Shown: in pieces, positions 1-64,000 of the stretch
How positions within the stretch are numbered: position 1 is the first letter of the stretch
How the letters are laid out: the number at the start of each line of letters is the position of its first letter
The notes under the pieces: model-generated
Database searches by the model: none
Seen by the model: only the letters and a program-made list of their open reading frames with translations
What the model was told of the DNA's origin: nothing
Assembly (NCBI RefSeq): GCF_010682065.1
Contig: NZ_JAAGWG010000004.1
Location: 62,001 to 126,000, forward strand
Origin: Blastococcus saxobsidens
Lineage (GTDB): Bacteria; Actinomycetota; Actinomycetes; Mycobacteriales; Geodermatophilaceae
Direction: 5' to 3'
Length of the DNA: 64,000 bases
Position numbers and translations under genes: made by a program

Positions 1-39
1 GGGCGCTGCTCCCCCGCTGAGCGGACGGCCGGGTGCGCC

Positions 40-2586
40 TCAGTCCTGGGGGTGCAGGCGCATCGCGACGATGGCGACGTCGTCCTGCAGACCCTCGGGG
101 CGCAGCCGCTCCAGCAGCGCGTCGCACAGCTCCGGCAACGGCATGCCGCCCAGTTCCGCGAACGCCGCGATGAGCCGCGCGGTGCCCTCGTCGAGCGAGA
201 GGTCGCGGCCCTCCACCAGTCCGTCGGTGTAGAGCAGCACGGTGCTGCCGCGGGCCACCGTCGTCTCGGTCTCGGTGCGCCGGGCCGCCGCGTCCACACC
301 GAGCATCAGCTGCGCGCGGTCGCCGGCCAGCGCCTCGATCCGGCCGTCGGGGTGGAGCACCAGCGGCGGCGGGTGACCGGCGTTGGACCAGCGCAGCCGG
401 GTGAGGCCGGCGGCCCGCTCCTCGGCGGTCTGCTCGACGCGCACGAGGGCGGCCGTGGCCAGGGTCCCCACCTGGAGGCCCTGCATCGCGGCGTCGAGGT
501 CGGTCAGCACCGCGGCCGGGCCGATGCCGTCCCGGAAGCCGATGCCGCGCAGCATGCCGCGCAGCTGACCCATGGCCGCGGCGGCCTCGGTGTCGTGCCC
601 CACGACGTCGCCGATGACGAGCATGGTGGCACCCGAGGGCTGCACCCAGGCGTCGTACCAGTCCCCGCCGACCTCGGCGACCGCCATCGCCGGGTGGTAG
701 CGGACCACGATCTCGGAGGAGGCCGGCTGCGGCGGTGCGGTGAGCATGCCGCGCTGCAGGCCCTCGGCCAACCGGCGCTGCTGCTGGTACAGCCGCGCGT
801 TGTCCAGCGCCAGCGCCATCCGGCCGGCCACGTCCTGCACGGTCGCCGTGTCGTCGCCGTCGGGCACGGGGCGGTCGGCCGACCGGTACACGCTGAGGGC
901 GCCGAGCGTCCGGCCACGGGCCGACATCGCCGTGGTCACCGCCGACTGCGGCGCCAGAGCCCAGAAGGCATCGCGCACCTCGCCGGCCGGGAGCGTCTGC
1001 CCGACCGTGGCGGCGATGTCGGGCACCACGAGCGCCTGCCCGGACGCCAGCGCCCGCATGATCGGCGCGTCCGGCTGCAGCGCGGCCAGCCGGGAGGCCG
1101 CGTAGCGGGCGACGAGCTCCTCCTGCTGCGGGTCCCGGTGCGAGGTCGCCACGTCGCGCATCCGGCCCTCCTCGTCGACCAAGGTGAGGATCGCCCAGTC
1201 GCCGAGCCCGGGGACCAGTAGCCGGGCCACCCGGCGGAGCGCGGCCTCCTCGTCCTCCCGGGTGGCCAGCTGGGCGGACATGGCGGTGGTGGTGTGGGCG
1301 ACGAGGGCGAGCCGGGACGCACCACGCCGGGCCTGCTCCTCCGCCGCCCGCCGTTCGGTCACGTCCAGGAACGACACCGAGAGGCCGTCGGGGGTGGGCC
1401 AGGCCCGGACCTCGAACCAGGCGTCCAGGGGCGCCGGGTAGTACGCCTCGAACATCTGCTCGCGGCCGGTCGTCGCCGCTCCCCGGTAGTGCCGTTCGAA
1501 GTCGCTGCCCACGGCCGCCGGGAAGAGGTCCCAGACGACGCCGCCGAGCAGATCCTCCCGGGAGGCGCCCAGCACCCGTTCGGCCTCGGTGTTGACGTAG
1601 GTGAAGCGCCAGTCCCGGTCGAGGGAGAAGAAGGAGGCCTTCATCGCCTCCAGCAGCCGGGCGATGCGGACGTCCTCCTGCCGCTGCGGGGTGGTGTCGT
1701 AGCCGGCGCCGAGCAGGCGCACCGGGGTGCCCCGGTCGTCGGCGACGGCGCGCCCGCTGCCCCGGACCCAGCGGGTGTCCCCGGAGGGCAGGACGACGCG
1801 GAACTCCGCGTCGTAGGCGCCGACGGTGTCGATAGCCGCCTGCAGCGCCTCCAGGGTGCGGTCGCGGTCGTCGGGGTGCACCCGGGCGGCGAACGCGTCG
1901 ATGGTCTCGTCGAACCCGGCGCGGTCGTAGCCGAAGAGGGCGAGCAGCCGGTCGTCCCACAGCAGCCGGCCGGTGACCAGGTTCCAGTCGAAGCTGCCGA
2001 TGCCGGCGGCGTCGATGGCGAGCTCGAAGCGCAGCCGGTGCGCCTCGTACTCGGCGGTGACCGCCATGAGCTGGAGCTCGGTGCCGACCGAGTCGGCGAG
2101 CTGGCGGAGCAGGGCGATGTCCCGTTCGGTCCAGTCCCGCGCCTCGGCCCCGTAGACGCACAGCGCGCCGAGCACCTCGCCCTCGGACGCCATCAGCGGG
2201 ACCCCCAGGTAGGAGCCGATCTCCCCGGAGCGGACGGGGGCGCGCTCGGACACGCGGGGATCGCGGGCCGCGTCCCGGACCACGAGCGGACCGCCACCGG
2301 CCACGGCCACCGCGCACAGCGAGTCGGCCAGCGGGAGCCGGGCGCCGATGCCACCCGGTGGCAGACCGGTGCCCGCCACAGCCGTCTGGGCCTCGCCGAC
2401 GAGGGACACCTGCGCGATGTCGCAGCCGAGCAGTCGGGTGGTCAGGTCGGTGAGCCGCTGGAGGCTCCGGGAGCCGAGGGCCTCGGGAACCAGCCGGCGC
2501 ACGAGCTCCGTGCGGGCAGGGTCCGGCCGCGTCCCGGCGTCCACGACTCCGGCGGACTGCCCCGGGGATCCCTCGGCGGCGGTCAC
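40..2586 (-). CDS. GAF-PAS-PAS-GAF-SpoIIE (PP2C) sensor phosphatase
   Basis: A soluble 848-residue signalling protein. Rough domain order: GAF (40-175), PAS (190-300), PAS (310-425), GAF (445-600) and a C-terminal SpoIIE/RsbU-type PP2C phosphatase (640-845). The phosphatase shows VGGDWYDAW, GDVVGHD, LLYTDGLVEG and QDDVAIVAM, the metal-binding aspartate motifs of the family. Proteins of this kind dephosphorylate anti-anti-sigma factors in partner-switching pathways in response to light, redox or ligands sensed by PAS/GAF. The GTG start is chosen because GGAAGG lies about 8 nt upstream and the first GAF begins soon after; the open frame continues upstream but its composition there is not coding-like. 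No STAS target is adjacent; an RsbW-like ATPase lies at 7.9 kb. The sensed signal cannot be read from sequence. Confidence 0.9.
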   Translation of the reverse strand: MTAAEGSPGQSAGVVDAGTRPDPARTELVRRLVPEALGSRSLQRLTDLTTRLLGCDIAQVSLVGEAQTAVAGTGLPPGGIGARLPLADSLCAVAVAGGGPLVVRDAARDPRVSERAPVRSGEIGSYLGVPLMASEGEVLGALCVYGAEARDWTERDIALLRQLADSVGTELQLMAVTAEYEAHRLRFELAIDAAGIGSFDWNLVTGRLLWDDRLLALFGYDRAGFDETIDAFAARVHPDDRDRTLEALQAAIDTVGAYDAEFRVVLPSGDTRWVRGSGRAVADDRGTPVRLLGAGYDTTPQRQEDVRIARLLEAMKASFFSLDRDWRFTYVNTEAERVLGASREDLLGGVVWDLFPAAVGSDFERHYRGAATTGREQMFEAYYPAPLDAWFEVRAWPTPDGLSVSFLDVTERRAAEEQARRGASRLALVAHTTTAMSAQLATREDEEAALRRVARLLVPGLGDWAILTLVDEEGRMRDVATSHRDPQQEELVARYAASRLAALQPDAPIMRALASGQALVVPDIAATVGQTLPAGEVRDAFWALAPQSAVTTAMSARGRTLGALSVYRSADRPVPDGDDTATVQDVAGRMALALDNARLYQQQRRLAEGLQRGMLTAPPQPASSEIVVRYHPAMAVAEVGGDWYDAWVQPSGATMLVIGDVVGHDTEAAAAMGQLRGMLRGIGFRDGIGPAAVLTDLDAAMQGLQVGTLATAALVRVEQTAEERAAGLTRLRWSNAGHPPPLVLHPDGRIEALAGDRAQLMLGVDAAARRTETETTVARGSTVLLYTDGLVEGRDLSLDEGTARLIAAFAELGGMPLPELCDALLERLRPEGLQDDVAIVAMRLHPQD

Positions 2587-3695
2587 GACGGTTCCTTCCC
2601 CAGAGATCCGCAGTGGCGGACACGGCTGTTCCGGTCCGGCCACGGTCGGTACACAGGGTGTCACACCGGTCGGCCGATCGCTCGGGCCGCGGGAACGGGT
2701 GGGGCAGGAGACCGGTGCGGGGCGACGAGGCCCCGGAGCCGGGGCGGGCGCCCTCGGCGGCCGGGACCGGTGCCGGTCCCGGCCGTCGTCGGCGGGCGCC
2801 CGCCGCTCGGCGGCGGTGGCGGACGGGGGACCGTCCGCCGGCGCGGGTCCTCGGGAGCCGGCGACGCCGTCGCGACCGCCGACCGGAGCGCCGGGCGGGG
2901 ATGTCGCTCGCCGGTCCGTCGTCGTCCACCTCGCGCCGGCCAGGCACTGACGGTCAGAGACCCGGGTCGCGAGGGTTTCGCGCCCGCCGGGCACCGGCAG
3001 GACCTGTCGTCCACCGCGACGGTTCCGGTACCGGCAGTCCACGCCGCCGGCGATCCGTGCCTCCCTGGAGGGTCCGCGCGCTGTCTTGGAGTGCGACAGC
3101 CGTGCGGGAGGACGAGGCCGGATACGACGAGCGGAGAGGTCTGCGGGTACTGCGGAAGAGCACCGTCGGGGTGGGCTGGGCGTGGCCGACGGGGGTCGGC
3201 CGGGAGGGAGGACGGGGTCGGGACCGAGACGACGATCCACGGTCACCCGGGGAAGAGGGCGACCGGTCGCGGCGTGCTCGACGGAGTGCGGTGGACGGCG
3301 TCCACGGCCGGCTGCCGTGGTCGCGCTCGGTGCGTCACCCTGGCGCTGGCGGCGCCGGGTGGGGGTGCGACGAAGGTGCCCGCGCGGAGAACGGTCCGGC
3401 TGGGGAGCCGTTCGCGGGCCCGGTTCGTCGCGGGGGTGGAGGAGAACCCCTGGCGGTGACCGGGGGCGGGTCGCCCCGCGCCCGGGTGCCACCGGAGCCC
3501 CGGGGGGCTCGCGGTGCGGGCACCGCGGGACCCCGGGTCATCGGACCGGAGGAGCGGACCGGGAGGGACGGCGGCGTGGACCGCGCCCCGAACCGACCCG
3601 AGGACGGCCAGTCCCGCGGTGGACGCCAGCCGACGCGTGGCTGCGACCCTGCCGTGGGTTCCGTGGAACTCGGGTGGGTGGGGCGGTCGGTCGCG
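2587..3695. other. 1.1 kb region without a recognisable gene
   Basis: Between the phosphatase start and the 3' end of the repeat protein I see no open frame with plausible protein composition. All long frames here are Arg/Pro/Gly-rich shadows caused by high GC. Part of it must hold the phosphatase promoter. Nothing else was identified: no tRNA, no clear hairpin, no repeat. It is unusually long for this gene-dense window and may be decayed coding DNA. Confidence 0.5.
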
Positions 3696-4366
3696 TCAGA
3701 TGCGGCCGTACCGGTCCGCGTCCCCGGCGACGACGCCGGTTCCGCGGGAAGGAGCGCCGAGGCGGGGGAAGTCGCCACGGGCTGGATCGAGGGGGTGCTG
3801 GGCAGCTCGCGCAGCACCACGGGCGGGTCGAGGTGGCGGCGGACCGGCGGGTTCACCGCTGCAGCGGCCGTCGGACCCCAGGCGAGGTACTCGCCCCGGT
3901 TCCCGGCGCCCCACAGGGCGACCCGGCGGTGCAGGTCCCGCAGCGCGCTCCGGCGCGAGGGCCGGGCGGGAGGAGCCCCCGGGGCCGACGGCGCGGTGGT
4001 GTGCGCGCCCCCGCGCCAGGCCAGGTGCTCGCCCTGCTCACCGGCGCCCCAGAGCGCGGCCCGGCGGGCGAGACCGCTGAGGCCGCCGAGCGGCCGGCGC
4101 ACGCGGTCGGGGACCACCACGACGCGGGGGACCGGCGCGGCCGGCGCACGCAGCGCCCGGGCCATCGGCGCGGGCTGGACCGACCGCAGCGGGCCGGGCC
4201 GGCCGGCGGAGCGGTGCAGCGCCGGGCGGTGCCGGGGCCGGTCGCCGTCGGCGCGGTCCAGGACGTCGATCAGCCCCGCCAGCGTGCCGGCCGCCACGGC
4301 GCGGCCGCCCGGCTCGGAGGACACGTGAGCCGAGGCCGGCCGGGGGGCCCGCGTGGTGCTGCTCAT
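3696..4366 (-). CDS. Small protein with two ALWGAG..GE.LAW repeats, probably frameshifted
   Basis: No known family recognised. The ATG at 4366 has AGGAGG 5 nt upstream. Two similar segments, about residues 98-117 and 145-163, share the pattern LxRRxALWGAGxxGExLAW. They differ mostly at third codon positions, which argues for a real, selected protein. Coding-like codon use runs in the start frame to about 3771-3780, then moves to the -1 frame, which keeps high third-position GC and ends GDADRYGRI-stop at 3696. Staying in the start frame instead gives 343 residues ending at 3335, with a Pro/Ser/Arg-rich tail rich in rare codons. I read this as loss of one base (mutation or sequencing error). 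Programmed frameshifting is less likely. Function unknown; no signal peptide or membrane segment. Confidence 0.6.
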
Positions 4367-4428
4367 GTCGCCTCCTGACGTCATGTCCGCGGCCGGGGAA
4401 GGTGCCGCGGACAAGGAGAAAACTAGGG

Positions 4429-4453
4429 AACGCGGACGCCGCGGACCCGTTCC
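4429..4453 (-). promoter_or_regulatory. ECF-type promoter-like GGAAC-N16-CGTT
   Basis: On the minus strand GGAAC (4453-4449), 16 nt, then CGTT (4432-4429), about 63 nt before the ATG of the repeat protein at 4366. This matches the general form of extracytoplasmic-function sigma promoters. It sits in a 324-bp gap (4367-4690) that otherwise holds only the leader regions of two divergent genes. The motif is also partly an inverted repeat, so chance cannot be excluded. Confidence 0.35.
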
Positions 4454-4690
4454 TCGGACCCGCCTCCGGAACCGCGTGACCGAACCGTTGCGGGGCCGTT
4501 CCGGACCGGTCGGTCACCCCCTCCCCGGGCCGTGCCCTTGTCGACAAGCACCCGGGTCCTGAGCGTGGAACCCCGCTCGCGGTGCGACGGTCACGTCCGG
4601 GGCGGCCCGGCGCGCCCGGCGTGTCGGGCGTCGCACCCGATCGGTGGACGCCGAATTGCTGCCCGCCCGGCGCCCTCGCAGACTCGGCCG

Positions 4691-6064
4691 GTGAGCGATC
4701 CCGGAACGGCCACCGACCACGACCTGCCCGGGAACGACGAGACCCGCCTCCGCCGCGCGATCAGCGGGAAACTTCTGTTCCTCTTCATCCTGGGCGACGT
4801 CCTCGGCGCCGGTGTCTACGCACTGGTCGGGGAGATCGCCGGCGAGGTCGGTGGCGCGGTGTGGCTGCCGATGGTGGTCGCCCTCGTGCTGGCGATGCTC
4901 ACCGCGGCGTCCTTCGCCGAGCTCGTGACCAAGTACCCCAAGGCCGGGGGCTCCGCCGTCTTCGCCCAGCGCGCCTTCCGGAGCCCGCTGATCTCCTTCC
5001 TCGTCGGCTACTGCATGCTCGCCGCCGGCGTCACCAGCGCCGCCGGGCTGTCACTGGCCTTCGGCGGCGACTACCTCGGCGTCTTCCTGGACGTGCCTGC
5101 CGTCCCTGCGGCGATCGTCTTCCTGGTGCTGGTGGCACTGCTGAACGCGCGCGGCATCAAGGAATCAGTGCGGGCGAACGTGGTCATGACCGTCGTCGAG
5201 GTGTCCGGTCTGGTGCTCGTCGTCATCCTGGGCGCACTGGTCCTGGGCCGGGGGGACGGCGATCCGGGGCGAGTGACGGAGTTCCCGGAAGGCGTCTCGG
5301 TGACCTCCGGCGTCCTCGCCGCCGCTCTGCTGGCCTACTACTCCTTCGTCGGGTTCGAGGTCTCCGCGAACGTCGCCGAGGAGGTGCGCGACGTCCGCCG
5401 CGTCTACCCCCGGGCGCTGTTCGGCGCCCTGCTCGTCGCCGGCGTGGTCTACCTGTTGGTGGGCCTGGCCGCCTCGATCGTCCTGCCGGCCGGGGATCTG
5501 GCCGGCTCGTCGGGGCCCCTGCTCGAGGTCGTCCGGGCTGCCGACGTGGGCGTGCCCGACGAGCTGTTCAGCGCGGTCGCGCTGATCGCCGTCGCGAACG
5601 GGGCCCTGCTCACGATGATCATGGCCAGCCGGCTGGTGTTCGGGATGGCAGAGCAGGGCCTGCTCCCCCGCCCGCTCGGCCGGGTGCTGCCCGGCCGCCG
5701 GACGCCGTGGGTCGCGATCGTCGTCACCACCGTGGTGGCGATCGCGCTGACGCTCACCGGTGACCTCGGCGAGCTGGCCAACACCGTCGTCCTGCTGCTG
5801 CTCATCGTCTTCCTCAGCACGAACATCGCCGTCCTGGTGCTGCGCTCGGACCGGGTCGAGGCCGACCACTTCAGGGTGGGGGCCGTCATCCCGGTGCTCG
5901 CCATCGGGTCCTGCCTCCTGCTGCTCTGGCAGCAGGAGGCAGGCACCTGGCTCCGGGCCGGCATCCTGCTGGCCGTCGGGGTCGTCCTGTACCTGCTGGC
6001 CCGGGCGCCCTGGTGGTCCACGCAGGAGGAGCCGGACCCGGAGAGGGCCGGCACCGCAGGCTGA
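4691..6064 (+). CDS. APC family amino acid permease
   Basis: A 457-residue integral membrane protein with about 12 hydrophobic segments. The first segment contains GDVLGAGVYALVGEIAG, the glycine-rich motif typical of the amino acid-polyamine-organocation superfamily. Such proteins take up or exchange amino acids with proton or sodium coupling; the substrate is not predictable here. GTG at 4691 is chosen because the cytoplasmic N-terminus before the first helix is then a normal length of about 30 residues; upstream sequence in the same frame looks non-coding. The C-terminus is a short charged tail (STQEEPDPER). A nucleoside hydrolase follows 21 nt later on the same strand, so the two may be cotranscribed, which would fit nutrient scavenging. 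Confidence 0.88.
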   Translation: MSDPGTATDHDLPGNDETRLRRAISGKLLFLFILGDVLGAGVYALVGEIAGEVGGAVWLPMVVALVLAMLTAASFAELVTKYPKAGGSAVFAQRAFRSPLISFLVGYCMLAAGVTSAAGLSLAFGGDYLGVFLDVPAVPAAIVFLVLVALLNARGIKESVRANVVMTVVEVSGLVLVVILGALVLGRGDGDPGRVTEFPEGVSVTSGVLAAALLAYYSFVGFEVSANVAEEVRDVRRVYPRALFGALLVAGVVYLLVGLAASIVLPAGDLAGSSGPLLEVVRAADVGVPDELFSAVALIAVANGALLTMIMASRLVFGMAEQGLLPRPLGRVLPGRRTPWVAIVVTTVVAIALTLTGDLGELANTVVLLLLIVFLSTNIAVLVLRSDRVEADHFRVGAVIPVLAIGSCLLLLWQQEAGTWLRAGILLAVGVVLYLLARAPWWSTQEEPDPERAGTAG

Positions 6065-6085
6065 CGCGGCTGGCAGGATGCGCCG

Positions 6086-7039
6086 GTGACCGAGCGCATC
6101 CCCCTGGTGATCGACACCGACCCCGGCATCGACGACGCCCTGGCCGTCCTGCTGGCCCTGGCCAGCCCCGAGGTCGACCTGCGACTGGTCACCACCGTGC
6201 ACGGCAACGTGGAGCTCGAGCAGGTCACCGAGAACGCGCTGCGCGTGCTGCACCTCGCCGGCCGGTCCGATGTCCCCGTGGCCGTGGGCGCGCGGGCCTC
6301 GCTCATCCACCCGCAGCCGGAGCGGGCGGGGCACGTGCACGGCGCCGCGGGCCTGGGCGGGGTCGAGCTGCCGCCGTCACCCGCCGGCGTGGACCCGCGT
6401 CCGGCGGTCACCGCGCTCGCGGAGCTGCTGACGGCCTCCCCCACGCCGGTGACGGTCGCGGCGATCGGCCCGCTGACCAACATCGCGCTGCTGCTGGCCG
6501 TCCACCCGGAGGCCGCGGCCCGGATCGGGCGGCTCGTGGTCATGGGCGGGTCCGCGGGGCGCGGCGGCAACGTGACCGCCGCCGCCGAGTTCAACATCTG
6601 GTCCGACCCCGAGGCGGCCCAGGCCGTGTTCGGCGCCGGGCTCCCCACCGTGATGGTCGGCCTGGACGTCACCCTGCCGACCGTGCTCACCACCGACGGC
6701 ATCGACCGGTTCGCGGCCGCCGGACCGGTGGGGCGGACCGCCGCGGCGATCCTGCAGCAGTACGTCGACCACGCGAAGGACGTCTACGGGACGCCGGGCG
6801 TCGTCGTGCACGACGCCCTCGCCCTCACCGAGGCGATCGCCCCCGGCACCCTCGGCACGGTGCGCCGCGACGTCGTCGTCGACACCACGCTGGGCGCCGG
6901 TCGCGGGCAGACGCTGGTCGACCGCCGGTCGGTCTCCGCGTCGGCGACCGCGGTGGAGGTGGCCGAGACCGTCGATCCCGCCTCGGCGGTGGAGTTCCTC
7001 GTGCAGCGGCTGTGCCTGCTGGACGGCGCCCGGGCCTGA
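6086..7039 (+). CDS. Inosine/uridine-preferring nucleoside hydrolase family
   Basis: A 317-residue enzyme that should hydrolyse the N-glycosidic bond of ribonucleosides to base plus ribose in salvage. The N-terminal DTDPGIDDA (residues 10-18) is the calcium-binding signature. Further motifs are AIGPLTNIAL, VVMGGSAGRGGN, EFNIWSDPEAA and VVHDALAL with the late His-Asp pair. Length is normal for the family. Translation starts at GTG 6086. It lies just after the APC permease. The stop codon forms part of a small hairpin shared with the convergent ANTAR gene. Base specificity cannot be assigned. Confidence 0.92.
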   Translation: MTERIPLVIDTDPGIDDALAVLLALASPEVDLRLVTTVHGNVELEQVTENALRVLHLAGRSDVPVAVGARASLIHPQPERAGHVHGAAGLGGVELPPSPAGVDPRPAVTALAELLTASPTPVTVAAIGPLTNIALLLAVHPEAAARIGRLVVMGGSAGRGGNVTAAAEFNIWSDPEAAQAVFGAGLPTVMVGLDVTLPTVLTTDGIDRFAAAGPVGRTAAAILQQYVDHAKDVYGTPGVVVHDALALTEAIAPGTLGTVRRDVVVDTTLGAGRGQTLVDRRSVSASATAVEVAETVDPASAVEFLVQRLCLLDGARA

Positions 7040-7052
7040 CCCCTCGGGTCAG
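7036..7052. terminator. Short hairpin over two convergent stop codons
   Basis: CTGACCC-CTC-GGGTCAG, a perfect 7-bp stem with a 3-nt loop. It contains the TGA of the nucleoside hydrolase and the TGA of the convergent ANTAR gene. It may act as a weak bidirectional terminator; there is no U-tract. Confidence 0.4.
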
Positions 7053-7771
7053 ATCCCCTCCTGCACGCCCTCCACGATGCCGGTGGCGATGTCCCGGAGC
7101 TTGCGGTTGTAGCGCTGCGATGCCTGCCGGAGGGTCTCGAAGGCCTGCTCGGGAGTGCAGTGGCGCTGGGCCATGAGCACGCCCTTGGCCTGCTCGATGA
7201 CCGCCCGCGACTCCATGGCGATCCGCATGTTGCGCGCCTGGTCGGCCAGCTGGGCGTGGGCGTCGGCGTTGGCGATCGCCACCGCGATCGTCTCGGCGAC
7301 CCCGAGCCCTGCGGTCAGCGACCCGGGTCCGGCGAAGGCCGCCGGCTTCGTGGAGTAGACGTTCAGCGCACCGATCGAGGAGCCCTGGTAGGGCAGCGGC
7401 ACCGACAACGAGCTGCGCACCCCCGTCTCGCGGACCCGCGCCATGTAGGCCGGCCAGCGCTCCTCGGTGAGGGTGTCGTCGATCCGCAGCACGACGCCAC
7501 CGCGGCCCGCGTCGATGCAGGGGCCGCTGTCCTCGGCGTACTGCAGCTCGTCGGCGTGCAGCGCCAGGTCGCCGTGGTAGCCGGCGGTGAAGGCCTTGTC
7601 GTCGCGGACGAGCGTGCTCGACACCGCCTCGGCGCCGGGGATCGCGCCGGCCGCGATCATGGTGATCTCACCGAGCACGTCGGTCAGCTCCCGGTCCCCG
7701 AGGGTGACCCGGCTGAGCGCACGCAAGACGTCGTCCACCTGTCCATTGTGCCCGTCCGACCGGCCGGCCAT
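7049..7771 (-). CDS. GAF-ANTAR RNA-binding antiterminator
   Basis: A 240-residue protein with a GAF-type sensor (about 15-165) and a C-terminal ANTAR domain (about 175-232). The ANTAR part reads MESRAVIEQAKGVLMAQR followed by CTPEQAFETLRQASQRYN, including the Ala and aromatic positions typical of the three-helix fold. ANTAR domains bind paired hairpins in nascent RNA and prevent termination, usually as dimers when a signal is sensed. The ATG at 7771 is preceded by a G-rich AAGGGGGG Shine-Dalgarno. It is divergent from the RsbW-like ATPase. The target RNA is not identifiable by eye. Confidence 0.92.
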   Translation of the reverse strand: MAGRSDGHNGQVDDVLRALSRVTLGDRELTDVLGEITMIAAGAIPGAEAVSSTLVRDDKAFTAGYHGDLALHADELQYAEDSGPCIDAGRGGVVLRIDDTLTEERWPAYMARVRETGVRSSLSVPLPYQGSSIGALNVYSTKPAAFAGPGSLTAGLGVAETIAVAIANADAHAQLADQARNMRIAMESRAVIEQAKGVLMAQRHCTPEQAFETLRQASQRYNRKLRDIATGIVEGVQEGI

Positions 7772-7894
7772 CGCCCCCCTTCGCGCGCGCGAGCGCGATC
7801 GGTCAGGATGGACCCGCCGTTACCGGGGCGGGACCGCCCGGCCGGCCCGCCCCCGGGCGGTGCCGGGAACGCCGACCACACGCGAGAGGAAGCG

Positions 7895-8395
7895 ATGGCC
7901 GACGAGCTGGGCCACGACGCGTGGCCGACCGCGCCCGTCCCCTCCGTGCCCGGTGACGTCTGGCACTGGCAGCTGGAGGCCATGCACGTGGTCTCCCGGG
8001 TGCGCTCGGACCTGCGCGCCCGCATCGCCCACCCGTCGGTCTCCTCGGCCTCCACCGAGGACGCCCGCGACGGACTGCTGCTGGTGTTCGAGGAGCTCGC
8101 CTCGAACGCGCTGCGGCACGGCGGCGGTGACGTGCGGGCCCTCGTCGTCGCCGGTCCGGCCGGCTGGCTGCTGGACCTCAGCGACGAGGCCCCGGACAGC
8201 CCACCGGTGCCGGCGGTCGACCGGGATCCCGCACTGGGCGGCATGGGCCTGCACCTGGTCGCCCAGCTCTCGACCGGGTTCGGCTGGGAGAAGCGCCCGG
8301 GTCGCAAGCACGTGTGGGCGCTGCTGCCCACGGGCCGGGAGGCCGCCCAGCCCCTGCGCGGACGGCTCCCGGAGCAGCGCTCCTCCGGGCTCTGA
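7895..8395 (+). CDS. RsbW-like histidine-kinase-fold ATPase (anti-sigma factor type)
   Basis: A 166-residue single-domain GHKL ATPase. The N-box is FEELASNALRHGGG; the G-regions are DLSDEAPD and LGGMGLHLVAQLSTGFGW. Proteins of this kind bind sigma factors or phosphorylate STAS anti-anti-sigma proteins in partner switching, opposed by SpoIIE phosphatases such as the one at the start of the window. The ATG at 7895 has GAGAGGA upstream. The C-terminus has a basic tail. No sigma factor or STAS gene is adjacent, so the partner is unknown. It overlaps nothing and converges with the GTPase pair. Confidence 0.88.
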   Translation: MADELGHDAWPTAPVPSVPGDVWHWQLEAMHVVSRVRSDLRARIAHPSVSSASTEDARDGLLLVFEELASNALRHGGGDVRALVVAGPAGWLLDLSDEAPDSPPVPAVDRDPALGGMGLHLVAQLSTGFGWEKRPGRKHVWALLPTGREAAQPLRGRLPEQRSSGL

Positions 8396-8409
8396 CCCGC
8401 CGCGGGCGG

Positions 8410-9987
8410 TCAGCGCGCGGCGGCTCCGACCGCGGCGCAGAACCGCTCCGCGTCGCGCTCCACCTCGGCCAGCGGTGCGAGGACCTCCTCCTCGGCCACC
8501 GCGCGGACCGCGGACTTCAGCCGGCGCTCGGCCGTCCGCGCGCGCCGTCGCGCCCGCAGCGCCACCAGCGGGCGGCACACCAGCGCCAGCAGCAGCCCGG
8601 CCAGCAGGCCCCCGACGACGAGCAGCGTCGGCAGCGGGATGCCCTCCACCCGGGGCAGCGGCAGGACGTCGTCCAGCTGGAGGAAGCCCAGCAGCACGAG
8701 GGCGAGCAGCCAGACCGCTCCCACGAGGGCGGCGAGGAGGAGCAGCCACTGCAGGCCGCCGACCGCCCGCTGCCACAACGGCACCCGGTCCGGCCCGAGG
8801 TCGGTGCCGGCCACGGCCCGGTCCAGCGAGTCGGCCAGCCGGTCCTCGACGTCCTCGGCCGTGCGGCGCAGCTCGTCCCGCCAGGCCGGCGCCAGGCCCT
8901 CGGCGACGTCCTCGCGGACCTCGCGCACCGCCGTGCTCACCCGCGCCGTCTCCACCGCCCCGGCGGCCGGCAGGGAGCTGCGGGCCCGCTCGTCGCCGAG
9001 GTGCAGCCGGGCCAGCGGATCGGCCCCGAGCTTCCGCGTCCAGCGCAGCAGCGGCCAGCCGGTGCGCCCGGTGCCCTCCCGGCGGGTGGACCGTTCGACG
9101 GCGGCGGTCACCGTCGGCACCCCGGCCGCGCCGGACAGGGCGTCGACGAGCTCGTCGACCACCGGCCGGCGGGCGGGCACCGGCTCGTGCGGGCAGTGCG
9201 CCGACAGCGCCGTCCCGCTGGCCCGCACGTCGGCCACCAGGCGCTCGGTGGCCGCCCGGCGGGCCGAGACGCGCCGGGCCAGCTCCCCGCGCAGCTCCCC
9301 CAGCCCGGTGCCCGTGCGCCCGGAGACGGCGAGCAGCGGGGTGGCGGCGAGGCCTTCCCGGTCGAGCAGCCCGCGCAGGTCGGCCAGGCAGGCCCGGGCG
9401 GCCTGCTCGTCCAGCCGGTCCACCTGGTTGAGGACCACCAGGAGCACGCCGGCGTGGCCGGCCAGCGGGGCGAGGTAGCGCTCGTGCACCGCGGCGTCGG
9501 CGTACTTCTGCGGGTCGAGCACCCAGACCAGCACGTCGACCAGGCCGACGAGCCGGTCGACCTCGAGGCGGTGCTCCAGCCGCACGCTGTCGTGGTCGGG
9601 CAGGTCCAGCAGGACCAGGCCGTCCAGCGCGGGCTCGGGCTCCCGCCGGTGCCGCCGCGGCACCTCCAGCCAGTCGAGGAGCCGGTCGGTGTCGCCACCG
9701 GCGCCCCACACCGTGGCGTGCGCGACCCCCGTGGTGGGACGCCGGACCCCGGGCGTGCTCACCTCGCTGCCCGACAGCGCGTTGAACAGGGTGGACTTGC
9801 CGCTGCCCGTGGCCCCGGCGAGGGCCACCACGGTGGCGTCGCCCAGCGCCTCGCGGGCCCCGGCCTTGGCCAGCACCGCCCGCGCCGCCGCCACCTCGGG
9901 GACCTCCAGCCGCCCCTCGGCGACCTCGACCGCCTCGCGCAGGGACGTCAGCCGCTCGGTCAGGGACTGCTCCGCCTTCCGCCTCAC
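8410..9987 (-). CDS. Dynamin-like / YfjP-type membrane GTPase, second of a pair
   Basis: A 525-residue P-loop GTPase. G1 is GATGSGKST (residues about 58-66), G3 is DLPDHDS and G4 is NQVD. Two adjacent hydrophobic segments, LQWLLLLAALVGAVWLLALV and TLLVVGGLLAGLLLALV, follow at about 420-480, then a basic and coiled C-terminus. This layout fits bacterial dynamin-like or YfjP GTPases that act on membranes, probably peripheral or anchored at the cytoplasmic face. Its start overlaps the stop of the next GTPase by 4 nt (ATGA), so the two are translationally coupled and likely form a heteromeric pair. Physiological role unknown. Confidence 0.85.
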   Translation of the reverse strand: MRRKAEQSLTERLTSLREAVEVAEGRLEVPEVAAARAVLAKAGAREALGDATVVALAGATGSGKSTLFNALSGSEVSTPGVRRPTTGVAHATVWGAGGDTDRLLDWLEVPRRHRREPEPALDGLVLLDLPDHDSVRLEHRLEVDRLVGLVDVLVWVLDPQKYADAAVHERYLAPLAGHAGVLLVVLNQVDRLDEQAARACLADLRGLLDREGLAATPLLAVSGRTGTGLGELRGELARRVSARRAATERLVADVRASGTALSAHCPHEPVPARRPVVDELVDALSGAAGVPTVTAAVERSTRREGTGRTGWPLLRWTRKLGADPLARLHLGDERARSSLPAAGAVETARVSTAVREVREDVAEGLAPAWRDELRRTAEDVEDRLADSLDRAVAGTDLGPDRVPLWQRAVGGLQWLLLLAALVGAVWLLALVLLGFLQLDDVLPLPRVEGIPLPTLLVVGGLLAGLLLALVCRPLVALRARRRARTAERRLKSAVRAVAEEEVLAPLAEVERDAERFCAAVGAAAR

Positions 9988-11687
9988 GCCGCGGCCCGTC
10001 GCGCGTCGGCCAGCGCCGCGACCGAGGCCCGCAGCTCCTCGGCCGCCGGTCCGGGCGGAGCCGCCTCGTGCACCCGGTCGTCGAAGCGGTCCTGCTCGTA
10101 GCGGAGCAGGTGGTCGGCGCGGTCCCGGAGGTCGGCGCGGGCCCGCTCGGCCAGCGCCCGCACCGCGGCGTCACCGAAGACGGCCTCGAGCACCCGCTGC
10201 CCCACGACCGTCGTGCCACCGGCCACCGCGACCTCGCCGCCGACGAGGCCACCGGTCTGCGCGAAGACGGCCACCATGACGACCGCGCCGGCCCCGTTGA
10301 TGCCCCAGGACAGCAGCCGGGCGCGGGACCGCTTGTCCGCACCCTGGTCGCGGACCAGGTCCAGGACGGCGCCCTGCCAGTCGCGCACCTGCGCGGCGGC
10401 CGCCTCGGGGAAGTCGGGGGACACCCGCGCCAGCTCGCGCTCGTCGGGCGCCAGGAGCGGCGGACCGGCCGGGAACGCCCGCCACGCGGTCACCGTCCGC
10501 TCGGCCGCGCGGTCGGCCTCGGCGCGCAGCAACGCCTCGACGCTTGTCTCCAGCGCCCCGGTCAGGCTCTCGGCCGGCGCCGGCCGGCCGGTGAGGGCGG
10601 CGGTGACCCGGTCGCGCAGCCGGCCGACGCGGTCCTGCAGGCTGCGCATCCACTCACCGGTGCCGACGAACTCCTGCCAGCGGGCCAGCACCTCGCCGCG
10701 GAGCAGGGTGCCGCTGCGCACGCCCTGGTCGACGCCGTCCCGGGCCGCGTCGTAGGCGCTGTCCGCCGCGGTCAGCAGCGACGCCGCGGCCGCCGTCTGC
10801 TCCTCCACCGCCAGCACCACCGCGCCGGTGCGCTGCTCGAGGCTCTCCAGGGCTCCGGTCAGGGTCTGGCGGACCACGGCCGCCCGCTGCTCCTGGTCGG
10901 CGGCGAGGCCGTGCAGCCAGCCGCGCAGCGGGGCCACCTGGGCCTCCGGGAGCCGGCCGTCGACCAGCCCGCCCTCCTCGATGACGAACAGCCGCGCGCC
11001 GGGCAGCCCCGCCCGGTCGAGCATCCCGGCGAGGTCCGCGGCGATCTCCGCGGTGGCCTCGGGCGGCACCCGGTCCAGGACGACGGCCAGCGCCGTGCCC
11101 CGCTCCTGCGCCGTCCGCAGCACGTCCCACGGCACGGCGTCGGCGTAGCGGGCCGCCGTCGTCACGAACACCCACAGGTCCGCGGCGGCCAGCAGCTGGG
11201 CGGCCAGGTCGCGGTTGGACTCCACCACCGAGTCGACGTCCGGGGCATCCAGCAGCGCCAGCCCGGCGGGGACGTCGTCCCGCACGACGAGCTGCACCGT
11301 GCCCGGCCCGCCGTCCCCGCCGGTCGCCCGGGCGAGGCCGGGGAGCACCCGGTCCCCGGAGAAGCTCGGCGCGTCCACCGGCGAGCAGACCAGCACGGGG
11401 GCGCGGGTCGTGGGCCGGAGCACGCCGGCCGTGGTGACCGGCGCCCCGACCAGGCTGTTGACCAGGGTGGACTTGCCGGCCCCGGTGGACCCGCCGATGA
11501 CCGTGAGCAGCGGGGCGCCGAGGTCGCGCAGCCGAGGCAGCAGGTAGTCGTCGATCTGGTCGGTGACCCCGCGGGCCGCCCGTACGGCGGCCTCCCGGCC
11601 GGGCGTGGCCAGCCCCAGGGGCGCGGCGGCCAGGCGGTCCCGGAGGGCCGTGAGGGCCTCGGGCAGGTCGAGCGGGGGTGCGGTCAC
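9984..11687 (-). CDS. Dynamin-like membrane GTPase, first of a pair
   Basis: A 567-residue GTPase with G1 GGSTGAGKST (about 64-73), G3-like DAPDVDS, a predicted helical stalk, and a hydrophobic stretch INGAGAVVMVAVFAQTGGLV near 435-455. It starts with GTG at 11687. It is upstream of and overlaps the second GTPase by 4 nt. Paired dynamin-like proteins in Streptomyces (DynA/DynB) stabilise the division ring at sporulation septa. The pairing here is similar in form, but I cannot say it is orthologous. The switch-I threonine is plausibly in LRPTTRAPV. Confidence 0.85.
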   Translation of the reverse strand: MTAPPLDLPEALTALRDRLAAAPLGLATPGREAAVRAARGVTDQIDDYLLPRLRDLGAPLLTVIGGSTGAGKSTLVNSLVGAPVTTAGVLRPTTRAPVLVCSPVDAPSFSGDRVLPGLARATGGDGGPGTVQLVVRDDVPAGLALLDAPDVDSVVESNRDLAAQLLAAADLWVFVTTAARYADAVPWDVLRTAQERGTALAVVLDRVPPEATAEIAADLAGMLDRAGLPGARLFVIEEGGLVDGRLPEAQVAPLRGWLHGLAADQEQRAAVVRQTLTGALESLEQRTGAVVLAVEEQTAAAASLLTAADSAYDAARDGVDQGVRSGTLLRGEVLARWQEFVGTGEWMRSLQDRVGRLRDRVTAALTGRPAPAESLTGALETSVEALLRAEADRAAERTVTAWRAFPAGPPLLAPDERELARVSPDFPEAAAAQVRDWQGAVLDLVRDQGADKRSRARLLSWGINGAGAVVMVAVFAQTGGLVGGEVAVAGGTTVVGQRVLEAVFGDAAVRALAERARADLRDRADHLLRYEQDRFDDRVHEAAPPGPAAEELRASVAALADARRAAA

Positions 11688-11725
11688 ACCCGGTGCACTG
11701 CCCCGGGAGGGCCCGCGCTACCCGC

Positions 11726-12364
11726 TCACTCCGCCAGGCGGGCCCGTTCCTCGCGCAGCGCCTGGAAGACCCGGCGGCGGATGCGGTCCTGGGCCTTCTC
11801 CTCGATCTCGGCGAACCGGATGCTCATGGACCAGCGCGAGCCCCGGATCTGGATGCGGATCACCTCGCCGCGGGCCCGCAGCCCGCCGTCCTCGAAGGCG
11901 ATCACCATCGCGAACGTCGTCCCGGGCTCCGGGGGCAGGCCGAAGCCCTCGAAGTGGGCCCGCGTCCCGTTCTCGCTGATGTCCACCGTCTCGCCGGTGA
12001 GCGGCACGCCGCCGAACTCCGCCTCCACGGGGAGGGCGAGCCGGCCGCGCACCGCCTCGCGGCGCTGGCTGTGCTCGGCCTCGCCGCTGATCGTCAGCCG
12101 CCAGCGGATCACCGCGCCCTGCTCGACGTCGGTGACCTCGGCGGGCACCGCGCGGTGGCCGTCGCCGGTCATCCAGTAGACCTCGACCAGGTCGCCGACC
12201 CCGGCCACCGACTGGCCGACGTACTCGCTGGTGGACGGCCGGACGGAGATGACGCCGTCGTGGACGACCTCCACCCGCGCCGTGACCGACACGTTGGCGG
12301 AGGTCAGCCGGATGTCGACCTCGGACTGCTCGGCCGGGTGGTCGACGCCGGGAACGCTGCTCAT
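11726..12364 (-). CDS. PilZ-domain c-di-GMP effector
   Basis: A 212-residue protein with an N-terminal YcgR-like beta domain (about 15-105) and a C-terminal PilZ domain (about 105-205). The PilZ domain shows QRREAVRGRLALP, where RxxxR is the c-di-GMP-binding arginine motif, and VDISENGTRAHF, matching the D/NxSxxG motif. It should bind c-di-GMP and change a motility or surface process. ATG 12364 is preceded by GGAGAGGACCC. It lies next to two c-di-GMP turnover genes on the same strand, which supports the assignment. The open frame extends upstream but with non-coding composition. Confidence 0.9.
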   Translation of the reverse strand: MSSVPGVDHPAEQSEVDIRLTSANVSVTARVEVVHDGVISVRPSTSEYVGQSVAGVGDLVEVYWMTGDGHRAVPAEVTDVEQGAVIRWRLTISGEAEHSQRREAVRGRLALPVEAEFGGVPLTGETVDISENGTRAHFEGFGLPPEPGTTFAMVIAFEDGGLRARGEVIRIQIRGSRWSMSIRFAEIEEKAQDRIRRRVFQALREERARLAE

Positions 12365-12524
12365 GGGTCCTCTCCGATCCGGTGCGCGCACCGGCTCTCC
12401 CGCCGCGGCACCTGCCCGGTGGGGAACGGTAACCGGCGTCCCGGTGCCCGCGATGCCCCGCCCCGCCGACTCGCCGGGGGTGGCACGCCGGGGGTGCCGG
12501 CCGGTCCTTGCTGGTCGCCGGCGC

Positions 12525-13799
12525 TCAGCCGGCCGGCTGGGGCTCCGGGCGGGCGGCCGGTTGCGGCGCCGCGCGCCGGCCGGCCGCACCGACGGCGTTG
12601 CGGGTCTGCTTGGCGCGGTAGAGCTGTTCGTCGGCGCGGGACATCAGCTCCAGCGGGTAGGCGTCCCCGCCCCGGGCGGCCGCGACGCCGAGGGACAGGC
12701 TGATCTCCTCGGCGCCGAACCCGTCCGGCCGCAGGGTGCGGGCCTCCCGGCGCAGCTGCTCGGCGATCTCCGCCGCCCGCCCCGCGTCCGCATCGGGCAG
12801 CAGGACGGCCAGCTCGTCCCCGCCCAGCCGCGCGACCAGGTCACCGCCGCGCACGCGGGCCGACAGCAGACCGGCGACGGCGCGCAGGGCGTCGTCACCG
12901 CCGGCGTGGCCGTGCCGGTCGTTGACGTCCTTGAAGTGGTCCAGGTCGACCAGCACCACGCTCAGCACCTCACCGCGGGCCCGGGCCCGCGTGCACGCGG
13001 CCGCGAGCTCGGCGTCCCAGCGACGGCGGTTGGCCAGCCCGGTGAGCGGATCCTCGTGGCTGAGCCGCTCGAGCTGGGCGAGCAGCACACCGGTGCGCTG
13101 CTGCTCGCGCTCCAGCCGGAGCCGGGTGAGGATCTCGCGGACCTGGAGGGCGTGGCGGCGGAGGTGGGTCAGCATCGCGATGACGGAGGCGGTGCCGATG
13201 ACCATCGTGACCGCGACGAGGTCAGCGGCGCCGAGATCCTGCCAACCGAGCATGGACAGGCCCAGGAAGGCCCAGGACAGGCCGACGAGGGCGCCGGTCC
13301 AGCGCGGCCGGGCCGCCATGAAGCACCCGCTGCCGAAGATGGCCAGGGTGAAGCCGGGCAGGTAGTACTCCCGGTCGGGGACCACCGCGAGCATCCAGGC
13401 GATCTCCAGCTGGACGACGGCGAGCACGAACAGCGCGAGGCCTTCCGGCCGCCGCCGGCCGACGGGCCATCGCCACATCGCCGCGAGCGCCAGGAGCATG
13501 GGGATCTCGCCCAGCAGTCGGACCACGAGGAACTCGCCGGCCAGTTCCGGGACCACCAGGTGGTCCACCGCCGTCCACGTGGGCACCAGCACGACGGACA
13601 TCCAGCAGATCAGCAGCCCCGCCGTGCGGCCGGTCGCCACGACCTCCCCGGCCAGGCCGGGATGGGCGGCGGCGAGCTGGGTCACCGGGGGAGCGGAGTT
13701 GCGTACGCCCTTGCCCGTGCGGACGTCGTGCCCCACCGGCGACGACGCCGCGGCCGGCAGCACGTCGCCCCGGCGCAGCACCGCCTCGAGGCGCTCCAT
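12525..13799 (-). CDS. Membrane-bound GGDEF diguanylate cyclase
   Basis: A 424-residue protein with about six hydrophobic segments (roughly 55-220) forming a membrane sensor region, then a short coiled linker and a GGDEF domain (about 250-410). The active-site loop reads RLGGDELAVLL, that is GGDEL rather than GGDEF, a common tolerated variant. An I-site RGGD lies 5 residues upstream, implying product inhibition. LVDLDHFKDVND carries the metal-binding Asp. It should make c-di-GMP from two GTP. ATG 13799 is preferred; in-frame codons further upstream are possible. Neighbours are PilZ and GGDEF-EAL genes. Confidence 0.9.
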   Translation of the reverse strand: MERLEAVLRRGDVLPAAASSPVGHDVRTGKGVRNSAPPVTQLAAAHPGLAGEVVATGRTAGLLICWMSVVLVPTWTAVDHLVVPELAGEFLVVRLLGEIPMLLALAAMWRWPVGRRRPEGLALFVLAVVQLEIAWMLAVVPDREYYLPGFTLAIFGSGCFMAARPRWTGALVGLSWAFLGLSMLGWQDLGAADLVAVTMVIGTASVIAMLTHLRRHALQVREILTRLRLEREQQRTGVLLAQLERLSHEDPLTGLANRRRWDAELAAACTRARARGEVLSVVLVDLDHFKDVNDRHGHAGGDDALRAVAGLLSARVRGGDLVARLGGDELAVLLPDADAGRAAEIAEQLRREARTLRPDGFGAEEISLSLGVAAARGGDAYPLELMSRADEQLYRAKQTRNAVGAAGRRAAPQPAARPEPQPAG

Positions 13800-13921
13800 C
13801 GAGATCCACCGCACGGATGGGTGATCGGCAGCCCACCGGCATACCTGAGCGCCTGCCGGCCGGGCCACCCGGGCGGGTGAGCGATGCCCCGTCCGGGCCG
13901 CCCCCGTCGCGTACCGGGAGG

Positions 13922-14779
13922 TCAGCCGCCCCGGCGGGCGGTGAAGGCCGCGACGAAGTCGCGCAGGCTCCGGGTGGGCCGCAGCCAGGCGCCGTCCGCG
14001 GGCAGCGCGTCCAGCCGGACCCGGTCCAGCGGCTCGACGAAGGCGCCCGGCACGTCCTCGATGTCGATGAACTCGAGCAGGTCCGAGCTGATGGCGTAGC
14101 CGGCCACCTCGCTGAAGGCGACGACGACGACCTGGATGCCGTCGCGGACGAGGTCCTCGAGCGGCTCGGCGAAGTTGCGACCGTCCCCGGAGAACACGAC
14201 CAGCCGCCGCAGCCGGTGGCTGTGCGCCCGCACGGCGATGTGGTCGAGCATGTCCTGGTCGATGTCGTCGTCCGGCTGCGTCTTCGGCCGGGCGAACACC
14301 GAGTAGCCGAATCCGCGGAGCGCCTCGACCCAGCGCTGGAGCGACCCCGGCTGCGGCGGGATGTTGGCGAAGACGCAGGCCTCGACCTCGGCGGCGCCCG
14401 GTGCGGACGGATCCCCCGCCCCCTCCACGAACCAGGCCGCGATGGCGTCGAACCGGGGGCGGGAGGCCGCCGTGGGCCGCGCACCGATGACCGTCGACAG
14501 GGTCATGTCGATGTTCGGGGCGTCCCAGATCAGCAGGTCCAGCGGGGGACGCGACCGCCCGTCGTCGACCGTGACCGGCGACCCGCCGTTGACGTCGGCC
14601 TGGGGCTCCGGGGTGTCCAGCACGGGACCAGTCTGCCGGTCGGTGTCCGGCGAGGTGTCCACGGGCGGCGGCGCGTCACCGTCCGGGGGCCCGGCGTCGG
14701 CCCGTGAGGTGACGTCGGGTGCCGGTGGCGGCGGTCCGACGGGGGAGGTGGCCCGACGCACCCGGCGACGGACGCTCAC
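13922..14779 (-). CDS. NYN/LabA-type PIN-like nuclease domain protein
   Basis: A 285-residue protein. The first 80 residues are a basic start and a Pro/Asp-rich, probably disordered stretch. The NYN domain (about 90-255) shows LLIWDAPNID (Asp and Asn of the first strand), DDDIDQDMLDHI (acidic centre), VVFSGDGRNF and VVVVAFSEVAGY. NYN domains belong to the PIN-like fold and usually cleave RNA with Mg2+. GTG 14779 overlaps the stop of the GGDEF-EAL gene by 4 nt (GTGA), so translation is coupled. The link between a putative RNase and c-di-GMP turnover is unusual; substrate unknown. Confidence 0.85.
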   Translation of the reverse strand: MSVRRRVRRATSPVGPPPPAPDVTSRADAGPPDGDAPPPVDTSPDTDRQTGPVLDTPEPQADVNGGSPVTVDDGRSRPPLDLLIWDAPNIDMTLSTVIGARPTAASRPRFDAIAAWFVEGAGDPSAPGAAEVEACVFANIPPQPGSLQRWVEALRGFGYSVFARPKTQPDDDIDQDMLDHIAVRAHSHRLRRLVVFSGDGRNFAEPLEDLVRDGIQVVVVAFSEVAGYAISSDLLEFIDIEDVPGAFVEPLDRVRLDALPADGAWLRPTRSLRDFVAAFTARRGG

Positions 14780-16890
14780 CTGCTCGCGGGGACCGCGCCG
14801 CCGGACACGGCCAGCGTGCACAGGTCGCCGCCCTGCCGCTGCACCTCGCGCACCCACTCGCGCAGCCGGTCGGCCGGCATCGGGTGGCCGAGCAGCCAGC
14901 CCTGCGCCAGGTCGCACCCGGCCGCGCGCACCATGCGCAGGTGCTCGGGGGTCTCGATGCCCTCGGCGACCGACCGGATGCCCAGCGTCCGGGTCAGCCC
15001 CACGATGGCCGCGAGCACCGCCCCGGTGTCGCCCACCGACACGCGCTCGGCGGCGGCGAGCAGCGACCGGTCGATCTTGAGCGTCCCGATGGGGAGGGAG
15101 AACAGCTGCGCCAGCGACGACCAGCCGGTGCCGAAGTCGTCGATGGCCACCCGCACGCCGAAGCGGCGCAGCACCGAGAGCTGGTCCTCCGCCCGCGTCG
15201 GGTCCTCCGCGACGCTGGTCTCGGTCAGCTCGAGGACCAGCTGGTCGGCCGGCAGACCCGACTGCTGGAGGGCCACGCGCACGTCGCGCACCAGGGTCTC
15301 CGCCGAGAAGTGCCGGGCGCTGACGTTCACCGACATCCGCAGCGGCATGCCGTCGGCCGCCCACTCGGCCGCCCGGCGGGTCGTCTCGCGCAGCAGCCAC
15401 CGGGTGATGGGGATGATCTGGCCGGTCTCCTCGGCGACGGACAGGAAGGTGTCCGGGGCGAGCAGCCCGCGCTCGGGGTGCTGCCAGCGCACCAGGGCCT
15501 CGACGCCCTCGATCCGCCCGTCGTCCAGGCGGACCACGGGCTGGTAGTGCACCACCAGCTGGTCGATGGCGTCGCCGCGCAGCCTGGTGGCCACCTCCAG
15601 CCGCCAGCGGGCCGCCTCGCGCAGGGACGGCGAGAACAGGTGCACGCGGTCCCGCCCGGAGCTCTTGGCCGCGAACATCGCGGCGTCGGCGTCGCTGAGC
15701 AGGTGGTGGGCGTCCACCACGTCGGGGCGGGCCACCGCGACCCCGATGCTGGCGCTCAGCGGGACGGAGATCTCACCGGACGTGAAGGGCTGGACGAAGA
15801 CCGTCTGCAGCCGGAACGCCAGGGCCGCCGCCTCGGAGGCGTCGCAGCCGTGCGCCAGGACGACGAACTGGTCGCCGCCCAGCCGGGCCACCGTGTCGCC
15901 CGGCCTGATCTCCTCGGACAACCGGCCGGCCACCTGCCGCAGGAGCTCGTCGCCGATCTGGTGCCCCAGGGAGTCGTTGATGGTCTTGAAGCCGTCGAGG
16001 TCGATCATGAGCAGGGCGCCGGCGGTGCGACCCGGCGCGGCCAGCGCCTCCCCCGTGAGCTCCAGCAGCCGCGCGCGGTTGGGGAGGCCGGTGAGGTCGT
16101 CGTGCCGGACCTTCCAGACCAGGTCGTCCCGTGCCCGTACCTGCTCGGTCACGTCGGTGTGGGTGATCACGACCCGGCCCTCGCGGTCGACGCGGGTGGC
16201 CTGCAGGTGGAAGAAGACGGGGCCGGTCGGACCGTCGGCGGAGTAGTCCAGGGAGAACGTGCGGCCGTCGGAGCTCGTCGCCCCACCGAGCAGCGAGCGG
16301 ACGCCGGCCGTGAGCTCGGCGTGCGCCCGGGGCCCGAGGCCGCGGGTCATCGCGGTCAGGTAGTCCTCCCCCGGGCGCCCCGGCCAGGACACCGCCGGCA
16401 GGAGGTCCTCGCCGCTGCGCGTCCAGGCCCCGTTGGCCGAGAGGATCCGGCCGTCCGGGCCGACCAGGACCGTCGGCGAGGGCAACGCCTCGAGGACGGC
16501 GCTCAGCCCGCGCAGCTGTGCGTCGCGCTCCTCGTCGCTGCGCCGGCGGCCGTCGATGTCGCGGAAGAGGACCGCCGCGCCTGCGGGGTCCGGGAAGATC
16601 CGCACCTCGAACCAGCGGGCCAGCGGCTCGTAGAAGAAGTGGAACTCGCGGGGCCGCCCGTCACCGAGCACCTGCTGGTACTGCTCCTCGGCCAGCGAAC
16701 CGCGCAGCGCCGGGAAGGCGTCCCGGGCGCTGCGCCCCAGCAGCTCCTCGGCGCGGCGCCCGAGCATCCGCTCGGCCGCGGGGTTGAGGTAGGCGAAGCG
16801 GCCGTCGGGGTCGAGGCGGTAGACCGCGTCCGGCACGCCGCCCAGCGGGTCGGGCCGGCTCCCGGGGGGCCGGACGTCACCTGGTTGCAC
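14776..16890 (-). CDS. PAS-PAS-GGDEF-EAL cyclic di-GMP enzyme
   Basis: A 704-residue cytoplasmic protein: PAS (about 15-130), PAS (135-255), GGDEF (265-430), EAL (440-695). The GGDEF loop is RLGGDQFVVL (Gln at position four), with RPGD as I-site, so cyclase activity is uncertain. The EAL domain is complete by eye: EALVRW, NVSARHF, LELTET, AIDDFGTGWSSL, LKIDRS and AEGIET, so phosphodiesterase activity (c-di-GMP to pGpG) is likely. The start is put at GTG 16890, just before the first PAS; the upstream extension is not coding-like. The NYN gene overlaps its 3' end. PAS ligands unknown. Confidence 0.9.
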   Translation of the reverse strand: MQPGDVRPPGSRPDPLGGVPDAVYRLDPDGRFAYLNPAAERMLGRRAEELLGRSARDAFPALRGSLAEEQYQQVLGDGRPREFHFFYEPLARWFEVRIFPDPAGAAVLFRDIDGRRRSDEERDAQLRGLSAVLEALPSPTVLVGPDGRILSANGAWTRSGEDLLPAVSWPGRPGEDYLTAMTRGLGPRAHAELTAGVRSLLGGATSSDGRTFSLDYSADGPTGPVFFHLQATRVDREGRVVITHTDVTEQVRARDDLVWKVRHDDLTGLPNRARLLELTGEALAAPGRTAGALLMIDLDGFKTINDSLGHQIGDELLRQVAGRLSEEIRPGDTVARLGGDQFVVLAHGCDASEAAALAFRLQTVFVQPFTSGEISVPLSASIGVAVARPDVVDAHHLLSDADAAMFAAKSSGRDRVHLFSPSLREAARWRLEVATRLRGDAIDQLVVHYQPVVRLDDGRIEGVEALVRWQHPERGLLAPDTFLSVAEETGQIIPITRWLLRETTRRAAEWAADGMPLRMSVNVSARHFSAETLVRDVRVALQQSGLPADQLVLELTETSVAEDPTRAEDQLSVLRRFGVRVAIDDFGTGWSSLAQLFSLPIGTLKIDRSLLAAAERVSVGDTGAVLAAIVGLTRTLGIRSVAEGIETPEHLRMVRAAGCDLAQGWLLGHPMPADRLREWVREVQRQGGDLCTLAVSGGAVPASR

Positions 16891-17009
16891 GCTGCCCGCT
16901 CTCGTCCACTTGTCCGGCCCGCGCACGCGGACTCCGGGCACCGGCCGCTCGCGGTGTGACACCGGGCAGCACGCGAACCACTCCTGAGGGTAATAGTCCG
17001 CAGGGGTTC

Positions 17010-18656
17010 TCAGCGCGTCGCGACTCCGGCCCGCTCGACGATCCGGGCCACGCCCGCGCCGGCCGGGAGCGTGCCGAGGACCGCGCCGCCGTCGCCGCCC
17101 AGGCGAGAGGCGCAGAACGCCTCGGCGACCTCCGCCGGGGCGTGCCGCAGCAGCAGCGATCCCTGCAGGCACGTCGCCAGCTGCCCGGCGACGCGGCGGG
17201 CCCGGAACGGCAGGCCCTCCCGGTTCCCGAGCTCGGCGGACAGCCGCTCCACGGCGTCGTCGAACCGCCGGTCGGCACCGCGGGCGAGCTCCAGCTCGGC
17301 GGTGACGGCCGCCAGGGACTCCCCGGACCGCTCCAGGGCGCGGAGGACGTCGAGGGCGATGACGTTGCCCGAGCCCTCCCAGATCGAGTTCAGCGGCGCC
17401 TGCCGGTAGAGGCGGGGCAGCCCCGAGTCCTCCACGTACCCGTTGCCGCCCAGCACCTCCATGGCCTCGGCGACGACGCCCGGCGAGCGCTTGCACACCC
17501 AGTACTTGGCCGCGGCGCCCGCCAGCCGCAGGAACGCCGCCTCCCCCGCGTCGACCGCCGCGGCCAGCCGGATCGCCAGTGCCGTGGCGGCCTCGCTCTC
17601 CAGGGCGAGATCGGCCAGCACGTTCTGCATCAGCGGCTGGTCGACCAGCCGGGCCCCGAAGGCGCTCCGGTGCCGGGCGTGGTGGATCGCCTGGGTCAGC
17701 GCGGCGCGGATCGTCGCCGCCGAGCCCAGCACGCAGTCGATGCGGGTCATGTTGACCATCTCGATGATGGCCGGCACCCCCCTGCCCGGTTCGCCGACCA
17801 GCCAGCCGGTGGTGCCCTCGAACTCGACCTCGCTGGAGGCGTTGGACCGGTCACCGAGCTTGTCCTTGAGACGTTGCACGTGGAACACGTTGCGGTCGCC
17901 GTCGGGCAGGACCCGGGGGACGGCGAAGCAGGAGACCCCCTCGTCCAGCTGCGCGAGGACCAGGAACAGGTCGCTCATCGGCGCGCTCGTGAACCACTTG
18001 TGGCCGGTGAGCGCATAGCTGCCGTCGGCCCGCGCGACGGCGCGGGTGGCGTTTGCCCGAACGTCGGAGCCGCCCTGCTTCTCGGTCATGCCCATGCCGG
18101 CGACCAGCCCGGCCTTGCCGGTGGGCTCGGCGAGGCCGAACTGGTAGGCGCGTGCGGTGAGCCCGGCCTCGTACCGCGCCGCCAGCTCGGGAGCCCGGCG
18201 CAGGGCGGGGACGACGGCGTAGGTCATCGTCACCGGGCAGCCGTGACCCATCTCGACCTGGGTCCAGCCGAGATAGCCGACGGCCCGGCGCACGTGGGCG
18301 TGACGGCCCGGGGCGGTGGGGTGGGTGGCCTGCTGAGCGTCGGCCCACGGCGCCCCGGCCAGGCCGTTCTCCACGGCGGTGCGCATCAGGTCGTGCCAGT
18401 GCGGGTGGAACTCCACCTCGTCGATGCGGTGCCCGTAGCGGTCGTGGGTGCGCAGCCGCGGTGGGTTCTCGTTGGCCAGCCGCCCCCACTCCCGGGCCTC
18501 CTCGCTGCCGGCGATCCGGCCCAGCTCGCCGAGCGACTCGAGCGTCGCGGCGTCGGCGTGCCGCAGGCAGGCCTCGGCCAGTGCCGCGTCACCGCCGATG
18601 GGATCGTGCCCGACCAGCGGCGGGACCTGGTTGGTGACCTGGTGGGTGGCAGGCAT
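17010..18656 (-). CDS. AidB-family acyl-CoA dehydrogenase-like flavoprotein
   Basis: A 548-residue member of the acyl-CoA dehydrogenase superfamily, longer than classic members. NQVPPL near the start, the long N-terminal helical region, GMGMTEKQGGSDVRAN in the FAD-binding middle domain, LKDKLGDRSNASSEVEFEG, and IWEGSGNVIALDVLRA in the C-terminal domain are typical of AidB / isovaleryl-CoA-dehydrogenase-like proteins. E. coli AidB protects DNA against alkylation, but many actinobacterial homologues have no proven role. ATG 18656 starts the conserved NQVPPL segment. It appears to be monocistronic. Confidence 0.9.
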   Translation of the reverse strand: MPATHQVTNQVPPLVGHDPIGGDAALAEACLRHADAATLESLGELGRIAGSEEAREWGRLANENPPRLRTHDRYGHRIDEVEFHPHWHDLMRTAVENGLAGAPWADAQQATHPTAPGRHAHVRRAVGYLGWTQVEMGHGCPVTMTYAVVPALRRAPELAARYEAGLTARAYQFGLAEPTGKAGLVAGMGMTEKQGGSDVRANATRAVARADGSYALTGHKWFTSAPMSDLFLVLAQLDEGVSCFAVPRVLPDGDRNVFHVQRLKDKLGDRSNASSEVEFEGTTGWLVGEPGRGVPAIIEMVNMTRIDCVLGSAATIRAALTQAIHHARHRSAFGARLVDQPLMQNVLADLALESEAATALAIRLAAAVDAGEAAFLRLAGAAAKYWVCKRSPGVVAEAMEVLGGNGYVEDSGLPRLYRQAPLNSIWEGSGNVIALDVLRALERSGESLAAVTAELELARGADRRFDDAVERLSAELGNREGLPFRARRVAGQLATCLQGSLLLRHAPAEVAEAFCASRLGGDGGAVLGTLPAGAGVARIVERAGVATR

Positions 18657-18878
18657 GAGCGCACCGTACGTGCCGGTGGGCGTCCCGGAACGGACGGCGC
18701 CGGAGGGGGCCGTTCGGGCGCCCGCCTGGTCGGGACCTCTTCGGTACGCTGCGGTACCAGCCGATTTCGTAACCCTGCGCTATCCCCCGATCCGGTATCC
18801 ATCTGTGACACGCCGCATAAAAATTGCTCGTCGGCTGGCTACTGGTCAGCGGACGAACCGGTTCCTAACGTCCGCCTC

Positions 18879-20036
18879 ATGCCAGGGACCGCGGAGCTCG
18901 ACGACGGCCGGCGGCCGCTCGCGGCTCGCGGGCCGTGGCTCCGGCGAGTGGCTGCGGCGTGCCTCCTGGGCGCCGGCGTGTACGCCGGGATGGCCGTCGG
19001 CACCGACGACGCGGTCCGCGCCGAGGAGGCCCCGTCGGCCACGACCACCCCGGCGGCCGCGCCGGACAGCGACCCAGGGCCCGACGGGTCCACCGGCACC
19101 GCGGGGACGACGTCCTCGCACTCCGGCAGCGCGTCGTCCGCGGGCACGTCGTCCACCTCGTCGAGCGAGCGGTCGTCGACGACGTCGACCACCTCCTCGG
19201 CATCGGGCTCCGCGACGGTGTCGACCACGTCCACCTCGACGGCCACGACGCAGCCGCCGGATGCCACCGCGGCGGGCGGCGAGGGCACCGCCCCCATGAA
19301 CGGAACGCCCGATCCGGCCGGAGCGCCGGCCACGACGACGACCACGAGCACGACGACCACCACCAGCTCCACCACCACCAGCTCCACCACCACGAGCTCC
19401 ACCACCACCAGCTCCACCACCACGATGACGACGACCAGCACGTCGACGGCCACCACCACCCACGGCGGCACGGCGACGACCACGCCGGGCGACGCGACGG
19501 ACGCGACCACGGCCGACAAGGAGCCGTCGACCCCCACCTGCACCACCGACGTCGGCGCGCCGGAACCGGCGCCCACCTGCGGGTCGCTGCCGGCCGGCAC
19601 GGCCACGGCCGTCGGCCCCACCGCGTCGGCCCTCGACTGCGCCCCGGTCCCCGCGTTCGCCGTCTCCGCACCCGGCGACCGGGACACCGGCGTCGCACCG
19701 CCCGCCCGCCCGACGTCGCTCCGCGCGGCCTCGACCGTGACGGCGTCGACCGCGCCCCTCGAGCCGGTCGTGGCAGCGAGGCCGGCGGAGACGCCCCTCG
19801 TCCCGCCCGCGCCGCTCCCCGTCCCCCTCCCGTCGGCGACCGCGGTCAGCGGCCTGACGGCCTGCAGCGGCCAGACCGCCGGACCGGGCCAGCCGCGCAC
19901 CGGCACCTCGTCCGTGGCCGCCGTGCTGCGCTCGGGGTGGGACGTGCCCGGCGACGACAGCAGCAACGAGCGCACGGCGCCGGTGGCGGGATCGACCGCC
20001 ACCTCGGCGACCGACCCCGCCACCCGGCCGGACTGA
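18879..20036 (+). CDS. Secreted Thr/Ser-rich mucin-like protein
   Basis: A 385-residue low-complexity protein. After a short polar start, RGPWLRRVAAACLLGAGVYA (about 19-38) looks like a signal peptide or anchor, followed by a mature part dominated by Thr, Ser, Ala and Pro. Residues about 140-200 are TTTSS-type tandem repeats. There are several cysteines in the C-terminal half and no LPXTG-like motif. It is probably secreted or membrane-tethered and possibly O-mannosylated, as Thr/Ser-rich actinobacterial surface proteins often are (inference). The opposite strand is also open and gives a Val-rich frame, but it lacks a sensible start or signal. It lies upstream of the LAYTG-anchored protein and sortase on the same strand. 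The upstream gap contains an AT-rich CATAAAAATT patch. Family not recognised. Confidence 0.65.
   Translation: MPGTAELDDGRRPLAARGPWLRRVAAACLLGAGVYAGMAVGTDDAVRAEEAPSATTTPAAAPDSDPGPDGSTGTAGTTSSHSGSASSAGTSSTSSSERSSTTSTTSSASGSATVSTTSTSTATTQPPDATAAGGEGTAPMNGTPDPAGAPATTTTTSTTTTTSSTTTSSTTTSSTTTSSTTTMTTTSTSTATTTHGGTATTTPGDATDATTADKEPSTPTCTTDVGAPEPAPTCGSLPAGTATAVGPTASALDCAPVPAFAVSAPGDRDTGVAPPARPTSLRAASTVTASTAPLEPVVAARPAETPLVPPAPLPVPLPSATAVSGLTACSGQTAGPGQPRTGTSSVAAVLRSGWDVPGDDSSNERTAPVAGSTATSATDPATRPD
19330..19450 (+). repeat. ACC/AGC codon tandem repeat inside the Thr-rich gene
   Basis: Imperfect 15-nt units of the form AGCTCCACCACCACC encode TSSTTT runs. Such arrays are prone to slippage, so length may vary between strains. 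Confidence 0.7.
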
Positions 20037-20192
20037 CGCGCCGCCTACGCGGCCCGCGCTGTCCCCAGGTGTGCCACGGGGGGCACATCACCGACCAAGT
20101 GCAGCCGCCCCGCTCGTTCCACCCATTCCATTCACCCGCGCGCCCTGTCCTACCCGTTCGCGGCGCGCACACCCATGAAGGACACGCACACG

Positions 20193-21662
20193 ATGAGACG
20201 ATCCGTACGCAACGGCCTGGCCGTTGCAGGTATGGCCGGAGGAATCCTCTTCCTCGGCCAGGCGGTGGCCAGCGCCTCCGAAGGAGGTGACGCCGGCGTC
20301 AGCGGCAGCAGCAACGCCTCGAGCGGCGTCAGCGCCGAGCACAACGCCACCTCCGCGAACACCAACGAGTCCACGACCACGGGTGGAGCCGGCGGCAGCG
20401 GTCACGCTGACGGTGGCAACGCCGACACCGAGGTCGAGCAGGACAGCGCTGCCGTCAACGACGTGCAGAACGAGTCCCGCTCCGGCAACACGACCGCCAC
20501 CGGCGGCACGTCCTACGTCGTCGTGATCGCCGGCAACGGCAACACCGTCGATGCCGAGAGCGACGACAAGGGCCACGTCGGGGCCACGCAGACCGTCCAC
20601 AACGAGGTCGGGGTCGCCTCCCACGGCGGTTCCGCCGCCGTGAGCGGCAGCAACAACGCCTCGTCCGGCAACGGCGCGCACTACAACGCCGAGTCGGGGA
20701 ACAGCAACGAGTCCACCACCACCGGTGGATCGGGCGGCGGACACGGCGACGGCGGCGACGCCGACACCGACGTCGACCAGGACAGCAGGGCTCGTAACAG
20801 CGTGGACAACTACTCCCGTTCGGGCAACGTCCGCGCCGAGGGTGGCGACTCGCTCGTCGGCGTCCTCGCCGGGAACGGCAACGAGCTCGACGCCGAGAGC
20901 GACGACAAGGGCCACGTCGAGGCAACGCAGACCGTCCACAACGAGGTCGAGGTGGCCTCCCGCGGCGGCTCCGCCGGCGTCAGCGGCAGCAACAACGCCT
21001 CGTCCGGCAACGGCGCGCACTACGACGCCGAGTCCTACAACGACAACGACTCCGAGACCCGCGGCGGCTCGGGCGGGCAGCGTGGCGACGGGGGTGACGC
21101 CGACACCGACATCGACCAGGACAGCAGGGCGCGGAACGAGGCCGACAACGACGCCGAGACGGGCACGGTCGATGCCATCGGCGGCGATTCGATCATCAAG
21201 GTGGTCGTGGGCAACAACAACACGCTCACCTGCACCTCCGAATCGGGCCCCGTCGACTGCGAGCAGCACATCACCAACATCGTCAACATCATCTCGATCG
21301 CCGGTGGTGCCGACGTGGTCTGCTCGAACAACGCCTCGGCCGGTGGCCAGGGCTGGGCCTGCTACCCGAAGCCCAGCGACAAGCCTGCCGAGCAGCCCGC
21401 CCAGCAGCCCGCCCAGCAGCCGGTGGACAAGCCGGTCGCGAAGCCCGTGCACTACGCGGCTCCCGCTCCGGTGCACGCCGTGAAGGCGGCTCCGGCCGCC
21501 TACAGGGCGCCGGTGCAGCAGGCCGCGATGTCGCAGCCCACCGGGCAGCTCGCCTACACCGGCTCCGACGTCTCCGCTCCGCTCGCCCTGGGCCTGCTGG
21601 CCCTCGGTCTGGGTGCCGCGCTGACGCTGGCCGGTCGCCGTCGCTCCACCGCGACGGTCTGA
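20193..21662 (+). CDS. Cell-wall-anchored protein with three 113-residue repeats and LAYTG sorting signal
   Basis: A 489-residue surface protein. The signal peptide MRRSVRNGLAVAGMAGGILF ends near VASA. Three tandem units of 113-114 residues follow (about 35-375), rich in Gly, Asn, Asp and Ser, each with VSGSNNASSGNGAHY-, DADTDVDQDSRARN- and GNGNxxDAESDDKGHV-like blocks; the third diverges and carries cysteines. Then comes a Pro/Gln/Ala stalk (PAEQPAQQPAQQP), the sorting signal LAYTG, a hydrophobic helix and an RRR tail. LAxTG is the motif of class E sortases, and such a sortase is the next gene. ATG 20193 has AAGGA 10 nt upstream; ATG 20175 is in frame but without an RBS. Repeat function unknown; possibly a beta-solenoid adhesive or matrix protein. 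Confidence 0.85.
   Translation: MRRSVRNGLAVAGMAGGILFLGQAVASASEGGDAGVSGSSNASSGVSAEHNATSANTNESTTTGGAGGSGHADGGNADTEVEQDSAAVNDVQNESRSGNTTATGGTSYVVVIAGNGNTVDAESDDKGHVGATQTVHNEVGVASHGGSAAVSGSNNASSGNGAHYNAESGNSNESTTTGGSGGGHGDGGDADTDVDQDSRARNSVDNYSRSGNVRAEGGDSLVGVLAGNGNELDAESDDKGHVEATQTVHNEVEVASRGGSAGVSGSNNASSGNGAHYDAESYNDNDSETRGGSGGQRGDGGDADTDIDQDSRARNEADNDAETGTVDAIGGDSIIKVVVGNNNTLTCTSESGPVDCEQHITNIVNIISIAGGADVVCSNNASAGGQGWACYPKPSDKPAEQPAQQPAQQPVDKPVAKPVHYAAPAPVHAVKAAPAAYRAPVQQAAMSQPTGQLAYTGSDVSAPLALGLLALGLGAALTLAGRRRSTATV
20301..21300 (+). repeat. Three tandem coding repeats, period 339-342 nt
   Basis: The sequence AGCGGCAGCA recurs at 20301, 20643 and 20982, giving spacings of 342 and 339 nt. Copies 2 and 3 are the closest at DNA level, which suggests recent duplication. 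The third copy diverges in its second half. Confidence 0.85.
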
Positions 21663-21666
21663 TCCA

Positions 21667-21704
21667 CCGGCCCGCCGCCCCGAGCACCCCGGGCGGCGGG
21701 CCGG
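21667..21704 (+). terminator. Strong hairpin after the anchored-protein gene
   Basis: A perfect 14-bp stem (CCGGCCCGCCGCCC with its complement) and a 10-nt loop, starting 5 nt after the stop codon. There is no U-tract, as is usual in high-GC actinobacteria. It probably attenuates transcription before the sortase gene. Confidence 0.65.
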
Positions 21705-21715
21705 GCTCCACCTCC

Positions 21716-21752
21716 GACGCCGTCTGCCGGGCGACCCCCGGCAGGCGGCGTC
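21716..21752 (+). terminator. Second strong hairpin before the sortase gene
   Basis: A 16-bp stem with one G-T pair (21716-21731 with 21737-21752) and a 5-nt loop. Together with the previous hairpin it forms a double structure between substrate and sortase genes, either a tandem terminator or an mRNA processing or stability element. Confidence 0.55.
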
Positions 21753-21788
21753 GCCACCCTCCGGCACGACGAGACGGGTTCGGCGGCG

Positions 21789-22634
21789 ATGAGCGCACTC
21801 GACCAGGACGTCCGGCCGGGGCGGACCCGCGCCGTCGGCCGCCCCCCGCGCGGCCGCGACGTGGGCCGCACGCTGGTCCGCGGCACCGGCCAGACCCTGC
21901 TCACCGTCGGCCTGGTTGCGCTGCTGTTCGTCGGCTACGAGCTGTGGGTGACCGACCTCCTCGCCGCCCGGGAGCAGGACCGGCTGACCGAGCAGATCCG
22001 GGACGACTGGGCCGAGGACCCCACGGTCGGCGGCCCCGGCCCGGTGGCCGCGGCGCCTCCCCCCGGCGACGCCCCGGCGCCGGCACCACCGGAGGTCCTC
22101 GACGTGGCCGTCGGCGAACCCTTCGCCGTCCTGCACATCCCGCGCCTGGGCGCGGACTACGAGCGGGTCGTGGTCGAGGGGACGGCCCAGACCCAGCTGG
22201 CCCAGGGCCCCGGCCACTACCTGAGGACGGCGATGCCCGGGGAGCAGGGCAACCTCGCCCTCGCCGGCCACCGCGTCGGCCGGGGCTCGCCGTTCCTCGA
22301 CCTCGACCGGCTGCGCCCCGGGGACCCGATCGTCGTGGAGACCGCCGGGACCTGGTTCGTCTACCGGGTCCTCGGCGCACCCGGCGACCAGGACTTCGCC
22401 GGCGACCCCAGCGGCATCCCCGGCCGCCGGATCGTGCGCCCCACCGACGTCACCGTGCTGTCGCCCACGCCGGGCGGCCCGGCGGGTGGGCCGGCCACCG
22501 GCGCGTTCCTGACGTTGACCACCTGCCACCCGAAGTACTCCGCCGAGCAGCGACTCGTCATCCACGCCCGACTGGACGGGGAGCCGGTGAGCAGGGCGAC
22601 CGCGCCCGACGGGCCCCCGGCCCTGCTCGGCTGA
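21789..22634 (+). CDS. srtE: Class E sortase
   Basis: A 281-residue transpeptidase anchored by one N-terminal helix (TLLTVGLVALLFVGYELW, about 37-54). A proline/alanine linker leads to the catalytic domain (about 105-265). Catalytic His is in LAGHRVG, Cys in TLTTCHPKYSAEQRLV, and Arg in the same segment; TLTTCHP is characteristic of class E. It should cleave LAxTG signals between Thr and Gly and attach proteins to peptidoglycan outside the membrane. The preceding gene encodes an LAYTG protein, the obvious substrate. The Shine-Dalgarno before ATG 21789 is weak. Confidence 0.93.
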   Translation: MSALDQDVRPGRTRAVGRPPRGRDVGRTLVRGTGQTLLTVGLVALLFVGYELWVTDLLAAREQDRLTEQIRDDWAEDPTVGGPGPVAAAPPPGDAPAPAPPEVLDVAVGEPFAVLHIPRLGADYERVVVEGTAQTQLAQGPGHYLRTAMPGEQGNLALAGHRVGRGSPFLDLDRLRPGDPIVVETAGTWFVYRVLGAPGDQDFAGDPSGIPGRRIVRPTDVTVLSPTPGGPAGGPATGAFLTLTTCHPKYSAEQRLVIHARLDGEPVSRATAPDGPPALLG

Positions 22635-22643
22635 GGCCCCCCG

Positions 22644-23027
22644 CTAGCGCACCAGCCGGTGCAGCGCCCACCGCGCCAGCGGCGCGTAGGGGAGCACGAG
22701 CGGCGCCGGGCCGGTGGTGCGCAGGCCGGTCGTCGTGCCGCCGTCCGGGCCGTCGGCGACCCAGTGGTGCAGCCGCATCCGGAGCGGGCCGACGCCGACG
22801 GTCCACGACCACGAGCGGGCAGCGGGGTCGACCGCCTCGATGGTGAACGGCAGCGGCACGCCCAGGCCGCGCACCCGGCCGCGGGCACCGGCGGTCAGCT
22901 CGCGCCGCGAGCACTCGACGCCGGTGATCTGCGGCGCCCACTCCGACCAGCGGTCGAGCAGGCGGTAGCGCTCCCACACCTCCGCCGGCGGCCGCGGCCC
23001 GGTCGCGTGCAGCGTCGTCGTGGTCAT
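22644..23027 (-). CDS. SRPBCC-fold protein, coupled to cinA
   Basis: A 127-residue START/Bet v1-like protein. The start MTTTTLHATGPRPPAEVWERY, then LLDRWSEWAPQITGVE and a C-terminal amphipathic helix, are typical of polyketide-cyclase or SRPBCC lipid-binding folds with a hydrophobic cavity. ATG 23027 overlaps the cinA stop by 4 nt (ATGA). Ligand unknown. A second, unrelated SRPBCC gene at 30.86 kb is likewise overlapped with its upstream gene. Confidence 0.82.
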   Translation of the reverse strand: MTTTTLHATGPRPPAEVWERYRLLDRWSEWAPQITGVECSRRELTAGARGRVRGLGVPLPFTIEAVDPAARSWSWTVGVGPLRMRLHHWVADGPDGGTTTGLRTTGPAPLVLPYAPLARWALHRLVR

Positions 23028-24304
23028 GCCGGCGGTCCGCCGAGCAGCAGCTCGCGCAGCAGGTGCAGGGCCATCGTGACGGTTCGTTCCCGCACCGCCG
23101 ACCGGCTCCCCGGAAGGGCGAGTGCCCGCTCCGCGACCGCGCCCTCGGGCCCCACGACGCACAGGTGCACCGTGCCCACGGGCTTGGCCTCGGTGCCGCC
23201 GCCCGGTCCGGCGACGCCGGTGATGCCCACACCCAGATCGGCGCCGAAGCGGGCGCGCGCACCGTCCGCCAGCGCCCTCGCGACCTCGGGGCTCACGGCG
23301 CCGTGCTCGGCGAGGACGCCCGGATCCACGCCGAGCAGCTGCTGCTTGGCCGTGTTCGCGTAGGCGGTGACTCCACCCAGCACGTACGCGGAGGACCCGG
23401 GGCGCTCGGTGAGCCGGGCCGCCAGGAGACCGCCCGTGCAGGACTCACCGGTGGCGATCGTCAGGCCGCCGTCGGCCAGGGCCGTGGTGACCAGCTCGTC
23501 GAGCGTCGGCCCGGTGGAGAACAGCGTCGTGGCGTACTCCTGCCGGAGCAGGCCGGCGAACCGGTCGTAGGCCGGCTGGGCCTGCGCGGCGAAGCGGGTC
23601 ACGATCTCCAGCTCGCCCTCGCGCAGGCAGGTGGTGACCTCCAGCCCGGCCTGCTCCGGTTCCATCCCGCGGAGGGTGGCGGCCAGCTGGGCCTCGAGCG
23701 TGCCCCAGAGGCGCAGGGTCTCCTGCCGGAGCTCCCCGGCCCCGGCGAGCAGGTCCCGAACGGCCGGAGCCGCCACGGCCGCCGGCCACATCCCGCGCAG
23801 CTCCCCCGGCGGCCCGGGCAGCACGACCACCGGGGGCCCGCCGCGCCCGTCCGCCGGGGGGACGACGAGACCGGGGGCGGTGCCGATCGGCTCCAGCACC
23901 GTGGCACCCGCCGGGACGATGGCCTGCTTGCGCACCCCGGCCGCCGTCGCCGCCGGGTCGGCCGCCCAGCCCCGCCGGGCCATCAGCCGCTCCACCACGG
24001 CGGCCACCCGCTGCTCGAGCGCCGGGTCGACGGCCGACGGCCGGTCCTGGAACTCGGCCACCACCTGGGCGGTGAGGTCGTCGGCGGTGGGTCCGAGCCC
24101 TCCGGTGGTGATCAGCAGGTCGGTGCCGAGCCCGGCCAGGAAGGCCAGGGCGGCCCGGAGGTCGCCCGGCCGGTCGCCCACCAGCACGACGTGCCCGACG
24201 TCGACGCCGAGGCGCCGCAGCTGCTCGGCCAGCCATGGGCCGTTGCGGTCGGGTACCCGCCCGGTGAGCACCTCGGTACCGGTGACGACGATGCCGGCGC
24301 GCAT
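23024..24304 (-). CDS. cinA: CinA: competence/damage-inducible protein, NMN amidase family
   Basis: A 426-residue two-domain protein. The N-terminal MoCF/COG1058 domain (RAGIVVTGTEVLTGRVPDRN, TTGGLGPTADDLT) has ADP-ribose pyrophosphatase activity in characterised homologues. The C-terminal CinA domain (TIATGESCTGGLLAARLTE, GVGITGVAGPGGGTEAKPVGT) deamidates nicotinamide mononucleotide in NAD recycling. ATG 24304 is preferred over GTG 24310, two codons upstream, because homologues begin near RAGIVVTGTE. No recA or pgsA is nearby, unlike the cinA locus in some bacteria. Translation is coupled to the SRPBCC gene. Confidence 0.92.
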   Translation of the reverse strand: MRAGIVVTGTEVLTGRVPDRNGPWLAEQLRRLGVDVGHVVLVGDRPGDLRAALAFLAGLGTDLLITTGGLGPTADDLTAQVVAEFQDRPSAVDPALEQRVAAVVERLMARRGWAADPAATAAGVRKQAIVPAGATVLEPIGTAPGLVVPPADGRGGPPVVVLPGPPGELRGMWPAAVAAPAVRDLLAGAGELRQETLRLWGTLEAQLAATLRGMEPEQAGLEVTTCLREGELEIVTRFAAQAQPAYDRFAGLLRQEYATTLFSTGPTLDELVTTALADGGLTIATGESCTGGLLAARLTERPGSSAYVLGGVTAYANTAKQQLLGVDPGVLAEHGAVSPEVARALADGARARFGADLGVGITGVAGPGGGTEAKPVGTVHLCVVGPEGAVAERALALPGSRSAVRERTVTMALHLLRELLLGGPPA

Positions 24305-24313
24305 GACCACGGC

Positions 24314-24356
24314 CCGACCCTAGGTCGGCCGACGGCGCCCGGCAGTACCGGGCGCC
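24314..24356. promoter_or_regulatory. Two inverted repeats in the cinA divergent region
   Basis: CCGACC-CTA-GGTCGG (24314-24328) lies about 10 nt upstream of the cinA start. GGCGCCCGG-CAGTA-CCGGGCGCC (24334-24356) follows. Either could be an operator for cinA or an RNA hairpin in its leader. No regulator can be assigned. Confidence 0.4.
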
Positions 24357-24467
24357 AGGATCGTCGTCGTCCGACCGGGGCGCCCCGCTGCCCGTGGCCC
24401 CGGCCGCCGATAGCGTCAGGACCGCACAGCACCGACCGGCGACCCGCCGGACCCGCGAGGAGGCACC

Positions 24468-25178
24468 GTGAGCACGCCGTCCGACCCGCAGTCCCCCGAC
24501 ACCCCCGCGGGCGCCGCTGCCCCGTCGTCGACGCAGGAGATCCCCGTGGTGACGCCGGCCGCCACCGGCGCGACGTCGGTCCAGCAGCTGCCGCCGCCGT
24601 CGTCCCCGGCCCCGTCCCCGGCCCCGGCCGCGATGCCCGCATCCCCACCCACGCCACCCGCCCCGGCCCCTGAGGTCCCCTCGCACCACGAGACCGGCCC
24701 GGTCGGGTTCGTGCCGGGTCTGCCCGGGGCCGGCACGCCGCCGCCCCCGCCGCCGGGGGCGTCCTGGCCGCAGACCCTCGAGGAGCCGACGGAGACCCCG
24801 GCTGCCGAGCGGCCACCGCGGGACAAGGCGGCGCTGATGGCCGGCGGTCTGGTGCTGCTGTCCCTCGTCCTGCTGCAGCTGGGGCTGTCGCTGGAGTTCG
24901 GCACCGTGTCGGCGTGGTCGGCCATCCCGCTGTGGTCGGCCTTCGCCACCGTGTGCGTCCTCCTGGGCCTCGCGGCGGTCGCGGAGCTCATCCCGGGGGG
25001 TCGCCGGCTGGGCGGGTCCGGCTGGTCGATCGCCGCCGGCGGCCTGGTCGGGCTGGCCGTCTTCTGGGTGCTGGTCGTGCTGCCCGGCGCCGACAGCGAC
25101 CGCGGTTTCCTGCTCACCGCCGCCGTGGGCGCCCTCGGCGCCGCCCTGTGGCTCCGGGCGGGCCGCCGCAGCGCCTGA
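24468..25178 (+). CDS. Proline-rich N-terminus, four-helix membrane protein of unknown function
   Basis: A 236-residue protein. Residues 1-115 are Pro/Ala/Ser-rich and probably disordered (QQLPPPSSPAPSPAPAAMP). Residues about 120-232 form four hydrophobic helices with short loops, ending in a basic RAGRRSA tail. GTG 24468 has GAGGAGG 5 nt upstream. It converges with the kinase pair. No family recognised; the layout resembles many small actinobacterial membrane proteins with extended cytosolic tails. Confidence 0.8.
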   Translation: MSTPSDPQSPDTPAGAAAPSSTQEIPVVTPAATGATSVQQLPPPSSPAPSPAPAAMPASPPTPPAPAPEVPSHHETGPVGFVPGLPGAGTPPPPPPGASWPQTLEEPTETPAAERPPRDKAALMAGGLVLLSLVLLQLGLSLEFGTVSAWSAIPLWSAFATVCVLLGLAAVAELIPGGRRLGGSGWSIAAGGLVGLAVFWVLVVLPGADSDRGFLLTAAVGALGAALWLRAGRRSA

Positions 25179-25206
25179 CACACCGCGACCGGGAGCGCGT
25201 GGGGGA

Positions 25207-26675
<1,469 letters not shown>

Positions 26676-26679
<4 letters not shown>

Positions 26680-28274
26680 GGAGTCGGCGGCGTGCTGCTC
26701 GTCGGGGCCGCGGTGGTCGTCGGTGCGGCCTCGGTGGGGGACGACGTCGGTTCGGCGGTCGGGGTCGGCTCGGCGGTGCTCGTGGTGGGCGAGGCCGCCA
26801 TCGTCGTGGAGGGGGCCGGTGCCGTGGTGGTCTGCGGCGCCACCGGGGTCGGCTCGGCCGGTTCTGCGGGCGGCGGCACCGCGGCGGGGTCGACGGCGGC
26901 ACCGGTGATCGCCGAGCCCCGTTCGGGACTGCGCTGCTGCGGCGCGGCCGCGTAGTGGACGACCACCCGGTCGCCCGCCTGGAGCTGCCGGCCCGCCGGC
27001 TCGATCCCGGTGACGCGGTCGGGGATGACGTCGTCGCGCACCTCGGCGCGCACGGTGACGTTCAGCCCGAGCGTGGTCAGCCGATCGGTCACCTCACCGA
27101 CCGGGCGTCCGATGTAGTCCTCCTCGGACAGCACGAAGCTGCCGCTCACCGGCTGCTCGGCCGCGGCGGCCGTGGACGTCGGCGGCCCCTGGGTGAGCGA
27201 CTGCAGCAGCGCGGCGGTGATGCCGGCCCCGGCGAGCAGGCCCAGCAACGGCAGCAGGACGACCCCCACCCGGTTGCGCCGGGGAGCCACCGGTGGGCCG
27301 GCGGTGCCGGGCCGCGTGCTCGGTCCCTCGGGCCGGGCGGAGGCAGCACGACGACGCGACCGCCGGGCCGACGTGGCGCCGGCGACCTGCGGCGCCTCCA
27401 CCGTGCCGGCGATCGGGGCCGGCTCGCGACCGGCCTCCACCTCGGCGATGGCGGCGGCGAAGGCGGCTCCGTCGGCGAAGCGCGCGGCCGGGTCCTTCAC
27501 CAGCGCGCGGGTGATGAGCGTCCGCACCCCCGGCGGGAGCTCCCCCGGCAACGGCTCCGGATCCTGCTGCACCTGCTTGAGCGCGATGGTGACCGCGTTG
27601 TCGCCCTCGAACGCGGGATGCCCGGTCAGGCACTCGTAGCCGATCAGGCCGAGCGCGTAGACGTCGCTGGCCGGGCTGGCGTGCCGGCCCTCCGCCTGCT
27701 CCGGGGACAGGTACTGGGGGGTGCCGATGACCTGGCCGGTGCGGGTCAGCGCCACGCTGCGGGCCGACCAGGCGATGCCGAAGTCGGTGATCTTCACGCC
27801 ACCGTCGGGGCGGACGAGGATGTTCCCCGGCTTCACGTCCCGGTGGACCATCCCGGCCCGGTGCGCCTCGGCCAGCGCCGAGGCCGTCTGCCGCAGCACC
27901 GACAGCGTCGTCGCCGGCGGCAGCGCGCCCTCCCGGTGCAGCAGCGCCGACAGCGGCTCGCCCTCCACCAGCTCCATCACCAGGTAGGCGAGGGTCTCCC
28001 CCGAGCCGTCGCGCGCCGTCTCCTCGCCGTAGTCGAAGACCGCGGCGATGTGCGGGTGGCTGAGCGCGGCGGCGTGCTGGGCCTCGGCGCGGAAGCGCGC
28101 CACGAAGGTGGCGTCGCCGGTGTACTCGCTGCGGAGCACCTTGACCGCGACGGGGCGGTGGAGGGCGACGTCCAGCCCGCGCCAGACCTGCCCCATGCCG
28201 CCGGAGGCGATCAGCGAGTGCAGCTCGTAGCGGTCACCCAGGCACCTGCGCCCTGGTTCCACCACGGAGGCCAC
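26676..28274 (-). CDS. Ser/Thr protein kinase, single PASTA-like domain, Thr/Pro tail
   Basis: A 532-residue kinase closely related to the next one. Glycine loop SGGMGQVW, VAVKVLRSEYTGD, HRDVKPGNILV, DFGIAWSARS, SPEQAEGR. A basic juxtamembrane segment (ARRSRRRAASARPEG), one helix (VGVVLLPLLGLLAGAGITAA) at about 340-360, one PASTA-like domain (EEDYIGRPVGEVTDRLTTLG), then a Thr/Pro/Ala-rich extracellular tail. GTG 28274 starts it. Strong similarity of the two kinase domains (shared VKVLRSEYTGDATF, DVYALG.IGYECL) indicates tandem duplication, with divergence of the extracellular ends. Confidence 0.9.
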
Positions 28275-28595
28275 TCCTCGTCCTCGCCCCTCGGGGCACG
28301 TCGCCGTCCGGGCACCGGTGCGGCGCCCCTCGTGTGCTGTCCACTGCGCTGCCCGGCTACACGTGGCTTCGGCTCATGGTCCACGATCGAGGTGGGCGCT
28401 CCGGACATCCGGCCGTCCGCGGCGGATCGCCCCGGCGTGCCGGTTGCGGTGCGTGATCGGGGAGCCACCGGCATCGCCGTTCCGTGCGGCGCGCGTGGGA
28501 TGCGGGGTGCCCGTGGACCGTACGGAGCGTGACAAGGTGACCCAGAGGGACCGCGGGAGTCGCGGCCCCGGGACGAGCCGGGAGGCGCGACGACG
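28275..28595. other. Intergenic region between divergent kinase and enoyl-CoA hydratase genes
   Basis: 321 bp with no plausible gene. It must hold two divergent promoters, but I could not pick convincing -35/-10 pairs. The only clear element is the GGGAGG Shine-Dalgarno before ATG 28596. Confidence 0.6.
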
Positions 28596-29372
28596 ATGTC
28601 CGACACCGTGACCAGGGAGGACGCCGGCGGCGTCGCGACGCTGACCCTGCTGCGGCCGGGGCTGACCCACGACTCCCGCCGCGACCTGCTCGCCGCGGTG
28701 CAGGCGGTGGCGTCCGACGCGTCGGTGCGGGCGGTGCTGCTCACCGGCACCGGCCGGGCGTTCTGCGTCGGGCAGGACCTGGGCGAGCACCTGGCCGAGA
28801 TGCAGGGCGGGGCGCCGGCCCCGCTGTCGGTGGTGGAGCACGAGTACAACCCGCTCGTGCTGGCCCTGGCCGCCCTGCGGGTGCCGGTGGTCGTGGCGAT
28901 CAACGGCGCGTGCGCGGGCGCGGGGCTCGGCATCGCCCTGGCCGGGGACATCCGGGTGGCCGCCGCAGGCGCGAAGTTCACCACCGCGTTCACCGGGATC
29001 GGGCTGTCCAGCGATTCCGCGCTGGCCGCGCGCCTGGTGCACAGCGTGGGTGGCTCCCGGGCCGCCGAGCTGCTGCTGTTCCCCGAGCCGTTCCTGGCCG
29101 AGCAGGCCGCGGAGTGGGGGCTGGTGCACCGCGTCGTCGCCGCCGAGCAGGTGCCGGCCGAGGCCCGGGGCCTGGCCGAGCGGCTCGCCGCCGGCCCCAC
29201 GGCCGCCTACCGCGCCGTGAAGACGGTGCTGGCCACCGCCGCGACCGACTCGCTCGCGGACACGCTGGCCCTGGAAGGCCGGCTCCAGGCGGAGGTGGGG
29301 CAGAGCGCGGACCACCGCGAGGCCGTCGAGGCGTTCCTGGCCAAGCGCCCGCCGGTGTTCACCGGGCGCTGA
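28596..29372 (+). CDS. Enoyl-CoA hydratase/isomerase family (crotonase)
   Basis: A 258-residue crotonase-fold enzyme. The oxyanion-hole segments are GTGRAFCVGQDLGEH and NGACAGAGLGIALAGD. The second catalytic region is FTGIGLSSDSALAARLVHSVGG, where Asp replaces the common Glu, as in PaaG-like isomerases (1,2-epoxyphenylacetyl-CoA isomerase, 2-(cyclohexenyl)-CoA-type). I therefore favour a PaaG-type isomerase over a classic hydratase. ATG 28596. No phenylacetate genes are adjacent. It would act in cytosolic CoA-thioester degradation. Confidence 0.88.
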   Translation: MSDTVTREDAGGVATLTLLRPGLTHDSRRDLLAAVQAVASDASVRAVLLTGTGRAFCVGQDLGEHLAEMQGGAPAPLSVVEHEYNPLVLALAALRVPVVVAINGACAGAGLGIALAGDIRVAAAGAKFTTAFTGIGLSSDSALAARLVHSVGGSRAAELLLFPEPFLAEQAAEWGLVHRVVAAEQVPAEARGLAERLAAGPTAAYRAVKTVLATAATDSLADTLALEGRLQAEVGQSADHREAVEAFLAKRPPVFTGR

Positions 29373-29409
29373 GCCGACCCGGCCCACGGCCGGGACAGGT
29401 GCACCTGCA

Positions 29410-29433
29410 GCCGGGTGGGCGCATCCACCCGGC
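29410..29433. terminator. Hairpin between convergent genes
   Basis: GCCGGGTGG-6 nt-CCACCCGGC, a perfect 9-bp stem between the enoyl-CoA hydratase stop (29372) and the small Cys protein stop (29454). Confidence 0.5.
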
Positions 29434-29453
29434 AGCAGGGCGTCATGGGGTCG

Positions 29454-29696
29454 TCAGCGCGCCAGAGCGGCGCAGACGGGGCACACGTCGCTGGCCGCCA
29501 CCGGCCACTGCTCGTCGGGCATGACCCGGGCCAGCGAGCCGCAGAGCGTGAGCTCGCAGGCGCCGTCGACCTCCGCCAGCGGCCGGTGCAGCTCCACGGC
29601 GTGCCACAGCGCCGCCGTCGGCCCGTGGGCCCGGCTGCGGGCGGCGGCGTGGACGATCGTCTGCAGCATCATGCGGAAGAGGTCGGCAGCAGCCAC
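29454..29696 (-). CDS. Small protein with C-x4-C and C-x2-C motifs
   Basis: An 80-residue protein ending in CELTLCGSL...SDVCPVCAALAR. The four cysteines could bind zinc. Similar short actinobacterial proteins with a TLCG...CPxC pattern are common and uncharacterised. GTG 29696 is chosen because the helical segment AAADLFRMMLQTIVHAAARS follows; ATG 29672 and 29669 are alternatives. No strong Shine-Dalgarno. Confidence 0.65.
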   Translation of the reverse strand: MAAADLFRMMLQTIVHAAARSRAHGPTAALWHAVELHRPLAEVDGACELTLCGSLARVMPDEQWPVAASDVCPVCAALAR

Positions 29697-29798
29697 GGCC
29701 GCGGTTACGGGCCGGCGGACCCGTCTCACCCCAACGGGGTGGGTGGTCGGCGGGCGGTACCCGGCGCGCTGGCCGCGCACCCGGGGCAGGATGCGCTC

Positions 29799-30437
29799 AT
29801 GGAGCTCACCAAGCACGGGCACGCCTGCGTCGTACTCGGCGACGGCCCGCGGCGCCTGGTCATCGACCCCGGTGCCTTCACCGACCCGTCGGCGCTCGAG
29901 GGCGCCACGGCGGTGCTGGTCACCCACGAGCACCCCGACCACTTCGTCGCCGAGCGGCTGCGCGCCGCACTGGAGGCCGCACCGGGCCTGGAGGTGTGGA
30001 CCAACCGGTCGGTGGCCGCCCAGCTGGAGGGCGCGGGCTCACGGGTCCACGTGGTGGGTCATGGGGACGTCGTCGACGTCGCGGGGTTCGAGGTCGCCGT
30101 GCACGGCGAGCTGCACGCCGAGATCCACCCCGATCTGCCGCGGGTCGCCAACATCGGCTTCCTCGTCGACGGTCGGGTGTTCCACCCGGGGGATGCGTTC
30201 ACGGTGCCGGAGACCCCGGTGGAGACGCTGCTGGTCCCGCTGCACGCGCCGTGGTCCCGGACCGCGGACGTCATCGACTACGTGCGGGCGGTGCACGCCG
30301 ATCAGGCGTACTCGGTGCACGACGGGCTGCTCAACGACGCCGGGCTGGGCGTCGTCGGCGGCCTGCTGGGGGAGCGGGGTCCGGGGACCCCGACCCCCCT
30401 CAGCCGGCTGGCGCCGGGGGACACCGTCGAGCTGTGA
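29799..30437 (+). CDS. MBL-fold metal-dependent hydrolase (UlaG-like)
   Basis: A 212-residue metallo-beta-lactamase-fold protein: HGHACVVL, VIDPGAF, THEHPDHF (the HxHxDH metal motif), HGELHAEIHPD, GDAFTVPE, and a late His in YSVHDGLLND. Likely a cytosolic hydrolase of unknown substrate. ATG 29799 is supported by GGGGCAGGA about 8 nt upstream. It is convergent with the GlsB gene. Confidence 0.88.
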   Translation: MELTKHGHACVVLGDGPRRLVIDPGAFTDPSALEGATAVLVTHEHPDHFVAERLRAALEAAPGLEVWTNRSVAAQLEGAGSRVHVVGHGDVVDVAGFEVAVHGELHAEIHPDLPRVANIGFLVDGRVFHPGDAFTVPETPVETLLVPLHAPWSRTADVIDYVRAVHADQAYSVHDGLLNDAGLGVVGGLLGERGPGTPTPLSRLAPGDTVEL

Positions 30438-30458
30438 GCCCCCCGGCTGCCGGTCGGG

Positions 30459-30737
30459 TCAGTGGCGGACGGAGCGGTTCGACCGTCCGGCCGTGCCCGC
30501 GTAGCCACCGACCAGCACGAGCGCGGCGACGACGGCGAGCACGAAGCCCAGGATGTTGAGCTCGAAGATGTCACCGGTGCCCAGCAGGCTGGCGATGAAG
30601 CCACCGATGAGGGCGCCGAGGACGCCCAGCACCAGGGTGGCGACGATGCTGATGTTCTGCTTGCCCGGAAGGATCAGCCGGGCGAGCGCTCCGATGACGA
30701 GGCCGATGACGATGAGGCCGAGGATGTCGAGGAACAC
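30459..30737 (-). CDS. GlsB/YeaQ/YmgE family stress-response membrane protein
   Basis: A 92-residue protein with three hydrophobic helices: ILGLIVIGLVIGALARLILPG, IVATLVLGVLGALIGGFIA and ILGFVLAVVAALVLVGGY. ARLILPGKQ and LGxLGALIGGF are family signatures (transglycosylase-associated protein family). GTG 30737 with AAGGAG 7 nt upstream. Often part of general stress regulons; exact role unknown. Confidence 0.92.
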   Translation of the reverse strand: MFLDILGLIVIGLVIGALARLILPGKQNISIVATLVLGVLGALIGGFIASLLGTGDIFELNILGFVLAVVAALVLVGGYAGTAGRSNRSVRH

Positions 30738-30860
30738 AGCGTTCTCCTTCGTTCGAACCGGCGTGGCCCCCATCCGGCAGGTGCCGGTTGCGCACACCGG
30801 TGCACGACGAGCTCCGGTACCCACAAGATCGCCGGCTGATGCACGGTTCCCCCGATGGGG

Positions 30861-31340
30861 TCAGGTCGATCCAGCGGCCCGCGCCACGTGCGCGGGGACC
30901 TTCTCCAGCTCCGCGTCGACGGTCCGCTGCACCAGCCGGCGCAGCGCACCGCGCTGGAGCCGGCGGATCACGCGCCCACCGGTCGCGGGCTCGTGCGTGA
31001 TGGTCATCGTGACGCGGGTGCCGCCGCCGGGCGCCGGGGCCAGCTCGATCCGCGTCGTCCAGGTCTCCGGCGTCAGCCGCAGCCGGGCGGTCACCAGCCG
31101 CGGCGGTTCCCACGCCACGATCTCGCCCTGGGGGGCGCCGGCCGCCGGCGGTCCCACGGGCCGGCCGGGCGCGCAGACGAACGTCGTCCCCAGGCCCGGC
31201 CCCGCCTCCACGGCGTCGACGACGTAGGAGACGTCGCAGACCGAGCAGTACGGCTCGAGGACGGCCAGCGCGCGCCACACCTCGGCCGGCGTCTCAGGCA
31301 CCTCGCGGGTCCCGGTGGCGGTGGTCCCGGTCGCGGCCAT
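30861..31340 (-). CDS. SRPBCC-fold protein, coupled to gntR
   Basis: A 159-residue Bet v1-like protein (VPETPAEVWRALAVLEPYCS, then TTRIELAPAPGGGTRVTMTITHEP and a C-terminal helix). A CSVCD motif near residue 32 is unusual for the fold. ATG 31340 overlaps the GntR stop by one base (TGATG), so it is cotranscribed and likely under GntR control. Ligand unknown. Confidence 0.8.
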   Translation of the reverse strand: MAATGTTATGTREVPETPAEVWRALAVLEPYCSVCDVSYVVDAVEAGPGLGTTFVCAPGRPVGPPAAGAPQGEIVAWEPPRLVTARLRLTPETWTTRIELAPAPGGGTRVTMTITHEPATGGRVIRRLQRGALRRLVQRTVDAELEKVPAHVARAAGST

Positions 31341-32080
31341 CAACGTCCGCCCACGGAGACCTCGAACTCCACCTGGCTGACGTCGGGACGCAACCGGGAG
31401 AAGCTGTGCAGCAGCGGCTCGCCCTCGCGGTCGCGCACCGTGGTCCGCACCACCAGCAGCGGCGAGCCGGCCACCACCTGCAGCAGGTCGGCTTCCTCGG
31501 GGGCGGCGGTGCCGACGTCGACGACGATGCGCGCGTGCGCCAGGTCCGCGGCGTACTCGCGCCGGAGGAAGTCGTAGAGCGACCCCTCCCCGAAGTCGGC
31601 CACCGCGGCGCTCGGGTAGCGCTCCTCGGGCAGGAAGCTGTGCGCCACGTGGTTGGGTGCGCCGTCCACGCTGCGCAGCCGCACCAGCTCGACGACGTCG
31701 GCCGAGGGGTCCAGCCGCAGCTCGGTGACCACCGACGCGGGGACCGGGACCACCCGCTGGGTGAGGACCGTCGTCCCCACCTGGGCGCCCTGCTCGGTCA
31801 TGACCGAGCTCCAGCCGGCGATGCGGTGCACGAAGCTCTCGCGGTACTCGTGCCGGATGGCCGGCCGGGTGACGTAGGTGCCGCGCCCCTGCTCCCGCAC
31901 GAGGTGCCCGTCGGCGACGAGACCGTCGACCGCCCGGCGCAGGGTGATCCGGCTGACCCCGTACTCGGCGCAGAGCACGGGCTCCGGCGGCAGCAGGGTC
32001 ATCTCGGGGAGGGCGGCGACCCGCCGGCGCAGGTGCTCGCGGACCGACAGGTACTTCGGTCCGGGGACGGGGCTCACCAC
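31340..32080 (-). CDS. GntR/HutC-family transcription regulator with UTRA domain
   Basis: A 246-residue regulator. The winged-helix (about 8-75) has KYLSVREHLRRRVAAL, EPVLCAEYGVSRITLRRAVDGL and GRGTYV. The UTRA effector domain (about 90-240) is of the HutC/DasR type that binds sugar phosphates or amino-acid-derived ligands. GTG 32080 (or 32077) is preferred over ATG 32119, since the latter would put the putative operator inside the coding region. It is divergent from pfkA, with which it shares a repeated motif (see regulatory entries). Confidence 0.88.
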   Translation of the reverse strand: MVSPVPGPKYLSVREHLRRRVAALPEMTLLPPEPVLCAEYGVSRITLRRAVDGLVADGHLVREQGRGTYVTRPAIRHEYRESFVHRIAGWSSVMTEQGAQVGTTVLTQRVVPVPASVVTELRLDPSADVVELVRLRSVDGAPNHVAHSFLPEERYPSAAVADFGEGSLYDFLRREYAADLAHARIVVDVGTAAPEEADLLQVVAGSPLLVVRTTVRDREGEPLLHSFSRLRPDVSQVEFEVSVGGR

Positions 32081-32113
32081 GCAGCAAAGGTACTGCGCGA
32101 CGAGACGTCTGGT

Positions 32114-32128
32114 CGTCATGTCGTATGG
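32114..32128. promoter_or_regulatory. Putative GntR operator, copy 1
   Basis: CGTCATGTCGTATGG, 34 nt upstream of the preferred gntR start. It matches copy 2 at 32192 in 14 of 15 positions. Likely the autoregulatory site of the GntR protein. Confidence 0.55.
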
Positions 32129-32191
32129 GACGTCACATCCGTGGCCCCCCGATCGATGACGCGCCCGCCCGCGAACACCTGAACATCAGGA

Positions 32192-32206
32192 CGTCATGAC
32201 GTATGG
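32192..32206. promoter_or_regulatory. Putative GntR operator, copy 2
   Basis: CGTCATGACGTATGG, whose first ten bases form the palindrome CGTCATGACG. It lies 30 nt before the pfkA start and 78 nt from copy 1. Two near-identical sites in a divergent regulator/target region suggest GntR controls pfkA. Confidence 0.55.
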
Positions 32207-32235
32207 TGGCAGCTTCCGAACCGGAGGGAGACCCG

Positions 32236-33264
32236 GTGCGCATCGGAGTCCTCACCGGCGGCGGAGACTGCCCCGGTCTCAACGCCGTCATCCGTTCCGT
32301 CGTCCGCACGGCCGGGAACCACTACGGCAGCGAGGTGATCGGCTTCCGCGACGGCTGGCGGGGCCTGCTGGAGGACCGGACCACCCCCCTCGACATCGGT
32401 GCCGTGGACGGCCTGCTGACCCGCGGCGGGACCACGCTGGGCTCGGCCCGGGTCGCCCCCGAGCTGCTGCGGGACGGGCTGGACCGCATGCGCGACGTGC
32501 TGGCCGCCCACGGCGTCGACGTGCTCGTCCCGATCGGCGGGGAGGGGACCCTCACCGCCGCGCACATGCTCTCCGAGGCCGGCGTGCCGGTGGTCGGGGT
32601 GCCGAAGACGATCGACAACGACATCGACTGCACCGACCTGACGTTCGGCTTCGACACGGCGGTGAGCATCGCCACCGAGATGATCGACCGGCTGCACACC
32701 ACCGCCGAGTCCCACCAGCGGGTCCTCCTGGTCGAGGTGATGGGCCGGCACGCCGGCTGGATCGCGCTGCACGCGGGCCTCGCCGCGGGCGCGCACGTGA
32801 CGCTGGTCCCGGAGGAGCCCTTCGACGTCGAGGAGGTCTGCCGCCTGGTGACGGCGCGCTTCGAGCGCGGCGACTCCCACGTCATCGGGGTCGTCGCCGA
32901 GGGCGCCACCCCGAAGCCGGGCACCATGTCGCTGCGCGACGGCGGGGTCGACGAGTACGGGCACCGCCGCTTCACCGGGGTCGCCCAGCAGCTGGGCTTC
33001 GAGCTCGAGCGGCGCACCGGCAAGGAGGTGCGGACGACGGTGCTCGGCCACGTGCAGCGCGGCGGCACGCCGACCTCCTTCGACCGGGTGCTGGCCACCC
33101 GGTTCGGCCTGCACGCCACGATCGCCGCCCACGAGGGCCGGCACGGCGAGATGGTGGCGCTGCGCGGGACGGAGATCGAGCTGGTCCCCCTGGCCCGCGC
33201 GGTCGCCCGGCTCAAGACGGTGACGCCCTCGCGGCTGGCCGAACGGCGCGCCTTCACCGGCTGA
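32236..33264 (+). CDS. pfkA: 6-phosphofructokinase
   Basis: A 342-residue glycolytic enzyme converting fructose-6-phosphate to fructose-1,6-bisphosphate. GVLTGGGDCPGLNAVIR binds the nucleotide, PIGGEGTL replaces E. coli GGDGS, and PKTIDNDI holds the catalytic Asp. Gly after the acidic residue in GGEGT predicts ATP rather than pyrophosphate use, while Lys in PKTIDND is the group III / actinobacterial form. VEVMGRHAGWIA and VLGHVQRGGTPT bind substrate. GTG 32236 has GGAGGGAG 6 nt upstream. Probably regulated by the divergent GntR. Confidence 0.95.
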   Translation: MRIGVLTGGGDCPGLNAVIRSVVRTAGNHYGSEVIGFRDGWRGLLEDRTTPLDIGAVDGLLTRGGTTLGSARVAPELLRDGLDRMRDVLAAHGVDVLVPIGGEGTLTAAHMLSEAGVPVVGVPKTIDNDIDCTDLTFGFDTAVSIATEMIDRLHTTAESHQRVLLVEVMGRHAGWIALHAGLAAGAHVTLVPEEPFDVEEVCRLVTARFERGDSHVIGVVAEGATPKPGTMSLRDGGVDEYGHRRFTGVAQQLGFELERRTGKEVRTTVLGHVQRGGTPTSFDRVLATRFGLHATIAAHEGRHGEMVALRGTEIELVPLARAVARLKTVTPSRLAERRAFTG

Positions 33265-33456
33265 GCAGCCCGGCCGGCCGTGCCACGACGGCCTGGACCT
33301 CCGCCGCCTCGGGAGCCCGGACGTCCACGGCCCGCTGCGCGACACGGACGACGAGCGCCCCGTCGTGCGGACGCCGACCGCCGACCGCCGACCCGTGCGG
33401 GGGAAACGGCCGCCTCGGGTGGGGGAACGCGCAGGTGACGGGGCAGACTGCCTGGC

Positions 33457-34080
33457 GTGACCGAAGGGCCGGACGGGCGGACGCGCAGGTGGGAGACCAC
33501 CCACCGGCGGATCGTCGTGGCTGCCCTGGCGCTGTTCCAGGAGCACGGCTTCGACGAGGTGAACGTCGCCCGGATCGCGGCCGCGGCGGGGGTGTCGGTG
33601 CCCACCTTCTACGCGCACTACCCCAGCAAGGAACACGTGATCATGCAGCTCCCGACGGCGGAGGAGACCGCCGCGCTGCTCGCCGCCCAGCCGGCCGACC
33701 TGCCCCTCGGGCAGCAGATCCGCCGGAGCGCGGTGCAGATGGTCACCCAGCTCGTCGAGGACGACCACGCCGAGCTCGCCGCCCGGTGGCAGGTCATCGC
33801 CGCCACCCCGGCGCTCCGCAACCGGGCCGCCGAGTTCGAGCGCACGACCGCGGCCATGGTGCTGGAGAGCCTGGGCGCGGCGGGCCGGCGGACGGCCGGC
33901 CCCTCCGACGCGGTCGTCGCCGGGGCCTACCTGTCCGCGTACACCGTCGGCCTGCTCGTCTGGGCCGACAGCGGCTGCGAGCGCAAGCTCGTGGAGTGCG
34001 TCGAGGAGGCGTTCGACGTGCTGGAGTCCACCCGGCTGACGCAGGTCAGCGACCCGGGGAGCGGAGCTCCACGACGGTGA
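33457..34080 (+). CDS. TetR-family transcription regulator
   Basis: A 207-residue regulator. The helix-turn-helix (about 15-60) is IVVAALALFQEHGFDEVNVARIAAAAG with VSVPTFYAHYPSKEHVI. The C-terminal ligand domain is helical and undefined. GTG 33457. It converges with the metallophosphoesterase and overlaps its 3' end by 35 bp. No palindromic operator was spotted upstream (33265-33456). Confidence 0.9.
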   Translation: MTEGPDGRTRRWETTHRRIVVAALALFQEHGFDEVNVARIAAAAGVSVPTFYAHYPSKEHVIMQLPTAEETAALLAAQPADLPLGQQIRRSAVQMVTQLVEDDHAELAARWQVIAATPALRNRAAEFERTTAAMVLESLGAAGRRTAGPSDAVVAGAYLSAYTVGLLVWADSGCERKLVECVEEAFDVLESTRLTQVSDPGSGAPRR

Positions 34081-35362
34081 CCTCCGGCCGGGCGCCGACC
34101 CGCATCGGCGGCCCCCAGAACCCGGCGCCCGCGCCCACGTAGAGCTGCGTGTCCCCGTGCCGGGACAGCCCCTCGACGGCCGGCTGGTCCAGCCGGATGG
34201 CGTAGTCGAACGGCCACAGCTGCCCGCCGTGGGTGTGCCCGGACAGCTGCAGGTCCACGCCGGCCCGCGCCGCCTGGTCGACCATGACCGGCTGGTGGGC
34301 GAGCAGCACCACCGGCGTCGCGTCGTCCCGGCCGTCCAGGGCGGCGTCGAGGTCCGCGCCGTGCCCGGGCAGGCCGGAGGCCGCCGCCGTCCGGTCGTCG
34401 ATGCCCGCGAGGTCGAACGAGGAGCCCGCCCGGCTGATCGGCACCCGCTCGTTGCGCAGCACCTGGACGCCGAGGGTGGGCAGGTGCCGCAGCCAGTCGG
34501 TCGTGTCGGTGAAGTACTCGTGGTTGCCGGTGACGAAGTAGACGCCCTGCTCGCTCACCAGGTCGGCCAGCGGCGCCACGTCCTCGCGCAGCTCGTCGAC
34601 GCCGTCGTCCACCAGGTCACCGACGATCGCCACGACGTCGGGGCGCTGCTCGTTGACGATCTCCACCAGCCGCTCGAAGCGGCGGCCACCGTAGGTCGAG
34701 GAGAGGTGGCCGTCGGAGAACGTGACGATCCGCAGCCCGTCCAGCGCCGGGTCCAGCCGGGACAGCGTCACGGGCACCCGCCGGACGACCGGCGCGCTGT
34801 TGGCGAAGTACGCGCCCGTCCCGGCCGTGCCGAGGGCCACCGCGCCCGCCGTCACCGCGAGCGAGCGGGCCAGGAACAAGCGACGGGAAGGTGCCGTGAC
34901 ATCGCCGTCCTCCGGGACGGCACGGCCGCCAGGTGCCGTTCCCCCGTCGGGCTGAGCCGTTCCGTCGTCGCTGCGCGGAGGCCTCCGGCCCCCACTCGCG
35001 ACGACACCGCCGTCCTCGGCTCCGGCGAGCGCCGGTTCCCGCTCCTTCCGGCGGATCAGCGCATTGCCCACCGCGCGGACCGGCTCCAGGGCGAGCAGGG
35101 ACAGGAACGCGTAGAAGGCGATGCCCAGCCAGGTGAAGCCCACCCAGCTGAGCGGGGCCGAGGCGTCCATGGGCAGCTGTCCCCGGAGGGTGACCGCCAG
35201 CACCGGCAGCACTGCCAGCACGACGGTGAGCCAGGTCAGCCGGCGCCGCAGGCGGCCGCGCCCGGTGGTCGACCGCACGAGGCGGAACCACAGGTAGCCG
35301 TGCAGCAGGCCCACCGCCAGCAGGACGACGGTGCCGAAGCCGAGCAGGCCCACGATGGACAA
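34046..35362 (-). CDS. Membrane-anchored metallophosphoesterase (YkuE/YaeI-like)
   Basis: A 438-residue protein. N-terminal hydrophobic helices (about 3-27, 38-60, 70-92), a basic/Gly linker, a fourth helix at LAVTAGAVALGTAGTGAYFA (about 175-195), then the calcineurin-like phosphoesterase domain: FSDGHLSS, VGDLVDDG, VTGNHEYF, and GHTHGGQLWP. The domain should be extracytoplasmic and act on phosphoesters, possibly lipids. TTG 35362 is chosen as start because GGAGG lies 6 nt upstream and the first helix begins at once; GTG 35353 is the alternative. Its 3' end overlaps the TetR gene on the other strand. Confidence 0.88.
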   Translation of the reverse strand: MSIVGLLGFGTVVLLAVGLLHGYLWFRLVRSTTGRGRLRRRLTWLTVVLAVLPVLAVTLRGQLPMDASAPLSWVGFTWLGIAFYAFLSLLALEPVRAVGNALIRRKEREPALAGAEDGGVVASGGRRPPRSDDGTAQPDGGTAPGGRAVPEDGDVTAPSRRLFLARSLAVTAGAVALGTAGTGAYFANSAPVVRRVPVTLSRLDPALDGLRIVTFSDGHLSSTYGGRRFERLVEIVNEQRPDVVAIVGDLVDDGVDELREDVAPLADLVSEQGVYFVTGNHEYFTDTTDWLRHLPTLGVQVLRNERVPISRAGSSFDLAGIDDRTAAASGLPGHGADLDAALDGRDDATPVVLLAHQPVMVDQAARAGVDLQLSGHTHGGQLWPFDYAIRLDQPAVEGLSRHGDTQLYVGAGAGFWGPPMRVGARPEVTVVELRSPGR

Positions 35363-35460
35363 CGACGGCCTCCGGGCCTCGACGTGCGACGGACCCCGAC
35401 ATGGTGCCCGCCCGTGCCCCAGGAGGACGACGCGGCCCGGCGAGTGGTTCCCCGCCGCCC

Positions 35461-36090
35461 TCAGCCGAGCCCGGTGCCCAGCCGTCCGGCGAGGGCGGAC
35501 GCCAGCTTCGAGACGCGCGCCGACGGCTGCGCGCCCGCCGCGACGAGGACGGCACCGACGGCGGCCAGCAGCGGCTCCTCCCCCTCGACCAGCTCCACCT
35601 CCACCTCCCGCCAGCTCCGCTGCTCCGGCTCCCCGGCCGGGGCGGTCGGCAGGACGGTCGCCGCCACCGTGTCGTCGGCGACCTCGGCGAGGACCCGGCC
35701 CTCGGCGTCCCGGAGCGCGGTCGCCACCCGCCGGGTGCGCAGCGTCACCACCGGCACGAGCGCTTCGCCCGCCACGAGCTCGGCGACGGCGTCGCGCAGC
35801 TCCCGGGGCGGCCCTCCGGCGGCCTCCCCCAGCGGCAGGTGCAGCTCGCGGCGCGCCGCCCCGGCGGGGAGCTTGAGGTGCCACCCCTCGTCGGGGCCGC
35901 CGGTGCGCCGGCGCAGCGTCACGCGGGAGCGGACCAGCCGGAGGTCGGCGGTGTCGTGGTAGACCGCCACCAGGTCGTGCGCGGCCGGGGGGCCGGCGGC
36001 CGCGATGCCCGGCACGCCGGCCAGGTCGGGCACCTCGAACCCCGCTCCGACGTCGAACTTCCGCTCGATCTCCAGCTGCTCGGTGGCCAC
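35461..36090 (-). CDS. CYTH-domain protein (triphosphate tunnel fold)
   Basis: A 209-residue single CYTH domain. The N-terminal EIERKF is the ExExK motif of triphosphate-binding tunnels; basic residues in SRVTLRRRTGG and WHLKLP and acidic WREVEVELVEGE line the tunnel. Such enzymes hydrolyse inorganic triphosphate or nucleoside triphosphates. Many relatives are fused to a CHAD domain; this one is not, and no CHAD gene is adjacent. GTG 36090. Confidence 0.88.
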   Translation of the reverse strand: MATEQLEIERKFDVGAGFEVPDLAGVPGIAAAGPPAAHDLVAVYHDTADLRLVRSRVTLRRRTGGPDEGWHLKLPAGAARRELHLPLGEAAGGPPRELRDAVAELVAGEALVPVVTLRTRRVATALRDAEGRVLAEVADDTVAATVLPTAPAGEPEQRSWREVEVELVEGEEPLLAAVGAVLVAAGAQPSARVSKLASALAGRLGTGLG

Positions 36091-36154
36091 GGGCCGACGG
36101 TAGGGCAGGGTGCCCGGGGGAGCGCCCGCGCCCGGGCCTGGCTACGTTCGCCGC

Positions 36155-37123
36155 ATGTCCCCGCAGCCCGCCGCCCGCAGCCGGTGGGCCGTCGCCGCTG
36201 CCGCCCCCTGGGCGGTGTGGGCGGCGCTGCGCGCGACCGGCGGCGAGCGGGGCTTCCCGCTGGTCCCGGCGCTCGCCTTCACGCCCTACGCAGCAGCGAC
36301 GTCGGTCCTGCCGCTGGCCGTCGCCGCCACCGCCCGCTCCCGGGCGGGCGCCGTGCTGGCCGCGGCGGCCGGCGCGGTCCTTGCCGGGGCCGTGCTGGGC
36401 AACCGCGGCACGTCCGCGCCGGTGCCCGTGGCGGGCGGCGAGCGGCTGCGCGTGGCCACGGTGAGCCTGCGCAAGGGCCTGGTCCCCGCCGAGCCGGTCG
36501 TGGAGCTCGTGCGGCGGTACGACGTCGACCTGCTCGCGGTCCAGGAGCTGACCCCGGAGGCCGAGCGCGCCCTGCGCGACGCCGGCCTGGACCGGGTGCT
36601 GCCGCACTCGTCGGTGATCCCGGCCCGGCCCGGGGCGGTGCCGTCGGCGTCCGGCGCCGTCTGGAGCCGCCGGGCGCTGGACACCCGCGCGGCCGTGCCG
36701 GGCGAGTTCGAGCAGCCGTGCGTGCGCGTGACGGCCGGCAGCGGACCGGCGGTGGAGCTGGTGTCGGTGCACTCCGCGCCGCCGGCCACGGGGCCGGCCT
36801 CGGTGCGTGCCTGGCTCGCCGACCTCGCCGCGCTGCCGGCGCCGGCTCCCGGGGTGCTCCGCGTGCTGGCCGGCGACTTCAACGCCACGCCCGACCACGC
36901 CGCGTGGCGGGCCGTGCTGCGCCGCGGCTACGTGGACGCCGCCCGCGCCGTGGGGCGCGGCTCGGTCTGGACCTGGCGACCGCTCCGGCTGCCGCTGCCC
37001 CGGATGGCGCTCGACCACGTCCTCGTGGACCCGCGGATCGCCGTCGCGGCCTGCCGGTTCGTCCCGGTGCGCGGCAGCGACCACCGCTCCGTCGTCGCCG
37101 AACTGGTGCTCCCGCCCGGCTGA
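36155..37123 (+). CDS. Endonuclease/exonuclease/phosphatase family protein with N-terminal helices
   Basis: A 322-residue protein. Two or three hydrophobic stretches in the first 90 residues anchor it. The catalytic domain has LAVQELTPEAE (Glu for metal), GDFNATPDHAAWR, ALDHVLVD and SDHRSVVAEL, the signature DNase I / inositol phosphatase-like motifs. Likely an extracytoplasmic phosphodiesterase with unknown substrate. ATG 36155 is in frame with an upstream open region but best fits the first helix. Confidence 0.87.
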   Translation: MSPQPAARSRWAVAAAAPWAVWAALRATGGERGFPLVPALAFTPYAAATSVLPLAVAATARSRAGAVLAAAAGAVLAGAVLGNRGTSAPVPVAGGERLRVATVSLRKGLVPAEPVVELVRRYDVDLLAVQELTPEAERALRDAGLDRVLPHSSVIPARPGAVPSASGAVWSRRALDTRAAVPGEFEQPCVRVTAGSGPAVELVSVHSAPPATGPASVRAWLADLAALPAPAPGVLRVLAGDFNATPDHAAWRAVLRRGYVDAARAVGRGSVWTWRPLRLPLPRMALDHVLVDPRIAVAACRFVPVRGSDHRSVVAELVLPPG

Positions 37124-37139
37124 CCGACGCCGGCCGCAT

Positions 37140-37164
37140 GTTCACCGGGAGCCCCGCTGGGGAA
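37140..37164 (+). promoter_or_regulatory. SigB-like promoter candidate before the PRC-DUF2382 gene
   Basis: GTTC (37140-37143), 15 nt, GGGGAA (37159-37164), resembling the general-stress sigma consensus GTTT-N15-GGGTA, 52 nt before the ATG of a stress-type protein. Only a partial match. Confidence 0.3.
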
Positions 37165-37216
37165 GGCCTCGTGCCGGGGCGCTCACCGGAGCGCGCCGTC
37201 TGCGAGAGGAGCGGCC

Positions 37217-38074
37217 ATGTTGAGCCAGCGCGAGGTGACCGCCGCGATCGGCACCACCGCCTACGGAGCCGACGGCGACAAGCTGGGCACCGTCGAGCAC
37301 TTCTTCGTCGACGACCGCACCGGTGAACCCACCTGGGTCGCCGTCGCCACCGGGCTGTTCGGGACCCGCCACTCGATCGTGCCCGCCGGGGACGCCAGCT
37401 GGGCCGACGGGCAGCTGCGGCTGCCGGTCTCGGCCGACGCGGTGAAGAACGCCCCCGCCATGAGCGGCGACCACCTGGACCCCGGTGAGGAGGCGGAGCT
37501 GCGCCGGCACTACGGCCTGACGGGCACCACGACGGCGACCGGCGACCGCGCGGGCATCGCCGACTCCCCCAGCACCACCGAGCCGGCGACCGGCAGCGAC
37601 ACCGTCGCCGTCCCGGTCACGCCGCCGGTACCGGCCGCGGACGCCGGCACAGCCCGGCACGCGGCCCCCGACGACGGCGACGGCGCGATGACGCGCAGCG
37701 AGGAACGCCTCCAGGTGGGCACCGAGCGCGTCGCGGACCGCCGGGTGCGGGTGGTCAAGTACGTGGTCACCGAGGAGGTCCAGGTGACCGTGCCCATCCG
37801 CCGCGAGGAGATCCGGATCGAGGAGATCCCGCTCGACGCCGAGGGCGGCGTCCACGGGGAGTCGCTGCGCGGGGACGCCTCGACGGCCGGCGTGCTGCCC
37901 GAGGAGATCGTGCTGCACACCGAGCGCCCGGTGATCACCGTCGAGGTGGTGCCGGTCGAGCGCGTGCGGCTGCGCACCGAGCTCGTGCAGGGGCAGGAGA
38001 CGGTGAGCGGCCAGGTGCGGCGCGAGCAGGTCGTCGTCGACGAGGACCGGGTGGCCTCCCGCGACACCCGCTGA
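37217..38074 (+). CDS. PRC-barrel plus DUF2382 (YsnF/AvaK) stress protein
   Basis: A 285-residue protein. N-terminal PRC-barrel (about 10-80: IGTTAYGADGDKLGTVEHFF), a Thr/Pro linker (105-150), and a DUF2382 domain (about 155-280: SEERLQVGTERVADRRVRVV, EVQVTVPIRREEIRIEEIP, RREQVVVDEDR) made of repeated charged strands. Proteins of this layout belong to general stress responses in actinobacteria and Deinococcus; biochemical role unknown. ATG 37217 with GAGAGGAG upstream. Stop is 6 nt from the convergent hydrolase gene. Confidence 0.92.
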   Translation: MLSQREVTAAIGTTAYGADGDKLGTVEHFFVDDRTGEPTWVAVATGLFGTRHSIVPAGDASWADGQLRLPVSADAVKNAPAMSGDHLDPGEEAELRRHYGLTGTTTATGDRAGIADSPSTTEPATGSDTVAVPVTPPVPAADAGTARHAAPDDGDGAMTRSEERLQVGTERVADRRVRVVKYVVTEEVQVTVPIRREEIRIEEIPLDAEGGVHGESLRGDASTAGVLPEEIVLHTERPVITVEVVPVERVRLRTELVQGQETVSGQVRREQVVVDEDRVASRDTR

Positions 38075-38080
38075 CCCGGG

Positions 38081-38866
38081 TCAGCCCCGGCGGTCGGCCA
38101 GGAAGCGGAACCGGTCGCGGGTCGCGGCCACCTCGGCCGCGTCGACGTCGGCGAGCAGGATCGTCTCCACCCCGGCAGCCGTCGCCAGCAGCTCCCCCAT
38201 GGGGCTGATGATCCGGCTGTCGCCGACGTGCTCGGTGCCGTCGCCGGCGGTGCCCACCCGGTTGCACCCGACCACGTACGCCTGGTTCTCGATGGCGCGC
38301 GCCTGCAGGAGGGTCTGCCAGTGCAGCCGCCGGGCGGCCGGCCAGTTCGCGACGACGACGTAGAGGTCGGTGTCCGGGGCGGCCGCCCAGAACACGTCGG
38401 CGAACCGCAGGTCGTAGCAGATGAACGGGGTGATCCGCAGTCCCCCGACGGTCACGGTCACCGGGCCCTCGCCGGCGCGGAACCGCTCGTGCTCGCCGCC
38501 GTGGCTGAACGGGTGCAGCTTCCGGTACCGGTGGGTGGTCCCGTCGGGGCCGGCGAGCACGAAGGTGTTGTGCGGCAGCTCCTCGACGTCTCCCCCGCCC
38601 TCCCCGCCGGTGGGCGCGATCTCCGGGCAGCTGCCCCCGACCCAGACCCCGTGCTCGGCCGCCTGGCCGGCCAGGAACGCGGCGGACGGCCCGTCCTGCG
38701 GCTCCCCGATCCCGGGCGTCATCGAGAACCCCGTGGAGAAGGTCTCGGTGAGCAGCACCAGCTCGGCACCTGCCGCCGCCGCCCGGCCCACCTGAGGGGC
38801 CAGGGCGGCGAAGGTGGCCTCGCGGTCCTCCCAGACGATGTCGTGCTGCACCGCTGCGATCCTCAC
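38081..38866 (-). CDS. Carbon-nitrogen hydrolase, omega-amidase-like (YafV/Nit2)
   Basis: A 261-residue nitrilase-superfamily enzyme. Catalytic Glu in LLTETFSTGFSM, Lys in YRKLHPFSHGGE, Cys in ITPFICYDLRF. The TETFSTGFSM and FICYDLRFP-like region match omega-amidase YafV, which hydrolyses alpha-ketoglutaramate or alpha-ketosuccinamate. GTG 38866 overlaps the stop of the aminotransferase by 4 nt. The pair matches the glutamine transaminase/omega-amidase pathway, where the amidase removes the keto product and drives transamination. Confidence 0.9.
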   Translation of the reverse strand: MRIAAVQHDIVWEDREATFAALAPQVGRAAAAGAELVLLTETFSTGFSMTPGIGEPQDGPSAAFLAGQAAEHGVWVGGSCPEIAPTGGEGGGDVEELPHNTFVLAGPDGTTHRYRKLHPFSHGGEHERFRAGEGPVTVTVGGLRITPFICYDLRFADVFWAAAPDTDLYVVVANWPAARRLHWQTLLQARAIENQAYVVGCNRVGTAGDGTEHVGDSRIISPMGELLATAAGVETILLADVDAAEVAATRDRFRFLADRRG

Positions 38867-40059
38867 GCCAGCCTCCTCAACCGGTCGACGGCCGCGGCGA
38901 GGACGGCGTCGCTCTTGCAGAACGCGAACCGGACCAGGTGCCGCCCGAGGGCCGCGTGCTCCGGTGTGTAGAAGACCACGGTGGGGATGGCGACGACGCC
39001 GGCGAGCTCCGGCAGGGACCGGCAGAAGGCCACTCCGTCGCCGTCGGCCCGCACCGCGCGGACGTCGACGGTGGCGAAGTAGGTGGCCTCCGGGCTGGTC
39101 ACCGGGAGTCCCGCGTCGCGCAGCCCGCCGACCAGCACGTCGCGGCGGCACTGCAGATCGCGGGCCACCCCCGCGAAGTAGGCGTCGGGCAGCCGCAGCC
39201 CCGCGGCCACGGCCGGCTGGAACGGCCCGCCGTTGACGTAGGTGAGGAACTGCTTGGCGGTGCGGACGGCGGCGACCAGCGGCGCCGGGCCGCAGATCCA
39301 GCCGATCTTCCAGCCGGTGACGTTGAAGGTCTTGCCGGCGCTGGAGACGACGAGGGTCCGGTCGCGCATCCCCTCCCACGTCGCGAGGGACCGGTGCCGG
39401 GCGCCGTCGAAGACCAGGTGCTCGTAGACCTCGTCGGTGAGCACGACGAAGTCGTGCCGGAGCGCCAGGTCGGCCAGCAGCGCCAGCTCGTCGGCCGTGA
39501 AGACCTTGCCGGTGGGGTTGTGCGGGCTGTTGACCAGCAGCAGGCGCGTGCGCGGCGTGATCGCGGCCCGCAGCTCGGTCTCGTCGAACGTCCAGGGGCC
39601 GTCGGGGTGGGCGGGGGAGGACTCGGCGGGCGGGTGCAGCGGCACGGCGCGCACCACGCCCCCGGCCATGGCGACCGAGGCGCTGTAGCTGTCGTAGACC
39701 GGCTCGAAGAGCACCACCTCGTCGCCGGGCTCGAGCAGCGCGAGCATGGTGGCGGCGAGCGCCTCGGTGGCCCCGGCGGTGACCAGCACCTCGGTGTCCG
39801 GGTCCAGGTGCAGGCCGCAGAACCGGAGCTGGTGCTCGGCGATCGCCGTCCGCAGCTCGAGGACGCCCGGGCCGGGCGGGTACTGGTCGGCGGCGGTGCC
39901 GATCGCGTCCCGGGCGGGGTCGAGCACCTCGGGCGGACCGGGGTAGTCGGGGAACCCCTGGCCCAGGTTGACCGACCCGGTGGCGACGGCGAGTGCGCTC
40001 ATCTCGGCGAAGACCGTCGTGCCGAACCCGCGCAGGCGGGTCGCCAGCGGTGCGGTCAT
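38863..40059 (-). CDS. PLP-dependent class I/II aminotransferase (glutamine transaminase-like)
   Basis: A 398-residue fold-type I aminotransferase. VNLGQGFPDYPGPPEV at the start, TAGATEALAATML, NSPHNPTGKVF, LTDEVYEHLVFDG and the PLP lysine in SSAGKTFNVTGWKIGW. The LGQGFPDF-like N-terminus resembles methionine/kynurenine/glutamine aminotransferases (YbdL, KAT). ATG 40059. It is coupled to an omega-amidase-like gene, so glutamine is a plausible donor and methionine-salvage or phenylalanine-type keto acids plausible acceptors (inference). Confidence 0.9.
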   Translation of the reverse strand: MTAPLATRLRGFGTTVFAEMSALAVATGSVNLGQGFPDYPGPPEVLDPARDAIGTAADQYPPGPGVLELRTAIAEHQLRFCGLHLDPDTEVLVTAGATEALAATMLALLEPGDEVVLFEPVYDSYSASVAMAGGVVRAVPLHPPAESSPAHPDGPWTFDETELRAAITPRTRLLLVNSPHNPTGKVFTADELALLADLALRHDFVVLTDEVYEHLVFDGARHRSLATWEGMRDRTLVVSSAGKTFNVTGWKIGWICGPAPLVAAVRTAKQFLTYVNGGPFQPAVAAGLRLPDAYFAGVARDLQCRRDVLVGGLRDAGLPVTSPEATYFATVDVRAVRADGDGVAFCRSLPELAGVVAIPTVVFYTPEHAALGRHLVRFAFCKSDAVLAAAVDRLRRLA

Positions 40060-40076
40060 GCGGCTCCCTCCTCGAT

Positions 40077-40094
40077 CGGTTCCACGTGGAACCG
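40077..40094. other. parS: parS-like palindrome
   Basis: CGGTTCCACGTGGAACCG, an 18-bp perfect palindrome in the 54-bp gap between the aminotransferase start and the S4 gene stop. The core GTTCCACGTGGAAC differs from the bacterial ParB-binding consensus GTTTCACGTGAAAC only by one symmetrical T-to-C change per arm. A second intergenic copy lies at 47849. parS sites cluster near oriC. Confidence 0.8.
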
Positions 40095-40113
40095 GCCTGT
40101 CCAGACGGGTGCG

Positions 40114-40329
40114 TCAGCTGATGCGGACGTCCTCGTGGCCCTCGATCCGCACGACGTCGCCGGCCCGCAGCTGCCGCCCGCGGCGCTCCTCCGGCTCGTC
40201 GTTCACGGTGACCGCACCGGAGAGCAGCACGTCCTTCACCTGGGCGCCGGTGGGCACGGCGTCGACCAGCTTGAGCAGTTGACCGAGCCGGATGGTGTCC
40301 TCGCCGGGACGCAGGTCGATGGTGCGCAC
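40114..40329 (-). CDS. Small S4-domain RNA-binding protein (YbcJ-like)
   Basis: A 71-residue protein that is almost only an S4 domain: IRLGQLLKLVDAVPTGAQVK, VNDEPEERRGRQL and DVVRIEG. S4 domains bind structured RNA such as rRNA or tRNA. GTG 40329 lies 5 nt after the MOSC stop, so it is probably in an operon with the MOSC and epimerase genes. Confidence 0.85.
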   Translation of the reverse strand: MRTIDLRPGEDTIRLGQLLKLVDAVPTGAQVKDVLLSGAVTVNDEPEERRGRQLRAGDVVRIEGHEDVRIS

Positions 40330-40334
40330 GCCGC

Positions 40335-41060
40335 TCAGTCTGCCGCCGGCAGCAGCTGGTCGCCGACCCGGACCGTCCCGGGCGCCAGGACGGCGGCCCG
40401 CACGGCGAGCAGACCCTGGCGCTCGCGGTGGATCGTCGTGAGCACCGAGGTGTCGCGGGCGATCCCACCGGGCTGCGGCCGGGTCGTCATGACGCACCGG
40501 GCGATCGGCACGCCGAACCGGAGACCGACCTCGCCGAGCGCCGCCTCCTGCCCCTTCAGCGCGTCCTCCCCCTCGCCGTCCAGGACGACGTTGGCCCGGA
40601 ACCTGCGGCGGTCCCAGCTGCCGAGGGTGCCGGTGGAGACCAGCGACAGCCGGATTCGCGGGCTGTCGTGGAACGGGCCGGGGGCGCCCTCCCACTGCAG
40701 CCACTCGGTGGGGTCGGGCACCTCCTCGTCCGCCGGGGTCTCGTAGACCGGCGGCACGTCGCCCTCCTCGTCGGCGGCCCGCAGCTCCACCCGGCGGCCC
40801 AGCCAGTCGGAGAGGTCGGCCTCGTCGCCGGTCACGGTGCCGTCGGGCAGGACGACCTCGACGCCGCCGTCCGGCCGGACCCGGGCGGCGCCCCAGAGCA
40901 GCTCGGGGACCCGCCGCGCGGTGAGGCCCAGGCCGGTGTCGCGGTCGAACAGCGCCCAGCGCCGGTCACCGGCGATGCCCAGCGCGCCGACCTCCGCCTC
41001 GGCCAGCCGCTCCCCCTGCAGCGACTTCACCGGGTAGCGCCACAGCTCCAGGACGCGCAC
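40335..41060 (-). CDS. MOSC-domain sulfurtransferase-like protein
   Basis: A 241-residue protein with a MOSC_N beta-barrel (about 1-95: ELWRYPVKSLQGERL) and a MOSC domain (about 110-235). The conserved Cys is in IARCVMTTRPQ. MOSC proteins handle pterin-molybdenum cofactor sulfur or related metal-sulfur chemistry; mARC-type enzymes have the same domain order. GTG 41060 begins 1 nt after the epimerase stop. No molybdenum-cofactor genes are nearby. Confidence 0.88.
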   Translation of the reverse strand: MRVLELWRYPVKSLQGERLAEAEVGALGIAGDRRWALFDRDTGLGLTARRVPELLWGAARVRPDGGVEVVLPDGTVTGDEADLSDWLGRRVELRAADEEGDVPPVYETPADEEVPDPTEWLQWEGAPGPFHDSPRIRLSLVSTGTLGSWDRRRFRANVVLDGEGEDALKGQEAALGEVGLRFGVPIARCVMTTRPQPGGIARDTSVLTTIHRERQGLLAVRAAVLAPGTVRVGDQLLPAAD

Positions 41061-41061
41061 G

Positions 41062-41979
41062 TCAGGCCCCCGGGGCCCAGGCCAGCGACCAGGTGCCGGT
41101 CCACTGCTCGCCCGGCTCCAGCACGACGAGGTCGACGCCGTCGGCGAACGCGTTGGGCGGGCAGGTCATCGGCTCGACGGCCAGGCTGCGCCGCCACTGG
41201 CCGGCCGGCAGCGTGTCGCCGCTGTAGACCTGGAGCCAGGGCCAGGCGTCGTCCAGGGCCAGCTCCAGCTCGCCGGCCGCACCGGCCAGCCGCACGCGGG
41301 CCCAGCCGTCGGCGTCCCGGTCCAGGTCGGTCAGCGGGGTGTCCAGCGCCCGCTCGCCGATCCGGCCCACCGCGCCGGCGAACGGCCGCCGCTCCCCGGT
41401 CGGCATCCCGCCGTCGAGCACCAGCTCGGTACGGCCCGGCAGCGTCAGCTCGGCGTCGCCGATGCCGCCGTCGACCGTCGCCCCGACCGAGAGGTAGGGG
41501 TGCATCCCCGCGCCGAACGGGGCCGGGCGGTCGCCGGTGTTGCGGACGCGCACCGTGCAGGTCAGCCGGTCGGCCGTCAGGGCGTGGTCCACCGCTGCGG
41601 CGAGCCGGAACGGGTAGCCGGGATGCGGCTCCACCGTGGTCGCGACCGTGACGGACCGGTCCGCCCGGTCGAGCACGCTCCACGGTTGCCAGGAGAGCAG
41701 ACCGTGGATGGCGTGCGGCTCGGCCGGGGACTGGACCTCCAGCTGCAGGTCCTCCCCGTCCCAGCTCCACCGGCCGTCGCGGATGCGGTTGGGCCAGGGC
41801 AGCAGCACCGCGCCGCGCCAGCCGGGGAGAACGGTGCCGGCCGGGTAGCCGTCGAGCACCTCCCAGTCCCCGACGGCCAGCCGGCGCAGGGCGCCGCCGC
41901 GCAGGTCGACGACGAGGACGGCGTCCCCGGCGGTCAGCTCCACCTCGGTGGGCGCGGTCTCGGGCCAGGTGTGGGGCAT
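41062..41979 (-). CDS. Aldose 1-epimerase family (galactose mutarotase-like)
   Basis: A 305-residue beta-sandwich enzyme that interconverts hexose anomers. Motifs: LLPWPNRIRDGRWSW, HAIHGLLSW (first His), GAGMHPYLSVG (catalytic His), and VEPMTCPPNAF (catalytic Glu). ATG 41979. First gene of a likely three-gene operon (epimerase, MOSC, S4) with spacings of 1 and 5 nt. Confidence 0.92.
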   Translation of the reverse strand: MPHTWPETAPTEVELTAGDAVLVVDLRGGALRRLAVGDWEVLDGYPAGTVLPGWRGAVLLPWPNRIRDGRWSWDGEDLQLEVQSPAEPHAIHGLLSWQPWSVLDRADRSVTVATTVEPHPGYPFRLAAAVDHALTADRLTCTVRVRNTGDRPAPFGAGMHPYLSVGATVDGGIGDAELTLPGRTELVLDGGMPTGERRPFAGAVGRIGERALDTPLTDLDRDADGWARVRLAGAAGELELALDDAWPWLQVYSGDTLPAGQWRRSLAVEPMTCPPNAFADGVDLVVLEPGEQWTGTWSLAWAPGA

Positions 41980-42025
41980 GCGGTCAGCTCACCACACCTG
42001 CGCGCCGTGGTCCCGGCAGGATCGG

Positions 42026-42060
42026 CACCCGCGCCTCGTCGTCGGCGACGGGCGCGGGTG
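42026..42060 (-). terminator. Terminator-like hairpin after the chemoreceptor gene
   Basis: CACCCGCGCC-T-CGTCG-TCGG-CGACG-GGCGCGGGTG: two stacked stems of 10 and 5 bp with one bulged T, 15 nt after the chemoreceptor stop (minus strand). Confidence 0.6.
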
Positions 42061-42075
42061 GGCGGATTCCGCGGG

Positions 42076-43674
42076 TCAGGCGCGGGTGCGGAAGAGGCGC
42101 ACCTGCTCCTCGAGCCGGCCGGCGAGCGCCTGGAGCAGGCGGCTGGCGTCGGCCACCCCGGCGGCGTCGGTGGTGACGGTGGCGGCCGTCCCGGCCGTCG
42201 CGGTCGCCGTATCCGCGATCTCCTCCGTGCTGTCTGCCGCTTCCCCGATGCTGTGCGCCATCGTCCCGGTGGTCGCGGTCTGCTCCTCCACGGCGGCGGC
42301 GATGGTGGTCTGCAGGCGGTCCATGGTGCCGACGACGTCGATGATCTGGCGCAGGGCGGCGGCGGTGCCCGCGGACTCGGTCTGGATGGCGATCACCCGC
42401 TCGGCGATCTCCTGGCTGGCGCGAGCGGTCTCCTGGGCCAGCTGCTTGACCTCGTCGGCGACGACGCCGAACCCCGCACCGGCGGCTCCGGCGCGCGCCG
42501 CCTCGATGGTGGCGTTCAGCGCCAGCAGGTGGGTCTGCGCCGCGACCTGCGAGATGGTGGCGACGATCTGCCCGATGCCGGCGGTGGACTCCCCCAGCCG
42601 GTCGACCTGCGCCGCGGCCTCCACGGCCTGCTGGACGGCGTCGCCGGTGACCGCGGCCGCCTGGCTGGCGCTGACCGCGATCTCGCCGATCGCCGCCCGC
42701 ATCTGCTCCACGCCCGCGGCTGCGGTCTGCACGCTCGCGCTGACCTGGCCGGCCCGCTCGGCGTTGTCCCCGGCCTGGCCGGCGATCGCCTTGGCCGACT
42801 CGTCGAGGCGGGCGCCACCCGTGGTGAGCTGCGCCGCCGAGCCGGTCAGCTCCGCGGCCGTGCTGGTGACGGTGCCCAACGTGGCGCTCAGGCTGGCCTG
42901 TGCCTCCCTCAGCGCGGCCGCCATCTGGCCGGGCTCGTCGGCGCTGTCCACGACCGGGTCGTGGGTGAGGTCGCCGTCCGCGAGGGCCCGGAGGCTGTCG
43001 CGCACCCGGGCCAGGGGGCGGGTGATCGCCCGACTGGCCAGGATCCCGGCGCCGAACGCCACGACCAGCCCGACGGCGAGCACACCGAGCAGCAGGGATC
43101 GGGAGAAGGTGTAGGCGTCATGGGTGGCGGTGAGCGCCGCGTCCGCGTCGGCCTGCTGCGTCGCCGCGGCGGCGGCGAACGCCTCCAGGGTCTCCACCCC
43201 GATGCCACGGACGGCAGGCAGCGCCGCCTGGAACGCGGCGACGTCGCCGGCCGAGGCAGCCTGCAGCAGGCCCTGGGCGCGCAGCACCCGGTACTCCTCG
43301 ATCATCCGCGGGAGGTCGGCGGCGCTGTCCGCGGCCGCCGGTGCCGCGAGGTACCGCTCCAGCGCCGCGTCCAGGGTGGCGTCGTCGGCGGCGATCTTCT
43401 CCTCCGCCGCCCGGCCATCCGGCGCGGCGAACAGGATCCCGTAGGCGTCGAGCCGGACACCCAGGAAGGCCGCGCGGGCGGTCTCCAGGTCCTCCAGCGC
43501 CACCGCGGTGTCCCGCTGCTCGGCGGTGGCGTCGTCCAGGGCGGCCATCCGCACGAGGCCGAGGGTGCCGACGACGGCGGCGACCAGCAGGCCGCAGAGG
43601 ACGGTGAGCGTGATCTTCCAGGCGACGCGGAGGTCGCGGAACCGGGCGGGGAGCGACCGGGGGGCGTGCTGCAT
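42076..43674 (-). CDS. Methyl-accepting chemotaxis protein
   Basis: A 532-residue chemoreceptor. TM1 about 20-45 (ITLTVLCGLLVAAVVGTLGL), an extracellular four-helix-bundle-like sensor domain (about 46-195) rich in Ala, TM2 about 198-220, HAMP (about 222-275), and a long helical signalling domain. The CheW/CheA tip is intact: LLALNATIEAARAG and GFGVVADEVKQLA. It should modulate CheA activity in response to an unknown ligand. ATG 43674 with AGGTG upstream; GTG 43686 is an in-frame alternative. No che genes are within the window, so it would act with a remote array. Confidence 0.95.
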   Translation of the reverse strand: MQHAPRSLPARFRDLRVAWKITLTVLCGLLVAAVVGTLGLVRMAALDDATAEQRDTAVALEDLETARAAFLGVRLDAYGILFAAPDGRAAEEKIAADDATLDAALERYLAAPAAADSAADLPRMIEEYRVLRAQGLLQAASAGDVAAFQAALPAVRGIGVETLEAFAAAAATQQADADAALTATHDAYTFSRSLLLGVLAVGLVVAFGAGILASRAITRPLARVRDSLRALADGDLTHDPVVDSADEPGQMAAALREAQASLSATLGTVTSTAAELTGSAAQLTTGGARLDESAKAIAGQAGDNAERAGQVSASVQTAAAGVEQMRAAIGEIAVSASQAAAVTGDAVQQAVEAAAQVDRLGESTAGIGQIVATISQVAAQTHLLALNATIEAARAGAAGAGFGVVADEVKQLAQETARASQEIAERVIAIQTESAGTAAALRQIIDVVGTMDRLQTTIAAAVEEQTATTGTMAHSIGEAADSTEEIADTATATAGTAATVTTDAAGVADASRLLQALAGRLEEQVRLFRTRA

Positions 43675-43701
43675 CGTGCACCTCACTGGACGTGACTAGT
43701 T

Positions 43702-43718
43702 GATTGCTACAAGCAATC
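43702..43718 (-). promoter_or_regulatory. AT-rich inverted repeat upstream of the chemoreceptor
   Basis: GATTGCT-ACA-AGCAATC, a perfect 7-bp inverted repeat in a locally AT-rich patch, 28 nt before the chemoreceptor ATG. Candidate operator or leader hairpin; no regulator assigned. Confidence 0.5.
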
Positions 43719-43743
43719 GGCTGGCGAGCAGCAGCCACCCAGC

Positions 43744-43811
43744 GGGGCAAGGGCCCGTTGCCCCCCGAACGGGTCCGTGACCGTCGCCACTGCGGCGCCC
43801 ACGGACCCGTT
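43744..43811 (-). terminator. Tandem hairpins after the ECF-operon membrane protein
   Basis: Two adjacent hairpins: GGGGCAA/TTGCCCC (43744-43764) and a perfect 12-bp stem AACGGGTCCGTG/CACGGACCCGTT (43768-43811). They lie 12 nt beyond the stop at 43824 and should end the sigma-factor operon. Confidence 0.65.
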
Positions 43812-43823
43812 CCGGCGTCGGCA

Positions 43824-44894
43824 TCAGGGGGTGTACGTCACCTGTTCGGCCATCTCCAGGACCTGCTCCTGGGTGAACGCCTCGGGCGCCTGGAGGACGA
43901 ACGTGGTGCCGTCCGGGAACTGCGCCTGCAGGTACCACCCCTCGTAGCGGTGACCGTCGATCACGTAGCCGATGTCGACGCGGACCAGCTGTGCGGGACG
44001 ACCGTTGACGGTCACGTCCAGCTGCGGGCCGATCGGCCCCATGATCGACTCCCGGACCTGGTCGGCGGGGATGACGTCCTCGGCCGGCGGGATGTGGACG
44101 GTGAGGTCCTGCGCCTCGTAGGCGTCGTTGACCAGGGTGAGGACGCGACCCATCTTGTAGGCCCGGATCGACCACCCCTCCGGTGCGAGTCCCACGTCGA
44201 GCGTGGCCGGCTGCGGGCGGTCCACCAGCGAACCGGCCACCTCCTGCAGCTGCTCGGCGTCGGCGTAGTCGCCGTGACCGAGCAGGGAGACCCACTGGTC
44301 GTCCCGCCGCTCCCAGCTGAGCCAGGTGAACCGGCGGCGTTCGGTCACGCAGCCGGTGGCGGTGTCCTCGACGCACCACTCACGTGCGTACGTCACGGCC
44401 TCGACCTCGTCGTCGCCCAGCGGGACCTCGTCGACGGCGAGCAGCTCGTAGCCCGGCGCGCCGTCGTCCGGTCCGGTGCCCTCGGGCTCGTCCACACCGA
44501 CGTGGACGGTGAACCCGTTCTCCATGGCCGCGTCGTCGTACGAGGCGATGCCGGCGCCGTCCCCGTCGCCGTCGAAGGCCGGCCGCAGCCCCGCGGGGGC
44601 GGGGTCGAGCGACAGCGGGAAGGTGGGCATGTCGAAGTTCACCAGCCGGACGCTGTCCGGCGGGGGCCCGACCGCGTCGGGGGCGGCGATGACGACCGCG
44701 GCAGCCCACGAGGCGGCGACGGCGACGGCTCCGACACCGATCCGCCAGCGGACCTTGCGGCTGGGCAGGCGCACGGACCGGGGCTGCCCGCCCTCGATCT
44801 CGGCCAGCAGGGCGGCCCGGGCGGCCGAGCGGGCGGCGGGGGACAGCGGCGGGGCCTCGGGGCCCGCCTCGCGGAGCAGCGTGAGGTCGTTCAT
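43824..44894 (-). CDS. Single-pass membrane protein, putative anti-sigma partner
   Basis: A 356-residue protein. The cytosolic N-terminus (1-50: MNDLTLLREAGPEAPPLSPA, then basic PSRKVRWR) precedes one helix (IGVGAVAVAASWAAAVVIAA, about 53-72), then a large extracytoplasmic domain. ATG 44894 overlaps the ECF sigma stop by 4 nt. This matches actinobacterial CU044_5270-like proteins found next to ECF sigma factors. It lacks a zinc HxxxCxxC anti-sigma motif, so regulation may be of another kind. Anti-sigma function is inferred from position and topology only. Confidence 0.75.
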   Translation of the reverse strand: MNDLTLLREAGPEAPPLSPAARSAARAALLAEIEGGQPRSVRLPSRKVRWRIGVGAVAVAASWAAAVVIAAPDAVGPPPDSVRLVNFDMPTFPLSLDPAPAGLRPAFDGDGDGAGIASYDDAAMENGFTVHVGVDEPEGTGPDDGAPGYELLAVDEVPLGDDEVEAVTYAREWCVEDTATGCVTERRRFTWLSWERRDDQWVSLLGHGDYADAEQLQEVAGSLVDRPQPATLDVGLAPEGWSIRAYKMGRVLTLVNDAYEAQDLTVHIPPAEDVIPADQVRESIMGPIGPQLDVTVNGRPAQLVRVDIGYVIDGHRYEGWYLQAQFPDGTTFVLQAPEAFTQEQVLEMAEQVTYTP

Positions 44895-45487
44895 CGGTCC
44901 TCCTCCTCGGAGGTCGGTGCGAAGGGGGAGACGTCGCCGAGCGCGGCGCGGGTCTGCCGGCGGGCGCGGTGGAGGCGGGAGCGGACGGTGCCGACGGGCA
45001 CGTCGAGCACGGCGGCGATCTCCTCGTAGCCGAGCTGGCCCCAGGCCAGCAGCAGGAGGGCGTCGCGGTCGGGGGCCTTGAGCTTCGCCAGGGCGGCGGC
45101 GAGCGGACCGCGCAGCGCCTCGGCGTCCAGCCGGTCGGCGGAGTCGTCCGGACCGGCCGCGGTGCCGGGGTGCCGGCCGGCCTCGCGGGCCAGGGCCCGG
45201 TAGCGGCGCTGCTCGGTGCGCCCGTGGACGTGCACCAGGTTGGTGGCGATGCCCAGCAGCCAGGGGCGGACCTCCACGTGGTCGGCCCGGTAGGCCGCAC
45301 GGCGGCGGAAGGCGATGAGGAAGGTCTCGCTGAGCAGGTCGTCGGCGAGCTCACCCACGCGCCGGCCGAGGTAGCGGTGCACCGTCGCCGCGTGGCGGTC
45401 GAACAGCGGCGCGAAGGCCTCGGGATCGTCCAGCGACCGGGCGATCAGCTCGGCGTCGGAAGGGGCGGCGTTCGGAAGCGCCCGCAT
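44891..45487 (-). CDS. ECF-type RNA polymerase sigma factor
   Basis: A 198-residue group IV sigma factor. Region 2 is DAELIARSLDDPEAFAPLFDR and DLLSETFLIAFRRRAAYR; region 4 is LGYEEIAAVLDVPVGTVRSR followed by LHRARRQTRA. ATG 45487 is chosen since region 2 begins 8 residues later; GTG 45580 would add 31 residues with no domain. The downstream coupled membrane gene is the probable partner. A GGAAC-N16-CGTT motif at 4.4 kb has the form used by such sigma factors, but whether this one reads it is unknown. Confidence 0.9.
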   Translation of the reverse strand: MRALPNAAPSDAELIARSLDDPEAFAPLFDRHAATVHRYLGRRVGELADDLLSETFLIAFRRRAAYRADHVEVRPWLLGIATNLVHVHGRTEQRRYRALAREAGRHPGTAAGPDDSADRLDAEALRGPLAAALAKLKAPDRDALLLLAWGQLGYEEIAAVLDVPVGTVRSRLHRARRQTRAALGDVSPFAPTSEEEDR

Positions 45488-45625
45488 GCGGGGTGGCTCG
45501 GGCGGTGGACCGGCGGACCGGTGCAGCGCCGTCGGGGTCACGGAACGGAATGATCCGGCCGCGATCGGTGAAGTCGTCACACCTCTTGATGTCCGGAGCG
45601 GTGGATCCGGTTCACGGGCGGCGGT

Positions 45626-45660
45626 GCGGCGGCGCGCCCCGTTGCGGGACGCGCCGCCGC
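45626..45660 (-). terminator. Hairpin after the small lipoprotein gene
   Basis: An 11-bp stem GCGGCGGCGCG/CGCGCCGCCGC with an inner 4-bp stem, ending 5 nt beyond the lipoprotein stop at 45666. Confidence 0.65.
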
Positions 45661-45665
45661 GGGGA

Positions 45666-46022
45666 TCAGCTCCCGCAGTTCTCGTCTCCGTAGCTGCTGA
45701 CGGTGTCGGCGGCGGACGCGAACTCCTGCGCGTCGTCGGTGCCCATGTCGCCGCTCTCGACCGCGGCCTCGATGTCGCCGTCCGAGGGGAAGTTCTCGGC
45801 CAGGTAGTCCGCGGCCTCCTTGACGTCGTCGCCGGCCTCGTCGGGCACGTTCTCGCTCAGGTCCTCGAACAGGCCCTTCGCCTGGTCGGCGTCGGACTCC
45901 TCGAGCTGGTCGATGGCCTCGTACTGCTCGCAGAAGTCCTCCACGCTGGCGCCACCGCACGAGGTGAGGCCGAGCGGGAGGGTCGCCGCGGCGGCGACCA
46001 GGACGAGCTTGCGGATGCGCAT
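45666..46022 (-). CDS. Small acidic lipoprotein, unknown function
   Basis: A 118-residue protein. Signal peptide MRIRKLVLVAAAATLPLGL then the lipobox LTSC, so Cys22 should be lipidated and the protein held on the outer face of the membrane. The mature part is acidic (Asp/Glu-rich), helical, with Cys at CEQY and a terminal CGS that might form a disulfide. No family recognised; similar acidic lipoproteins are frequent in actinobacteria. Confidence 0.85.
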   Translation of the reverse strand: MRIRKLVLVAAAATLPLGLTSCGGASVEDFCEQYEAIDQLEESDADQAKGLFEDLSENVPDEAGDDVKEAADYLAENFPSDGDIEAAVESGDMGTDDAQEFASAADTVSSYGDENCGS

Positions 46023-46095
46023 GGGGGTCCCTTCGGACGGGGCGGCGCTGCGGCCGCCTCCGATGACGTCGGCACACCCTCACACATCCCGCCGA

Positions 46096-46124
46096 CGGAT
46101 CCGGTCCCGGCGGTACCGGATCCG
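46096..46124 (-). terminator. Hairpin between GNAT and lipoprotein genes
   Basis: CGGATCCGGT/ACCGGATCCG, a perfect 10-bp stem with a 9-nt loop, just past the GNAT stop at 46127. Confidence 0.6.
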
Positions 46125-46126
46125 CC

Positions 46127-46591
46127 TCAGGTGTCGGTCAGCCGCTTCTCGAAGTAGAGCGAGCCGGCGCCGTCCGGGTCACCGACGTAGGCGCCGAACG
46201 CGGCGATCGGCCCGTACCCGGCACCGCGGTACAGGCCGACCGCCTCCGGCTGGAGCGGGCCGGTCTCCAGACGGAGGACGCCCCACCCCCGGGCGCGGGC
46301 GGCGTCCTCGAGGGCGGCGAGGACCGCCTTGGACACGCCCCTCCCCCGCGCCGGCGGCACGACGTACATGCGCTTCACCTCGGCCGCCCCGTCCCCCAGC
46401 GCCCGCAGCGCCCCGCAGCCCAGCGGCGTCCCGTCGTCGTCCCGGGCCAGCAGGACGACGGCGACGTCGGCGGCCGACGGGTGCCTCCCCGGCTCGTCCT
46501 TGCCGCCGTAGCGCGCGCGGACCTCGGCCTGCTGGTCGGTGGTGAGCCGCTGGACGTCGGCGTCGTCCCAGGCGGCCGCCTCGATGATCAC
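46127..46591 (-). CDS. GNAT-family N-acetyltransferase
   Basis: A 154-residue acetyltransferase. Acetyl-CoA-binding motif VKRMYVVPPARGRGVSKAVL, followed by ARGWGVLRLETGPLQPEAVG and a YFEKRL end. Substrate unknown. GTG 46591 gives a normal GNAT length. Divergent from the acyl-CoA dehydrogenase, 75 nt away. Confidence 0.9.
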   Translation of the reverse strand: MIIEAAAWDDADVQRLTTDQQAEVRARYGGKDEPGRHPSAADVAVVLLARDDDGTPLGCGALRALGDGAAEVKRMYVVPPARGRGVSKAVLAALEDAARARGWGVLRLETGPLQPEAVGLYRGAGYGPIAAFGAYVGDPDGAGSLYFEKRLTDT

Positions 46592-46666
46592 GGAACCGAT
46601 CCTGCCAACGGCCTCCTCCCGTCCGGCGGAGGTACCGTCCGCTGGACGCCTTCCCGAAGGAGCACC

Positions 46667-47830
46667 GTGCCGGTCGACCGCGAACTGCCCACCCCCGAGG
46701 CCGCCGATCTGCTGGCCCTCACCCGCGAGCTCGCCGACGCCGAGCTCGCCCCCAGGGCGGCGCAGTACGAACGCGAGGAGCGCTTCCCGCGCGAGGTGTT
46801 CCGCCTGCTGGGCGACGCCGGGTTGATGGGGCTGCCCTTCCCCGAAGAGATGGGCGGGGGCGGCCAGCCCTACGCCGTCTACCTCCAGGTGCTCGAGGAG
46901 CTGGCGGCCCGCTGGGCGAGCGTCGCCCTGGGCATCAGCGTGCACACGCTGGCCTGCTCCCCCATCGCGAACTTCGGCACCGAGGCCCAGCGCCGCGACC
47001 TCCTCCCCGAGATGGTCGGCGGCAGCCTGATCGGCGCGTACTCGCTGTCGGAGGCGCACGCCGGTTCCGACGTCGCCGCCATGCGGGCCAGCGCCACCGC
47101 CACCGACGACGGCTGGACCGCGCGGGGCGAGAAGGCGTGGGTCACCCACGGCGGTCACGCCGACTTCTACTCGACGTTCCTGCGCACGCCGGCCGACGGG
47201 CAGCGCGGCATCTCCTGCTTCCACCTGACCCCGGACCTGCCCGGCTTCAGCGCCGCGCGGCCCGAGGAGAAGATGGGCCTGACCGGCTCGACCACCGCGG
47301 CGATCCGGCTCGACGACGTGCCGATCCCGGCCGACCGGCTCGTCGGCGAGCCCGGCCGCGGCATGGCCATCGCGCTCGGCGCCCTGGACTCCGGCCGCCT
47401 GGGCATCAGCGCGGTCGCGGTGGGGCTGGCCCAGTCCGCGCTCGACGTCGCCGTCGGGTACGCGGTGGAGCGGGAGGCCTTCGGCCGGCCGATCGCCGAG
47501 CACCAGGGCGTGCAGTTCCTGCTGGCCGACATGGCCGCGGCCGTGGAGTCCGCCCGCGCCACCTACCTGGTCGCCGCCCGCCGCAAGGACGCCGGAAAGC
47601 CGTTCTCCCGGCAGGCCAGCATCGCCAAGCTGGTCGCCACCGACGCCGCCATGAAGGTGACCACCGACGCCGTCCAGGTGCTCGGCGGCGCCGGCTACAC
47701 CCGGGACCACCCGGCCGAGCGCTACATGCGCGAGGCGAAGGTCATGCAGATCTTCGAGGGCACCAACCAGATCCAGCGGATGGTCATCGGGCGGCACCTC
47801 GTCGGGGAGGCGGCACCTCCCGCGGGCTGA
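46667..47830 (+). CDS. Acyl-CoA dehydrogenase
   Basis: A 387-residue FAD-dependent dehydrogenase forming trans-2-enoyl-CoA. YSLSEAHAGSDVAAM and KAWVTHGG bind FAD and substrate. KMGLTGSTTAAIRLDDVPIP and YMREAKVMQIFEGTNQIQRM are the C-terminal family signatures; the Glu of FEGTNQ is the catalytic base in short/medium-chain types. GTG 46667 has GAAGGAG 6 nt upstream. It may act with the enoyl-CoA hydratase and thiolase elsewhere in the window, but the genes are not clustered. Confidence 0.93.
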   Translation: MPVDRELPTPEAADLLALTRELADAELAPRAAQYEREERFPREVFRLLGDAGLMGLPFPEEMGGGGQPYAVYLQVLEELAARWASVALGISVHTLACSPIANFGTEAQRRDLLPEMVGGSLIGAYSLSEAHAGSDVAAMRASATATDDGWTARGEKAWVTHGGHADFYSTFLRTPADGQRGISCFHLTPDLPGFSAARPEEKMGLTGSTTAAIRLDDVPIPADRLVGEPGRGMAIALGALDSGRLGISAVAVGLAQSALDVAVGYAVEREAFGRPIAEHQGVQFLLADMAAAVESARATYLVAARRKDAGKPFSRQASIAKLVATDAAMKVTTDAVQVLGGAGYTRDHPAERYMREAKVMQIFEGTNQIQRMVIGRHLVGEAAPPAG

Positions 47831-47848
47831 GCCGGTGGGCACCTGAGG

Positions 47849-47864
47849 GGTTCCACGTGGAACC
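47849..47864. other. parS: parS-like palindrome, second copy
   Basis: GGTTCCACGTGGAACC, the same 16-bp palindrome as at 40078-40093, located in the 107-bp gap before the DUF1707 gene. Finding a second exact copy in intergenic DNA supports a ParB-binding role. Confidence 0.8.
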
Positions 47865-47866
47865 GG

Positions 47867-47878
47867 TGACAGCTGTCA
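47867..47878. promoter_or_regulatory. TGACAGCTGTCA palindrome upstream of the DUF1707 gene
   Basis: A perfect 12-bp palindrome 2 nt after the parS-like site and 60 nt before ATG 47938. Candidate operator for the DUF1707 gene; binding protein unknown. Confidence 0.4.
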
Positions 47879-47937
47879 GTGGACTCCGGCCCGCCGGCCG
47901 GAACAGACTGAGCCGTCCCGGAACGAGGAGAGAGACC

Positions 47938-48396
47938 ATGCCCGAGCCCCACCTCCGGGCGGCCGATGCCGACCGCACCGCCGTCGCCGCCGTCCTCGGC
48001 CAGGCGATGTCGGAGGGGCGGCTCACGGTCGCCGAGTACGACGAGCGGCTCGCCCAGGTCTACGCCGCCCGCACGTTCGGCGAGCTGACGCCGCTCACCG
48101 CCGATCTGCCCCGCACCGCCGGTGCGTCCGCCGCCCGCCCGACGGGTGCCCTGGCGGAGACGGCCCCCGCCGCGGCGTGCGAAGGCTCAGCGCGGGCCCT
48201 CTGGGCGGTGTGGGGCTCCTGGGCGAGCACCGCGCTGATCGTGCTGGCGGTCTGGGCCGTGTCCTGCGTGGCCACCGGGGAGCTGCGCTACTTCTGGCCG
48301 TTCTGGGTCATCGCCCCCTGGGGCGCGATGCTGGCGTTCGGCACGCTCGGCGACCGCCTGCGGCCCGGCGGCCGGGACGACCGCCGGCTGACCTGA
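47938..48396 (+). CDS. DUF1707 protein with two membrane helices
   Basis: A 152-residue protein. The N-terminal DUF1707 domain (about 5-57: LRAADADRTAVAAVLGQAMS and GRLTVAEYDERLAQVYAART) is an actinobacterial SHOCT-like module. An Ala/Pro linker and two helices (ALWAVWGSWASTALIVLAVW and FWVIAPWGAMLAFG) follow. ATG 47938 with GAGGAGAG upstream. Function unknown; such proteins are often membrane-associated regulators. Confidence 0.88.
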   Translation: MPEPHLRAADADRTAVAAVLGQAMSEGRLTVAEYDERLAQVYAARTFGELTPLTADLPRTAGASAARPTGALAETAPAAACEGSARALWAVWGSWASTALIVLAVWAVSCVATGELRYFWPFWVIAPWGAMLAFGTLGDRLRPGGRDDRRLT

Positions 48397-48485
48397 CGGC
48401 CGGACCCGCCGGCCCGGCCGGAGCCCTTCCGATCGGCGGTCGCCCGGCCGGGCAGAAGGTGCTTCCGCCCGCGCCCCGGCAGGTC

Positions 48486-48491
48486 TAGCGT
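48486..48491 (+). promoter_or_regulatory. Possible -10 hexamer for the ABC exporter operon
   Basis: TAGCGT, a TAnnnT-type -10, 63 nt before the ATPase ATG. No clear -35 was found. Confidence 0.25.
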
Positions 48492-48553
48492 CTCCCCCCG
48501 GAGCGCCGGGAAGTCTGGTCGGCAGTCGTGTTCGCCGACGCCGAGGAGTTCCC

Positions 48554-49468
48554 ATGGCCGCCCCCGCCCCGTCCGCCCCTGCCCTGCGTCTCGACGGCCT
48601 CGGCAAGCGCTTCGGGACCACCGACGCGGTGGTCGACCTGTCGCTCACCGTCCCCCCGGGCGAGGTCTTCGGCTTCCTGGGGCCCAACGGGGCGGGCAAG
48701 TCCACCACCATCCGGATGCTGCTCGGGCTCCTGCGGCCCACGGCCGGCGCCGCCCGGGTCTTCGACGTCCCCGCCGCCGACGTCGAACGCGCGCACCGGT
48801 GGCTGGCCTACGTACCGGCCGACGTCGCGCTGTGGCCGTCGATGACCGGCCGGGAGTGCCTCGACCTGCTGGCCGGCGTCGGCCCGGGCACCGACGGCCG
48901 CTACCGCGACGAGCTGGTGGAGCGCTTCGCGCTGGATCCGGACCGGCGGGCACGCACCTACTCCACGGGCAACCGGCAGAAGGTGGCGCTCGTCGCGGCG
49001 TTCTCGACCCGCGCACCGCTGCTGGTCCTCGACGAGCCGACCAGCGGGCTGGACCCGCTGATGGAGCGGGAGTTCCGCGCCTGCATCGCGGAGGCCGCCG
49101 CCCGGGGGCAGACGGTGTTCCTCAGCTCCCACCAGCTCGCCGAGGTCGAGGCGGTCTGCTCGCGGGTTGGAATCCTGCGCAGCGGCCGGCTGGTGGAGGT
49201 CGCCGGGCTGGCCGACCTGCGGCGCCTGCACCGGGCGGAGGTGGTCGTCGAGCTGGGCACGGCCGCGCCGGACCTGCAGCACCTCGCCGACCTGCCGGCC
49301 GTCTCGGACCTGCGGTGGTCCGGGCCGCTCCGGCTGGAGCTCTCCCTCAGCGGCCCGCCCGGCGCCGTGCTGCGCGCCCTGGGCGACGCCGACGTCGCGC
49401 ACCTGGAGGTCCGGGAGCCCACGCTCGAGGAGATCTTCCTCGACTACTACGGCCAGGTGCCGGCATGA
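48554..49468 (+). CDS. ABC transporter ATP-binding protein
   Basis: A 304-residue ATPase. Walker A GPNGAGKST, signature YSTGNRQKVAL (a variant of LSGGQ typical of ABC-2 antibiotic or polyketide exporters), Walker B LLVLDEPTSGLDP, and the H-loop in SSHQL. The C-terminal 80 residues are a regulatory beta domain common in the DrrA type. It pairs with the downstream permease by a 4-nt ATGA overlap. Substrate not predictable; likely drug, lipid or peptide export. Confidence 0.93.
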   Translation: MAAPAPSAPALRLDGLGKRFGTTDAVVDLSLTVPPGEVFGFLGPNGAGKSTTIRMLLGLLRPTAGAARVFDVPAADVERAHRWLAYVPADVALWPSMTGRECLDLLAGVGPGTDGRYRDELVERFALDPDRRARTYSTGNRQKVALVAAFSTRAPLLVLDEPTSGLDPLMEREFRACIAEAAARGQTVFLSSHQLAEVEAVCSRVGILRSGRLVEVAGLADLRRLHRAEVVVELGTAAPDLQHLADLPAVSDLRWSGPLRLELSLSGPPGAVLRALGDADVAHLEVREPTLEEIFLDYYGQVPA

Positions 49469-51108
49469 CCACCCGGACCGCGCCGGACCGGGCACCGGGC
49501 AGCACCACGCCACCGGTCCCGCCGCGGTCCGCCGCGCGCGCGGCGACCGCGGCCGCGCTTCGGGAGGTGCGCCGCGGGACCGCCGTCCTCGCGCTCGTCT
49601 GCGGCGGCATGACCGCCATGGTCGCGCTGCAGTACCGGGGGATGGACGGCGCCCTCGGTGCCGGCTCGCTGGCCGCACTGGCGGAGAACCCGGCGATCCG
49701 GACGCTGTTCGGCCCACCGGCCGGGCTGGACACCGCCGGCGGGTTCACGGTGTGGCGCACCGGCACCGTCCTCGCCGTCCTGGTGGGGATCTGGGCGGCC
49801 CTGACCGCGACCCGGCTCACCCGCGGCGACGAGGAGGCCGGCCGATGGGACCTCCTGCTCTCCGGCCGGCTGCGGCTGGGCACGCTGGTCACCCGGGTGC
49901 TCGCCGTGGTGCTGTGCGCCGCCGCCCTCGTCGGGGCCGCCGCCGGGCTCGGCCTGGCGCTGGCCGGGGCCGGCGTCCGGGGGTCGGTGCTGTTCGGCGC
50001 CTGCCTGGCCGGCACCGGGATGGTGGGCGCGGCCCTCGGCGTCGTGGGCGCGCAGCTCTTCGGCGAGCGGCGCTCGGCCTCCGGACTGGCGGTCGCGGTG
50101 CTCCTCGGCACCCTGCTCGTCCGGATGGTGGCCGACGGCGTCCCGGCGCTGTCCTGGCTGGCGTGGACGACGCCGTTCGGGCTGACGGGGCGCGTCGCCC
50201 CCTTCGCCGCTGACCGGTGGCCGCCCCTGCTGGCGCTGGGCCTGCTGGTCGCCGCCCTGGGTGCGCTCGCCGTGGTGCTGCACGCCGGCCGGGACGTCGG
50301 GCGCGGCCGCTGGGCCGGCCGCGACCGGCGCACCCGGCCCAGCCGGCTGCTCACCTCGCTCCCCGGCCTGGCGGTGCACCGCGTGCGCCGGCCCCTCGCC
50401 GGCTGGGCCGCCGGAGCGGTGGCCTACTTCCTGCTGATCGGCCTGCTGGCCACCACGATGACCGACTTCCTCCGGGACAACGCGGCCTTCGCCGAACTGG
50501 CCGCCCAGGCGGGCTTCGCCCAGCTGGGGTCGGTGCAGGGCTACGTCGCCGCGCTGGACACGCTGCTCGCCCTGGCCCTCGGGGCCTTCGCCGCCGGGCG
50601 GGTGGCCGCCACCGCGGCCGACGAGGCCGCCGGGCGGCTGGCCCTGCTCTACTCCCGGCCGGTGGCCCGCGCCCGGTGGGCGGCCGTCGAGGCCGGCACG
50701 ACCACCCTCGCCGTCGCGGTGCTCGCCGTCGCCGCCGGCCTGGCCACCTGGGCGGGTGCGGCGTGGGTGGACGCCGGGCTGGGCCCGGGCGAGGCGCTCG
50801 CCGGTGCGCTGGCGGTGCTGCCGGTGGCGCTGCTGTGCCTGGGCGCGGCGATCGCGGCCCTGGGCTGGGCGCCGGCCGCGGTGCTCCCGCTCGGGGTCAC
50901 GCCGGCCGTCGGCGGCTACCTGCTGCTGGTGTTCTCCGACACGTTCGGCTGGCCGTCGGCCGTGCGGGCGCTCTCGCCGTTCGCCCACCTGGCCGCCGTC
51001 CCGGCGGAGCCGTGGCACGCGCCCGGCGCGGCGGGGATGGTCGCCGTGGCGGCGGCGCTGGCGGCCCTCGGGCTCGCCGGGTACGCCCGCCGGGACGTCC
51101 GCACCTGA
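49465..51108 (+). CDS. ABC-2 type exporter permease
   Basis: A 547-residue membrane protein with about 12 hydrophobic helices in two halves (roughly 40-290 and 300-540), each like an ABC-2 permease. It seems to be a fused tandem permease, as in polyketide antibiotic transporter permeases. ATG 49465 overlaps the ATPase stop. The first 30 residues are a polar cytosolic tail. It forms the export channel with the ATPase. Confidence 0.9.
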   Translation: MTTRTAPDRAPGSTTPPVPPRSAARAATAAALREVRRGTAVLALVCGGMTAMVALQYRGMDGALGAGSLAALAENPAIRTLFGPPAGLDTAGGFTVWRTGTVLAVLVGIWAALTATRLTRGDEEAGRWDLLLSGRLRLGTLVTRVLAVVLCAAALVGAAAGLGLALAGAGVRGSVLFGACLAGTGMVGAALGVVGAQLFGERRSASGLAVAVLLGTLLVRMVADGVPALSWLAWTTPFGLTGRVAPFAADRWPPLLALGLLVAALGALAVVLHAGRDVGRGRWAGRDRRTRPSRLLTSLPGLAVHRVRRPLAGWAAGAVAYFLLIGLLATTMTDFLRDNAAFAELAAQAGFAQLGSVQGYVAALDTLLALALGAFAAGRVAATAADEAAGRLALLYSRPVARARWAAVEAGTTTLAVAVLAVAAGLATWAGAAWVDAGLGPGEALAGALAVLPVALLCLGAAIAALGWAPAAVLPLGVTPAVGGYLLLVFSDTFGWPSAVRALSPFAHLAAVPAEPWHAPGAAGMVAVAAALAALGLAGYARRDVRT

Positions 51109-51136
51109 CGCGCGCACCGGCCCCCGGACGACGAAA

Positions 51137-51163
51137 GAGCGCCGGCCCGAGGGGCCGGCGCTC
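51137..51163. terminator. Terminator hairpin between ABC permease and tRNA-Leu
   Basis: GAGCGCCGGCCC-GAG-GGGCCGGCGCTC: a perfect 12-bp stem with 3-nt loop, flanked by AAA on the left, which gives a UUU tail in the minus direction. It can stop both the exporter operon and the convergent tRNA transcript. Confidence 0.85.
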
Positions 51164-51172
51164 GTCGCGTCC

Positions 51173-51258
51173 TGGTGGGCCAGGGGGGAGTTGAACCCCC
51201 ACGTCCTTTCGGACACACGGACCTGAACCGTGCGCGTCTGCCATTCCGCCACTGGCCC
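51173..51258 (-). tRNA. tRNA-Leu (anticodon CAG)
   Basis: An 86-nt gene read on the minus strand, including an encoded 3' CCA. Acceptor stem GGGCCAG/CTGGCCC with discriminator A. The anticodon stem-loop CACGG-TTCAGGT-CCGTG gives CAG for leucine CUG codons. A long class II variable arm (GTCCGAAAGGAC) and a T-arm with GGGGGTTCAACTCCCCC are present. All stems pair. Confidence 0.97.
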
Positions 51259-51381
51259 TGGCGAGGGAGAACACTAGCAGCCGCGGGCCGTACCTCCGGC
51301 GGGGGGTCGGTCGTTGGCCTGTCCCGGGACGATGTCCGGGGCGTCGCGGCTTCCGGAGCAGTCAGCCTCGTCCGTCCCGGC

Positions 51382-51387
51382 TACGAT
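51382..51387 (+). promoter_or_regulatory. Possible -10 hexamer for the fhaA operon
   Basis: TACGAT, a TAnnnT-type -10, 47 nt upstream of the fhaA GTG. No good -35. Position fits the main promoter of the growth-control operon. Confidence 0.3.
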
Positions 51388-51433
51388 CACGGGTGGCACA
51401 GGCGGATCATCGGACGAGCGCAGAGGAGCGACT

Positions 51434-52261
51434 GTGGGTGTGCTGCAGCGCTTCGAGCGCCGACTCGAAGGCATGGTCGGTCTGGCCTTCGCCCGGCTCT
51501 TCAAGGGCAAGGTGCACCCGGCCGAGATCGCCAAGGCCCTGCAGCGCGAGGCCGACGAGCAGCGCTCCATCGTGGGCGAGGGCCGGGTGCTCGCACCGAA
51601 CGTCTACGTCGTCCGCCTGGGCGAGACGGACTTCTCCCACCTGGGCCAGTGGTCCGACCAGCTGGCCGGCGAGCTGGCCGACATGGTCACCGAGCACATC
51701 GAGGACGAGGGCTACCAGGTCTTCGACAAGGTCACCGTGCAGCTCGAGCAGGACGACGAGCTGACCACCGGCGTCTTCGAGGTCAGCTCGCACGTGGCCG
51801 ACCCGGCCCGTCCCGCCCCGCGGGCGGAGGTCGCGGCGCCGGCCGCCGGCTCCCCCGGCCTGCCGCCGCTGCCGCCGCTGCCCCCGCTGCCGCCGCTGCG
51901 CGGCGGCCGCTCGGCCACCGACACCGGCAAGCAGGCACCCTCGATCATCGGCCGGGCCGGCTCGCGCGACACGACGACCCACGTCCTCGTCGTCGACGGG
52001 CCGGGCACGCGGCACGAGCTGACCACCGGCCGCAACGTGATCGGCCGCGGCACCGAGGCCGACATCCGGCTGCCCGACACCGGGGTCAGCCGCAAGCACG
52101 TCGACGTCGTCCTCGAGGGCGGTGTCGCGACGGTGGAGGACCTGGGCTCGACCAACGGCACGCTGGTCAACGGCCGCCGCATCACCCGCCAGCCGCTCAG
52201 CGACGGCGACGTCATCCGCATCGGCCACTCGGTCCTGGTCTACCGGCAGGACGGGGCGTGA
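51434..52261 (+). CDS. fhaA: FhaA: DUF3662 and FHA domain protein
   Basis: A 275-residue cytosolic adaptor. The N-terminal DUF3662 domain (about 1-115: VLQRFERRLEGMVGLAFARL) is followed by a proline linker (LPPLPPLPPLPPL) and a C-terminal FHA domain (about 185-265) with GRGTEADIRL, SRKHVDVV and STNGTLVNG. FHA domains bind phosphothreonine; in mycobacteria FhaA is phosphorylated by PknB and binds MviN to regulate peptidoglycan precursor flipping. GTG 51434 with AGAGGAG upstream. First gene of the operon through pknA. Confidence 0.95.
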   Translation: MGVLQRFERRLEGMVGLAFARLFKGKVHPAEIAKALQREADEQRSIVGEGRVLAPNVYVVRLGETDFSHLGQWSDQLAGELADMVTEHIEDEGYQVFDKVTVQLEQDDELTTGVFEVSSHVADPARPAPRAEVAAPAAGSPGLPPLPPLPPLPPLRGGRSATDTGKQAPSIIGRAGSRDTTTHVLVVDGPGTRHELTTGRNVIGRGTEADIRLPDTGVSRKHVDVVLEGGVATVEDLGSTNGTLVNGRRITRQPLSDGDVIRIGHSVLVYRQDGA

Positions 52262-52349
52262 CCGGATCCGCGCGGTCGCAGCAGCACCGGACACCGCAGC
52301 AGCCCTCCCGGAGGGTCGCCGGGCGGCCCGGGGCCGAGGTGGTGTCGCG

Positions 52350-52808
52350 GTGAGCGAACTGGTCCTGCAGATCTTCCGGTTCGGCTTCCTGCTGCTGCTC
52401 TGGCTGTTCATCTTCGCCGCGTTCCGCGTGGTGCGCGCCGACCTGTTCGGCGGCCGTCCCGGACGCGTCGCCTCGGTGCCCCCGCGCACGGCCACGCCGA
52501 AGAAGCGCGGCCAGCGCGGCCCCCGCACGCTCGTCGTCACCGCCGGTCCGCTCAGCGGCACCAAGATCACCCTGGGCGACCAGCCCATCCTCATCGGCCG
52601 GGCCGACGACTCCACCCTCGTGCTGACGGACGACTTCGCCAGCTCGCGGCACGCGCGGCTCACCAACCGTGGCGGCCAGTGGTACGTCGAGGACCTCGGC
52701 TCCACCAATGGCACCTACCTCGACCAGCAGCGCGTCCAGGGCCCGCTGCTGGTGGCCCCCGGCCAGCCGATCCGCATCGGCCAGACCGCACTGGAGCTGC
52801 GTTCGTGA
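52350..52808 (+). CDS. fhaB: FhaB (FipA-like): membrane-anchored FHA protein
   Basis: A 152-residue protein with one N-terminal helix (FGFLLLLWLFIFAAFRVV, about 11-28) and a C-terminal FHA domain (GRADDSTLVLTDDFASSRHA, then STNGTYLD). Its homologue in mycobacteria (FipA) links FtsZ and FtsQ under stress when phosphorylated. GTG 52350; the stop overlaps pstP by 4 nt (GTGA). Confidence 0.95.
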   Translation: MSELVLQIFRFGFLLLLWLFIFAAFRVVRADLFGGRPGRVASVPPRTATPKKRGQRGPRTLVVTAGPLSGTKITLGDQPILIGRADDSTLVLTDDFASSRHARLTNRGGQWYVEDLGSTNGTYLDQQRVQGPLLVAPGQPIRIGQTALELRS

Positions 52809-54223
52809 CGCTGGTTCTCCGCTATGCCGCGCGTTCCGACCGCGGCCTCATCCGTGGCAACAACCAGGACTCGGTCTACGCCGGGCCCCGGCTGCTGGCC
52901 GTGGCCGACGGCATGGGCGGCCACGCCGCCGGTGACGTCGCGAGCAAGGTGGTGATCGCCGCCCTCGAGCACCTCGACGACGACACGCCCTCCGGCGACA
53001 TGCTGCAGGCGCTGCGCGGCGCGGTGTTCGACGGCAGCGAGCACCTGCGCGAGGTGATCCGGGAGTCGCCCCAGCTCGAGGGCATGGGGACGACGCTCAC
53101 CGCGATCCTCTTCGCCGGTGGCCGGCTGGCGCTGTGCCACGTCGGCGACTCGCGCGCCTACCTGGTCCGCGACGGCCAGCTGTCCCAGATCACGCACGAC
53201 GACACGTTCGTCCAGACGCTGATCGACGACGGCCGGATCACCGCCGAGGAGGCCAACACGCACCCGCAGCGCTCGTTGCTGCTCCGGGCGCTCAACGGCC
53301 AGGAGGTCGAGCCCGACCTCTCCATGCGCGAGGCCCGCGCGGGCGACCGCTACATGCTCTGCTCCGACGGCCTCTCCGGCGTGGTGAGCGAGGAGACGCT
53401 GGCCGACGCGCTGCAGGAGCCGGACCCGCAGGCCACCGCGGACCGGCTGATCGAGCTGGCGCTGCGCAGCGGCGGCCCGGACAACATCACCGTGATCGTC
53501 GCCGACGTCGTCGAGGACACCGGCGGCCAGGGCCGCCTGGACCCGGTCGTCGACGGCGCCGCCGGGGACAACGTCGGCCAACGGCAGGTCGACGCGCGCT
53601 CGGCCGCAGGACGCGCGGCCCTGGCCGATCCGGCCCCGGCACCCCCGCCGACACCCACGCTGCCGACGGGCGGTGGCCCCTCCGCCCGCCGCCGCCCGCT
53701 GCGCATCCTCCTGGTGGCGGGGGCCCTCCTCACCGTGCTGGTGGTGGGGGCGATCGGTACGTACGTCTGGGCGCTCAACCACTGGTTCGTGGGGGTCAGC
53801 GGCAGCGGCGAGGACTCCCAGGTCGCCGTCTTCCGCGGGCTGGACGTCTCCGTCCTGGGCGTCGACTTCTACGAGCTCGAGCGCGGCACCGACCTGGCGG
53901 TCTCCGATCTGACCGCGGCGGCCCGGACCCGGGTGCGCGGCGGCATCACCGCCGACGACTCCGGCCACGCCGACCGGATCCTCGACGCGTTGCGCGACCA
54001 GCGGCTGCCGGTGTGCCGCACGGGGGCCAGCGGATCGGCCCAGGCGACGCCGTCCGCGCTGCCGTCCGAGCCGCCGGCCGACGGCGCCGCGCCGCAGGAG
54101 CCCGTTCCCGGGGAGCCGGCCCTGACCGAACCCCCCGCTCCCGACGCGACGGCGACCGCCTCGTCGTCGGCCCGGACGACCACGTCGTCCGAGCCGGGGG
54201 TGAACTGCCGGGAGGCGAGCTGA
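52805..54223 (+). CDS. pstP: PstP: PP2C Ser/Thr protein phosphatase
   Basis: A 472-residue phosphatase. Cytosolic PPM/PP2C domain (about 5-240) with NNQDSVYAG, VADGMGGHAAG, CHVGDSRAYLVRDG, LCSDGLSG and GPDNITVIV supplying the metal-binding aspartates. One helix at about 300-321 (ILLVAGALLTVLVVGAIGTY), then an extracellular domain and Ser/Pro tail. It reverses PknA/PknB phosphorylation. GTG 52805 overlaps fhaB; its stop overlaps rodA (TGATG). Confidence 0.96.
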   Translation: MTLVLRYAARSDRGLIRGNNQDSVYAGPRLLAVADGMGGHAAGDVASKVVIAALEHLDDDTPSGDMLQALRGAVFDGSEHLREVIRESPQLEGMGTTLTAILFAGGRLALCHVGDSRAYLVRDGQLSQITHDDTFVQTLIDDGRITAEEANTHPQRSLLLRALNGQEVEPDLSMREARAGDRYMLCSDGLSGVVSEETLADALQEPDPQATADRLIELALRSGGPDNITVIVADVVEDTGGQGRLDPVVDGAAGDNVGQRQVDARSAAGRAALADPAPAPPPTPTLPTGGGPSARRRPLRILLVAGALLTVLVVGAIGTYVWALNHWFVGVSGSGEDSQVAVFRGLDVSVLGVDFYELERGTDLAVSDLTAAARTRVRGGITADDSGHADRILDALRDQRLPVCRTGASGSAQATPSALPSEPPADGAAPQEPVPGEPALTEPPAPDATATASSSARTTTSSEPGVNCREAS

Positions 54224-55632
54224 TGCCCGGACCGGTCACCGACCCGCGCGGCCAGGTCGCCACGGACACCCCCACCAGGCGGGGCACGGAGGCGGCGCTG
54301 CTGGGCTTCGCCGTGCTCATCACGGTCGTCGCCCAGATCATCGTCGACCTCACCGTCACCGGCCATCTCCGGCCGGAGATGGCCGGCTTCAGCGTCTGGA
54401 TCACCGCGCTGTGGGTGGTCGCCCACCTCGTCGTCCGCAGGTGGGCGTCCTACGCCGACCCGCTGCTGCTGCCCGCGGTGGCCCTGCTGGTCGGCCTCGG
54501 GCTGACGGTCATCCACCGGCTGGACCTCGCCGCCGAGCAGGTGAACAGCACGGTCACCCGGGAGGACGCCCCGGTCCAGCTCATCTGGGCCACCCTCGGG
54601 GTGGCGCTGTTCGTCGCCCTGCTGGTGGTCGTCCGCGACCACCGCGCGCTGTCCCGCTTCGCCTACACCCTGGCCCTGCTGGGCATCGTGCTGCTGGCCC
54701 TCCCGGCCGTGCTGCCGGCGTCGATCTCCGAGGTCAACGGCGCCAAGATCTGGATCCGGGTGGCCGGCTTCTCCATCCAGCCCGGCGAGTTCGCCAAGAT
54801 CTGCCTGGTCGTCTTCTTCGCCGCCTACCTGGTCGACAAGCGCGACGTCCTGGCCCTGGCCAGCAAGAGGGTGGCCGGGCTCGAGCTGCCGCGGGGCCGC
54901 GACCTCGGGCCGGTGCTGCTGGCCTGGATCCTCTCGATCCTCGTGCTGGTCTTCGAGCGCGACCTGGGCAGCTCGCTGCTGCTGTTCGGCATCTTCGTGG
55001 TGATGCTCTACATCGCCACCGAGCGGGCCAGCTGGCTGTTCATCGGCCTGCTGCTCTTCGCCGGCGGCGCCCTCATCGCCTACCAGGCGTTCGGCCACGT
55101 CCGCGCGCGCGTCGACACCTGGCTGGACCCGTTCGCCTACATCGACGGTGCGGGTTACCAGCTGGTCCAGTCGCTGTTCGGCCTCGGCACCGGCGGGCTG
55201 TTCGGCGCCGGGCTCGGCGGCGGCCGCCCCGACCAGGTGCCGGTGGCCAAGAGCGACTTCATCGCCTCCGCCGTCGGCGAGGAGCTCGGGCTCTTCGGCC
55301 TGGTCGCGGTCATCGTCGTCTACCTGGTGCTCGTGGAGCGCGGGCTGCGCACCTCGCTCGTCGTCCGCGACGCGGTCGGCAAGCTGCTCGCCGCCGGGCT
55401 GGCGTTCGCCATCGCCTGGCAGGTCTTCGTCGTGCTCGGCGGGGTCACCGGGCTGCTCCCGCTGACCGGCCTGACCACGCCGTTCCTCGCCTACGGCGGT
55501 TCCTCGCTGGTGGCCAACTTCGTGCTCGTCGCCCTGCTCGTGCGGATCAGCGACGCCGCGCGCCGGCCGGTGGCCCCGCACGCCACCCCGGTCCGCCTCG
55601 GTGACGCCCCGACCGAGGTGGTCATGCCGTGA
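54223..55632 (+). CDS. rodA: RodA/FtsW SEDS glycosyltransferase
   Basis: A 469-residue polytopic membrane protein of about 12 helices. Motifs: NGAKIWI, GFSIQPGEFAKI, FERDLGSSLLLFG, KSDFIASAVGEELGLFG and AYGGSSLVANF. SEDS proteins polymerise lipid II into glycan strands together with a class B PBP, here the next gene. Extra hydrophobic N-terminal helices compared with E. coli RodA are typical for actinobacteria. ATG 54223; its end overlaps pbpA by 4 nt. Confidence 0.95.
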   Translation: MPGPVTDPRGQVATDTPTRRGTEAALLGFAVLITVVAQIIVDLTVTGHLRPEMAGFSVWITALWVVAHLVVRRWASYADPLLLPAVALLVGLGLTVIHRLDLAAEQVNSTVTREDAPVQLIWATLGVALFVALLVVVRDHRALSRFAYTLALLGIVLLALPAVLPASISEVNGAKIWIRVAGFSIQPGEFAKICLVVFFAAYLVDKRDVLALASKRVAGLELPRGRDLGPVLLAWILSILVLVFERDLGSSLLLFGIFVVMLYIATERASWLFIGLLLFAGGALIAYQAFGHVRARVDTWLDPFAYIDGAGYQLVQSLFGLGTGGLFGAGLGGGRPDQVPVAKSDFIASAVGEELGLFGLVAVIVVYLVLVERGLRTSLVVRDAVGKLLAAGLAFAIAWQVFVVLGGVTGLLPLTGLTTPFLAYGGSSLVANFVLVALLVRISDAARRPVAPHATPVRLGDAPTEVVMP

Positions 55633-57074
55633 ACGCACCGCTGCGACGGGTGGCCATCAGCGTGCTGGTGCTGTTCACCCTGCTGATCATCAACGTCAAC
55701 ATCATCCAGGTGGTGCGCTCCGACGACCTGCGCGGCGACGAGCGCAACACCCGCGTGCTCGCGGAGGAGTACGACCGCGAGCGCGGCTCGATCATCGTCA
55801 GCGGCAACGAGATCGCCGTCTCCGTGCCCACCGACGACCGGCTGGAGTACCTCCGCACCTATCCGCAGGGGCCGTTGTACGCAGCGGTGACGGGGTACTA
55901 CTCGCTGGTGTACGGCAACACCGCGCTGGAGCGGGCCGAGAACGACGTGCTCTCCGGTGAGGACTCCCGGCTCTTCGTCCGCCGGATCGCCGACCTGTTC
56001 ACCGGCCGGGACCCCGCCGGCGGCGACGTCGTCACCACCCTGGACCCGGCCGTCCAGGAGGCCGCCATGGCCGGGCTCGAGGGCGTGACCGGCGCCGTGG
56101 TGGCGCTCGACCCGTCCACCGGCGCGATCCTCGGCATGGCCAGCACGCCGACCTACGACCCGGCGCTGCTGTCCAGCCACGACCCCGAGGCGATCCGGAC
56201 CTACATGGACGAGATCACCGGCACCGACGCCCCGGACCCGCGGGTCAACCGCGCGATCGAGAACAACTACCCGCCCGGCTCGCTGTTCAAGGTGATCGTG
56301 TCCGCCGCTGCCCTCCAGGAGGGGTACACCCCGGAGACGGTCGTGCCGGCGCCCGACATCATGACGCTGCCCCAGACGACCCAGCAGCTGCGGAACTTCA
56401 ACAACTCGCGCTGCGACCCCAGCCAGCAGCAGCGGCTCATCGACGCCCTCACCATCTCCTGCAACACCGCCTTCGCCCAGCTGGGCATCGATCTCGGCGA
56501 GGACAAGATCCGCGAGACGGCGGCCGCCTGGGGGCTGGACGACGAGAAGATGGAGATCCCGCTGCTGGTCGCACCGAGCGGCATCGGCGACATCGAGAGC
56601 GACGCGGCCCTGGGGCAGACCTCGATCGGCCAGCGCGACGTGCGCATGACGGTGCTCCAGGCGGCGATGGTCGCGGCGACCGTGGCCAACGACGGCGTGC
56701 AGATGAAGCCCTACCTGGTCGACGAGGTGCTCGCCCCCGACCTGACGGTCATCGACGAGACCGACCCGGAGGAGCTGCGACAGCCGATCTCCGCGGAGGT
56801 GGCGAACCAGCTCACCGAGATGATGACCAGCGTGGTCGCCCGTGGCTCCGGGCGGGCGGCGCGCCTGCCGGGGATGGAGGTCGCCGGCAAGACCGGCACC
56901 GCCCAGGTCCGGCCCGACGTGGCCGACCACAACTGGTTCATGGGCTTCGCACCGGCCGACGACCCGCAGATCGCGGTCGCCGTCTTCGTCGCCAACGGCG
57001 GGGGTACCGGGGGCGACGTGTCCGCTCCCATCGCCCGCGACGTCATGGCGGCCTTCTTCGAGGGGCGTGGCTGA
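55629..57074 (+). CDS. pbpA: PbpA: class B penicillin-binding protein
   Basis: A 481-residue transpeptidase. One N-terminal anchor (VAISVLVLFTLLIINVNII), an N-terminal domain, then the transpeptidase domain with SLFK (in NYPPGSLFKV), SCN (in TISCNTAF) and KTG (in AGKTGTAQ). It should cross-link peptidoglycan made by RodA at the septum or wall. GTG 55629 overlaps rodA; its stop overlaps pknA (TGATG). Confidence 0.96.
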   Translation: MNAPLRRVAISVLVLFTLLIINVNIIQVVRSDDLRGDERNTRVLAEEYDRERGSIIVSGNEIAVSVPTDDRLEYLRTYPQGPLYAAVTGYYSLVYGNTALERAENDVLSGEDSRLFVRRIADLFTGRDPAGGDVVTTLDPAVQEAAMAGLEGVTGAVVALDPSTGAILGMASTPTYDPALLSSHDPEAIRTYMDEITGTDAPDPRVNRAIENNYPPGSLFKVIVSAAALQEGYTPETVVPAPDIMTLPQTTQQLRNFNNSRCDPSQQQRLIDALTISCNTAFAQLGIDLGEDKIRETAAAWGLDDEKMEIPLLVAPSGIGDIESDAALGQTSIGQRDVRMTVLQAAMVAATVANDGVQMKPYLVDEVLAPDLTVIDETDPEELRQPISAEVANQLTEMMTSVVARGSGRAARLPGMEVAGKTGTAQVRPDVADHNWFMGFAPADDPQIAVAVFVANGGGTGGDVSAPIARDVMAAFFEGRG

Positions 57075-58801
57075 TGGCGCTGGGCATCGGGAGCCTGCTG
57101 GCCGGGCGCTACGAGATCACCGCCCCCATCGCCACCGGCGGCATGGGCGAGGTGTGGAAGGCCCGCGATCAGGTGCTGGACCGCATCGTCGCGGCGAAGG
57201 TCCTCAAGACCGAGTACACGAACGACCCGAGCTTCCTGGCCCGGTTCCGCAACGAGGCCCGGCACACCGCCGCGCTGTCGCACCCGAACATCGCCTCGGT
57301 CTACGACTACGGCGAGACCACCGACGACAGCGGCACCCAGACCCTGGCCTTCCTCGTCATGGAGTTCGTCGAGGGGCAGCCGCTGGTCACGATCCTCCAC
57401 GAGGAGACCCGCCTCCCGGTCGACTGGACGCTGCACGTCCTCGCCCAGTCCGCCGACGGGCTGTCCGCCGCCCATCGGGCCGGGGTGGTGCACCGGGACA
57501 TCAAGCCGGGCAACCTCATCGTGCGCCCCGACGGCGTGGTGAAGCTGACCGACTTCGGCATCGCCCAGGCCCGGGACGCCGCCCCGCTCACCCGCACCGG
57601 CATGGTGGTGGGGACGGCGCAGTACCTCTCCCCCGAGCAGGCGCAGGGCATGGAGGTCAACGCCTCCTCCGACGTCTACTCCCTCGGCGTCGTCGGCTAC
57701 GAGTGCCTGGCCGGCGCCCGGCCGTTCGACGGCGCCTCCCAGGTGGCCATCGCCCTGGCGCACATCAACCGCCCGCCGCCGCCGCTGCCGGGCGACGTCC
57801 CGCCCGCCGTGCGGCTGCTCGTCGAGCGGGCCCTGGCCAAGGACCCGGCCGACCGGTTCGCCGACGGCGGCGCGTTCGCCGACGCCGTCCGCCGGGTCGC
57901 CGCGGGTGGCAACGTGGCCGCTCCCGCCGCGGCCGCCGCCGGGGCCGCCGCGGCGGCCTTCGCGCCGCCGACCGCCCCCACGCAGATCGTCGACAGCGCT
58001 GCCGCGGCGGACCGGACGCAGGTCTTCGCCACCCCGGCGGCCGGCCTCCCGGCCGTGTCCCCGGCCACGGCGGGGCGTCCCATGCCGCCGCTGCACGCGC
58101 GGGAGGACGAGGACGACGAGTGGCTCCCCGGGGAGGAGCCGCCGCCCGGCGGGCGACGCCGCTGGGTGTGGGTGGTCGCCGCGGTCGTGCTCGTCCTGCT
58201 GCTGGCCGGCCTCATCTGGCTGCTCACCCGTGGCGACGGCGGCGACGACACCGCCACCGACCCGACCACCTCGCCGACCACCACGAGCGCGAGCCCGAGC
58301 GCCGTCGTCGTCGACGCGACCGCGCTGATCGGCCGACCGGTCGACGAGGTGGCCGCCGAGCTGAGGCAGGCCGGGCTGGTTCCGGAGCAGCGGGCGGCCG
58401 ACGACGACGTCCTGGCGGGGGTGGGCCAGGTGCTCGACGCCGGCGACGTCGCCGCGGTGACGCCGAACGGCTCCGTGCCCGTCGGCGGCGAGGTGACGCT
58501 CTTCTTCGCCGCCGAGGCCTGGGACCCCGACGCCGAGCCGGAGGACGAGGAGGAGCCGGCCGAGGAGGACGAGGAGCCGGCCGAGACGAGCGCGCCCCCG
58601 ACCCGGTCCAGCTCCGCCCCGCCGTCGACCACCCCTCCGACCACGAGCGCCGCCCCCACCACCAGCGTCGCCCCGACGTCCGCCAGCGGCAGCCCGGCCC
58701 CCAGCCCCACCGTCGAGCCCTCGGTGGAGCCCCCGGTCGAGCCGGGAGCGGCCGGCGTGACCCAAGGGAATGGAGCGGCACCGGCGGGCAACGGGCAGTG
58801 A
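57074..58801 (+). CDS. pknA: PknA: Ser/Thr protein kinase with one PASTA-like domain
   Basis: A 575-residue Hanks kinase. Kinase domain (about 10-275): TGGMGEVWKA, VAAKVLKTEYTND, HRDIKPGNLIV, DFGIAQAR, SPEQAQG. A long Ala/Pro linker (280-360), one helix (WVWVVAAVVLVLLLAGLIWLL, about 362-382), then a PASTA-like segment (ATALIGRPVDEVAAELRQAG), a Glu-rich repeat and a Ser/Thr/Pro tail. Mycobacterial PknA has no PASTA domain; here one is present, as in some other actinobacteria. ATG 57074. Confidence 0.93.
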   Translation: MALGIGSLLAGRYEITAPIATGGMGEVWKARDQVLDRIVAAKVLKTEYTNDPSFLARFRNEARHTAALSHPNIASVYDYGETTDDSGTQTLAFLVMEFVEGQPLVTILHEETRLPVDWTLHVLAQSADGLSAAHRAGVVHRDIKPGNLIVRPDGVVKLTDFGIAQARDAAPLTRTGMVVGTAQYLSPEQAQGMEVNASSDVYSLGVVGYECLAGARPFDGASQVAIALAHINRPPPPLPGDVPPAVRLLVERALAKDPADRFADGGAFADAVRRVAAGGNVAAPAAAAAGAAAAAFAPPTAPTQIVDSAAAADRTQVFATPAAGLPAVSPATAGRPMPPLHAREDEDDEWLPGEEPPPGGRRRWVWVVAAVVLVLLLAGLIWLLTRGDGGDDTATDPTTSPTTTSASPSAVVVDATALIGRPVDEVAAELRQAGLVPEQRAADDDVLAGVGQVLDAGDVAAVTPNGSVPVGGEVTLFFAAEAWDPDAEPEDEEEPAEEDEEPAETSAPPTRSSSAPPSTTPPTTSAAPTTSVAPTSASGSPAPSPTVEPSVEPPVEPGAAGVTQGNGAAPAGNGQ

Positions 58802-58844
58802 GCCGACCGGCCGCCGCTTCCCAGGATCCGGGCGGTCCGGCGGT

Positions 58845-58850
58845 TAGGCT
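58845..58850 (+). promoter_or_regulatory. Possible -10 hexamer for pknB
   Basis: TAGGCT, about 94 nt before the pknB ATG in the 142-bp pknA-pknB gap. The same hexamer precedes crgA. It suggests pknB also has its own promoter. Confidence 0.3.
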
Positions 58851-58943
58851 CGCCGTCGGCGCGCCGTCCGCCACGCCGAGCGATGAACGACCTCGCACCG
58901 GCGGGACGCCCAGCACGCACCGAACCGCCCGAGAGGACCGTCG

Positions 58944-60716
58944 ATGACCACGCCGCAGCTGCTCGGCGAGCGTTACGAGATCGGCGGGGTCCTGGGCCGC
59001 GGCGGTATGGCCGAGGTGCACCACGGGCGAGACCTGCGGCTGGGCCGCGAGGTGGCGGTCAAGGTGCTGCGCAGCGACCTGGCCCGGGACCCCTCCTTCC
59101 AGGTCCGGTTCCGCCGCGAGGCGCAGGCCGCGGCCTCGCTGAACCACCCGGCCATCGTCGCCGTCTACGACACCGGCGAGGACCGCACGCCGGCGGGCGC
59201 CACGCCCTACATCGTCATGGAGTTCGTGGAGGGCGAGACGCTGCGCGACGTCCTGCGCCGCGAGGGCGTGCTGCCGATCGAACGGGCCATGAGCCTGGCG
59301 GCCGACATCTGCGGCGCCCTGGACTTCAGCCACCGGAACGGCATCGTGCACCGCGACGTCAAGCCGGGCAACGTCATGATCACGCCGCAGGGTGCGGTCA
59401 AGGTCATGGACTTCGGCATCGCCCGCGCGGTGTCGGACTCCGCGGCCACGATGACCTCCACGGCCGCCGTCATAGGGACCGCCCAGTACCTCTCCCCGGA
59501 GCAGGCACGCGGCGAGGGCGTCGACGCCCGCTCCGACGTCTACTCGCTGGGCTGCCTGCTGTACGAGCTGGTCACCGGCGCACCGCCGTTCACCGGCGAC
59601 TCCCCCGTCTCGGTCGCCTACCAGCACGTGCGCGAGGACCCCCGGCTGCCGTCGTCGATCAACCGCGACGTGCCGCCGGAGCTGGACGCGATCCTGCTGA
59701 AGGCGATGAGCAAGAACCCGGCCAACCGGTACCAGTCGGCCGCCGACATGCGCAACGACCTGCTCCGGGCGCTGGCCGGGCAGCGGGTCGAGGCCACGCC
59801 GGTGATGGGCGAGGACGAGAAGACCGCCATCATCGGCGCCCCGGTCCGCGGCTACGGCTACGAGGACGACTGGGCCGACGACGACGAGCAGGCCCGCCGC
59901 CGCAAGCGCCGGATCATCGCCCTCGTCTCCGTCCTGGCCGTGCTGCTGCTGGGCGGCGCGATCGCCGCCGCCCTGCTGCTCGGCAACGACGACGACACGC
60001 CCACCGCCCAGGAGGTGCGGGTGCCGACGCTGGCCAACCTCACCCAGGCGGACGCCGAGAACGCCATCGAGACGGCCGGGCTGGCCGTCGGCGACGTCAC
60101 GACCGCAGCCGACCCCGTGGTCCCCGAGGGCAGCGTCATCGAGAGCCTCCCCGCGGCCGGCGCCATGGTGGAGGAGGGCAGCGAGGTCGACCTGATCGTC
60201 AGCGGTGGCCCCGACACGGTGACGGTGCCCGGCGTCGAGGGGCTCACCGAGGAGCAGGCCCGCGCCAACCTGGAGTCCGCCGGCTTCGAGAACGTCTCCG
60301 TCCGGCCGGTCGACTCGCTCGACGTCGACGAGGGGCGCGTCGCCACGGTGAGCCCCGCCCAGGGCAGCCAGGTCTCCCGAACCACGCCGATCACCCTCAA
60401 CATCTCCACCGGCACGGTCGAGATGCCCGACGTGGTGAACCAGCCCGAGTCCCAGGCGCGGGCGCTGCTCCAGGAGGAGGGGATCGGCACCGGGCAGATC
60501 GACGTGCAGAACGTCGAGCGCGACGACGTCGCCCCCGGCACCGTCGTGGAGACCGACCCGCGGGCCGGCACGGACGTCTCGTCCGGCGACACGATCACGC
60601 TGCTGGTCGCCGTCCCGGTGCCGGCCGAGGAGCCGGCCGAGGAGCCGGCCCCGACGCCGACCCCGACGCCCACCACCCCCACCCCGGTCGTCCCGCCCGC
60701 CGGCACCGGCGGCTGA
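58944..60716 (+). CDS. pknB: PknB: Ser/Thr protein kinase with three PASTA domains
   Basis: A 590-residue receptor kinase. Kinase domain (about 8-270): GRGGMAEVHHG, VAVKVLRSDLARD, HRDVKPGNVM, DFGIARA, activation loop with phosphorylatable Thr in ATMTSTAAVIGTAQYLSP. One helix at about 324-348, then three PASTA domains (about 357-557) and a Pro/Thr tail. In mycobacteria it senses muropeptides and lipid II and controls septum and wall growth. Mtb PknB has four PASTA domains; three are clear here. ATG 58944 with GAGAGGA upstream. Confidence 0.96.
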   Translation: MTTPQLLGERYEIGGVLGRGGMAEVHHGRDLRLGREVAVKVLRSDLARDPSFQVRFRREAQAAASLNHPAIVAVYDTGEDRTPAGATPYIVMEFVEGETLRDVLRREGVLPIERAMSLAADICGALDFSHRNGIVHRDVKPGNVMITPQGAVKVMDFGIARAVSDSAATMTSTAAVIGTAQYLSPEQARGEGVDARSDVYSLGCLLYELVTGAPPFTGDSPVSVAYQHVREDPRLPSSINRDVPPELDAILLKAMSKNPANRYQSAADMRNDLLRALAGQRVEATPVMGEDEKTAIIGAPVRGYGYEDDWADDDEQARRRKRRIIALVSVLAVLLLGGAIAAALLLGNDDDTPTAQEVRVPTLANLTQADAENAIETAGLAVGDVTTAADPVVPEGSVIESLPAAGAMVEEGSEVDLIVSGGPDTVTVPGVEGLTEEQARANLESAGFENVSVRPVDSLDVDEGRVATVSPAQGSQVSRTTPITLNISTGTVEMPDVVNQPESQARALLQEEGIGTGQIDVQNVERDDVAPGTVVETDPRAGTDVSSGDTITLLVAVPVPAEEPAEEPAPTPTPTPTTPTPVVPPAGTGG

Positions 60717-60726
60717 GCCGGCTCGG

Positions 60727-60770
60727 ACGCAGCAGGCCCCCACCCCGGACGGGGTGGGGGCCTGCTGCGT
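60727..60770. terminator. Strong terminator between pknB and pabA/trpG
   Basis: A perfect 20-bp stem (60727-60746 with 60751-60770) and GGAC loop in the gap between convergent genes. No long U-tract, but very stable; works in both directions. Confidence 0.9.
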
Positions 60771-60781
60771 TCAGGCGCCGG

Positions 60782-61441
60782 TCAGGCGATCGCGGAGGAC
60801 AACCGGTGCGCCGCGGCCTCCGCGGCCGCGACGACGTCCTCGTCGGGAGCCAGGCCGCAGGACGCCAGCCAGGTGGCGAGCATCCGGTGGCCGCCCTCGG
60901 TGAGCACCGACTCGGGGTGGAACTGCACGCCCTCGACGGGGAGCTCCCGGTGGCGCAGGGCCATCACCAGCCCCGAGGGGGTGGAGCCGGTCACCTCGAG
61001 CTCGTCGGGCACGGTGGCGGGGTCGACGGCGAGCGAGTGGTAGCGGGTCGCGGTGAACGGCGAGGGCAGTCCGGCGAGCACGCCGGAGCCGCCGTGCACG
61101 ACCTGGCTGGTCTTGCCGTGCAGCAGCTCGGGGGCGCGGACGACCTCGGCGCCGAACGCCTCGGCGATCGCCTGGTGCCCCAGGCAGACCCCGAGGACCG
61201 GCGTCCCCCGCTCGGCGGCGGCCCGCACCATCGGCACGGTGACGCCGGCATCGGCGGGGGTGCCCGGCCCGGGGGAGAGCAGCACGCCGGCGACGTCGAG
61301 ATCGGCCAGCTCGTCCACGCCGACGGCGTCGTTGCGCCGCACCACGCAGCGCACACCCAGCTGGCCGAGGTACTGCACCAGGTTGTAGACGAAGCTGTCG
61401 AAGTTGTCGACGACGAGGACCGGGCGGTCGGCGGTGGTCAT
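60782..61441 (-). CDS. pabA: Glutamine amidotransferase subunit (PabA/TrpG)
   Basis: A 219-residue class I amidotransferase: VVDNFDSFVYNLVQYLG, SPGPGTP, the nucleophile Cys in LGVCLGHQAIAE, and HPESVLTEGG with the catalytic His-Glu. It supplies ammonia to aminodeoxychorismate synthase (folate) or anthranilate synthase (tryptophan); the gene beside pknB in actinobacteria is often amphibolic. ATG 61441. No component I gene is adjacent. Confidence 0.93.
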   Translation of the reverse strand: MTTADRPVLVVDNFDSFVYNLVQYLGQLGVRCVVRRNDAVGVDELADLDVAGVLLSPGPGTPADAGVTVPMVRAAAERGTPVLGVCLGHQAIAEAFGAEVVRAPELLHGKTSQVVHGGSGVLAGLPSPFTATRYHSLAVDPATVPDELEVTGSTPSGLVMALRHRELPVEGVQFHPESVLTEGGHRMLATWLASCGLAPDEDVVAAAEAAAHRLSSAIA

Positions 61442-61502
61442 CGCGGTCGGTCGCTCCTCGCTCGTCGGGTCGCCCCTGCCCGTCCCGGCGGCGGGAGGCC
61501 GG

Positions 61503-62252
61503 TCAGCCGGTGGACGCGTACTGCAGGGTGAGGCCGCCATCGTAGGCGGGCACCGTGACCGAGGGCCGCTCCCGTACCTCGAACGTGAGCCCGAAGGACG
61601 CCACGGCCTCGCGGAACACCGCCACCTGCGGGGAGTCGGCCAGCGTCCCGCGCAGCGCGGAGGCGTCGACGACGGCCGACACCACGAACGGCGGGGAGTA
61701 GGTGCGTCCCTGGAGCAGCAGGGTGTTGCCGACGCACCGGACGGCGCTGGTGGAGATGAGCCGCTGGTCCATGACGGCCACGCCGTCGGCCCCGGCGGCC
61801 CAGACGGCGTTCACGACCGCCTGGACGTCGCTCTGGTGGATGACGACGTCATCGGGCCGGGCACCCCCCGGCAGGCTGCGGTCGGGGCGCTGAGGGGCGT
61901 CGTCGAGGGTGATGACGACCCCGGCGCCGCTCACCGGCGTCAGCCCGGCCCCGGCTGCCCCGGCCGCGCCGTCGGCCTGGGCCTCGGCGACGGCGCCGTC
62001 GATCGTGGCCGCCTCCTCCGTCAGGTCCTGCACCTGCCGCTCCAGCTGGGTCAGCTGCTGCGCCTGGCGGGCGACCGCGGCATCCCGCTCCCGGATGAGC
62101 TCGGAGAGCTGGGTGACCTCACCGGCGCGCAGGTCCGTGCCCTGGGCGGTGCTGCCCGAGGTGGCGAACAGCAGGCCGGCGGCCAGGGCGACGACGGGCA
62201 CCAGGGCGCTCCAGGCGGAGGGGCGCGCACGCCGGAGCACGGACCTGGCCAC
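61503..62252 (-). CDS. DUF881 membrane protein
   Basis: A 249-residue protein. One N-terminal helix (SALVPVVALAAGLLFATSG), a coiled-coil (about 45-85: RERDAAVARQAQQLTQLERQ), and a DUF881 domain (about 95-248: SGAGVVITLDDAP, VIHQSDVQAVVNAVWAAGAD, VGNTLLLQGRTYSPPF). Conserved next to crgA and pknB (Mtb Rv0012 position) and coupled to division in location; role not established. GTG 62252 with AGGAGG 5 nt upstream. It is divergent from crgA. Confidence 0.9.
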   Translation of the reverse strand: MARSVLRRARPSAWSALVPVVALAAGLLFATSGSTAQGTDLRAGEVTQLSELIRERDAAVARQAQQLTQLERQVQDLTEEAATIDGAVAEAQADGAAGAAGAGLTPVSGAGVVITLDDAPQRPDRSLPGGARPDDVVIHQSDVQAVVNAVWAAGADGVAVMDQRLISTSAVRCVGNTLLLQGRTYSPPFVVSAVVDASALRGTLADSPQVAVFREAVASFGLTFEVRERPSVTVPAYDGGLTLQYASTG

Positions 62253-62320
62253 GGGCACCTCCTCGCCGCGACGCGGTACCGGTCGGGTGAGGAGTCCGGC
62301 GTCCGCGTTCCCCCGAAGTT

Positions 62321-62326
62321 TAGGCT
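62321..62326 (+). promoter_or_regulatory. Possible -10 hexamer for crgA
   Basis: TAGGCT in the DUF881-crgA divergent gap, 55 nt before the crgA GTG, identical to the hexamer upstream of pknB. Confidence 0.35.
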
Positions 62327-62380
62327 GGGGTGCAATCACGGCCGGGGAGGACGAGCCCGGCCCCCCGGAGGGAGTACGCG

Positions 62381-62653
62381 GTGCCCAAGTCCAAGGTGCG
62401 CAAGAAGTCGGTGTACACACCGCCGGAGGACGCGCTCCGCTCGCGGGGTGCCCAGGCCAAGGTGCTGCAGCCCAGCCCTCGCTGGTACGTCGCGCTCATG
62501 GTGGGGCTGATGCTGGTCGGCCTGCTGTGGATCGTCGTCTACTACGTGGCCGGTGACCGCATCCCGTTCATGGTGTCGCTGTCGGCCTGGAACTTCGCCA
62601 TCGGCTTCGGCGCGATGGTGGCCGGCCTGATCATGTCGATGCGCTGGCGCTGA
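62381..62653 (+). CDS. crgA: CrgA cell-division protein
   Basis: A 90-residue protein with a basic N-terminus (PKSKVRKKS) and two helices (WYVALMVGLMLVGLLWIVVY and FAIGFGAMVAGLIMSM). CrgA is an actinobacterial divisome factor that interacts with FtsZ, FtsQ, FtsI and FtsW-type proteins. Length and topology are normal. GTG 62381 with GGAGGGAG about 8 nt upstream. It is followed by a terminator. Confidence 0.96.
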   Translation: MPKSKVRKKSVYTPPEDALRSRGAQAKVLQPSPRWYVALMVGLMLVGLLWIVVYYVAGDRIPFMVSLSAWNFAIGFGAMVAGLIMSMRWR

Positions 62654-62666
62654 GCGACCTGCCCCG

Positions 62667-62696
62667 AGGCCCCCGTCCCCGCTGGGACGGGGGCCT
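62667..62696 (+). terminator. Terminator after crgA
   Basis: AGGCCCCCGTCCC-CGCT-GGGACGGGGGCCT: a perfect 13-bp stem, loop of 4 nt, followed by T, starting 13 nt after the crgA stop. Confidence 0.88.
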
Positions 62697-63091
62697 TCGT
62701 CGTTCGTGCCCCACCCGGACCGCTCGCGGGCCGTGGATGCGGGAACGGGCGTTCCCGGCTGTGCACAGCGGTGGACGCCGTCCACAGGTCGACTTGGCGC
62801 TCCGCCCCCAGGGTTGTCCACCACGTGTGGAGGGAGCGGGCGCGACGGAACGGGCCTGACCTGCGCTTTCGCCGCTCGTGGGGCTCGTGTGACAGGGCGC
62901 CCGGCCGCGTAACTACAGCTGTGTGAGTCTGTCCCCAGCTGTGTACCCAGCTGTGGACGAGTCGACATGTCCGTGCGGACGGGACGGTGACCGCCGTGCT
63001 CCCCTACCCATCTGACCTGCGCATATCCCGTCACGCACCGGATGGGGACGGACCCGTCCGGTCACCGACCGGCCGTTCCCTCCCCGGAACG
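62697..63091. other. Intergenic region with DnaA-box-like motifs and palindromes
   Basis: About 400 bp without a plausible gene. DnaA-box-like 9-mers fitting (T/C)(T/C)(G/A)TCCACA: CCGTCCACA (62778-62786, plus) and TCGTCCACA (62952-62960, minus); TTGTCCACC (62814-62822) has one mismatch. Also a perfect palindrome GCTGTGCACAGC (62758-62769), an inverted repeat GTGGAC-GCC-GTCCAC (62771-62785) and three CAGCTGTG direct repeats (62916, 62936, 62948). No AT-rich unwinding element is seen. Possible DnaA-binding cluster close to, but not proven to be, oriC. Confidence 0.5.
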
Positions 63092-63129
63092 CCCACAGCC
63101 CCCGGCGGGAGACCGCCGGGGGCTGTGGG
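63092..63129 (-). terminator. Terminator after the thiolase gene
   Basis: A perfect 17-bp stem (63092-63108 with 63113-63129) and GAGA loop, 22 nt past the thiolase stop in the minus direction. Confidence 0.88.
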
Positions 63130-63150
63130 AAGCGGCGCGGGCCGCGGGGA

Positions 63151-64000
63151 TCAGGCGTCGAGCAGCTCGAGGACGGTGGCGTTGGCCATCCCACCGCCCT
63201 CGCACATCGTCTGCAGGCCGTAGCGGGTGCCGGTGGCCTGCATCTGGTGCACGAGGGTGGTCATGATGCGGGCCCCCGAACCACCGAGCGGGTGACCGAG
63301 CGCGATCGCACCACCGAGCGGGTTGACCCGGGAGGCGTCGGCACCGGTGTCGGCCAGCCACGCCAGCGGCACCGGGGCGAAGGCCTCGTTGACCTCGAAG
63401 AGGCCGATGTCCTGCACCGACAGGCCGGACCGGGCGAGCACCTTCTGGGTGGCCGGGATCGGCGCGGTCAGCATGATGATCGGGTCGTCGCCGGCCATCA
63501 CGGTGGTGTGGATGCGGACGATCGGGCGCAGGCCGAGCTCCCGGGCCTTCTCGCTGGTGGTCACCAGCAGGGCCGCCGAGCCGTCGGAGATCTGGCTGGC
63601 GTTGCCGGCGCTGATGACGCCGTCCTCCTTGAACGGCGTCTTCAGCGAGGCGAGCTTCTCCAGGGTGCCGCCGGGACGGATGCCCTCGTCCTTGCTGACC
63701 ACCGCGCCGTCGTCGAGGGTGACCGGGGCGATCTCCTCGTCGAAGGCCCCGTCGGCCTGGGCCTTGGCCGCCTTCTCGTGCGAGGCGAGCGCGAACTCGT
63801 CGAGCTGGGTGCGGGAGAAGCCCCAGCGCTCGGCGATCATCTCGGCACCGATGCCCTGGTTCGGGTGGACGCCGTCGTAGCGGGCCATGAACCGCGGGCC
63901 GAGCGGCGTGCCCGCCGAGCCGTCACCCCGGGCGGCGCCCATCGGGACGCGGCTCATCGACTCGACACCGCCGGCGACGACGACATCGGCCTGGCCGCTG
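63151..64000 (-). CDS. Thiolase (acetyl-CoA acetyltransferase family), 5' part outside window
   Basis: The 3' part of a thiolase gene; the frame is open to the window edge (upstream residues read SGQADVVVAGGVESMSRVPM), so the ATG in MSRVPM is internal. Signatures: GGVESMSRVPMG, the catalytic-loop NEAFA, the base His in AIALGHPLGGSGAR, and the second Cys in QTMCEGGGMANA. It lacks only the N-terminal third with the nucleophilic Cys. It cleaves 3-ketoacyl-CoA or condenses acetyl-CoA units; SCP2-like and FadA types are the alternatives. The C-terminus LELLDA is intact. Confidence 0.93.
   Translation of the reverse strand, partial: SGQADVVVAGGVESMSRVPMGAARGDGSAGTPLGPRFMARYDGVHPNQGIGAEMIAERWGFSRTQLDEFALASHEKAAKAQADGAFDEEIAPVTLDDGAVVSKDEGIRPGGTLEKLASLKTPFKEDGVISAGNASQISDGSAALLVTTSEKARELGLRPIVRIHTTVMAGDDPIIMLTAPIPATQKVLARSGLSVQDIGLFEVNEAFAPVPLAWLADTGADASRVNPLGGAIALGHPLGGSGARIMTTLVHQMQATGTRYGLQTMCEGGGMANATVLELLDA

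Follow-up and report, generated by a model that had tools for sequence, protein, structure and literature searches.

We found that a single surface-display cassette is probably encoded by three co-directional genes on the + strand of Blastococcus saxobsidens, an actinobacterium of stone and soil. In the order ThrP-LayP-SrtE, they specify a secreted Thr-rich protein, a repeat protein with a sorting signal and a class E sortase, and we consider it likely that SrtE anchors exported LayP and that ThrP is its secreted partner. As judged from the sequences, the cassette most likely displays a variable, acidic surface protein. The DNA analyzed, hereafter the window, is 64,000 nucleotides long. An earlier note on it had placed a three-gene module at 18879..22634, and these coordinates proved to be correct (Table 1). 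In the two closest genera (g1 and g2), the cassette lies between cinA and the AidB-like dehydrogenase gene wherever contigs show the site.

Table 1. Features of the cassette and its flanks in the window.
Feature	Position	Strand	Remarks
AidB-like acyl-CoA dehydrogenase	17010..18656	-	left flank, fixed site
ThrP	18879..20036	+	secreted, without sorting signal; signal peptide read by eye
LayP	20193..21662	+	signal peptide, Gly/Asn/Asp/Ser repeats of 113 residues, Pro-rich stalk, LAYTG
LayP signal peptide	20193..20276	+	residues 1-28, conserved across LayP types; cleavage site by eye
LayP repeat 1	20412..20750	+	113 aa
LayP repeat 2	20751..21089	+	113 aa, identical to repeat 1 at 84/113
LayP repeat 3	21090..21374	+	diverged end copy nearest anchor, four Cys
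LayP Cys-x8-Cys element	21231..21260	+	in last repeat
LayP stalk	21375..21548	+	Pro/Gln/Ala/Lys-rich, presumed wall-spanning
LayP LAYTG sorting motif	21549..21563	+	followed by hydrophobic segment and RRR
GC-rich RNA hairpin	21667..21704	+	4 nt past LayP stop codon
Second strong hairpin	21716..21752	+	between LayP and SrtE
SrtE	21789..22634	+	class E sortase, N-terminal hydrophobic helix
Polyketide_cyc2 (SRPBCC) protein	22644..23027	-	right flank, in some genomes only
CinA	23024..24310	-	right flank

The cassette was present in 20 of the 39 genomes of g1 and g2, in some of them split by contig ends (the G033 contig stops before ThrP and that of G002 ends within the sortase). ThrP, LayP, and SrtE were all missing from the other 19, in each of which the site was read. 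This joint presence and joint absence indicates that the three genes behave as one cassette, and the co-occurrence in relatives that a synteny survey had been proposed to reveal was thus observed. Neither a known family for the repeat nor a failure of the genes to occur together, the two outcomes named beforehand as contrary to the proposal, was found. CinA was sought in 32 genomes, and 20 of those loci, plus two more, were read. The cinA tree covered all cassette genomes except G002 (19 of 20) and all genomes lacking the cassette except G032 and G036 (17 of 19); on it, the cassette label required seven changes, at least six of them forced. The site in G026 held two genes, one of which encodes an Asn/Gln-rich repeat protein. 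Across the family, ThrP profile matches (E <= 1e-10) were detected in 25 of 112 genomes, all 25 of which also had a LayP or LayP-like match. The LayP profile matched in 45 of 112, a count inflated by anchor-only matches in g3, g8, g9, and g11; in a search of 298 genomes of the order, the matches listed outside the family covered mostly the C-terminal anchor or the Pro-rich part. In genus g8, ThrP-LayP was found without a nearby sortase in all five loci read, showing that the pair can exist lacking an adjacent sortase.

ThrP contains 86 Thr and 52 Ser among its 385 residues, and its middle (residues 51-205) is 37% Thr and 23% Ser, while its conserved C-terminal block terminates in DPATRPD. The description of a Thr/Ser-rich secreted protein upstream of the LAYTG protein and sortase was upheld. 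A simple codon-usage caller scored an antisense open reading frame (18839-20023, - strand) above ThrP in the window and in several relatives. We rejected the antisense reading because the signal peptide and C-terminal end of the + strand are conserved among relatives; moreover, in 11 of 11 pairs codon position 1 of the ThrP frame changed more than position 2, the opposite of what the antisense frame predicts. Of the 19 loci screened for ThrP with a motif filter in this strand test, 18 were recognized, and G023 was added by visual inspection. Change rates in the ThrP frame were 0.380, 0.285, and 0.328 at positions 1, 2, and 3; overall, position 3 therefore does not change fastest, a departure from the textbook coding pattern.

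LayP likely starts at the ATG at 20193 (MRRSVRNGLA...), in keeping with the start pattern of its relatives, rather than at 20175. All the features of a sortase substrate are present, namely a signal peptide, a LAXTG pentapeptide, a hydrophobic segment, and a basic tail; the C terminus also matched NF058583 and NF058582, both below their cut-offs. Self-identity of residues 51-393 was 0.552 at a lag of 113, as compared to 0.158 at the next best lag and a maximum of 0.203 in 500 shuffles over all lags of 20-199. Repeat 3 is identical to repeat 2 at 38 of 113 positions without gaps. The 113-residue Gly/Asn/Asp repeat had been said to match no known family, and indeed no Pfam or NCBIfam family covered the unit at the thresholds used; a PDB profile search returned no match at E <= 1. 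All 29 LayP proteins collected (19 genomes with the cassette in g1/g2 and two in g8 contributed, leaving out G037 with its split contigs and a third G015 copy whose start was not found) are net acidic. A C-x(3-14)-C element occurs in 28 of them, which are all 28 anchored proteins, and is lacking from the sole unanchored copy, from G031 (a count made with no shuffled control). Near the anchor, this element probably stiffens the base of LayP.

SrtE scored 241.5 bits against the NCBIfam class_E_sortase model NF033747 (cut-off 160). Its His161, Cys246, Arg255, and class-E Tyr144 align with 5cuw and are invariant in all 18 cassette sortases aligned. The tyrosine aligned to Tyr144, Tyr229 (β3/β4) of Streptomyces SrtE1, has been proposed to favor Ala in LAXTG (PMC5148588); the SrtE1 numbering of Tyr, Cys, and Arg is that given in the available part of that paper. 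Together with the LAYTG tail of LayP, these results agree with the view that a class E sortase directly follows a matching substrate. The cassette sortases formed one clade in two trees (support 99/99 and 99/98), from which the G002 sortase was left out on account of its contig end; g3x_G046 was included in the first and crgA_G104 added in the second. The idea of a self-contained module with a dedicated enzyme stood only in part: the sortase does adjoin its substrate, but sortase domains occupy six places in the genome, a sortase on contig C14 (L096) also follows a LANTG protein, and the g8 pairs have none nearby.

Comparison of relatives shows that LayP consists of constant ends and a replaceable middle, a pattern that is new here. 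The 29 proteins fall into 11 types. We compared LayP in 153 pairs from 18 genomes, using the best-matching copy per pair, with a shuffle control of 60 trials on the first copy. Four pairs have sortases that are 86% identical. In three of them, the middle of LayP showed 31-33% identity, near the shuffled level, while the signal and anchor were 76-86% identical. The fourth such pair (the window and G008) kept its LayP type at 66% identity, and G006/G015 and G001/G013 likewise share a type within each pair. The G013 protein carries LAYTR in place of LAYTG, and G031 has three LayP copies, one without any anchor. Thus, the variability earlier ascribed to the repeats extends further, since the whole LayP middle, beyond its copy number, differs between many close relatives. 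A variable middle with stable ends and sortase would be expected of a surface coat or adhesin on which substrate, neighbors, or phages exert shifting selection; the divergence of such low-complexity repeats could also reflect weak constraint.

LayP might instead form an amyloid-like or β-solenoid fiber, comparable to curli or chaplins, that SrtE anchors at its base as a surface matrix, which we regard as possible but unlikely. Polar and nonpolar residues tend to alternate: hydropathy autocorrelation at lag 2 gave z > 0 in 26 of 29 LayPs (0.0 in one more) and z >= 2 in 16, although these rows are not independent, and GN/NN turns recur in the repeats. AlphaFold models of the whole protein and of two repeats contained only β strands, but at a useless confidence (pLDDT 31 and 29, no residue above 50), and the matrix polymer and β-solenoid put forward earlier thus gained no backing from structure prediction. 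Pfam searches at the thresholds used revealed neither a curlin repeat nor a chaplin family match (for chaplins, E <= 1 for eight members of A1 and E <= 0.1 for 10 other LayPs, with most weak matches dropped by HMMER's filters). Proteins of the window's type are hydrophilic, with 12-17% V/I/L/M/F/Y/W and a net charge of -30 to -86, unlike chaplins. We therefore rejected LayP as a curlin and, as it also lacks the expected hydrophobic domain, as a chaplin. Low-complexity composition, the same poor model confidence, and near-shuffled identity between types would suit a disordered, weakly constrained spacer, whose variation is neutral drift and for which anchoring alone matters. This reading is about as improbable as the fiber, given that a period of 108-125 residues with many invariant columns is kept in eight of eight proteins of the window's type and that the Cys element persists across types.

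Two further explanations concern the genes rather than the protein. SrtE could be a relocated housekeeping enzyme from the crgA-DUF881 locus that serves many substrates, with LayP a mere neighbor. In the window, the crgA-DUF881-GATase-PASTA kinase neighborhood contains no sortase, as had been remarked for crgA-DUF881-pknB, while relatives in g4, g8, and g9 have one at the crgA locus, whose neighbors there were recognized by resemblance. However, the 19 genomes that lack the cassette sortase lack ThrP and LayP as well, and the trees, whose deep branches are weak, do not group it with crgA-locus sortases and so lend relocation no support; we find this explanation doubtful. The least probable in our view is a selfish or defense-like mobile unit in which an RHH-Doc toxin-antitoxin pair carries the surface genes as cargo. 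RHH-Doc-like genes do lie beside ThrP in five Blastococcus-group cassettes, all of g2, and in five of five g8 loci read, and the cassette has been gained or lost repeatedly, but neither RHH nor Doc was matched in the window or the other trio loci, and both close genera have the cassette at the same site wherever a contig shows it.

For the surface-display cassette that we favor, LayP and ThrP would both be exported by the general secretory pathway, ThrP remaining unanchored. Membrane-held SrtE would cleave LayP between the Thr and Gly of LAYTG and join it to the cell wall. The Pro-rich stalk would then cross the wall and leave the acidic Gly/Asn/Asp-rich repeats exposed; ThrP may be an O-glycosylated, mucin-like partner of LayP. 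A GC-rich hairpin follows the LayP stop codon in all 27 genes examined (excluding G033, G037, and the third copies of G015 and G031), and its consensus shows two-sided change at 6 of 12 pairs. Gene ends here often carry strong hairpins, that of LayP ranking 6th of 55, and a scan for promoters and U-tailed terminators found no promoter-like or U-tailed site. The two hairpins after LayP probably cut read-through, which would yield much LayP and little SrtE.

Sortase genes beside substrate genes are known, for example, in pilus clusters with class C sortases; the cassette differs in having a single class E sortase and a secreted Thr-rich partner. The C14 locus resembles it in that a sortase follows an anchored-type protein, but there the substrate has an fn3 domain, the sortases belong to other clades, and no ThrP match was seen alongside. 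To our knowledge, few substrates of class E sortases have been characterized. Those treated in the available parts of PMC5148588 and PMC13251363 are chaplins, SspA, and CwpA/CwpB. Streptomyces SrtE1/SrtE2 with the long chaplins ChpA-C resemble the cassette in the sortase class, the LAXTG motif, and an exposed part that is rich in β structure and contains GN turns and Cys (PMC5148588, PMC13251363, as far as available). In contrast to long chaplins, LayP is acidic and hydrophilic, has no chaplin match, differs in kind between relatives, and adjoins its own sortase. In Actinoplanes missouriensis, class E SrtE is required for the localization of SspA and has also been linked to two surface proteins that resemble chaplins only slightly, CwpA and CwpB. 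Except for the cwpA-cwpB operon, the genes for the sortase and its substrates are scattered over separate loci there, whereas the cassette genes lie together (PMC13251363). The available part of that paper describes neither a ThrP nor a pattern of constant ends and variable middle. Our literature search, which mostly did not extend to subscription papers, found nothing on sortases in Blastococcus or Geodermatophilaceae and no description of ThrP or LayP.

Because enzyme, substrate, and partner occur together, the substrate of the sortase could be tested by one deletion. A more speculative and rather unlikely extension is a system of constant frame and variable face, in which the signal, anchor, base Cys, 3' hairpin, and enzyme stay fixed while the repeat block is swapped wholesale between lineages and tandem-duplicated (two to three copies, one seen without an anchor), altering surface identity against phages or neighbors, with a Doc-like toxin-antitoxin pair having helped some lineages to retain the cassette. 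Should the swapping of LayP middles prove adaptive, the cassette would represent a system for surface variation in an actinobacterium that lives on stone and in soil.

The cassette of the window comprises three genes on one strand (see table), which encode a secreted Thr/Ser-rich protein (ThrP), a LAYTG repeat protein (LayP), and a class E sortase (SrtE). The 113-residue period of LayP is far from chance, as identity at this lag was 0.552 versus a maximum of 0.203 in 500 shuffles over lags of 20 to 199. The earlier note had described a self-contained surface module with its own sortase and a repeat of no known family. The repeat did match no Pfam or NCBIfam family at the thresholds used, the LAYTG-bearing LayP does adjoin a class E sortase, and the module is borne out by the joint presence and absence of its genes across the two closest genera, g1 and g2.

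Genes of the ThrP-LayP-SrtE cassette
Gene	Position	Strand	Features
ThrP	18879-20036	+	signal peptide, Thr/Ser-rich middle, conserved C-terminal block with DPATRPD end
LayP	20193-21662	+	signal peptide, 113-residue-period repeats, Pro-rich stalk, LAYTG sorting signal
SrtE	21789-22634	+	class E sortase

LayP was found in 20 of the 39 g1 and g2 genomes. A high-scoring match to the cassette-type sortase was present in 19 of these 20, the last (G002) having a fragment at a contig end, and ThrP likewise in 19, the contig of G033 stopping before it. The cassette lies between the gene for an AidB-like acyl-CoA dehydrogenase and cinA, except where contigs break inside or beside it (G002, G015, G033, and G037). 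In all 19 remaining genomes, we read the same site, bounded by cinA and the dehydrogenase gene, and found no ThrP, anchored LayP, or sortase there; the dehydrogenase was uncalled in G004 and G021, for which the next gene in line was used, and partly called in G016. This joint presence and absence of three genes, which adds to the earlier claim, gave a Fisher test value of 1.5e-11 for the 20/19 table, with relatedness ignored. In a 38-row cinA tree, with 36 rows taken from g1 and g2 and two outgroups, the cassette label needed seven changes, at least six of them forced by well-supported branches; shuffled labels needed 12.9 on average and as few as observed in 1 of 500 trials. Among 18 related loci, 17 are titled Blastococcus, while one (L068) is labeled Bacillus sp. 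AZ43 (unverified). As the latter bears a Blastococcus-type locus, its label is doubtful.

A simple codon-usage caller chose an antisense open reading frame over ThrP in the window and several relatives, a call that the relatives overrule. The ThrP signal peptide and C-terminal end are kept among 12 aligned proteins, and a motif identified the + frame in 18 of 19 loci, with inspection of the frames showing it in the remaining one. As the wobble base is common to the two frames, the antisense one would predict more change at codon position 2 than at position 1; the opposite was seen in 11 of 11 pairs, not all of them independent. Position 3 was not the fastest overall, unlike in an ordinary gene. 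Thus, comparison with relatives decides for ThrP on the + strand.

Across 153 pairs from 18 genomes, mean identity was 73% for the sortase domain, 81% for the LayP signal peptide, and 70% for the anchor, versus 38% for the LayP middle; shuffled middles averaged 25.7% with a maximum of 32.1% (60 trials). Four genome pairs share 86% identical sortases, and despite this, the LayP middle is 31 to 33% identical in three of them (G025/G029, G033/G034, and G030/G033); between the window and G008 it is at 66%. Some other pairs retained a single LayP type (G006/G015, 70%; G001/G013, 74%). BLAST linkage at 40% identity over 80 residues sorted 29 LayPs into 11 types, and G006, G015, G025, G030, and G031 carry two or three tandem copies. 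LayP has similar ends and a variable, replaceable middle, a point added to the earlier note.

All 29 LayPs are net acidic, with 59 to 84% Gly/Asn/Ser/Thr/Asp/Ala, and 28 carry an anchor, 27 with LAxTG and one with LAYTR in place of LAYTG (G013, L041:7117-8439), perhaps an altered or decayed signal. The exception, the third copy of G031 (L046:9618-11171), has a signal peptide and repeats, no anchor, and the C terminus GDYCKKTV. At the cassette-free site of G026, two other genes are found instead (L089:5944-8933), encoding a 561-residue product and, on the opposite strand, a 366-residue Asn/Gln-rich repeat protein that has no anchor. The latter is like LayP in composition and had no BLAST match to the window's proteins; it contains GDYCKK, in common with the unanchored G031 copy.

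A Cys-x(3-14)-Cys element, counted with no shuffled control, occurs in every anchored LayP (28 of 29) and is missing from the unanchored one. The first Cys pair lies at 0.51 to 0.79 of the distance to the anchor in 26 LayPs, while the two from another genus, g8, have multiple pairs, beginning at 0.33 and 0.43. The element falls in the last repeat of the window's type, the only one with mapped repeat borders. It is shared by the anchored LayPs, again a new point. Hydropathy alternates along LayP (lag-2 z above 0 in 26 of 29 and at least 2 in 16 of 29), a pattern that is compatible with beta strands but does not establish a fold. The AlphaFold2 models had a mean pLDDT of 31 (entire LayP) and 29 (two repeats).

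At the RNA level, all 27 LayP genes examined have a GC-rich hairpin after the stop codon, in most cases at a distance of 4 nt and in every case within about 20 nt. The weakest, in a g8 copy (L053), has a folding energy of -27.6 kcal/mol, close to the median for 55 window gene ends (-28.1). When the hairpins were aligned, 6 of 12 base pairs showed a two-sided change in one or more sequences. The shared hairpin is a further addition. All nine folded LayP-SrtE gaps have a second hairpin upstream of SrtE (stretch z-scores -3.8 to -9.2); the window gap upstream of LayP scored -0.4. Many genes here end in strong hairpins, that of the window's LayP ranking 6th of 55, so control of read-through is a suggestion.

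Of 112 family genomes, 25 have ThrP matches (E ≤ 1e-10), and these belong to three genera. In all five g8 loci read (G075, G076, G077, G078, and G082), the fetched stretch around ThrP-LayP held no sortase. The g8 genes occupy a different site from the cassette and adjoin RHH-like and Doc/Fic-like genes; homologues of this pair flank five g2 cassettes, with none in the window. The RHH antitoxin-like and Doc/Fic-like pair stands next to ThrP in two genera at differing sites (L038:9728-10326, L040, L042, L047, and L049; in g8, L053, L054, and L127-L129). Three of four Doc-like proteins scanned matched Fic below the Pfam cutoff and one had no match, while one of three RHH-like proteins gave a weak match. 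This link to a toxin-antitoxin-like pair is also new here.

For class E sortases, we drew on PMC5148588 and PMC13251363. In the alignment with S. coelicolor SrtE1, Tyr144, Cys246, and Arg255 of SrtE correspond to Tyr229, Cys320, and Arg329, and Tyr229 is proposed in PMC5148588 to favor Ala in LAXTG. The cassette sortases form one clade, with support of 99/99 (19 of 44 rows) and, in a second tree, 99/98 (11 of 28 rows), apart from sortases fetched from other loci. The window's genome has six sortase-domain places, and one on another contig (C14, L096:4520-7127) adjoins a LANTG protein that contains an fn3 domain; at this other locus, LAxTG proteins also neighbor sortases in several relatives. 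Therefore, sortase-substrate adjacency is not unique to the cassette. Gene families confirmed that the crgA-DUF881-GATase locus of the window (60782-62653) is without a sortase, as had been noted; the locus has one in G075, G076, and G082 (g8), G065 (g4), and G104 (g9). A literature search found no paper on Geodermatophilaceae or Blastococcus together with sortase, and further searches listed no title on a ThrP-LayP-SrtE module. SrtE likely anchors LayP; that LayP forms a polymer, and that the module has an adhesive or protective role, are guesses.
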